From the IMG/VR virus record IMGVR_UViG_3300021964_000595, positions 1 through 22,355 of that record: a DNA stretch of 22,355 nucleotides; one strand, 5' to 3'. This stretch comes from a virus. This document shows, one piece after another, positions 1-22,355 of this stretch (position 1 is its first letter; each line of letters starts with the position of its first letter). The notes under the pieces were generated by a model, which saw only the letters and a list, made by a program, of their open reading frames with translations, made no database searches and was not told the DNA's origin. The position numbers and the translations under genes are program-made.

Positions 1-49
1 CTGACGTTGCATAGACTACAAAGCGAATCCTTATGCAAAGGGTACTAAA
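1..49 (+). other. Left edge: tail of an upstream gene plus leader of the first complete gene
   Basis: No complete gene fits here. One frame gives Asp-Val-Ala and then TAG at 12-14. Another stays open from base 1 to a TAA at 46-48. Either could be the end of the preceding gene, and I cannot choose between them. In related phages this place usually follows capsid genes, so the missing neighbour is probably a head protein; that is inference. A weak Shine-Dalgarno-like AAAGGG at about 37-42 precedes the ATG at 50. Confidence 0.4.
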
Positions 50-274
50 ATGGCTTCGACTACATTTTCAGGTCCAGTGACCTCAACCGCTGGTTTTATT
101 GGCGACATCAAAGTTCCAACATACACCGTTGCATCTGCGCCTTCCGCTTCTGATGCTGGGGCTGGTACGCTTGTGTACGTTTCTAACGGCGCAGCAGGCG
201 CAGCTATCTTGGCCTTCTCTGACGGCACTGATTGGAAGCGTTCCGACACAGGTGCCACAATCGCCGCCGCATAA
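50..274 (+). CDS. Small fibre- or decoration-like virion protein (74 aa)
   Basis: The start MASTTFSGPVTSTAGFIG resembles the first residues of many marine phage fibre proteins. The second half, from YTVASAPSAS to DGTDWKRSDTG (about residues 25-69), is a short beta-rich module that I recognise from marine phage fibre and head-surface proteins. The protein is rich in Ala, Ser, Thr and Gly, has no cysteine, and has no signal peptide or membrane segment. It is the first complete gene after what is probably the capsid region, so a head decoration or head-fibre role is plausible, but that is inference. The ATG follows a modest AAAGGG site. The TAA at 272-274 overlaps the ribosome site of the next gene, which suggests coupled translation. 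Confidence 0.7.
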   Translation: MASTTFSGPVTSTAGFIGDIKVPTYTVASAPSASDAGAGTLVYVSNGAAGAAILAFSDGTDWKRSDTGATIAAA

Positions 275-285
275 GGAGTTAGGTT

Positions 286-474
286 ATGAGTAGGTTTAAA
301 GCACCCTCCGCCGAAGAACTCGCACGGCGTGGCCTTAACTCTGACGGCTCTCCTATAGGGGCAACAAAAGTTCGCGCTCGAAACAAAAATGGTACGCTTA
401 AAGCAGACGACCCTTCTACGCCTCATGTAAATGAGGCTTGGAAAGCAAAACCTGCAAAGAAAAAGAAGGGCTAA
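286..474 (+). CDS. Small lysine-rich phage protein (62 aa), function unknown
   Basis: The start is well supported by AAGGAG at 273-278 with an 7-nt spacer. The 62-residue product begins MSRFKAPSAEELARRGLNSDG and ends in a strongly basic tail with four consecutive lysines (residues 58-61). The amphipathic N-terminal stretch APSAEELARRG could form a short helix; the rest looks disordered. I do not recognise a named family. It opens a run of small basic proteins (this gene and those at 1056, 1342, 1536 and 2484) placed between the presumed capsid gene and the neck genes. Nucleic-acid or capsid-interior binding is a reasonable guess from charge alone. A 7-bp stem-loop with a GUAA loop lies inside the gene near its 3' end. 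Confidence 0.75.
   Translation: MSRFKAPSAEELARRGLNSDGSPIGATKVRARNKNGTLKADDPSTPHVNEAWKAKPAKKKKG
420..437 (+). other. Intragenic stem-loop, 7-bp stem with GUAA tetraloop
   Basis: Bases 420-426 pair perfectly with 431-437 around the loop GTAA, which in RNA is a GNRA-type tetraloop, a class known to be very stable. It lies in the 62-aa gene, 40 nt upstream of the next start codon. No U-tract follows, so it is not a standard terminator. It could protect or define an mRNA end. One or two 7-bp stems with a given loop length are expected by chance in 22 kb. Confidence 0.35.
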
Positions 475-477
475 CAA

Positions 478-750
478 ATGGCTGGTTCTGATGTAAGAGC
501 AAAACGGTTAACTGCTACTGGTTCTGCGGGTGTTGGTCCTGCGCGTATTCGCCAAGTTCAGGTTAAAACAACCACCGGGTCCCCCCGTCTGACTATTTCA
601 GACGGGAACGGGGGCTCCACTGTTTTAGACATGGACTTAGACGCTTCGGACACTCATTCCGTAAACATTCCGGATGAGGGTATTCGTGTTGCAGATATTT
701 ATATAGCCACGTTTACCGCCTGTACGTCGGTGACGATTTTTTACAGCTAA
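478..750 (+). CDS. Small beta-rich virion protein A of a tandem pair (90 aa)
   Basis: The protein starts MAGSDVRAKRLTATGSAGVG and alternates short hydrophobic and polar stretches to the end (RIRQVQVKTTTG, STVLDMDLDASD, SVNIPDEGIRV, SVTIFYS), as expected for a single beta-sandwich domain. The next gene (95 aa) has the same plan: MAG plus an acidic residue and V at the start, a Gly/Ser-rich turn after about 15 residues, an IP-x-(D/E)-G motif at about residues 65-75, and a hydrophobic S-V/L-T-I/L-F end. I read them as diverged tandem duplicates. The size suits a head decoration, collar or fibre-tip subunit; which of these is not visible. A GA-rich site (AAGAAGGG, about 463-470) precedes the ATG. 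The gene carries a strong internal hairpin at 581-612. Confidence 0.75.
   Translation: MAGSDVRAKRLTATGSAGVGPARIRQVQVKTTTGSPRLTISDGNGGSTVLDMDLDASDTHSVNIPDEGIRVADIYIATFTACTSVTIFYS
581..612 (+). other. Strong intragenic stem-loop (9 bp plus 3 bp)
   Basis: Bases 584-592 pair perfectly with 598-606 around a 5-nt loop (CTATT). Beyond a 3-nt bulge, 581-583 can pair with 610-612. The stem is GC-rich. A short T run (TTTT) lies within 12 nt downstream but is not adjacent, so a classical terminator is doubtful; partial termination or mRNA end protection is possible. By a rough chance estimate a perfect 9-bp stem with a 3-8 nt loop should occur about once or less in a window this size, so this is suggestive only. 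Confidence 0.4.
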
Positions 751-760
751 GAGGGTTGTT

Positions 761-1048
761 ATGGCAGGGAATGAGGTAAAGTCGGTACACCGACACGACT
801 CCGGGTCCTTTGCCACGGGTCGTGGTCGCTTAATGGGTTTTTTAATTAATCACGCCTCTGGTTCAAGCGGTGACGCAATCATATATGACAACCCCTCGGC
901 AGCTTCAGGAGCCGAAGTTCTTGAAATAGACGAAAAAGCGGCGGGTTTGTTTGGCATGGAGATTCCGGGAGACGGAGTTTTGTTTTACAACGGCTTATAC
1001 GCGACCTTACCTGCTAACGTTTCTCTGACTTTGTTTCTTCAGAAGTGA
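761..1048 (+). CDS. Small beta-rich virion protein B of a tandem pair (95 aa)
   Basis: This is the second member of the tandem pair. It begins MAGNEVKSVHRHDSGSFATG, has a predicted run of beta strands, an EIPGDGVLF motif near residue 67, and the end SLTLFLQK. The overall pattern matches the preceding 90-aa protein although few residues are identical, so duplication followed by divergence, or acquisition of a second family member, are both possible. AAGAGGG at 749-755, overlapping the stop of the first copy, gives a good ribosome site and suggests coupled translation at similar levels. A virion-surface role (decoration or fibre tip) is inferred from size, fold type and location; no catalytic or metal-binding residues are visible. 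Confidence 0.75.
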   Translation: MAGNEVKSVHRHDSGSFATGRGRLMGFLINHASGSSGDAIIYDNPSAASGAEVLEIDEKAAGLFGMEIPGDGVLFYNGLYATLPANVSLTLFLQK

Positions 1049-1055
1049 GGAATTT

Positions 1056-1340
1056 ATGGCTACTACAAAAGACGTAACTAGAACACCCTCGGGACGAATA
1101 AAATACCGTGGGGAGACTTTTCCGGGTTTTAACAAGCCTAAAAGGACTCCAAAGGCGTCTAAAAAGAGTGCCGTTTTGGCTAAAAAAGGCTCTGAAATAA
1201 AGCTTGTGAGGTTTGGCGACCAAAACATGTCTATAAAAAAGGACCAGCCCGGTCGTCGTAAGAACTTTAGAGCTCGTCACTCGTGTGACACTGCAAAAGA
1301 CAAGTTCACTGCGCGATATTGGTCATGTAAGGCTTGGTAA
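1056..1340 (+). CDS. Small basic phage protein with RYWSCKAW end (94 aa)
   Basis: This is a strongly basic 94-residue protein. The N-terminal half (GRIKYRGETFPGFNKPKRTP and a KASKKSAVLAKKG stretch) is Lys-rich. The C-terminal third holds RKNFRARHSCDTAKDKFTARYWSCKAW (about residues 68-94), with two cysteines and three aromatic residues. I recognise this C-terminal motif from small proteins of many marine phages, where it is also found attached to other small basic domains; its function is not known to me. The Cys/His/Trp content would suit a compact fold, perhaps metal-bound, but only one His and two Cys are in place. It is followed after 1 nt by another small basic gene. A DNA-binding or head-interior role is inference from charge and position. 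Confidence 0.85.
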   Translation: MATTKDVTRTPSGRIKYRGETFPGFNKPKRTPKASKKSAVLAKKGSEIKLVRFGDQNMSIKKDQPGRRKNFRARHSCDTAKDKFTARYWSCKAW

Positions 1341-1341
1341 C

Positions 1342-1536
1342 ATGGCATATTCTAGGAAATCTAAAAAAGCTTCCTCCAAAAGCAAGGGCAGTAAGATTTG
1401 TCCGGAAGGTAAAGCTTGGGCGCAACGAACTTTTGACACTTACCCGTCAGCCTATGCAAATATGGCGGCTTCTAAGTATTGTAAGGACCCTAATTACGCC
1501 AAAAAGTCTAAGGGCGGAAAAAGAAAGGGTTCGTAA
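1342..1536 (+). CDS. Small basic phage protein with YPSAYAN motif (64 aa)
   Basis: I chose the ATG at 1342, one base after the previous stop and preceded by TAAGG at 1328-1332, rather than an upstream in-frame ATG at 1285 that would overlap the previous gene by 56 nt. The product begins MAYSRKSKKASSKSKG. Its centre reads ICPEGKAWAQRTFDTYPSAY followed by ANMAASKYCKDPNY, and it ends in a KKSKGGKRKG tail. The order Cys-Pro-x-Gly-Lys-x-x-Ala, then YPSAYAN, then a Cys-Lys is a conserved pattern I know from marine phage and some T4-like phage proteins, without assigned function. The protein is basic at both ends with a small ordered core. It overlaps the next start by one base (TAATG). Confidence 0.85.
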   Translation: MAYSRKSKKASSKSKGSKICPEGKAWAQRTFDTYPSAYANMAASKYCKDPNYAKKSKGGKRKGS

Positions 1537-1919
1537 TGGGTAAATTAAAGGATTGGGTCGATGAAGATTGGGTCAGAATTGATAGCCAAGGTAATATCGC
1601 AGGCAAGTGCGGGACTTCTAAGAATAAAAAGAACCCTGACAGATGCCTTCCACGAGCTAAGGCAAATAGTCTTAGTAAGTCTGAGCGAGCTTCTACGGCT
1701 CGCAAGAAAAAGCGTGAAGGCGCTAAAGGAAAACAAGTTGTTTCGAATACGAAAGCAGCCAAAGTAACTCGTTTGGCCTGTGGTGGAGAAGTGTCTGCAA
1801 CTAAAGCAAAACGTCCTTTTAACGGTAAATCCAAACCCGGAACGGCTGTGGCAAGAGGTTGCGGCATTATCTTGGCGGATCGTCGTAAGAGAACAAAAGG
1901 TTCGGTGACTCAGGGATGA
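1536..1919 (+). CDS. DUF6321-type small basic protein with a second Cys-rich end (127 aa)
   Basis: Residues 1-75 (KDWVDEDWVRID, GKCGTSKNKKNPDRCLPRAK, LSKSERASTARKKKREG) match the pattern of the DUF6321 family as I remember it: an Asp-Trp-Val start, two cysteines in a Lys-rich stretch and a Ser/Arg-rich helix. Residues 78-127 form another basic segment with RLACGGEV and RGCGIILADRRKRTKG; a similar GCG-x(5-7)-RRK-x-T-K motif ends many small marine phage proteins. So two modules, each with two cysteines, seem fused here. Function is unknown. The start overlaps the previous stop (TAATG) with AAAGGG at about 1523-1528; the stop overlaps the next start (ATGA). The chain of overlaps indicates translational coupling of the small basic genes. 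Confidence 0.85.
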   Translation: MGKLKDWVDEDWVRIDSQGNIAGKCGTSKNKKNPDRCLPRAKANSLSKSERASTARKKKREGAKGKQVVSNTKAAKVTRLACGGEVSATKAKRPFNGKSKPGTAVARGCGIILADRRKRTKGSVTQG

Positions 1920-2500
1920 ACTTAGGTTTTTACAGTGATCCTACGGAAAAAGCTCTGGTCAATGAGATTATGAGTTGGTCTAAGGTTGCTTTAGAGAAAC
2001 CCAGTAAGTTTTTTAATGGACTTCCTCCATGCCCGTTTGCAAAGACGGCGTGGTTGGAGGACAAAGTTTCAATTATCTTTAAGAAAGAAGCGTCTTATCA
2101 GACGTTGTATTCCTGCATTTCTAGGTATGATGATGCGTTTGATCTGGTAATTATTGTTGACTTAAAAAACACAAAGAACCCGGAGGATTTTCACGAATAC
2201 TTGGACGATTTAAATCACCGCATTTCTGAAGGCATGTTTATCGACAAGGACATTTGGGTAATGGGGTTTAATCCCGAGGATGAGCCGAGCGATTTTGTAG
2301 AAGACGTTACTTTTAATTATGACGTTGACGATGAATATAGCATGATTTTTGTTCAAAGACTTTCTAAGTTACAGGAAGCAGCAAACAGGTTGGACAAAAA
2401 GGGATACTATGATAGCTATGACGGTGAGTACAACTCTACAGAAATTTACTTTAACCGAGAAAAACTGTACAGGAGACTAAAAAATGGCGATGAAACCTAA
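1916..2500 (+). CDS. CPFAK-motif protein, possibly DUF1415-like (194 aa)
   Basis: This 194-residue acidic protein does not look structural. Residues 36-49 read LPPCPFAKTAWLED. A hydrophobic beta-type stretch follows (FDLVIIVDLKN, about 75-85), then EDFHEYLDDLNHRI, then WVMGFNPEDEPSDF near 113-126. The order Trp near the start, N/G-L-x-x-CPFA(K), a short Val/Ile strand, D-F-x-x-Y-L and a F-(N/H)-P segment recalls the bacterial DUF1415 family (NLCPFA motif). I am unsure of this, as the C-terminal half matches less well and no function is known for that family. The single conserved Cys could be catalytic or structural. Alternatives: a phage-specific fold, or a host-takeover factor carried in the late operon. 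The start overlaps the previous stop (ATGA). Confidence 0.8.
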   Translation: MNLGFYSDPTEKALVNEIMSWSKVALEKPSKFFNGLPPCPFAKTAWLEDKVSIIFKKEASYQTLYSCISRYDDAFDLVIIVDLKNTKNPEDFHEYLDDLNHRISEGMFIDKDIWVMGFNPEDEPSDFVEDVTFNYDVDDEYSMIFVQRLSKLQEAANRLDKKGYYDSYDGEYNSTEIYFNREKLYRRLKNGDET

Positions 2501-2624
2501 AAAAATGCGTAGTGGCGGCATGGCAAAAAAGATGCGCGGCGGTGGAATGGTTAAGAAACTGCGCGGCGGTGGAATGGTTAAGAAACTTCGTAGCGGTGGA
2601 GCCGTTCGTAAATCTAAAAAGTAG
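2484..2624 (+). CDS. Repetitive Met/Lys/Arg/Gly peptide (46 aa)
   Basis: This small gene starts inside the end of the 194-aa gene, with a textbook AGGAG at 2471-2475 and an 8-nt spacer. It encodes 46 residues composed almost only of M, K, R, G, S, A and V. The core is three 9-residue repeats (MAKKMRGGG, MVKKLRGGG, MVKKLRSGG), and the end is AVRKSKK. Peptides of this composition are frequent in uncultured marine phages; their role is not known. The very high positive charge suggests binding to DNA or to acidic virion surfaces. The excellent ribosome site and placement in an otherwise tight operon argue that it is expressed, even though it is too short for many gene callers. Confidence 0.8.
   Translation: MAMKPKKMRSGGMAKKMRGGGMVKKLRGGGMVKKLRSGGAVRKSKK
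2520..2600 (+). repeat. Three tandem 27-bp coding repeats
   Basis: Units run 2520-2546, 2547-2573 and 2574-2600. Each begins with ATG and ends with GGTGGA, and they encode MAKKMRGGG, MVKKLRGGG and MVKKLRSGG. The second and third differ at a few positions, mostly silent. A fourth, imperfect unit (KPKKMRSGG) precedes them. Copy number could change by slippage without breaking the frame. Confidence 0.9.
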
Positions 2625-2630
2625 GTTAAA

Positions 2631-3299
2631 ATGGCGTTATCTGGAACATCTGACTTCGAACTAGACGTTGCTGAGTATATTGAAGAGGCTTTTGAACGCT
2701 GCGGTTTAGAGGTCCGGACGGGGTATGATTTAAGAACTGCAAAACGTTCTTTGAATCTCATGCTTGCTGAATGGGCTAACCGTGGATTAAATCAATGGAC
2801 TATTAAGCAACGAAGCTTTACATCCACTCAGGGGGATGGAGACGTTCCGGTGAGCTCGGATGTTATAGACATTTTGTCTGTTGTAGTTCGAAGAAGTAAT
2901 ACCGATTACGCTTTAGACAGGGTAAGTCGGGACACGTTTTTGTCTATTCCAAACAAAACAAGTCAGGGCAGGCCTTCTCAGTTTTTCTTGAATCGTCAAA
3001 CTACGCCTGTTTTGCAGATATGGCCGCGACCTGAAAACAATACGGATGTAGTTATATATGATGCGTTAACTCGTATGAATGATGCGGACGGTCAAACCAA
3101 CACGCTTGATATGCCCTTTCGTTTTTACCCGTGTTTAGCCGCAGGGTTAGCGTATTATATTTCTATGAAAAGAGCTCCAAACCGTGTACAGCTTTTGAAA
3201 GCGGTTTATGAAGAAGAGTTCGAAAGAGCTATGACCGAGGACCGTGACAGGTCGTCTTTTAATGTTGTTCCTCAGTATCAGTACTTTAGGACAAACTAA
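2631..3299 (+). CDS. Head-tail adaptor, P22 gp4-like (222 aa)
   Basis: Predicted to form the ring between portal and tail. In P22, gp4 binds the portal after packaging and receives gp10. The N-terminus has the typical helical pair DVAEYIEEAFERCGLE and RTAKRSLNLMLAEWANRG (about residues 12-52), then a beta-rich middle with FTSTQGDGDVPVSSDVIDI. A conserved GRPSQFF segment (113-119) and IWPRP (130-134) precede a C-terminal helical part ending in an acidic/basic helix (residues 185-207). Length fits the family. A second adaptor-type protein two genes downstream shares the same order of elements. The ribosome site is weak (AGG, 2623-2625), and the stop overlaps the next ATG (TAATG). I am confident of a neck role and less sure which of the two adaptor proteins contacts the portal. 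Confidence 0.8.
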   Translation: MALSGTSDFELDVAEYIEEAFERCGLEVRTGYDLRTAKRSLNLMLAEWANRGLNQWTIKQRSFTSTQGDGDVPVSSDVIDILSVVVRRSNTDYALDRVSRDTFLSIPNKTSQGRPSQFFLNRQTTPVLQIWPRPENNTDVVIYDALTRMNDADGQTNTLDMPFRFYPCLAAGLAYYISMKRAPNRVQLLKAVYEEEFERAMTEDRDRSSFNVVPQYQYFRTN

Positions 3300-3658
3300 T
3301 GAGTAAGTTTGCCTCTGGAAAAAACTCTTTTGCTATCTCTGACCGATCCGGGTTCCGGTATCGGTACAAAGACATGCGTAAAGAGTGGACAGGTGCGCTT
3401 GTTGGTAAGGATGAGTTTGAGTCTAAGCAGCCTCAACTAGGTCCTTTTCCTAAAGTTATAGACCCGCAAGCTTTAAAAGATGCGCGTCCGGATACGGGCA
3501 ACCCTACGAGTGCTTTTTTGGTGGTCACGACTAACGGCATTGTTTATTTGGGTAATGGTAATTGGAGTACGTCGGGAACGGCCGAGATGGCTTCAGAAGT
3601 GGCTAAGACTCCAGAGCTACAAGGCTCGGTTGGAAGTATAACGGTGGTGACAACATGA
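3299..3658 (+). CDS. Conserved phage protein with SGFRYRYKDMRKEW motif (119 aa)
   Basis: The N-terminal 65 residues (FAISDRSGFRYRYKDMRKEW, then GALVGKDEFESKQPQLGPF, then DPQALKDARPD) are a pattern I recognise from many marine podoviruses and myoviruses next to neck genes; no function is established to my knowledge. The C-terminal 50 residues are beta-rich (LVVTTNGIVYLGNG) and finish with SVGSITVVTT. The last 20 nt, running into the next ATG, are almost identical to the end of the gene at 15230. The gene sits between the two adaptor genes, overlapping both neighbours by 1 and 4 nt, so its product probably belongs to the neck or tail. A short bulged hairpin lies at 3342-3365. Confidence 0.8.
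   Translation: MSKFASGKNSFAISDRSGFRYRYKDMRKEWTGALVGKDEFESKQPQLGPFPKVIDPQALKDARPDTGNPTSAFLVVTTNGIVYLGNGNWSTSGTAEMASEVAKTPELQGSVGSITVVTT
3342..3365 (+). other. Intragenic stem-loop near the 5' end of a neck gene
   Basis: ACCGAT (3342-3347) pairs with ATCGGT (3360-3365), and CCGG (3348-3351) with CCGG (3355-3358), around a 3-nt loop. One T is bulged at 3359. This gives 10 base pairs. It lies 43 nt after the start codon at 3299, where structure can slow ribosomes, but it could also be chance. Confidence 0.3.
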
Positions 3659-3660
3659 GT
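3641..3660 (+). repeat. 20-nt gene-end/gene-start repeat, copy 1
   Basis: This stretch encodes the last residues TVVTT, the stop and the overlapping ATGAGT start of the next gene. It matches 15509-15528 at 19 of 20 bases. Both copies make the same ATGA overlap between a C-terminal TVVTT and a following protein that starts Met-Ser. Confidence 0.75.
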
Positions 3661-4305
3661 TTTACATACGCACAACTAAAGCAGGCTATTCAAGATTATA
3701 CAGAGTACGAAGAGACGGGATTCGTTAACAATATCCCTTTGTTTATTCGTTTGTCCGAAGAACGTATTCTAAAAAATGTTCAGCTTAGTTTGTTTCGCAA
3801 AAACGCAACGGCTTTAACAAGTGCGTCTGGTCAGTACATTAAGGTTCCTAATGACTTTCTTGCTCCGTTTTCTTTGAGCATGACAGGAACAAATGGTGCT
3901 AAGTTTTTTGTTGAGTTCAAAGACCCGAGCTTTGTTCAGACGTACACTCCTGATCCCACTACAACGGGACAGCCGCAGTATTATTGTCAGTTTGATGTAG
4001 ATAACTTTTTGATGGCTCCTACGCCCGATGCGTCTTATACGGCAGAACTGCATTATTTCTATCGGCCTCGTAGCATCACCCTAGACGGTGAAGATAATAC
4101 AACGTGGCTTAGTGAAAACGCCGAAATGGCTCTTTTGTATGGCGCTCTCATTGAGGCTTATATTTATATGAAGGGTGAACAAGATGTTATGTCTATGTAC
4201 GCTCAGAGGTTCCAAGAAGCTATTATGGGAATTAAAATGCTGGGAGAGGCGAAAGAAACCACTGACGAATATCGTACAGGAAAAGTTATAAGGGCTAAAC
4301 AATAA
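3655..4305 (+). CDS. Phage adaptor protein, SU10-adaptor type (216 aa)
   Basis: Strong resemblance by eye to the adaptor family named after Escherichia phage SU10, which forms a ring under the portal. The N-terminal signature is TYAQLKQAIQDYTEYEETGF followed by PLFIRLSEERILKNVQL (residues 4-44). The middle has VPNDFLAPFSL (64-74), YTPDPTTTGQPQYY (97-110) and the LMAPTPDA turn. The C-terminal signature includes TTWLSENAEMALLYGALIEAY (149-169) and DEYRTGKV. Length is typical. Compared with the gp4-like protein upstream, both have helical N-termini, a VP-x-D strand, a G-R/Q-P-S/Q-(Q/Y)-(F/Y)-(F/Y) segment and a P-x-P turn, so they may be distant paralogs. The start overlaps the previous stop by 4 nt; the stop overlaps the next ATG (TAATG). 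Confidence 0.9.
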   Translation: MSFTYAQLKQAIQDYTEYEETGFVNNIPLFIRLSEERILKNVQLSLFRKNATALTSASGQYIKVPNDFLAPFSLSMTGTNGAKFFVEFKDPSFVQTYTPDPTTTGQPQYYCQFDVDNFLMAPTPDASYTAELHYFYRPRSITLDGEDNTTWLSENAEMALLYGALIEAYIYMKGEQDVMSMYAQRFQEAIMGIKMLGEAKETTDEYRTGKVIRAKQ

Positions 4306-4601
4306 TGTTTAAACTAGACTTAAATGTACCTCAGTCTGAATCTTTGGTGCAAGTTAATACAACAGAAAATCGAGGGCTAACGCCCGATGAATTGTCTGAA
4401 CAATGCGTTGAGAAAATCATTGCAGTGTCAGACTCAGCGCATCCAGCGATCAGGGATCAGGCTCGTGCCTTCTCTAAGCATCTGGAGAAACTGGTGGCCT
4501 ACTATATGAGGCAAGCTATTCACAGTGACCGTACAACTGTGTATAATGCTCTCAAAGACGCGGGTCATCCTGATATGGCCGAGCTTATAAGGAGACTCTA
4601 A
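4305..4601 (+). CDS. Small helical phage protein ending AGHPDMAELIRRL (98 aa)
   Basis: The last 65 residues form a clear helical pattern: LSEQCVEKIIAVSDSAHPAI, then RDQARAFSKHLEKLVAYYMR, then DRTTVYNALKDAGHPDMAEL and IRRL. I know this arrangement as a conserved small protein found beside adaptor genes and elsewhere in many phages, but no biochemical role is established to my knowledge. The C-terminal DRTT-x-x-N-x-L-x-x-AGH motif is the most conserved part and might bind a partner protein. The N-terminal 30 residues look flexible. It starts at the previous stop (TAATG), so it is likely made together with the adaptor; a chaperone or small neck subunit is one possibility. I considered and rejected an anti-CBASS assignment for lack of motif support. 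Confidence 0.8.
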   Translation: MFKLDLNVPQSESLVQVNTTENRGLTPDELSEQCVEKIIAVSDSAHPAIRDQARAFSKHLEKLVAYYMRQAIHSDRTTVYNALKDAGHPDMAELIRRL

Positions 4602-4602
4602 C

Positions 4603-5037
4603 ATGGCATTTAGCGGCAACTATATGTGTACATCATTCAAGCAAGAATTGATGACAGCTACACACAACTTCACTAACGGAGCTAATACGTTTAAATTGGC
4701 TTTGTACGATAACAATGCTTCTTTCGACGCAGCTACGACAGCGTATACTGCGACCAACGAGGTTTCTAACTCGGGTACATACACCGCGGGTGGTGGTACG
4801 TTGACAAACGTAACTCCGACAACATCTGGTACAACAGCGTTGACAGACTTTGCGGACATCACGTTTACGTCAGCGACAATCACGGCGCGTGGTGCTTTAA
4901 TTTACAACGACACGGCAGCGGGTGATCCATCTGTAATCGTTCTGGACTTTGGTTCAGACAAGTCATCTACTTCCGGTGACTTTCAGATTGTTTTCCCAAC
5001 GGCAGATGCTTCTAACGCTATCATCCGTATTGCATAA
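4603..5037 (+). CDS. Beta-rich virion protein (144 aa)
   Basis: The sequence reads MAFSGNYMCTSFKQELMTAT, then FKLALYDNNASFDAATTAYT and NEVSNSGTYTAGGGTLTNV. It is a conserved phage virion protein type that I recognise from marine and SU10-like phages near neck and fibre genes. It is rich in Thr, Ser and Gly. The final third (ITARGALIYNDT, IVLDFGSDKSSTSGDFQIVF) shows alternating strands ending in a conserved hydrophobic tip. No enzyme motif is visible. It has a very good ribosome site (AAGGAG at 4589-4594, 8-nt spacer), fitting an abundant virion part. It lies directly before the fibre cassette, so it may be a tail-collar or fibre-attachment subunit; that is inferred from position. Confidence 0.8.
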   Translation: MAFSGNYMCTSFKQELMTATHNFTNGANTFKLALYDNNASFDAATTAYTATNEVSNSGTYTAGGGTLTNVTPTTSGTTALTDFADITFTSATITARGALIYNDTAAGDPSVIVLDFGSDKSSTSGDFQIVFPTADASNAIIRIA

Positions 5038-5059
5038 ACACTAGGTTCGGAGCTCCGCC

Positions 5060-6325
5060 ATGGTAGTATTGGTAAATCGTGCTAAGATGACAACCTCGAC
5101 TACGGGGACAGGCACAATTACACTGGGTTCAGTCGTAGACGGCTACCAGACCTTTGCCGCGGCGGGAGTGTCTGACGGAGATTCCGTTCGATACGTCATA
5201 GAGGACGGCACTTCGAACTGGGAAATCGGAAGCGGAACATACACCGCTTCCGGCACAACACTGTCTCGGACTCCTTCAGAGAGTAGCGGCGGCGGCTCGG
5301 CTATTGATTTGTCAGGGGATGCTATTGTTTTCATCTCGGCAATCGCCTCTGACATTCAGCCTATTACCTATGTACCAACCACTTTTACAGCCACGGCGGG
5401 GCAAACGGCGTTTACAGTATCTTATACGGCGGGGCTTGTTGAGGTTTTTCTTAACGGGGCAAAACTCTCTGCGGCAGATTTCACGGCAACGAATGGCACT
5501 TCTATTGTATTGGCCTCTGGTGCGAACGTGGGAGATACCGTTGATGTAGTAGCTTACGGCACTGTATCTGTAAGCAACACCTACACCCAAGCGCAAGCTG
5601 ACGCTTTGTTTGTGGACGTAGCTGGCGATACTATGACTGGTGACCTGTCCTTCGGTGACAACGACAAAGCCATATTCGGCGCTGGGTCTGACCTACAGAT
5701 TTACCATGATGGGTCTAATAGTTTTGTAGTAGACCAAGGAACAGGTGGTTTAGTTCTTCGTGGATCAACATATGTTGCCTTACAAGGTACTAATGGGGAA
5801 AATGCTGTAATAGCAAGTGAAAATGGTGCGGTAGACTTGCGCTACGACAATGCAACTAAACTCGCCACCACCTCCACAGGCATCGACGTAACGGGCAACG
5901 CTACTTTTGCTGACAACGGTAAAGCCATCTTCGGTGCTGGATCAGACCTTCAGATTTTTCACGATGGGTCTAATTCATACATAAATGAAGTAGGTACAGG
6001 CCAATTACTGCTTGCTGGACAAGATGTAAGGATTACCACTCCAAATGCTGGGGAGTTTATGGCTACTTTTGGAGTAGATGGAGCAGTAACACTCTATCAC
6101 GACAACGCAGCCAAAATAGCCACAACAGCCACAGGAATTTCCGTAACCGGAAACATCACCGTCACAGGCACAGTCGATGGCCGTGACATTGCAACAAATA
6201 TTCCCGCGTCTCTAGGGGCGGCGGGTCAGGTTTTAAGCGTAAATTCAGGCGCTAATGCTGCGGAATGGGCCGACGCCGCTTCAGGCGGAGCGTCTCGCGG
6301 CTTTGTGTACTTTATGAGAGGATAA
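5060..6325 (+). CDS. Modular tail fibre protein with two LQIYHDGS repeats (421 aa)
   Basis: Four parts are visible. Residues 1-98 ([19 protein letters not shown] to the [11 protein letters not shown] strand) form a fibre N-terminal domain common in marine phages, probably the virion-anchoring part. Residues 104-171 ([51 protein letters not shown]) form a second known fibre module. Residues 174-198 ([24 protein letters not shown]) make a linker. Residues 200-369 are two 85-residue repeats beginning DN[13 protein letters not shown]. The end, [16 protein letters not shown] followed by [10 protein letters not shown], is a typical short fibre terminus. GGAG at 5049-5052 supports the ATG. A trimeric rod is expected from family knowledge; the receptor is unknown. 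It is the first gene of the fibre cassette. Confidence 0.9.
5657..6169 (+). repeat. Two tandem 255-bp fibre repeats (85-aa units)
   Basis: Unit 1 starts at 5657 and unit 2 at 5912, exactly 255 bp apart. Shared landmarks at equal offsets: [12 protein letters not shown]-x-HDGSNS near the start, GTG plus a leucine-rich strand near position 30, DGAV or NGAV near 57, and ATT-x-TGI-x-VTGN near 70-81. A third, more diverged unit lies in another gene at 9303. The pattern suggests repeated beta layers of a fibre shaft. Confidence 0.9.
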
Positions 6326-6329
6326 GAAT

Positions 6330-7997
6330 ATGGCAGTAGGTCGTTTAGCACACGTTAGCGTAGCTCCCGGAGGTTACGCCACTGTTTATAACAATAGCAG
6401 CGGAACGCCCGCTGTTGTTTCTATAGTAGTTGGTGCGGCACAAGACACAACTTTTAATGTCAGAGTAACGGACGCCAGTTCCTATGATTTTGTAAATTCG
6501 ACCACGATTGTAACAGAGAGTTATAATACAGACGATATAAGAATTAACTCTACAACGTCATCGGTTATCTCTCGTCAGCAAGTTACTTCAGATACGGACA
6601 ATTATACCACTGAACCCAAGGGTCTAAACTATTATTTAGAGTCAAATTCTACTCTTTATAAAATAAAGGGTGGTAAAAATAGTACCACTACTTGGAGTAC
6701 CCCCACCTATGTTGATTTGGGCAACACTAAAAGTTTTGATGTTATTCCATTAGTCGGTACTGATACAATTCGACAGTTTTATTCTGTAAATAAAGAGGCC
6801 TACGGCGGAACTTCTCAGTTTGCTAGTGTAGAAGAAGAAAATTATAGAAAATTATCGCGGGCCACTGGTACAGACCCTGACGGTAATACCTGGACCTCAT
6901 CCAAGTATGCAGCAACAAACGACTTGGATTATTATAACTGCTGTGCGGCTTGGGACCAGTGGTGGCATAAAACTGGTATGGACTTTATGTGTGCAATCAG
7001 TGTTAACGACAATAATAACTATATGACAGGCCTTACGGCGGAGGCCAGTTCAATAACCAAAAACAATAGAACTTCAGATTCTAAGTGGGCTGGAGCGTTC
7101 GGAACTGGTAGTTTACCGCAACCTACTTTTGCTCGACCTTTTCCTTATATTCGGATGAGTGGGAACGTCTTTGTTTACGATGCTTGCGGCCAAGGGACTG
7201 ATAATGACAGTATAGGGTATCTTATATTTTCAGTGAACAAAAACGAAAGTGCTTCCAGTATTACAGACGCACTTGTTGAAAACAGCACAACACGCGCTAA
7301 CGGACTTAGAGGTAACAATACTCAATCCAGCGTAAATTACGATGGGGGCAAAGTCATTTTTTGTGAATACCATCCAGATGATGGTTGCACCTATGTGTTG
7401 ATTCGTTTCACTAACACAAATCAACAAATGTTTAAAATTCATGCGGACACTTTTTTCGCTTATACAAGTGCTAATTATAGTTCAGTGTCTAGTAGTTGGT
7501 GGCAACCAAACATGCTTACTGAAGACTTTGATTATGCCACGCAGGGAATTGAGCGGCTATCTACCTCCGATTGGAGTTTCCCAACTCTTACAAATGCGCC
7601 CTTTAACAGCACTAACTCTACCTATAGAGTTCACTATATTGCTCAAAACCGTTGGGCAATGATTGGTTGGAATACGTCTTCCGGTGCGAGGGACATTTTG
7701 ACATCTACAGACTTGAAAACATGGGTCAGTTACGACACCTCGTTTTCCCCACAAAAGTATAGTGTCAAATCTACAAATAATAATGCAGTAGAGTTGCTGC
7801 ACGATAACACAAAATTTTTCTTTAACGAGGATAATTTTGTAAATTTAGGAACCGATGGGATTCTAGAAAGTGCAACTAACGCTACTGTTTTAGAAAGAAC
7901 GGGCTTAATGCTGGACGATGGCGATAAAGTTATTGTACAAAATACAGGTAGCGTAAGTATGTCTGTACAAGTAATGGGTTATGAGGGGCAAGAATAA
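6330..7997 (+). CDS. Receptor-binding protein candidate: large domain inserted in a small beta scaffold (555 aa)
   Basis: Residues 1-54 (MAVGRLAHVSVAPGGYATVY, VVSIVVGAAQDTTFNVRV) and 508-555 (ILESATNATVLERTGLMLDD, then GDKVIVQNTGSVSMSVQV) look like the two halves of a roughly 130-aa beta-sandwich protein that is common on its own in marine phages. Between them lie about 450 residues rich in Asn, Ser, Tyr and Trp. Repeated strand patterns there, such as SSVNYDGGKVIFCEY (334-347), YRVHYIAQNRWAMIGW (432-447) and STDLKTW (459-465), suggest a propeller-like fold, the last resembling sugar-binding or glycosidase propeller edges. No catalytic residues can be assigned. Parts of the gene are clearly AT-rich (two sampled lines 30-32% GC) compared with its neighbours, consistent with acquisition. 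Ribosome site AGAGG at 6317-6321. Confidence 0.8.
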   Translation: MAVGRLAHVSVAPGGYATVYNNSSGTPAVVSIVVGAAQDTTFNVRVTDASSYDFVNSTTIVTESYNTDDIRINSTTSSVISRQQVTSDTDNYTTEPKGLNYYLESNSTLYKIKGGKNSTTTWSTPTYVDLGNTKSFDVIPLVGTDTIRQFYSVNKEAYGGTSQFASVEEENYRKLSRATGTDPDGNTWTSSKYAATNDLDYYNCCAAWDQWWHKTGMDFMCAISVNDNNNYMTGLTAEASSITKNNRTSDSKWAGAFGTGSLPQPTFARPFPYIRMSGNVFVYDACGQGTDNDSIGYLIFSVNKNESASSITDALVENSTTRANGLRGNNTQSSVNYDGGKVIFCEYHPDDGCTYVLIRFTNTNQQMFKIHADTFFAYTSANYSSVSSSWWQPNMLTEDFDYATQGIERLSTSDWSFPTLTNAPFNSTNSTYRVHYIAQNRWAMIGWNTSSGARDILTSTDLKTWVSYDTSFSPQKYSVKSTNNNAVELLHDNTKFFFNEDNFVNLGTDGILESATNATVLERTGLMLDDGDKVIVQNTGSVSMSVQVMGYEGQE

Positions 7998-9202
7998 TGA
8001 GAACTATAGTAGGCGGTTCAAGTACAAATGACTATCCTAATTTAACGGGTTATGTTCCAAAAATATTCGATGTTGCGGGGACCTATAGTTACGCTGTTCC
8101 AGCTAATTGCTCGAAAGTTTATGCAATGGTTTGGGGCGCGGGGGGTTCTGGTGGCTTTAACGCCACTCAGATCGCAACGGGCGGTGGTGGCGGTGGTTTT
8201 GCCGCAGGTTATATTAATGTAACTCCTAGTTCTACTGTTCCTATTACAATAGGGGATGGAGGGGCAAGTCCCTCAGCTACAGGCGCAGGAGCTTCTGGAG
8301 GCGCTACAACTTTTGGTTCTTTCCTTACGGGCGGAGGAGGTGGTGCCGGGGGGTATCTCGGTAGCTTTGCCGACACTGCTGGCGGTGCCGGAGGAGTGGG
8401 AACCATTAACGATCCTTCAAGTGTCTCTTCATCTATAACGGCCTCTGGCGGTCGCGGAGGAAACTGGATACATGACACGGCTATAGGTGGGCGTTGTAAT
8501 ACGGGCGGTGGGAACAGCGGTTCGTTACTTGGCGATGGCGGCAACGGCGGCGATTGTATGTCAGGTGAAGGCAGCGACTTTATGATTTCGGGCGGTGGGG
8601 GTTGGGGGCAGGGTCACGCCGCTACTTTAGTAAAAACAGGAACAGGCGGAATGGTTGGTGGCGGCGGCGGACCGTTGAATCCGGGGGGGATCCATCATGG
8701 AAATAGCAGCAGTCAATCGAGGGGCCGAGGGCAAGGCATGTTGTTTAAAGGGTCTAACAACATCGACACCACTAATAGCGGCACTGCTGTTCAAATAGGT
8801 TATATGTCGTCTAGTAGAACAGACCCTTCGGGTGCGGGAACTTCTTGGTGGAATGTTTTAACTGGCGCGTCTTTCGGCGGAACAGGCCCAATGAACATAA
8901 ACGGTGTTCCAATAGGACATGGCGGAACAGGCGGGATAAGTGGTGCGGTATCTGGCGGAATGTGCGGCGGTAACGGCGGCTCTACGAGCGCAAATCAGAT
9001 GTCTTACTGGGGAGGGTATTGGATCGCAGGCGGCGGCAGTAATACAGTGAACAGTAGTATGGGCAACCTTCTTCGAAGTTCGGACGCATTGGCAAGAAAA
9101 CATCTTTCTTGCGGTAATGCGGCGGGTGCTGGGGGTGCTAATAATGCGTATGGTTTAAATGGTGGACCCGGAATTTGCTTTGTATTTCCAATTATAAAAT
9201 AA
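7997..9202 (+). CDS. Glycine-rich adhesin-like fibre protein (401 aa)
   Basis: After a short leader, the stretch FDVAGTYSYAVPANCSKVYA and MVWGAGGSGG (about residues 24-53) marks the start of a glycine-rich domain of the kind seen in phage tail adhesins and annotated as Gly_rich. From residue 48 to the end the chain is dominated by GGGG, GGAGG and GGNGG runs separated by short variable loops. In T-even-like gp38 adhesins such runs pack as polyglycine II helices and the loops contact the receptor. The end, GGPGICFVFPIIK, resembles the usual closing strand. It overlaps the 555-aa gene by one base (TAATG), with GAGGGG at 7982-7987. It could be a separate adhesin tip or a partner bound to the preceding fibre. 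Local GC is high (one sampled line 70%) because of glycine codons. Confidence 0.85.
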   Translation: MRTIVGGSSTNDYPNLTGYVPKIFDVAGTYSYAVPANCSKVYAMVWGAGGSGGFNATQIATGGGGGGFAAGYINVTPSSTVPITIGDGGASPSATGAGASGGATTFGSFLTGGGGGAGGYLGSFADTAGGAGGVGTINDPSSVSSSITASGGRGGNWIHDTAIGGRCNTGGGNSGSLLGDGGNGGDCMSGEGSDFMISGGGGWGQGHAATLVKTGTGGMVGGGGGPLNPGGIHHGNSSSQSRGRGQGMLFKGSNNIDTTNSGTAVQIGYMSSSRTDPSGAGTSWWNVLTGASFGGTGPMNINGVPIGHGGTGGISGAVSGGMCGGNGGSTSANQMSYWGGYWIAGGGSNTVNSSMGNLLRSSDALARKHLSCGNAAGAGGANNAYGLNGGPGICFVFPIIK

Positions 9203-9218
9203 TTTCGGAGGCTTTACG

Positions 9219-9857
9219 ATGACCAAAGCAAGAGACTTAGGGGATTTTATCTCAGACGGCACGATAGCCGAGACAGTCACAGCTGACGGTCTAAATCTTG
9301 GTGACAACGAGAAAATCCAACTTGGCGCAAGTCAAGATTTGCAGCTTTACCACGATGGTACTCATAGCTACGTTGATGATGCTGCCACAGGTAATCTGCG
9401 GTTAAGAGGCGATGGATTAGTTCAAATACTGTCGTACAGTGACAATCAAACTATGGCCTATTTTTTAAAAAACGGGGCAGTAGGTCTTTATCACAACAAC
9501 GCCGAAAAAATAACCACCACCTCCACCGGAGCCACGGTCACAGGCACGATAGCCGTGAGCGGTGATTTCAACGCGACGAGCGGTACGTTCACGGTACAGG
9601 ACAACGGCACTGACATCTTGAACGTGACGAGTACGTTGATGTCCCCACAGACGGACGGTGCTATTTCGATTGGTTCGGCAAGCAACGCCTTTAACGACCT
9701 TCACCTTGATGGGTCTGTGGACTTTGGCAACTGGACGATTACAGAGTCTGGCGGTTCTCTCTACTTCGCTACAGGCGGCACAAACAAAATGAAACTGGAT
9801 GCAAGTGGCAACCTCGATGTTGTAGGCAACGTCAATTCCAACGCAACAATCACCTAG
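9219..9857 (+). CDS. Tail fibre protein with one LQLYHDGT repeat (212 aa)
   Basis: The start MTKARDLGDFISDGTIAETV is a fibre N-terminus. Residues 29-115 are one copy of the 85-aa repeat found twice in the 421-aa fibre (DNEKIQLGASQDLQLYHDGT, NGAVGLYHNNAEKITTTSTG). Residues 117-205 carry another common shaft module (IGSASNAFNDLHLDGSVDFG, NWTITESGGSLYFATGGTNK, KMKLDASGNLDVVGNV). No globular receptor-binding tip or intramolecular chaperone follows; the protein stops at NSNATIT. It may therefore be a shaft subunit whose tip is provided by a neighbouring gene, or a shortened fibre. CGGAGG at 9206-9211 is a strong ribosome site. The first codons are echoed by an 11-codon fragment at 11452-11484. Confidence 0.88.
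   Translation: MTKARDLGDFISDGTIAETVTADGLNLGDNEKIQLGASQDLQLYHDGTHSYVDDAATGNLRLRGDGLVQILSYSDNQTMAYFLKNGAVGLYHNNAEKITTTSTGATVTGTIAVSGDFNATSGTFTVQDNGTDILNVTSTLMSPQTDGAISIGSASNAFNDLHLDGSVDFGNWTITESGGSLYFATGGTNKMKLDASGNLDVVGNVNSNATIT
9303..9563 (+). repeat. Third copy of the 85-aa fibre repeat
   Basis: It starts DNEKIQLG-x-x-x-DLQLYHDG and ends with TTTSTGATVTG and a short strand. It aligns over its full length with the units at 5657 and 5912, with a one-residue insertion in the middle. It lies in a different gene 3.4 kb away, showing that fibre modules are shared between genes of the cassette. Confidence 0.85.
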
Positions 9858-9872
9858 TAGGAGTATACGAAG

Positions 9873-11447
9873 ATGGCGATTAAAGTAAGCGGCACAGAGG
9901 TTATCAGCGATAGTCGAGGCCTGAACAACATTGCGTCTGTAGATGCGACTACTGTAGCTGCCTTGGGTACGGCTGGTGTTGGTGGTGGTGGTAGCATCGA
10001 GCTAACGGCGTCAGGAGCCTTAACTGCGGGTCAGCCCATTATTCTGAATGCTAGCGGTCAGGCAGAAGCGGTTAGTACGGCTATAGGGACTATTGCTTTA
10101 GGTACTGTATCCCAGCGCAGCAGTAATGGGCAGGGTAGCCAGTTTGGAGTCATAGGTTTCCAACCTGATAGAGAGGCTTGGCTAAACGTGTACACAAACA
10201 GCCAAACAGCTTATCTTATAGGTTCTAGTAACGCACAAAATCCTGATGGAACTCTGGGTGGACTTTCAACTGTAACCTTACAGACGGGTACACATGAAAT
10301 AGTGGCTATGGCTCTACACCCAACCCACAACGTCTTTGGCGTAACTTCTATAGTCAACGGCAGCAATCTCGGAATTTACAGTGTTTACCTTAACGCAAGT
10401 CTATCTCCGCAAGTCCCCAATTATCTTGAAATATCAAATTTAGGCAACTGGACAGCCCAAACTTGTTGTTATGACGCAAGCCTAGGGAAGTTTGTTGTTG
10501 TTGCTGCCAGAGGCACTGATATGCACGCTTTTCTTGTTAATATGAGTGCAAGTTCATCCTTTACTCTTGATGCCTCTATAAATCTGAGTAGCACTATTGG
10601 GGACGCAAACCTAAGAGCAATAACTATGGCTACGGATGGTAGTGGGCAGTTTTGTGTATTAGGTGCTGACCAAGCTGGAAGCAGTAGTCTTGCGGCTGTA
10701 ACTTTTTCAATTAGCGGGACAACAATAACTCCAGGTAGTAAGACAACACTATCAACTGCGGTTATGGGAAATGACTACGGTACAAGCTCGATTGTTTACA
10801 ATCAAAATGAATCTAAGTTTGTTTGTGCTTACTGGTACAGCCCTTCTACTACTGATTATATTTACAGTAAAAGTTTTTCAATAAGTTCTAACAGTATAGG
10901 GACACAAGCCACTGCGTTATTAAAAACCTTTCCTAGTTATTCTAATAATGCTTATGTTTCTTTAACCTTTGCCCCGCTTACAGGTGTTACAGCTTTTTAT
11001 GGGTCCGAGTCTTCAACCAATGTAATTTTCTCTAAGCGATTTACTTCAACAACGGGTACGATAACATTTGCTTCTGAAGTTTCTTTAGCAACCAACAAAA
11101 CTCATGACGATAATCATATGTTTTCTTGGAGCAATTCTGGCTCGTATTACAGTTCCGCTGTATATTATGCCGGGTCTTTTAAACCCGTTTCAGACGGACA
11201 ATACGCAGCAAGCACTAAGCAAACAGCCGTAAGTAATTACACAGGTTTTATTGGTTTAACTGAGTCTACCATTTCTTCAGGAGCTTCAGGCAAAGTAACG
11301 ATTATTGGTGGTTTGAATGAAAGCCAGTCTGGCCTAACACCTGCATCAAAAATTTACGTTAGTACCTCTGGAAGTTTATCTACTACAGAGACACCCGTTT
11401 ACGCTGGCGTTGCAACAAGTAGCACCAATCTACTGGTGAAAGGATAA
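9873..11447 (+). CDS. Fibre protein with probable seven-bladed beta-propeller (524 aa)
   Basis: The N-terminus MAIKVSGTEVISDSRGLNNI is a common fibre anchor. Residues 41-95 (ASGALTAGQPIILNASGQAE) together with the C-terminal 65 residues (FIGLTESTISSGASGKVTII, GGLNESQSGLTPASKIYVST) form a module usually seen contiguous in marine phages. Between them about 340 residues show a recurring blade pattern every 49-58 residues: about 95-109, VAMALHPTHNVFGVTSI (144-160), CYDASLGKFVVVAA (199-212), ITMATDGSGQFCVLGA (250-265), SIVYNQNESKFVCAYW (306-321), LTFAPLTGVTAFYGSE (364-379) and FSWSNSGSYYSSAVYYAG (417-434). This predicts a propeller, a fold often used to bind glycans or proteins. AGGAG at 9859-9863 supports the start. 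It is a candidate receptor-binding protein; the ligand is unknown. Confidence 0.85.
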   Translation: MAIKVSGTEVISDSRGLNNIASVDATTVAALGTAGVGGGGSIELTASGALTAGQPIILNASGQAEAVSTAIGTIALGTVSQRSSNGQGSQFGVIGFQPDREAWLNVYTNSQTAYLIGSSNAQNPDGTLGGLSTVTLQTGTHEIVAMALHPTHNVFGVTSIVNGSNLGIYSVYLNASLSPQVPNYLEISNLGNWTAQTCCYDASLGKFVVVAARGTDMHAFLVNMSASSSFTLDASINLSSTIGDANLRAITMATDGSGQFCVLGADQAGSSSLAAVTFSISGTTITPGSKTTLSTAVMGNDYGTSSIVYNQNESKFVCAYWYSPSTTDYIYSKSFSISSNSIGTQATALLKTFPSYSNNAYVSLTFAPLTGVTAFYGSESSTNVIFSKRFTSTTGTITFASEVSLATNKTHDDNHMFSWSNSGSYYSSAVYYAGSFKPVSDGQYAASTKQTAVSNYTGFIGLTESTISSGASGKVTIIGGLNESQSGLTPASKIYVSTSGSLSTTETPVYAGVATSSTNLLVKG

Positions 11448-11451
11448 CCCA

Positions 11452-11484
11452 ATGACAAAAGCAAGAGACTTAGCTAGGAGATAA
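11452..11484 (+). pseudogene. Fossil start of a fibre gene (10 codons, MTKARDL-type)
   Basis: ATG and nine codons read Met-Thr-Lys-Ala-Arg-Asp-Leu-Ala-Arg-Arg, then TAA. The first seven residues equal those of the fibre gene at 9219, and the DNA matches at 21 of the first 22 bases. It then runs straight into the AGGAG site of the next gene. I read it as the remnant of a second fibre gene deleted by recombination; a translated minigene that couples to the next start is the alternative. Confidence 0.7.
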
Positions 11485-11487
11485 CCC

Positions 11488-12195
11488 ATGTTTTTCGGCT
11501 CCGTTGCCATTGCTCAAGTCCCGATAGGCGATGATGCGTCAGTAACTCGCGTGGGGGTTACGGGCCTTGTTGGCACGGGAACCGTGGGCCAAGTAACGCT
11601 GGTCACGGATCAGAATCTTAACCAGACAGGTTTGTCTGCAACGGGTTCGGTGGGTACTGCGGCGGCTGGCGGCGGTACAGGTGTTATCGTTATTGCTGGC
11701 GGCAGCGTGGGCACAGCGGCGGTCGGAAGCGTTGAAGCAATCATCAACGTACAGCCAGTAATTACAGGTGTTGCAGCTACAGGTGCGGTGGGTGATCTTG
11801 AGGTCACTGGCACAGCGGTTGTTCAGTTGACGGGCGTACAAGCTACGGCTTCAACCAACGCAGTTGAGGTGATTATCAACGTACAACCGACTATTGTTGG
11901 TGTAGCGGCTAACGGCGAACTCAACGACGTTGAAGTTATCGGTGATGCAAACGTGCCGCAGACTGGACTGTCAGCCACTACAGCGGTGGGCATAGTTTCT
12001 CAACGTACCACGGCGGTCATTCCAATTACATTTGATCCGCAGGCACAGGGACAATCTGGGTCTGTAACAGTAACAGGTGGCGCAACCGTGAACCTAGTCG
12101 GCGTTGAGGGTAGCGGTCGCGTCGGAACTGTGGTAGTTTGGGGCAGAATTATTCCAGACGAAGACACCATCTGGACAGAAATAGTAGCTGCGTAG
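11488..12195 (+). CDS. Repetitive TG(V/L)-x-ATG-x-VG virion protein (235 aa)
   Basis: After MFFGSVAIAQVPIGDDASV the chain consists of beta-type repeats of about 20-24 residues with the pattern TG(V/L)-x-(A)T(G)-x-(A/S)VG-x-(V/L)-x-V: QTGLSATGSVG, ITGVAATGAVGDLEV, LTGVQATASTNAVEV, IVGVAANGELNDVEV, QTGLSATTAVG, LVGVEGSGRVGTVVV. Two 44-residue super-repeats, each with two such units, start at 11731 and 11863. The C-terminus (WGRIIPDEDTIWTEIVAA) is non-repetitive and probably forms an interaction tip. Similar repeats occur in marine phage virion proteins, and single copies end two other proteins here (genes at 3299 and 15230). AGGAG at 11476-11480 precedes the ATG. A fibrous or spike-like structural part is inferred. 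Confidence 0.8.
   Translation: MFFGSVAIAQVPIGDDASVTRVGVTGLVGTGTVGQVTLVTDQNLNQTGLSATGSVGTAAAGGGTGVIVIAGGSVGTAAVGSVEAIINVQPVITGVAATGAVGDLEVTGTAVVQLTGVQATASTNAVEVIINVQPTIVGVAANGELNDVEVIGDANVPQTGLSATTAVGIVSQRTTAVIPITFDPQAQGQSGSVTVTGGATVNLVGVEGSGRVGTVVVWGRIIPDEDTIWTEIVAA
11731..11994 (+). repeat. Two 132-bp tandem repeats in the ATG-x-VG protein
   Basis: Copies start at 11731 and 11863, each encoding 44 residues beginning VE(A/V)IINVQP and including TGVAATGAVG-type and TG(V/L)-x-AT-type sub-repeats. About three quarters of the first 48 bases are identical between copies. The unit length is a multiple of three, so copy number can change without a frameshift. Confidence 0.8.
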
Positions 12196-12203
12196 GGAAC
12201 GAC

Positions 12204-12923
12204 ATGCCAAGTACATATGCAACGAATAGTGGTATAGAGCTTATCAGAAACGGTGAGCAGTCGGGTACTTGGGGTACAACGACTAATAACAACTTGAACA
12301 TTGTAGACCGTTTAACAAACGGCGTTGGGACGATTGACTTGTCTGCTTCTGGCGCGGCGCACACGCTTTTGACATCTGATGGATCATTATCTGACGGACA
12401 GTACAAAACGCTAGTATTAAGCGGCGCAACACAGGCTTGCACAATTACAATTTCGCCAAGCGACGGTCAGCATATTTACTTTGTGGTTAACGGTTCAGGT
12501 CAGAGTTGTACTTTCACGCAGGGTTCTGGCGCGAACGTGACGATTGCTAACGGTACTAATGCGTTTATCTACTCTGACGGTGCGGGTGCGGGTGCGGCGG
12601 TAATAAACCTTACGGACGCTCTGGCGATGAGCAATGTCACGATTACTGGCGGCTCCGTCACAGGTATTACAGACTTGGCGGTTGCAGATGGTGGTACGGG
12701 TGGTGGTACGTCCTCGGATGCTAGGACGAATCTTGGTGTTGCGATTGGCACAGATGTGTTAGCTTTTGACGCAAACTTACAGGCGTTTGTCACAGCGTTC
12801 ACTCTACCAACATCGGACGGCAGTTCAGGGCAGGCCGTTACAACAAATGGGTCAGGAACTCTTGGGTTTTCAGACTTCTCGTCAACAGGTAAGGCACTCG
12901 CCTTCAGCATGATATTCGGATAG
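12204..12923 (+). CDS. Tail fibre / collar-type protein (239 aa)
   Basis: I chose ATG 12204 with AGGGA at 12194-12198. It gives MPSTYATNSGIELIRNGEQSG followed by WGTTTNNNLNIVDRLTNGV, a start well known from phage fibre proteins. An upstream in-frame ATG at 12138 would overlap the previous gene by 58 nt and break this signature. Residues 40-140 are beta-rich (LSDGQYKTLVLSGATQACTI, HIYFVVNGSGQSCTF), and 165-190 contain VADGGTGGGTSSDARTNLGV, a very common fibre linker. The end, LPTSDGSSGQAVTTNGSG then STGKALAFSMIFG, is also typical. It lacks an obvious large receptor-binding tip. A short-fibre or fibre-base role fits; the exact position in the virion cannot be seen. Confidence 0.9.
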   Translation: MPSTYATNSGIELIRNGEQSGTWGTTTNNNLNIVDRLTNGVGTIDLSASGAAHTLLTSDGSLSDGQYKTLVLSGATQACTITISPSDGQHIYFVVNGSGQSCTFTQGSGANVTIANGTNAFIYSDGAGAGAAVINLTDALAMSNVTITGGSVTGITDLAVADGGTGGGTSSDARTNLGVAIGTDVLAFDANLQAFVTAFTLPTSDGSSGQAVTTNGSGTLGFSDFSSTGKALAFSMIFG

Positions 12924-12932
12924 GAGAGCGAC

Positions 12933-13307
12933 ATGGCTGCGCCCAACATAGTCAACATCACAAGCATGATTGGCAAGACAGACACTACAAGTCTTACCAC
13001 CACAAGTGCAACAAACCTTTTAAATAACGCAGCCTCTTCAGGCAAAGTATTGCGTGTCACATTGGTTCGAGCAGTCAACACAGATGGCTCTAATGCGGCG
13101 GACATTAGTGTCAGCCTGTATAGTGCAGCCTCTTTGGGGGGCGCAGCAACTGAGTTGATCCAAGCTAAAGAAGTGGCAATCAACACAAACTTGGACGTTA
13201 TCACAAAAGATACCCCACTTTACTTGGAGGAAGATACTTCGCTTGGTGCAACGGCTTCGGCTGCGAACGACATCAAAATGATTGTAACTTATGAAGAGAT
13301 TTCGTGA
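12933..13307 (+). CDS. Small beta-sandwich virion protein (124 aa)
   Basis: This single-domain protein begins MAAPNIVNITSMIGKTDTTS and continues with LLNNAASSGKVLRVTLVRAV, NTDGSNAADISVSLYSAAS, VITKDTPLYLEEDTSLGATA and IKMIVTYEEIS. I recognise it as a common small virion protein of marine phages, built like the scaffold into which the 555-aa protein's large domain seems to be inserted (N-terminal strand set, S-V-x-L-Y, late L-E-E-D/G turn, closing V-x-Y strand). It has no insert here, so it is a useful comparison. AGGAG at 12922-12926 overlaps the previous stop. It lies directly before the gp10-like gene; fibre-base, collar or tip are all possible. Confidence 0.82.
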   Translation: MAAPNIVNITSMIGKTDTTSLTTTSATNLLNNAASSGKVLRVTLVRAVNTDGSNAADISVSLYSAASLGGAATELIQAKEVAINTNLDVITKDTPLYLEEDTSLGATASAANDIKMIVTYEEIS

Positions 13308-13310
13308 TAA

Positions 13311-15230
13311 ATGCCGCTGTCAAAGCTACAATTCAAACCGGGGGTAAACCGCGAAGTAACCGCCTACACCAATGAAGGCGGCTGGTTTGATATTGATTTT
13401 GTTAGATTTCAAAAGGGCTTCCCTGCGAAGATTGGGGGGTGGCAAAAAAGTTCTTCAAATTCTTTTTTAGGGTCATGCCGCGCTTTGCACCCGTGGGTTT
13501 CTTTAAGTCGAGACCAGTACTTAGGGCTTGGTACAAACTTAAAATACTACATAGACGAAGGTGGTTTCTACAACGATATTACTCCCGTTCGTGCCACTAC
13601 AAGTGCTGGGGACGTTACTTTTGCAGCGACTAGCGGGTCTTCTGAGGTAACGGTTACAGACGCAAATCACGGTGCAGTAGTAAACGACTTTGTAACATTT
13701 ACAGATGCGGTTAGTTTAGGTGGAAATGTAACTGCAAACGTATTAAACCAAGAATATTACGTTACAGAAGTTGTAAACACCAATAGTTATAAGATTGTAG
13801 TTCGAGAAGAAAACACGCCTATATCAGATATAACTGTAAACGGTCAGTTAACTCCGACTTTGGTAGTGGCTTCCGGTTCAGATTCTGGAAATGGCGGCTC
13901 TAGTGTTGTTGGAGCTTATCAAATTAACACGGGTTTAAACCTTGAGATTTCTGGTTCAGGTTGGGGTGCTGGGACTTGGAGTCGTGGTGGTTGGGGGTCT
14001 AGTTCCACAGACAGCGTTGTTACAAACACTTTAAGACTTTGGACGCACGACAACTTTGGCGAAGACCTGATTATGAACGTGCGAGATGGCGGCATTTATT
14101 ACTGGGACCAGACCGGAACGCTTTCTTCTCGCGCCGTAGATATAACCTCGTTGGCTGGTGGTACATCCGTTCCCACAGTAGCAAAGCAAGTTCTTGTTTC
14201 AGATCGCGACAGGCACGTTTTGGCTTTTGGCTGTGATACGGAATCCAACCCCGGCGTACAAGACCCGCTTGCCATTAGGTTTTCATCTCAAGAATCCTTG
14301 ACAGATTGGCAAACAACCGCAGAAAATACTGCTGGCGAACTAAGGCTTGGCTCGGGTTCTGAGATTGTAACCGCCGTTGAAACTCGCCAACAAATTCTTG
14401 TTTTTACAGACACAACTCTGTATTCTATGCAGTTTTTAGGACCACCGTTCACATTTGGTGTAAACTCTTTGTCAGAAAATATAACTATTGCTGGACCGAA
14501 TGCGGCGGTTGCAGTTGACGACAACGTGTTTTGGATGGGGCAATCTGAGTTTTACGTTTACAGCGGTGCTGTCCAACGAATGCCTTGCATGGTACGAGAC
14601 TTTGTATTTTCTGACTTAAATGACGGCCAAATAGAAAAAGTTAATGCGGCTCTTAACACACAGCATTCGGAGATATGGTGGTTCTACCCTTCTGCAAATA
14701 GCGATGAAGTAGACCGCTACGTTGTTTATAATTACTCAGAAAAAGTTTGGTACTACGGCAGCATGGGCCGAACTGCTTGGATTGACCGTGGTATTTTTGA
14801 CTTCCCGTTTGCTGCAAACACCGACGGTTACTTGTATGAACACGAGATTGGTTTTGATGACGGAACAACTGACCCCGTTTCGGCCATTCCAGCGTATATA
14901 CAATCGAGTCCAATAGACATTGGAGACGGGGAGCAGTTTATGTTCATCCGCAGAATGATTCCTGACGTGGATTTCAAGAACTCTACGGCAATTCTACCTG
15001 AGACCAACATTACTATTGATGTTAAGAACGCTCCAGATGGGACGTATAGCAGCAGCCAGACGGATGTTTTTGTTAAGACGCAGGCCGCTTCGGTGAATGC
15101 TAGGACAGAACAGTTGTATTTCCGGCTTCGTGGTAGGCAGATGAGGTTTAAAATTTCTTCTGATGAGTTGGGCGTTGATTGGCGACTAGGTTCTCCTCGC
15201 ATTGATATTAGACCAGATGGGAGGCGGTAA
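13311..15230 (+). CDS. P22 gp10-like tail hub / nozzle (DNA stabilisation) protein (639 aa)
   Basis: Predicted to form the tail hub that follows the adaptor and helps keep packaged DNA in the head, as gp10 does in P22 or the nozzle in SU10. The N-terminal signature is KPGVNREVTAYTNEGGWFDI then FVRFQKGFPAKIGGW (residues 8-44). Propeller-like strands follow, e.g. VSLSRDQYLGLGTNLKYYID and QQILVFTDTTLYSMQF. The late motif NVFWMGQSEFYVYSGAVQRM leads into RDFVFSDLNDGQIEKV, and the end is RLRGRQMRFKISSDELGVDW. About residues 95-225 (TFAATSGSSEVTVTDANHGA onward, Gly/Ser-rich) look like an added surface domain, which explains a length above P22 gp10 (472 aa). The start has a weak GAAGAG site; the stop overlaps the next ATG. 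Confidence 0.85.
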   Translation: MPLSKLQFKPGVNREVTAYTNEGGWFDIDFVRFQKGFPAKIGGWQKSSSNSFLGSCRALHPWVSLSRDQYLGLGTNLKYYIDEGGFYNDITPVRATTSAGDVTFAATSGSSEVTVTDANHGAVVNDFVTFTDAVSLGGNVTANVLNQEYYVTEVVNTNSYKIVVREENTPISDITVNGQLTPTLVVASGSDSGNGGSSVVGAYQINTGLNLEISGSGWGAGTWSRGGWGSSSTDSVVTNTLRLWTHDNFGEDLIMNVRDGGIYYWDQTGTLSSRAVDITSLAGGTSVPTVAKQVLVSDRDRHVLAFGCDTESNPGVQDPLAIRFSSQESLTDWQTTAENTAGELRLGSGSEIVTAVETRQQILVFTDTTLYSMQFLGPPFTFGVNSLSENITIAGPNAAVAVDDNVFWMGQSEFYVYSGAVQRMPCMVRDFVFSDLNDGQIEKVNAALNTQHSEIWWFYPSANSDEVDRYVVYNYSEKVWYYGSMGRTAWIDRGIFDFPFAANTDGYLYEHEIGFDDGTTDPVSAIPAYIQSSPIDIGDGEQFMFIRRMIPDVDFKNSTAILPETNITIDVKNAPDGTYSSSQTDVFVKTQAASVNARTEQLYFRLRGRQMRFKISSDELGVDWRLGSPRIDIRPDGRR

Positions 15231-15526
15231 TGTCTCGTCGTCTTTCTCGTCCATACTTTCCAATTCCTCCCTCTCAGTATCAACAAACATATTTTACGGA
15301 GGTTATTCGTGCCTTCTCCGTTTTCTTGGAACAGGTGCAAAACCCCGGAGATGTTAGGGCTACAGAGTTAACACTAACCGATTTACAGACAGATGACAGC
15401 GGTCTTGAAACAGGGGCATTGTTTCAGCAGGCAGGGTTTGTTAAGATAGCATTAATCAACACGCCTCATGCTCGTGGTTCTACAGGAACAAGCGCAGTGG
15501 GCACAGTTACGGTGGTTACAACATGA
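15230..15526 (+). CDS. Small partner of the gp10-like protein (98 aa)
   Basis: It reads MSRRLSRPYFPIPPSQYQQT, then YFTEVIRAFSVFLEQVQNPG, then ATELTLTDLQTDDSGLETGA and LFQQAGFVKIALINTPHARG, a widespread small protein that in marine phages nearly always follows the gp10-like gene. The N-terminal half has one amphipathic helix; the rest is beta-rich. The final residues (GTSAVGTVTVVTT) repeat the ATG-x-VG motif of the 235-aa protein and the ending of the gene at 3299. GGGAGG at 15219-15224 and a TAATG overlap with the gp10-like gene suggest coupled, roughly equal synthesis, consistent with both being in one tail complex. Its biochemical role is not established to my knowledge. Confidence 0.85.
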   Translation: MSRRLSRPYFPIPPSQYQQTYFTEVIRAFSVFLEQVQNPGDVRATELTLTDLQTDDSGLETGALFQQAGFVKIALINTPHARGSTGTSAVGTVTVVTT

Positions 15527-15528
15527 GT
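15509..15528 (+). repeat. 20-nt gene-end/gene-start repeat, copy 2
   Basis: It differs from 3641-3660 at one base. It covers the codons for TVVTT, the stop, and the overlapping ATGAGT of the zinc-ribbon gene, repeating the same 4-nt overlap as copy 1 almost 12 kb away. Confidence 0.75.
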
Positions 15529-15753
15529 GATGAACATATTATTGTACTTGGTAACGGAACGCAGTGGAAGCCCTCGACAAGCGAGGACTTAATTCATTGC
15601 GCATCTTGTGATAATGCGGTCGATACGCCCGAAGAAATTGCCTCTTACCCTGATGGTAATTGTCCCGATTGCGGTAATTCATGGACCGGGTCAGAAGCTA
15701 CAGGTGTTCGCATCTCCGTTACTGCCCCAGAAGCCATTTCAGGAGAAGCATGA
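15523..15753 (+). CDS. Zinc-ribbon protein (76 aa)
   Basis: Two Cys pairs, Cys26-Ala-Ser-Cys29 and Cys47-Pro-Asp-Cys50, are separated by 17 residues and followed by Gly-Asn-Ser-Trp; this is the classic zinc-ribbon layout. The sequence before it (MSDEHIIVLGNGTQWKPSTS) and after it (SWTGSEATGVRISVTAPEAI) matches a small protein type I know from marine phages beside the gp10-like gene. The ribbon might help the tail assemble or bind nucleic acid; location in the virion block favours a structural or assembly role, but neither is shown. It overlaps the previous stop by 4 nt and ends inside the start of the next gene, so the three genes 15230-17399 look translationally coupled. Confidence 0.85.
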   Translation: MSDEHIIVLGNGTQWKPSTSEDLIHCASCDNAVDTPEEIASYPDGNCPDCGNSWTGSEATGVRISVTAPEAISGEA

Positions 15754-17399
15754 TGGCCGCTGCGCAACAGTACGAAACAATTACCATGCCGGATTCTGGT
15801 ATCGGCAGTTTTATCGCATCAAACATGGACGAGTTTGATGACAACGTTTTGATGTTTGGTCGCGAATCTGGCATTAATTCAATGAAGTCTGTTGCGGATC
15901 GAATGGCTGCTCAAGGCAGAAATGGTGACAACTATATAATTCACGCCTCTGAAAAAGAGGTCATGGTTCCTCGTGAGGTTGCAGAAAACAACCCAGAGCT
16001 TATGGAGCGGGTTAATCAAGCTATATCCGCCGAGGGAGCCGACCCCGCAGCATATGTTGTTGGTTCGGAGTTAAACTCCATTAACCCTTACACTGGTCAG
16101 CGAGAGTTTTTCTTAAAGAAGCTCGTTAGAAAAGTTAAGAACGTACTCAAAAAAGCGGCCAAGATTATTTTGCCCGTTGCTATAAATTATTTCCTACCGG
16201 GCCTTGGCACGATTGCATCCGCCACTATTGGCGCAGGCATAGGCGGCCTTGTTCAAGGCGAGAGCTTTGGGGATGCTTTAAAAAGCGCGGCTTTAGGCGG
16301 GATAACCGCGGGCGTCGCATCTGGGCTTGCTAGTAAGGGCACCTTTATGGAGGGCGTAAAAAGCGGTCTTCCCGCAAGTTATAGACCCGGGAGCGGCTTG
16401 ATGGGCGCTCTGCCTAACTCTGGCGATTTTGCTTTACGCGGACCCGAAGCTCCGGGCTTCTTTGAACCCTTTAAAACCGGGTATCAAGGGCAGCCTGCGA
16501 CGGCAGGGCAAAGTCAAAGCGCCTTAACAATACAAGATTTAAACCCGGCTCAATTGGAACATGCAACCAATCTTAAAGCTTTGAACCCTGATTTAACGGG
16601 CAATGCGTTAGCGGAAGCTGCGGTAAAGGCCGTTCCGGCAGCTGCAAAATCAAGCGCCCTCGGCACGGCCGTTAAGTACGGGCTTCCGACCCTTCTTGCC
16701 GCTGGGGCAAGCGGCGCGTTTGATCCAATTCCCGGCGAAGAAATAGATTTGTCCGGTTATGGTATAGACGTAACCGACACCTCCGAGACTCGACTTGCTG
16801 AAGACCCCGGAAGCTATAGCGTTGGAGTTCCAACTCGGAGGCCCGAATACATCTCACCGTCTAACGCAATTTACTCTGGTCAACCTTTGACCACGGCCTC
16901 TTATCTTCCAAGTCAAGGCTCATATAACCCTATCGTTCCATCTAGCACCTACGCAGCCTTAACCGATCAAAACGCGGGAACAATGGTTCCAAGTGGTGGC
17001 GGCTCTTCAACTTATGTTCCGCCCGCACCCGTAAATATTCCCGGATACGACCCAACCGTAACTGGTATGCGCCCCGCACCGTTGTACGGCGTAGATCAAT
17101 TTGGCAACCCGGTATATTCTCCTTACGGTGATCCGATAATGCCTGCGCAGTATGCCTCTGCGGCTCCGATCACTCCCGTAAACGCTGCAAGGGGTGGCGC
17201 GATGGACTTTCCGCGGCGCACGGGCCAGATAGAAGGCCCCGGAACCGAGACATCCGACGACATTCCAGCTATGCTTTCTGACGGAGAGTTTGTTATGACA
17301 GCACAGGCTGTTCGGAATGCGGGCCAAGGCAACCGTCAAAAAGGTTTCCAGAAAATGTACGATATAATGAGGGCGTATGAAGGAGGGGCGGTAGCATAA
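15753..17399 (+). CDS. Putative internal (ejected) virion protein with glycine-zipper segment (548 aa)
   Basis: Two adjacent ATGs (15750, 15753) are possible. I chose 15753 because AGGAG at 15741-15745 then has a 7-nt spacer; 15750 would give a 4-nt overlap with the previous stop. Early motif: NYIIHASEKEVMVPREVAEN then DPAAYVVGSELNSINPYTGQ (about residues 57-117), a conserved pattern in phage virion proteins. Next comes a hydrophobic, Gly-zipper region (YFLPGLGTIASATIGAGIGG, LGGITAGVASGLASKG, about 140-200) that could insert in a membrane. A long Pro/Ser/Gly-rich part follows. The C-terminal motif DDIPAMLSDGEFVMTAQAVR resembles the first one (V/F-V/M-x-P/T). Role inferred: ejected with DNA to build a passage through the cell envelope. 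No hydrolase motif is visible. Confidence 0.8.
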   Translation: MAAAQQYETITMPDSGIGSFIASNMDEFDDNVLMFGRESGINSMKSVADRMAAQGRNGDNYIIHASEKEVMVPREVAENNPELMERVNQAISAEGADPAAYVVGSELNSINPYTGQREFFLKKLVRKVKNVLKKAAKIILPVAINYFLPGLGTIASATIGAGIGGLVQGESFGDALKSAALGGITAGVASGLASKGTFMEGVKSGLPASYRPGSGLMGALPNSGDFALRGPEAPGFFEPFKTGYQGQPATAGQSQSALTIQDLNPAQLEHATNLKALNPDLTGNALAEAAVKAVPAAAKSSALGTAVKYGLPTLLAAGASGAFDPIPGEEIDLSGYGIDVTDTSETRLAEDPGSYSVGVPTRRPEYISPSNAIYSGQPLTTASYLPSQGSYNPIVPSSTYAALTDQNAGTMVPSGGGSSTYVPPAPVNIPGYDPTVTGMRPAPLYGVDQFGNPVYSPYGDPIMPAQYASAAPITPVNAARGGAMDFPRRTGQIEGPGTETSDDIPAMLSDGEFVMTAQAVRNAGQGNRQKGFQKMYDIMRAYEGGAVA

Positions 17400-18526
17400 T
17401 GGCTGAAGAAGTTGTCCAGATAAGCAGACAGGACCCTGCTATTGAAGCCTACCGTTTAGGGCTTTTAGGTGATGTTCAAACATACATCAAAGATCAGATT
17501 GCGGCAGGAATGCCCGCGGAAACCGCCTATAAAGTTGCGGGCCTAACCGCTCCGGAGACATCGGCTGTTCAAGCGGCGGGTTCTGGCATTGGCGCTTACC
17601 AGCCCTTTTTGCAAGCGGGCGAAGCAGCTATTCAGGGCGGTCAGAACATTCTGACAGGCTCTGCAATGCCTTCCTTACGTCAAGCTGAAACAACCACGGG
17701 TGCTTCTCAAGGCATTATTAACCAAGCGGCGCAGCTTGCGGGTGCGCAACGTGCGGTTCCTTACACTTATCAACAGGCTGCGGCACAGACGGCTGCGGGT
17801 ATTGGCGGATTTAATCCTTTTGAAGAGCAGGTTGTTCAGCGGTCGCTTGATGACATTGCTCGCCAACGTGACCTAGCTCAACAGGGTGTTCGCGCACAGG
17901 CTGTTGGCTCTGGGGCTTTTGGTGGTTCTAGACAAGCGGTTGCAGAACAAGAGATTGGCCGAAATGCTCTGGATCAAATGGGTCGAACCTCTGGTCAGCT
18001 ACGTCAGGCAGGTTTTGATGCGTCTATGGCGCGTCGCTTGCAGGAAGCTCAGTTATACGGAAACCTTGGGGTTCAATATGGTCAGCTAGGTCAGCAAGAT
18101 GTTTCACAGCTTGGAGATTTGGCTAAGACACAAATGCAGCTTGGACAAGGGCTTGGCTCGTTGTCCGCGCAATACGGTCAGTTCGGGTCTGCCTTGGGTC
18201 AACTGGGTGTTCAACAGGCAGGCATTGGCGAGATTGGTCAGAACATTCGTGGGTCTCAAATTCAAAACGCTCTTACCGCTGGCGGACTACAGCGCGGCAT
18301 CGATCAGTCGGCGCTTGACGCAACTCGCCTTACAAATGTTCAGGCGCAACAGTATCCGTATCAACAGTATGGGTTCTTGTCAGATATTTATGCGGGCATA
18401 CCGACTTCACAATCTACAATTACAGCATCTTCTGCACCTCAAGTCTCGCCGTTCCAGACGGCTCTGGGCTTGGGCATCTCAGGACTTAGCGCCGCGGCGG
18501 GCGCATCAAAAGCGGGGTTATTCTAA
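17399..18526 (+). CDS. Gln/Ala/Gly-rich internal virion protein candidate (375 aa)
   Basis: The N-terminus (IEAYRLGLLGDVQTYIKDQI) is helical. The centre carries a conserved block NPFEEQVVQRSLDDIARQRD, then AQAVGSGAFGGSRQAVAEQE and MGRTSGQLRQAGFDASMARR (about residues 139-213). Residues 220-300 are short repeats built on (L/Y)-G-x-(L)-G-x-Q (GNLGVQYGQLGQQDVSQLGD, GSLSAQYGQFGSALGQLGVQ). The end has YPYQQYGFLSDIYAGIPTSQ and a small Gly/Ala segment. Glutamine is very frequent. I recognise the central and end motifs from uncultured marine phages, always in this part of the genome. Position between two other large, non-enzymatic proteins suggests an ejected virion protein; tape-measure-like use is not needed in a short tail. 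It overlaps both neighbours by one base; AGGAGG at 17381-17386. Confidence 0.82.
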   Translation: MAEEVVQISRQDPAIEAYRLGLLGDVQTYIKDQIAAGMPAETAYKVAGLTAPETSAVQAAGSGIGAYQPFLQAGEAAIQGGQNILTGSAMPSLRQAETTTGASQGIINQAAQLAGAQRAVPYTYQQAAAQTAAGIGGFNPFEEQVVQRSLDDIARQRDLAQQGVRAQAVGSGAFGGSRQAVAEQEIGRNALDQMGRTSGQLRQAGFDASMARRLQEAQLYGNLGVQYGQLGQQDVSQLGDLAKTQMQLGQGLGSLSAQYGQFGSALGQLGVQQAGIGEIGQNIRGSQIQNALTAGGLQRGIDQSALDATRLTNVQAQQYPYQQYGFLSDIYAGIPTSQSTITASSAPQVSPFQTALGLGISGLSAAAGASKAGLF

Positions 18527-21366
18527 TGAACAAAGGCTTCAAATACATGGGTGGCGGCGCGGTCATGGATCGGCCTTTGTTCCGTCAGGCAGGAGGGCCC
18601 GCGGCCCGCAGTCCTGAAGAGATGGCGGCTATGGGTCAGCAATACTTGATGCAGCCTCCGGCGGCTGCGCCTCAAGGCGAAGCGGATGCTATGGCAATGC
18701 TTCAGCAAGGCGAAGCGGCTGGAATGGCCCAAGGTCAACAGATGGGTGAGATGTACGGCGAGGCCACCATGGCAAACTTGGACGCCGCGGATGATCCGAA
18801 AAGCTTAATTGACGCAATTCGGGGAAACGCCGCTCCCCTTGAAGCGCGGTACACGGAACTTGCGGGTTTAGTTGGGGAGCAAGACGCCCAGCAAACTCCT
18901 GAAAGTGTGCTAGCTTTGGTTCAACCCACCATAATGATGACCGAGGAAGGCGCTGTAGACAGCGGTATCGGGGAGCTTATGAAGGGCTTGATGGGCGAAG
19001 TAGAGATGTCGGAAGGCAGCGGCATGTCCCAAGGGGTTGGCGAACTCATGGCGATGGGGGCGGGAAACACACCACCCGTAAATTTTAGAGATGGCGGACC
19101 TGTAGAGGTCCGTAGGTTTGGCAACGGCGGCTCTGCCGAAGTGGGGGATGTAAGTCCTTATTTTGAAAGTGCTATGCAAGCGCGTAGCAACATTTTAGGC
19201 ACCCCGGAAGCTCGCGCAGCTTCTTTGCAAGAAGATCGGGAGATGGCGCAAGCGCAGATGTTATTTGACATTGCGGGCACGGCTTTGAATTTTGCAGGCA
19301 ACACGCAGGGCCGCTCTATTGGGGAACGCTTGGCTAACGCGGCGGCTCAAACACAGATAACCGACAAGATCGGAGCGCGGGCCGCGGGCATGTTGCAAGC
19401 TAAAAAAGATCAAACCACGCAAGATCAACAATTAGCACTTTCCGCGTTAGAGTCGGCAGAAAGACGTATGGAAAATGACCGGGAAAGAGAGGGTAAGATA
19501 GGTTTGGCTAATGTAAACGCAGCCAATCAAATGACGCAACTTTTAACACAACAGAGCTTTGCGAAAGTCGAGGGTAAATCGGACAGAGCCCTTCGTCTAG
19601 AAATTGCAAACAACAACATTGCCGCGGCAGCCGCTCTTCAAAGTTCTAGCGCAGAGGCTTCTTTAGCTGAAATCGCGGCCCGTGGAGAAGTACAAAAGGC
19701 TCTTCAAGATAGCCAAAACCAATTTACTAAACTTTTGCAAGACGATAAATTTGACTTTACGCGGCAGCAAGACAGTACGGGACGGGCTCATGCCGTGTTC
19801 TTACAGGACAGGGCTGCGGAAAACGCGCGAAAATTGGAAGCCTTACGGTTTGACAACTCCGTAGAGTCTTTGGCCTTACAAGATCAATATCGAAAAGAAA
19901 ACGTTCGAATTGAGGCTGAAATAGGTCTGGACAACCGCCTTGCAGAAATGGGTGCAGCCAACGCCTATGACATTGCTAAAGCGGCTAAAGGTCAAGAGTA
20001 TGCTATGGCCCTGCAATCTTCCGCAAACGGATTTGCTACAGTGCGTCAGGAAGATCAACAAGCTCACGAACTCGCTAAACAAGCTCTTGCTAATGCGGCG
20101 GCAGAGAAATCGCAGCTTACTGCAATTGGGGCGCAACGTGCGCTTCAAACGCTTTCACAAAACTTCCAAGGAACCGAGGCTGAAAAAGCTCGTGCCTTTG
20201 AAAAAGCGTATAAGATGATAGATAACGCCTTTAAAATAGAACAACTATCTATCAGTCAGGGTCAATTAGAGCTTGGACAAGCTCAATTAGCGGTTGATGC
20301 TGCTTACAAACAGGGCCAATTGGCTGTGGATCAAGCTGAAGCAAATGCGGTTAAAATCGGAAGCGACTCTCTAACCAATCAGATTCAATACATTACAAAT
20401 GAAGAACGGTTAGACTCCTACGCCAATGGAAGTATGGATAATCCGGCAGAGTTTGAAACGGCTGTTTTGAATTATCTTGCTTCGGCTCCAGTATTTAACT
20501 CCTCCCTTGGTGTAAACGAGCCGATTGCTACGGAATTGCCTGCAAGCGTCTTGAACAAGATTAGAAAAGGTAACCCGGACTTTTACAAAAAGATAGTTCC
20601 AGTAGCGCCGCCGAGAGAAAGTAATTATTTTAATCCAGAAGCGGAGACTTCGGACGGTAATGTGCTGTTTTTGAGAGATGCTAAAAAAGAAATCTTAAAT
20701 CCAAATGGCTCGGTAGCGTTCGATTCCCCTGTTTGGGCCAACGCCACTACGGACATCTACAACCCAGAAATAGACTATACTCAAGCCATCGGTTTTAGTA
20801 GAGCCGTGCCCGGATTTCAAAAAGGGGTAGCTGAAGGTTTTGCCGAGATTAGAGGGGGTCTTCCCGGCAGAACTTCGGCAGAAGCTAAAAATTTAACGGA
20901 AGCCGCTGCGACCTTAGATAATTTTGCAACGTCCTTGTTACAGTTTAAAACAGATGTGAGTGACGACAGGGTTCTAAAGTTTGTTCAAGAAAAAATTGAA
21001 GAAACTGTTAAGGACATCCGGTCAGGCGGATTTTTTCTTAAAACAGACGCCGATGCTCGTGCAACATTAAAAGCTCTTAAAGATGATTTTGCACAATCTC
21101 TTAGGGCAAGTGCCATGCTTTTACCGGAGTATGGAGGTAGTGCGCCTATGACGGCCACTCAAACTCTTAACGAAACAAAGAGAATGAACAAACTCAAGCT
21201 TATATTAAATGAGATAATGAAGTTTGAAGAAGGTTTTGCTGATCCTCCGAAGATTACAGGAGTTGGTAATAACTCCATTCCGGTTACACAAGGGTCGGTA
21301 GCCGCGACTCAAGATTTCCTTAAAAACTTGGTTAATGGAGAAGGTGCGAACAATGGCGGAAATTGA
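18526..21366 (+). CDS. Large helical internal virion protein candidate (946 aa)
   Basis: Residues 1-45 (MNKGFKYMGGGAVMDRPLFR, QAGGPAARSPEEM) and 185-210 (NFRDGGPVEVRRFGNGGSAE) are two Gly/Arg-rich conserved segments, each preceding an Ala/Met/Gln-rich acidic stretch. From about 225 to 640 the chain is almost entirely charged-helical, with many Ala, Gln and Glu in heptad-like spacing and internal near-repeats (QLELGQAQLAVDAAYKQGQL, AVDQAEANAVKIG), suggesting long coiled coils. The last 300 residues look globular, with NPEIDYTQAIGFSRAVPGFQ and a helical end. No lysozyme or transglycosylase motif was found. The layout fits a large ejection protein that lines a channel, as in other short-tailed phages, but this is inference. 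It overlaps the next gene by 14 nt. Confidence 0.8.
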   Translation: MNKGFKYMGGGAVMDRPLFRQAGGPAARSPEEMAAMGQQYLMQPPAAAPQGEADAMAMLQQGEAAGMAQGQQMGEMYGEATMANLDAADDPKSLIDAIRGNAAPLEARYTELAGLVGEQDAQQTPESVLALVQPTIMMTEEGAVDSGIGELMKGLMGEVEMSEGSGMSQGVGELMAMGAGNTPPVNFRDGGPVEVRRFGNGGSAEVGDVSPYFESAMQARSNILGTPEARAASLQEDREMAQAQMLFDIAGTALNFAGNTQGRSIGERLANAAAQTQITDKIGARAAGMLQAKKDQTTQDQQLALSALESAERRMENDREREGKIGLANVNAANQMTQLLTQQSFAKVEGKSDRALRLEIANNNIAAAAALQSSSAEASLAEIAARGEVQKALQDSQNQFTKLLQDDKFDFTRQQDSTGRAHAVFLQDRAAENARKLEALRFDNSVESLALQDQYRKENVRIEAEIGLDNRLAEMGAANAYDIAKAAKGQEYAMALQSSANGFATVRQEDQQAHELAKQALANAAAEKSQLTAIGAQRALQTLSQNFQGTEAEKARAFEKAYKMIDNAFKIEQLSISQGQLELGQAQLAVDAAYKQGQLAVDQAEANAVKIGSDSLTNQIQYITNEERLDSYANGSMDNPAEFETAVLNYLASAPVFNSSLGVNEPIATELPASVLNKIRKGNPDFYKKIVPVAPPRESNYFNPEAETSDGNVLFLRDAKKEILNPNGSVAFDSPVWANATTDIYNPEIDYTQAIGFSRAVPGFQKGVAEGFAEIRGGLPGRTSAEAKNLTEAAATLDNFATSLLQFKTDVSDDRVLKFVQEKIEETVKDIRSGGFFLKTDADARATLKALKDDFAQSLRASAMLLPEYGGSAPMTATQTLNETKRMNKLKLILNEIMKFEEGFADPPKITGVGNNSIPVTQGSVAATQDFLKNLVNGEGANNGGN

Positions 21367-22355
21367 TCTTGAAGTAGGCCAATCCCCTTCCTCCCAAGTT
21401 GGCGGCGTTGTTTTTGAATTTACAAAAGACACGTTCAAAGAGGCTATTGACACCTATGGCCCGGAAAATCTGGCGCAAACTTTGTCTATTAGAGCGGGGA
21501 ACAGTGTTCCGTCTGATCTTTCGTTCACTTTAGACTCTTTAAGAACAGGGGATGCTAAAATAGCTCCTATTTTAGATATGTTACCTGTAACTAAAGATAT
21601 GAGCTTAGAAGAACGTAAAGAATATTTTAGCAACCCGGAAGCTGCATTGGCGCTCTTTTCTAATATGGAAGACTTTGGGATGTACGAGGCAAACGTCACC
21701 TCGTATCCCGGTTTAGAGGCTATCACGGACTCTTTTGCTCGAATGATACCGTCTGGTCTTTTGGCGTCTGAAGGACTTAAAAAGGGGGCACAAGTTACCT
21801 CTAGGGCGTTAAAAAACGTAAAACCTAGAAGTCCCAAAGGATTAATGCTCAAAGCAGGGGGTTACGGTTTGGGCGCACTTACTGGTGCGGGTATAGGTTA
21901 CGAAGTTGGTCAAGAGATATCCGACTATGCGTTTGGAGACCCGTTGCCTATCGCGCCTTCTCTAATGGCTTATAATAATTTTGGAGAAACAGCGGCTCTT
22001 TCGTTAAATCCTTCAGCTTTATCTTTATCTTTTCGTGCGACAAAAGACCCAAACTGGCTTGGTGCAAACGATTTTTTAAAGAATTATCGGCAAGTTACAA
22101 AAGGCCGTTGGCCCGGTTTAAACAACGCAGAGAAAATAACAGAAGCGGCTTCAGGCTTAGACCCTAAAGTATTTCAACAAGCTTTAAACTCTAGCCAAGG
22201 AAGACCGTTTGCGTTTGGAAAACTTGGTTTTGACCCTTCTTTAGGTCCTAAAAGTGCTAGGTTTTTGGGAGCCGTGGAAACGGGCATTGGAGGTATGCGA
22301 GATCGGGCTAATAAAAGCAGGTCTACGACCCTTATTTTTGACGCACTTGCCGGAA
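21353..22355 (+). CDS. Large virion protein, 5' part only (334 aa visible)
   Basis: It starts at ATG 21353, inside the end of the 946-aa gene, and stays open for 334 codons to the window edge. The start is MAEIDLEVGQSPSSQVGGVV. GGAG at 21337-21340 and AAGGTG at 21341-21346 lie upstream. Residues 130-150 (SFARMIPSGLLASEGLKKGA) and especially 167-190 (KAGGYGLGALTGAGIGYEVG) form an amphipathic and then a glycine-zipper segment that could touch a membrane. The remainder so far is of mixed helix and loop with no enzyme motif. Position after three probable ejection proteins suggests a fourth member of that set. A lytic transglycosylase or other domain could still follow beyond the edge. Confidence 0.78.
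   Translation, partial: MAEIDLEVGQSPSSQVGGVVFEFTKDTFKEAIDTYGPENLAQTLSIRAGNSVPSDLSFTLDSLRTGDAKIAPILDMLPVTKDMSLEERKEYFSNPEAALALFSNMEDFGMYEANVTSYPGLEAITDSFARMIPSGLLASEGLKKGAQVTSRALKNVKPRSPKGLMLKAGGYGLGALTGAGIGYEVGQEISDYAFGDPLPIAPSLMAYNNFGETAALSLNPSALSLSFRATKDPNWLGANDFLKNYRQVTKGRWPGLNNAEKITEAASGLDPKVFQQALNSSQGRPFAFGKLGFDPSLGPKSARFLGAVETGIGGMRDRANKSRSTTLIFDALAG

Follow-up and report, generated by a model that had tools for sequence, protein, structure and literature searches.

Small proteins of the Tlr6F/OLV2/DUF5754 family (PF19058) occur in polinton-like viruses, virophages and giant viruses. According to the available part of PMC4642659, they are present in nearly all polinton-like viruses and in numerous giant viruses, had no detectable link to a structure or function, and had been named in phages by 2015. 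DUF5872 (PF19197) is a further Pfam family, and a DUF5872 protein is listed in the algal giant virus CpV-BQ1. The T4 internal proteins IPI–IPIII are small basic head proteins; in the accessible part of PMC9026906, the T4 internal proteins are described as basic and present at about 300 copies each, and the first 10 residues of IPIII as enough for packaging. A cluster of small basic genes from an IMG/VR virus record was compared with these systems.

Gene layout and conservation of the cluster

The window comprised 22,355 nt of IMG/VR record IMGVR_UViG_3300021964_000595, and all coordinates are given as positions in it. The following features were considered:

286..474, + strand: 62-aa basic protein (B), C-terminal KPAKKKKG, pI 10.6
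1056..1340, + strand: 94-aa RYW protein, phrog_7595 (1.2e-21) and phrog_9979 (2.5e-13)
1342..1536, + strand: 64-aa YPS protein, phrog_27331 (5.9e-24), equivalent to the N-terminal half of DUF5872
1536..1919, + strand: 127-aa D63 protein, residues 1–79 phrog_23735 (1.4e-21) and equivalent to the C-terminal half of DUF5872, followed by an RGCG...RRK tail
1916..2500, + strand: 194-aa acidic protein H, phrog_28122, pI 4.5, inside the cluster
2484..2624, + strand: 46-aa Lys/Arg/Gly repeat protein (KKMRGGG), pI 12
2631..3299, + strand: adaptor gene bounding the set, SU10_adaptor (PF24175, 3.1e-14)

As the first-pass annotation had stated, five small Lys/Arg-rich genes are present at 286–2624 (Lys plus Arg 24, 28, 27, 26 and 37%, pI 10.6, 10.8, 10.1, 10.7 and 12.0, in gene order). 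They are flanked by the major capsid gene, as relatives show, on one side and by the SU10-type adaptor gene on the other. The genes interleaved with them (starts 50, 478, 761 and 1916) are acidic (pI 4.3–5.6), and the link of H to the basic set is uncertain. Protein B gave no match at E≤1 in Pfam or PHROG. The chaining of RYW, YPS and D63 described earlier was borne out, with a 1-nt gap (1340/1342) and a 1-nt overlap (at 1536), and D63 and H overlap by 4 nt at 1916; the motifs RYWSCKAW, YPSAYAN with two Cys, and RGCG...RRK were likewise recovered. Because many relatives could be aligned (145 for RYW, 232 for YPS and 242 for D63, counted over the window and the first 280 loci) and dN/dS was low (medians 0.03–0.15, from small pair numbers, n=3 to 28), the genes are taken to be real. 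The phages represented by the window are abundant, and scans of viral_contigs with four of its proteins returned at least 600 matches each.

The gene order among relatives (171 non-redundant intervals, mixed selection) was MCP-...-RYW-YPS-D63-...-adaptor. When 33 relatives were selected by their adaptor gene, YPS and D63 were found together in 30, one alone in none, and neither in three; RYW was found in 13 and absent from 20, and 12 of the 13 also carried YPS and D63. The 62-aa gene B was present in 8, the 46-aa gene in 20, and H in 17 of these 33. Of 216 YPS–D63 junctions, 144 had a 1-nt overlap between the YPS stop and the D63 start. Among 50,697 records of named phages, YPS occurred in 9, D63 in 21, and both in 7, close together in all seven; the hypergeometric value for this sharing (2.5e-23) ignores kinship among the records and is illustrative only. 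Cultured phages that carry standalone genes of the set include Pelagibacter phage HTVC106P (gp30, gp26 and gp25), Roseobacter phage CRP-2 and Prochlorococcus phage P-SCSP2. Lack of co-occurrence beyond chance had been named beforehand as grounds for rejecting the set, and YPS and D63 were found to co-occur tightly.

Relation to DUF5754 and DUF5872

The RYW protein of the window gave no match to DUF5754 at E≤1; 8 of 32 members of its family matched at E≤0.1 (best 5.6e-4), and the relative L388 matched at 8.9e-5. In six-frame scans, DUF5754 was matched by 3 of 20 phage records, one of them above the cut-off. The two families are bridged by BN7874_177 of phage NCTB, which matches both DUF5754 (2.5e-11; 43.8 bits, cut-off 27.4) and phrog_7595 (1e-11), and RYW is therefore a distant relative of DUF5754/Tlr6F, although it is not filed as a member. 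Like Tlr6F, RYW is a small protein; the marine phage branch is distinguished by its own RYWSCKAW end and by adjoining the capsid gene. A weak echo of DUF6321 was seen in 6 of 32 RYW members (best 0.0042).

For DUF5872, the YPS and D63 proteins of the window gave no match at E≤1. Within the D63 alignment, 4 of 57 members matched at E≤0.1 (best 1.2e-5), and 8 of 20 phage records matched, three above the cut-off. The gp70 proteins of CRP-2 (5.6e-12) and CRP-207 (1.2e-8) match DUF5872 positions 1–52 above the cut-off, in addition to the YPS profile, and the D63 relative of P-SCSP2 matches positions 43–112, also above the cut-off (2.6e-15). Since these relatives match complementary halves, YPS and D63 are considered to be the two halves of DUF5872, in which 1–52 fits YPS-type and 42–112 D63-type proteins. 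Unlike in DUF5872, the halves are encoded in the window by separate, overlapping genes, and D63 carries the additional RGCG...RRK tail. The D63 gene of CRP-2 lies in a frame other than that of the annotated gp69.

The earlier remark that D63 combines two modules holds, in that a [RK]GCGx5RRK tail is joined through a variable linker; about 20 D63 members (60–90 aa) are too short for this tail. Structure prediction gave an ordered region at residues 1–70 and a tail of low confidence. The DUF6321 label assigned to the 127-aa gene was wrong, as no match to PF19846 was obtained at E≤1; none of the 57 alignment members reached E≤0.1, and the family approached is DUF5872. DUF6321 is found at the C-terminus of cyanophage S-SM2_109 (6.6e-22), which also holds D63- and YPS-like domains. 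A match to Protamine_like by 1 of the 57 members (0.018) was treated as chance, and the GenBank name "HVA1 family protein" (CRP-901 gp67) was discarded, no Pfam match being found at E≤10.

Profiles of RYW, D63 and H gave no match beyond chance against PDB sequences, and the D63 and RYW models (the latter of modest confidence, pLDDT 74) gave no fold match against the PDB. Against predicted viral structures, the second match of the RYW model was ICP1 ORF125, which is a sequence relative. The first-pass view of an undescribed set was correct in part: Tlr6F, including phage members, had been described (PMC4642659, as far as available) and DUF5872 is in Pfam, whereas no description of the chained arrangement, the DUF5872 split or the portal and protease fusions detailed below was found in literature searches. 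Portal or protease fusions of the Tlr6F family were not mentioned in the accessible portions of the Tlr6F literature.

RYW fusions and the capsid interior

The RYW domain is fused to a portal protein in some phages and, on either side, to a maturation protease in others. ICP1 gp125 contains an XkdF protease domain (Peptidase_S78_2, 36–160, 3.5e-10) with RYW C-terminal to it; in Aeromonas phiA009_0107, RYW is N-terminal and Peptidase_S78_2 lies at 175–289 (1.7e-11). Phage_portal_3 is fused to RYW in L464 (5.9e-50; RYW at 604–693) and in CL131 gp012 (6.6e-52; RYW at 536–604, 2e-13). Searches of Pfam and PHROG with the 94-aa window protein found the RYW part only and no Peptidase_S78_2 domain. 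The label "DNA methyltransferase" of phrog_1530 looks wrong, since its phiA009 member (2.1e-72) has the protease and RYW and gave no Pfam methyltransferase match. The net charge of the domain is −1 in ICP1 and 0 in phiA009, compared with +19 in the window; the property that is conserved is therefore not basicity.

On balance, we incline to read RYW, YPS and D63 as proteins of the head interior that enter while the procapsid is being assembled; the products of the 62- and 46-aa genes probably belong with them. The same fusions, the loss of charge in the protease-fused copies and the proximity of set members to scaffold and coat genes (in KBS-S-2A, a standalone RYW gene immediately precedes those for scaffold, phrog_206, and coat; in P-SCSP2, a YPS gene lies between scaffold and MCP) would also suit procapsid assembly factors only, whose cores dock to or chaperone the portal, protease or scaffold. 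Such cores would be cleaved or expelled before maturity and hence would not be genome companions. This explanation is considered unlikely: the standalone copies are strongly basic, S-SCSM1_29 is labelled as a virion protein, and the portal-fused RYW belongs to a protein detected in CL131 virions (ORF012, among 23 proteins identified by LC-MS/MS in the available part of PMC6293099).

Cyanophage protein S-SCSM1_29 contains D63-like (1.2e-5) and YPS-like (5.2e-5) domains. In S-SCSM1, the label "virion protein" was counted by eye on 48 genes, compared with 45 proteins detected by MS in the accessible part of PMC9602691, and is therefore not exactly the MS list. In the virion proteomes inspected, no small standalone members were found, the virion evidence coming from large domain-containing proteins. 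The MS data for ICP1 procapsids were, according to the part of PMC10945586 at hand, searched against E. coli proteins, coat, scaffold, decoration and TcaP only, and are thus silent on gp125.

A T4-like capsid-targeting leader was found on RYW in three similar contigs, L521, L526 and L533 (scores 24, 21 and 22, attained by 0.06–0.11% of 9,699 background ORFs), these being the clear cases (four at most) among 376 RYW ORFs. No such leader was found on the proteins of the window, where RYW starts with MATTKD.. and scores 14–18; as 1% of background ORFs reach 15, the leader is taken as absent from the window group. The likeness to IPI–IPIII lies in this N-terminal leader and in the small size and basic charge of the proteins. 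Of the earlier proposal of DNA-condensing or capsid-interior proteins, the capsid-interior or head-assembly part gains indirect support from position, the RYW fusions, the leader and S-SCSM1_29; DNA condensation, argued from charge, does not, the protease-fused copies being neutral.

Less probable again is host takeover, in which the proteins would be made late or ejected with the DNA and would target the host nucleoid, transcription or defence, like T4 Alt and IPI. The proteins are small, basic, optional and variable among relatives, the NCTB copy adjoins a transcription elongation factor, and roles of this kind are described for T4 internal proteins (PMC9026906, available part); however, the set is chained with capsid and adaptor genes, RYW is fused to portal and protease, and the families are, from the sources as available, common to eukaryotic DNA viruses with unrelated hosts. 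Host takeover is compatible with the internal-head reading if the proteins are ejected. Several RYW copies lie outside head modules: in ICBM2 the gene follows that for endolysin, in S-EIVl it adjoins lysozyme, and NCTB (as above) and D274 are further cases. These copies count against the internal-head reading. Together with the high basic charge and a giant-virus family given no virion role in the accessible part of PMC4642659, they would fit accessory proteins that handle nucleic acids in replication or late transcription, have nothing to do with the head and sit in the late operon for reasons of timing or by chance. This is improbable, as it leaves unexplained the portal fusions, the protease fusions on either side and the pairing beside the coat gene.

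A possible place for Tlr6F-type proteins in virus assembly

As internal head proteins, the set would be made late alongside the capsid genes and would enter the procapsid with the portal, scaffold or maturation protease. Their folded cores, which are conserved, would dock to this machinery of the head interior, the Lys/Arg-rich surfaces and tails would then lie against the packaged DNA, and the small proteins would be present inside the virion. YPS and D63 would function together, as the separate halves of what is a single protein in DUF5872, with RYW as an optional third partner.

More tentatively, and with clearly less confidence, Tlr6F/DUF5754 and DUF5872 might be genome-companion or core-assembly modules of the capsid interior, whatever the capsid fold, that have been exchanged between HK97-fold tailed phages with a portal and eukaryotic DNA viruses with jelly-roll capsids. 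On this view, the marine cluster would be the operon form; S-SM2_109 and S-SCSM1_29 would represent a polyprotein form and the fusions to portal and protease a tethered one. The RYW fusions, with the portal and with either end of the maturation protease, give a first concrete place to look for what Tlr6F does, the procapsid interior. As the phages are abundant and phage records include isolated relatives that carry these genes, the question is directly testable.

Gene layout between capsid and adaptor

The 22,355-base window, from a marine tailed phage, starts immediately after the capsid gene and carries an SU10-type adaptor (PF24175, 3.1e-14, Pfam search). In the closely related locus L002, genes for proteins of 285, 160 and 216 aa precede the major capsid gene (Phage_capsid_4, 1.9e-15), which is followed by the genes of the window; the 285-aa protein matched phrog_28737 and was taken for the scaffold by its position. 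Nine genes separate capsid from adaptor: four are acidic (pI 4.3–5.6), and the following five are strongly basic (pI 10.1–12.0).

286–474: B, basic protein (62 aa)
1056–1340: RYW, basic protein (94 aa)
1342–1536: YPS, basic protein (64 aa)
1536–1919: D63, basic protein (127 aa)
2484–2624: GGG, basic protein (46 aa)

The gene chaining described in the first-pass annotation is exact at these positions, and its description was otherwise confirmed, except that the DUF6321 identity given to D63 was not borne out in Pfam searches. The D63 model (mean pLDDT 71.6) comprises a short helix, strands and two helices in residues 1–70, followed by a low-confidence tail, and RYW was modelled as a beta hairpin with two helices (pLDDT 74.4); a PDB search with both models gave no match for either.

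Among the acidic genes, the adjoining 478–750 and 761–1048 both matched phrog_28102 (1.5e-8 and 0.0014) and look like paralogues. H, also acidic (1916–2500, 194 aa, phrog_28122), overlaps both the D63 and GGG genes, carries conserved CP(F/Y)A, GF(H/N)P and QRL...GYY motifs, and gave a weak DUF1415 echo (0.074).

Co-occurrence, order and distribution

Eighty loci were fetched by the adaptor protein, that is, independently of the small genes, and 33 non-redundant ones hold capsid and adaptor. YPS and D63 occurred together in 30 of these 33, singly in none, and were both missing from three; RYW was found in 13, 12 of them with both partners, and GGG, H and B in 20, 17 and 8, respectively. A looser count, over the 38 adaptor loci that have 3 kb or more of upstream sequence, gave YPS and D63 in 34 each and RYW in 15. 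Essentially one gene order was seen across all 171 non-redundant capsid–adaptor intervals, a set selected partly through the small genes themselves; among its 40 commonest patterns, D63 preceded YPS in four intervals. The one-base overlap of YPS stop and D63 start was present in 144 of 216 pairs. Neighbouring duplicate matches were noted for D63 (loci L338 and L277) and RYW (L248).

Median dN/dS values (pairs of similar length with dS 0.05–1.5) were 0.03 for RYW (n=6), 0.10 for YPS (n=3), 0.12 for D63 (n=11), 0.13 for GGG (n=28) and 0.15 for B (n=6), which, at these small n, points to purifying selection on all five.

Among 50,697 phage records, RYW was matched in 159 (tblastn). With the window proteins as queries YPS was found in six records and D63 in one; the proteins of pelagiphage HTVC027P found D63 in 21 and YPS in nine. 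Seven records hold both near each other (HTVC027P, 023Pt_psg01, HTVC023P, HTVC106P, HTVC203P, P-SCSP2 and C75C1). Profile searches gave the order RYW, YPS-like, D63 in CRP-2 and CRP-207, all three genes inside 1.3 kb in HTVC106P, and non-adjacent RYW and D63 in HMO-2011. In the deposited records, the annotated genes that cover YPS in C75C1 (L284:5960–6148) and D63 in CRP-2 (gp69, L282:2363–2548) run in a different frame.

Family relationships

The Pfam DUF5872 model (116 positions) spans counterparts of both YPS and D63. Its positions 1–52 matched YPS-type proteins (CRP-2 5.6e-12, CRP-207 1.2e-8) and positions 42–112 matched D63-type proteins (P-SCSP2 2.6e-15, CRP-207 1.9e-6, CRP-2 5.6e-6), so the overlapping YPS and D63 genes of the window correspond, by profile comparison, to one protein family in other viruses. 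DUF5872 matches were obtained in 8/20 phage records (three above cut-off) and in 0/14 control genomes. The YPS/D63 joint is bridged by immuto_186, a 156-aa protein of a Flavobacterium phage (DUF5872 profile 7–83, 1.3e-4); this protein is absent among the listed matches of our own YPS and D63 profiles, so its placement comes from DUF5872 only.

The window RYW belongs to phrog_7595. The NCTB member matched both phrog_7595 (1e-11) and DUF5754 (2.5e-11, above cut-off), the latter being Tlr6F (PMC12220804); weaker direct DUF5754 matches were given by loci L388 (8.9e-5) and L386 (5.6e-4), and 8/32 RYW family members matched at E≤0.1. Since only 3/20 phage records matched DUF5754 (one above cut-off) and the window protein had no DUF5754 match in the Pfam search, RYW is, judged from sequence, a distant relative of DUF5754/Tlr6F and not a member. 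Proteins of both DUF5754 and DUF5872 are listed for the algal giant virus CpV-BQ1 (PMC12085832).

Three proteins of T4-like cyanophages carry a YPS-like domain by profile: S-SM2_109 (708 aa, 1.7e-6), S-SM1_115 (495 aa, 6.9e-6) and S-SCSM1_29 (517 aa, 5.2e-5). A D63-like domain was found in S-SM2_109 (7.7e-5) and S-SCSM1_29 (1.2e-5); S-SM1_115 is absent among the listed D63 matches. The best scores among 1,000 shuffles were much weaker (0.11 and 0.3). The S-SM2_109 gene sits between the terminase genes, and the C-terminal end of its product is DUF6321 (6.6e-22). S-SCSM1_29 is annotated "virion protein", a label found on 48 genes of the S-SCSM1 record (counted by eye); with 45 proteins reported as MS-detected (PMC9602691), the label is close, not exactly equal, to the MS list. 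In S-SM2, gp13, gp14, gp15, gp18, gp19 and 109, but neither terminase gene, are annotated as "similar to Synechococcus phage S-SM1 protein"; because 41 S-SM1 virion proteins were reported from MS and mapped to orthologues (PMC3037559), we infer that this annotation may flag virion proteins.

Fusions, leaders and proposed role

RYW was found joined to head proteins. In Vibrio phage ICP1 gp125 ("capsid protease"), whose gene immediately precedes the scaffold, decoration and coat genes, Peptidase_S78_2 (36–160) is followed by RYW (184–261); Aeromonas phiA009_0107, in a head module, has the opposite order (RYW 75–150, protease 175–289). The IMG/VR contig L464 encodes a 693-aa portal (Phage_portal_3, 5.9e-50) ending in RYW, and Aphanizomenon phage CL131 gp012 (1393 aa) combines portal, RYW (536–604), pyrophosphatase-like and Mu-F domains. 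The CL131 portal is reported among 23 LC-MS/MS proteins of purified virions (PMC6293099), without a statement on coverage of its RYW part. At its locus (L563:3971–8152), the pyrophosphatase-like and Mu-F domains lie behind RYW. At loci L281 and L287, phrog_1530 matched an XkdF-type maturation protease joined to RYW, and its label "DNA methyltransferase" looks wrong.

In genome_contigs, RYW relatives are encoded at 77 loci. Each leader was given its best BLOSUM score in comparison with the ten N-terminal residues of ipI, ipII, ipIII and alt. RYW proteins of contigs L521, L526 and L533 begin with leaders resembling T4 IPI–IPIII (scores 24, 21 and 22, matched by 0.06–0.11% of 9,699 background ORFs), and L506 is a fourth candidate (17; 0.75%). 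Other ORFs of these contigs also carry T4-type leaders, and the contigs were therefore called T4-like. In the T4 leader, targeting is described as depending on residues 4 and 7, and cleavage on residues 8 and 10 (PMC9026906); positions 4, 7 and 10 are F, F and E in both L521 and L533, and F, L and E in L526. The window-type start MATTKD.. scored 14–18, which was taken as chance, as 15 is reached by 1% of background ORFs. The L506 protein (5779–6300, 173 aa) has a MAKGQLQ..WVQSKITKA..Y stretch between its T4-like leader and RYW, also seen by eye in S-SM2_109.

From the observed synteny, pairing, families and fusions, we lean slightly towards RYW, YPS and D63 being internal head proteins taken up in procapsid assembly. 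The small proteins would end up in the virion, the conserved core would dock to portal, protease or scaffold, and the basic parts may touch DNA. In ICBM2, D274, S-EIVl and NCTB, RYW does not lie by head genes, and presence is optional; both points leave room for rival explanations. The DNA-condensing or capsid-interior role first proposed is partly supported, with gene position and fusions indirectly favouring the head interior. The net charge of the RYW domain is highest in standalone proteins (+14 to +19), lower where it is fused to a portal (+12 and +7) and neutral or nearly so where it is fused to the protease (−1 and 0); the neutral protease-fused domains speak for docking as its conserved role and DNA contact as a secondary one.

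Follow-up and report, generated by a model that had tools for sequence, protein, structure and literature searches.

A Modular Host-Recognition Locus Predicted in a Short-Tailed Marine Phage, with a Shaft-Tip Joint that Recurs across Fibre Types

Results

A Fibre Locus between Adaptor and Nozzle Genes

The window, meaning the whole stretch of DNA analysed here, is a virus record of 22,355 bases (IMG/VR IMGVR_UViG_3300021964_000595), a fragment whose completeness is not established; it contains no tRNA genes. Both an adaptor and a nozzle gene are present in its tail module, and by these genes the window's phage is predicted to be a short-tailed marine phage (podovirus-type). The neck gene flank named in an earlier, sequence-only reading holds, as its protein matches a solved phage adaptor. 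The "gp10-like hub" proposed for the other side survives as a conserved right flank, but now matches solved podophage nozzles. The nearest cultured relatives, judged by the nozzle protein, are ∼40% identical or less. Seven intact plus-strand genes, F1–F7, are bounded by g14 and the small gene preceding the nozzle.

3655–4305, + strand: adaptor, conserved left landmark (PDB 7z47 adaptor, E 4.5e-4; PHROG virion structural/tail)
4603–5037, + strand: g14, last conserved gene 5′ of the cassette (97–99% amino acid identity in L002, L009, and L084; kept in nearly all relatives)
5060–6325, + strand: F1, anchored shaft with an E-type end (tail-fibre PHROGs)
6330–7997, + strand: F2, E-type partner, MAVGRLA...VQVMGYEGQE (eight other family members at 22–29% identity, N and C ends conserved)
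7997–9202, + strand: F3, glycine-rich and adhesin-like, directly after F2 (Pfam PF21722, Gly_rich_2, 31.8 bits against a cut-off of 24.3; phrog_863, tail)
9219–9857, + strand: F4, slot B anchor (MTKARDLGDFI) and short shaft with a D-type end (tail-fibre PHROGs; start common to slot B of relatives)
9873–11447, + strand: F5, D-type partner, with the N-terminal motif MAIKVSGTEVISDSRGLNNIASVD followed by a predicted β-propeller tip (residues ∼70–454; model pLDDT 80)
11488–12195, + strand: F6, ATG-x-VG repeat protein, mostly conserved backbone (84–90% amino acid identity in L002, L009, and L084, 44% in L082)
12204–12923, + strand: F7, conserved fibre-type N terminus, a third anchor, here a stub (tail-fibre PHROGs; 96–97% amino acid identity in close relatives)
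13311–15230, + strand: nozzle, conserved right landmark (solved podophage nozzles PDB 9nwi, 8zkk, and 8zkm; phrog_3287, E 9e-76)

The shaft repeats of F1 match residues 789–957 of the fibre gp28 of cyanophage P-SCSP1u (PDB 8i4m, E 9.5e-15), whereas the anchor and tips of the two are unrelated by the searches run. The shared repeats noted earlier are confirmed as a 69-nt shaft repeat with copies at 5651, 5906 (83%), and 9297 (67%). F2 has no family match in Pfam or PHROGs; direct searching of IMG/VR gave no relatives, and these were recovered only through locus neighbours. Its predicted structure (pLDDT 49) was discarded as unreliable. F3 had been called a glycine-rich adhesin tip, and its Pfam match above cut-off and its tail PHROG agree with a glycine-rich, adhesin-like tail protein. 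In T4/S16-type fibres, a glycine-rich tip adhesin follows the fibre gene in the order gp37-gp38. The succession of F2 and F3 resembles this arrangement, although the searches gave no sequence relation between F2 and gp37 and the placement of F3 at the fibre tip is inferred.

The propeller proposed for F5 is recovered by structure prediction. The closest folds are YncE (Z 32.0) and the PLL-type (Photorhabdus) lectins (Z 27–29), and the first 38 residues are poorly predicted against a mean pLDDT of 80. On this model F5 is a β-propeller, a statement about fold and not function. F6, which is replaced in some relatives only (L082), has no family match supporting fibre identity by homology, and F7 shares 33% identity over 142 amino acids with gp50 of CRP-901, a putative tail fibre. 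The earlier count of at least seven fibre-type genes at 5060–12923 is therefore right to the extent that seven intact fibre- or adhesin-like genes are present, but F6 and F7 are mostly backbone, and F2 and F6 lack homology support as fibres.

Conserved Flanks Enclose a Non-homologous Interior

We compared the window with 80 IMG/VR loci retrieved by the nozzle and with further loci retrieved by F7 and g14. Relatives other than the cultured phages are metagenome assemblies, in which short repeats are able to cause misjoins, and because many contigs are related the counts given below are not independent events. The neck genes, F6, F7, and the nozzle are kept across relatives; F1 beyond its anchor, through to F5, is not. 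L002 and L009 are 98.0% and 98.5% identical in nucleotide sequence on the two flanks, with different genes between and an interior that shares patches only, rather than the same gene set with even divergence. The window is 83–93% identical to L002, L009, and L084 outside the block, again with patches only inside it. Homology is lost and regained within two zones, and the breakpoints cluster at shaft repeats and joints.

5262–5747, + strand: left breakpoint zone (homology ends at 5262 in L082, 5644 in L002, 5707 in L084 and L157, and 5747 in L009)
11436–11999, + strand: right breakpoint zone (homology resumes at 11439 in L002, 11451 in L009, 11476 in L115, 11487 in L084, and 11999 in L082)

Because F6 and F7 are kept by nearly all relatives, the variable block extends from the F1 shaft to F5. 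A variable locus between neck and nozzle had been correctly proposed, but its limits are these two zones and not 5060–12923. Judged by gene content and alignment, this is a host-recognition locus with a hypervariable block of ∼6.4 kb, and we conclude from the alignments, with high confidence, that the fibre block is exchanged between near-identical phages. Conserved flanks around non-homologous fibre genes, one mark of loci of the metaviromic-island type, are found in close relatives (L002/L009, L084, and L082).

In 78 loci with g14, F7, and nozzle, enlargement affects the space on one side of F7, either before or after it; both spaces together are rarely enlarged, and loci with no enlargement are almost absent. 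As distinct interval pairs, 28 are enlarged before F7 only, 30 after F7 only, 7 on both sides, and 1 on neither (Fisher p 5e-11, the relatives not being independent). Either side of F7 thus appears to serve as a site for fibre payload in this phage group.

Tip Class Tracks the Shaft End

Four elements of the locus recur among relatives.

5060–5620, + strand: slot A anchor, the N-terminal ∼187 amino acids of F1 (start MVxLVNRAKM common to slot A of relatives)
6278–6325, + strand: E-type shaft end, the last 15 amino acids of F1 and the stop (ends of this type lie directly 5′ of MANGRLG genes in all strong cases)
9717–9857, + strand: D-type shaft end, or dock, ∼46 amino acids at the C terminus of F4 (9717–9854) and the stop (80–98% amino acid identity across phages)
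9873–9974, + strand: conserved N-terminal motif of the partner, MAIKVxGTxVI..R.L.NI

We read the arrangement of anchors, ends, and tips in 18 close relatives. Anchor A, whose N-terminal part is also present in roseophage tail-fibre genes, nearly always starts the first gene, and in most of these relatives a gene further along begins with anchor B (MTKARDL or MTRARDL). An E-type end (...FVYFMRG) is followed by a MANGRLG-type gene of the F2 class, usually with a glycine-rich gene next and often a short MYCR gene; a D-type end (...KMKLDASGNLDVVGNVNSNATIT) is followed by a MAIKV-type gene of the F5 class. E ends lead to MANGRLG genes, and MANGRLG genes follow E ends, in 11 of 11 testable loci in each direction (8–9 distinct phages), and strong D ends have a MAIKV gene next.

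These sets move between anchors. In the window and L002, anchor A carries the E-end/MANGRLG set and anchor B the D-end/MAIKV set; L117, L088, and L095 show the reverse, with the D-end/MAIKV set under A and the E-end/MANGRLG set under B. L009 combines the D-end/MAIKV set under A with a propeller fused to anchor B. It is the shaft end, rather than the anchor, that tip class goes with (Fisher tests of partner class gave p 6e-4 against end and 0.59 against anchor, in a small, non-independent sample). Nucleotide matches cross the slots as well: the final 126 nt of slot A in L009 and of the window's slot B are 92% identical, and 205 nt from mid-shaft of slot A in L002 are 91% identical to the window's slot B. 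In L009, L092, L093, L003, L166, and L109, F5-family propellers are joined to an A or B anchor at a glycine linker. Most of these fusions have no MAIKV start; L092 retains the MAIKV peptide in frame. Read from gene arrangement, the locus is modular: its two anchors bear shaft ends that can be interchanged, the tips are encoded by the gene that follows, and these sets swap anchors among relatives.

A Conserved Joint on Different Shafts

A 52-amino-acid dock query against IMG/VR returned 299 relatives, of which the best 80 were retained. We examined 55 non-redundant junctions, among them those of the window and the cultured roseophage CRP-738. A D-type gene, beginning with the MAIKV motif, lies directly after the dock in 51 of the 55 (the exceptions are L274, L297, L299, and L344), and 30 have a gap of exactly 15 nt. 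The anchors bearing the dock fall into at least 16 families, and the tips into at least four clusters. In pairwise comparisons the dock is 80–98% identical and the adjoining sequence mostly 20–30%; in the second receptor-binding protein (RBP), the short N-terminal peptide (first 28 amino acids) is 54–100% identical and the remainder mostly 22–37%. The dock is C-terminal in 111 of 111 matches across the loci compared, and internal in none. Its codon changes are mostly synonymous (26301 synonymous and 11816 nonsynonymous substitutions over divergent pairs; 18 and 3 codon changes between the window and CRP-738), which argues that it is kept as a protein.

CRP-738 carries the D-type end on gp34, whose anchor is different, and gp33, which comes next, begins MAIKVGGVEVVDNNRQLKNIGSVD. 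A blastn alignment of this genome with the window covers just 186 nt around the joint (79.6%); the further matches by tblastx are mainly to one shaft domain. In a second cultured phage, CRP-6, gp61 and gp60 form a diverged dock/partner pair with a collagen-like tip. From its distribution, the D-type end with the MAIKV motif that follows is a portable joint, found on at least 16 otherwise different fibre types.

The linkage is looser in the reverse direction. Of 73 evaluable genes that start with the D motif, 32 are preceded by a dock and ∼28 by a gene that terminates in an S74 chaperone (19 recognized by pattern and 9 by inspection; Pfam confirmed S74 in four genes of similar type). The other 13 stand after different genes, of which 10 are small genes resembling assembly chaperones and 3 are another tip. 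An exclusive partnership was accordingly rejected in this direction: the D motif can do without the dock and may have another attachment site. Dock and S74 were never found on one shaft, so the two are alternative shaft ends before the same tip class. Most likely, the dock either receives or caps the tip, being either a ready-made mature end or a folding cap.

A Repeated Gene Start before F6

The first 22 nt of F4 (at 9219) recur at 11452 with one change, a match found in none of 100 shuffles.

11452–11484, + strand: scar, a second copy of the slot B start that forms the mini-ORF MTKARDLARR* ahead of F6 (shared by L002 and L009)

This 10-codon ORF is present in the window, L002, and L009 and absent from L084 and L115. 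It had been described as a gene fossil, and the recurrence of the F4 start is real, but we dropped the reading as a decayed full gene: only the 22 nt match, adjoining the F6 ribosome-binding site. L009 shows a propeller gene whose end leads into a B start, at nearly the spacing seen at the scar. We infer from this that the scar probably arose in one of two ways: it arrived along with a propeller that had previously stood before B, or a B gene was lost from its start region up to the F6 ribosome-binding site. The broader proposal that fibres here are duplicated, retipped, and lost proves right in kind, in that sets lie under A or B, tips are fused or separate, and a scar remains; its limits and mechanism are refined here.

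Discussion

We propose that this fibre locus diversified by exchange of standard parts (anchors, shafts, ends, and tips), a reading to which we assign a probability of roughly 0.7. Anchors A (the F1 N terminus) and B (the F4 N terminus) would attach to the virion, each carrying a repeat-built shaft that either continues into a fused tip or stops at a conserved C-terminal end with the tip in the next gene. The F1 end would pair with F2 and the glycine-rich F3, and the F4 end with the propeller F5. That a tip encoded on its own attaches to the shaft's C terminus is, in our estimate, close to an even bet; the occurrence of F5-family propellers fused directly to A or B anchors argues for it. Docking of an F5-type tip on an F4-type end is proposed with moderate confidence. 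Neighbouring genes may be transferred as a pair although their products do not interact. A single recombination at the shaft repeats, the joint, or the glycine linker would then swap the tip and leave virion attachment unchanged, and different tips would presumably bind different cell-surface receptors. More tentatively, and at somewhat less than even odds, the 46-amino-acid end and MAIKV start may form a portable plug and socket across unrelated marine phages, by which any anchored shaft could accept several tip families and tips would circulate between phage families sharing hosts such as Rhodobacteraceae. The cultured dock-bearing phages infect Rhodobacteraceae. Bacterial genomes were set aside as a guide to host, as the four matches lie in binned MAG contigs (Maricaulis and one Flavobacteriaceae bin) that are probably stray phage contigs.

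The D-type end could instead be a C-terminal folding or trimerization cap standing in for the S74 chaperone, in which case the protein encoded next would attach on its own and the pair would travel as a DNA block. Dock and S74 share a position at the shaft C terminus, ahead of a similar next gene, and did not co-occur; the strictly C-terminal placement and extreme conservation of the dock would also suit a folding element. Such a cap leaves the nearly one-way exclusive step from dock to partner across 16 anchor families unexplained, and the fused F5-family tips, in which dock and motif are usually absent, suggest that the motif serves attachment to a shaft; we regard it as unlikely but deserving of weight. 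Conservation of the junction as a recombination linker, its DNA kept alike as a crossover site with no protein function, would accord with breakpoints at shaft repeats and joints and with a scar at a repeated gene start, but is improbable given that the dock is conserved as protein.

Hypervariable tip genes are typical targets of diversity-generating retroelements and DNA invertases, and programmed variation of this kind could in principle produce such a block. We find it barely credible here: neither a reverse transcriptase nor a DNA invertase or resolvase was found in four related records, which are fragments (one of 56 kb), all genes lie on one strand, and the window has no long inverted repeats. 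With every gene intact as well, co-expression and between-phage recombination are favoured over programmed switching. Assembly artefacts, with contigs joined at shared shaft or joint sequence, deserve mention since short exact repeats exist and the relatives are metagenome contigs. They are very unlikely to account for the pattern, as the same arrangements recur in contigs of separate metagenomes (L117/L161, L095, and L088), genes are intact across the joints, and the joint is present in cultured phage genomes. Exchange of standard parts remains our preferred reading.

Hypervariable fibres swapped by recombination are of an already known kind; what this locus adds is a parts inventory of unusual clarity and a single portable joint. 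In metaviromic islands, the host-recognition genes of marine phages are described as varying between concurrent lineages within conserved flanks, with the C-terminal parts most variable (Mizuno et al., 2014, PMC3909814). The present locus behaves likewise, but those islands are defined by under-recruitment of reads, whereas here the anatomy is resolved by gene into two anchors, interchangeable ends, and moved sets. In the anchor-branched RBPs of G7C, K1-5, and Klebsiella phages, an anchored protein is reported to carry further RBPs through short conserved N-terminal peptides, and modules are exchanged between phages (Latka et al., 2019, PMC6872550). A second RBP with such a peptide and module exchange are seen here too. 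There, however, the docking site is a T4gp10-like domain after the N-terminal anchor, of which neither F1 nor F4 has a Pfam or PHROG match, and here the conserved element is the C-terminal end of the shaft. A tail fibre-chaperone module is described as common to distant Alteromonas phages (PMC10579305), another case of a host-recognition module moving between unrelated marine phages; that module moves whole, whereas here a ∼240-nt joint (shaft end and tip start) also recurs among unrelated shafts and tips. In the open literature, represented mostly by abstracts, we found no description of this joint.

Fibre loci decide which cells a phage enters, and accounts of marine phages seldom go beyond calling them "hypervariable." The variability at this locus has a grammar of fixed anchors, standard ends, and exchangeable tips, and a single joint can be traced through many phage types and two isolate genomes. 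If that joint is a true docking element, the genes that form one fibre would be predictable from sequence, and the movement of host range between unrelated phages would have an explanation.

Across 78 loci, fibre-sized DNA lies either between g14, the last conserved gene before the cassette, and F7, a mostly backbone gene (window 12204-12923), or between F7 and the nozzle gene; it occupies both intervals rarely and neither almost never, as if there were two alternative cassette sites, one before and one after F7. The related locus L082 is strongly mosaic: its nozzle is 96% identical to that of the window (versus 87% for L002 and L009), yet its F6 is just 44% identical to the window F6 and its cassette is also different.

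A relative of the D-type shaft end, the C-terminal segment of F4, and the MAIKV motif that starts F5-class genes also occur elsewhere. Lentibacter phage ICBM3 encodes a 68-amino acid stand-alone protein consisting mostly of a D-type-end relative (L346:2926-3132), followed by a glycine-rich gene. In L239:1123-5990, three propeller genes stand in tandem, each starting with the motif.

In the left part of the window, the adjoining small genes at 478-750 and 761-1048 look like an old duplication, since both match PHROG 28102. A short tandem 27-nt repeat (2499-2552, 70% alike), in a Lys/Arg/Gly-rich reading, is flanked by two structural genes. The gene just before the adaptor (3299-3658) also has a variable C terminus: its product is 119 amino acids long in the window versus 256 in L009, where the C-terminal part is unlike the window's, with a break near 3598-3655. 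This gene and nozzle residues 103-163 match different parts of the phrog_28581 profile, which hints at a domain common to the two proteins.
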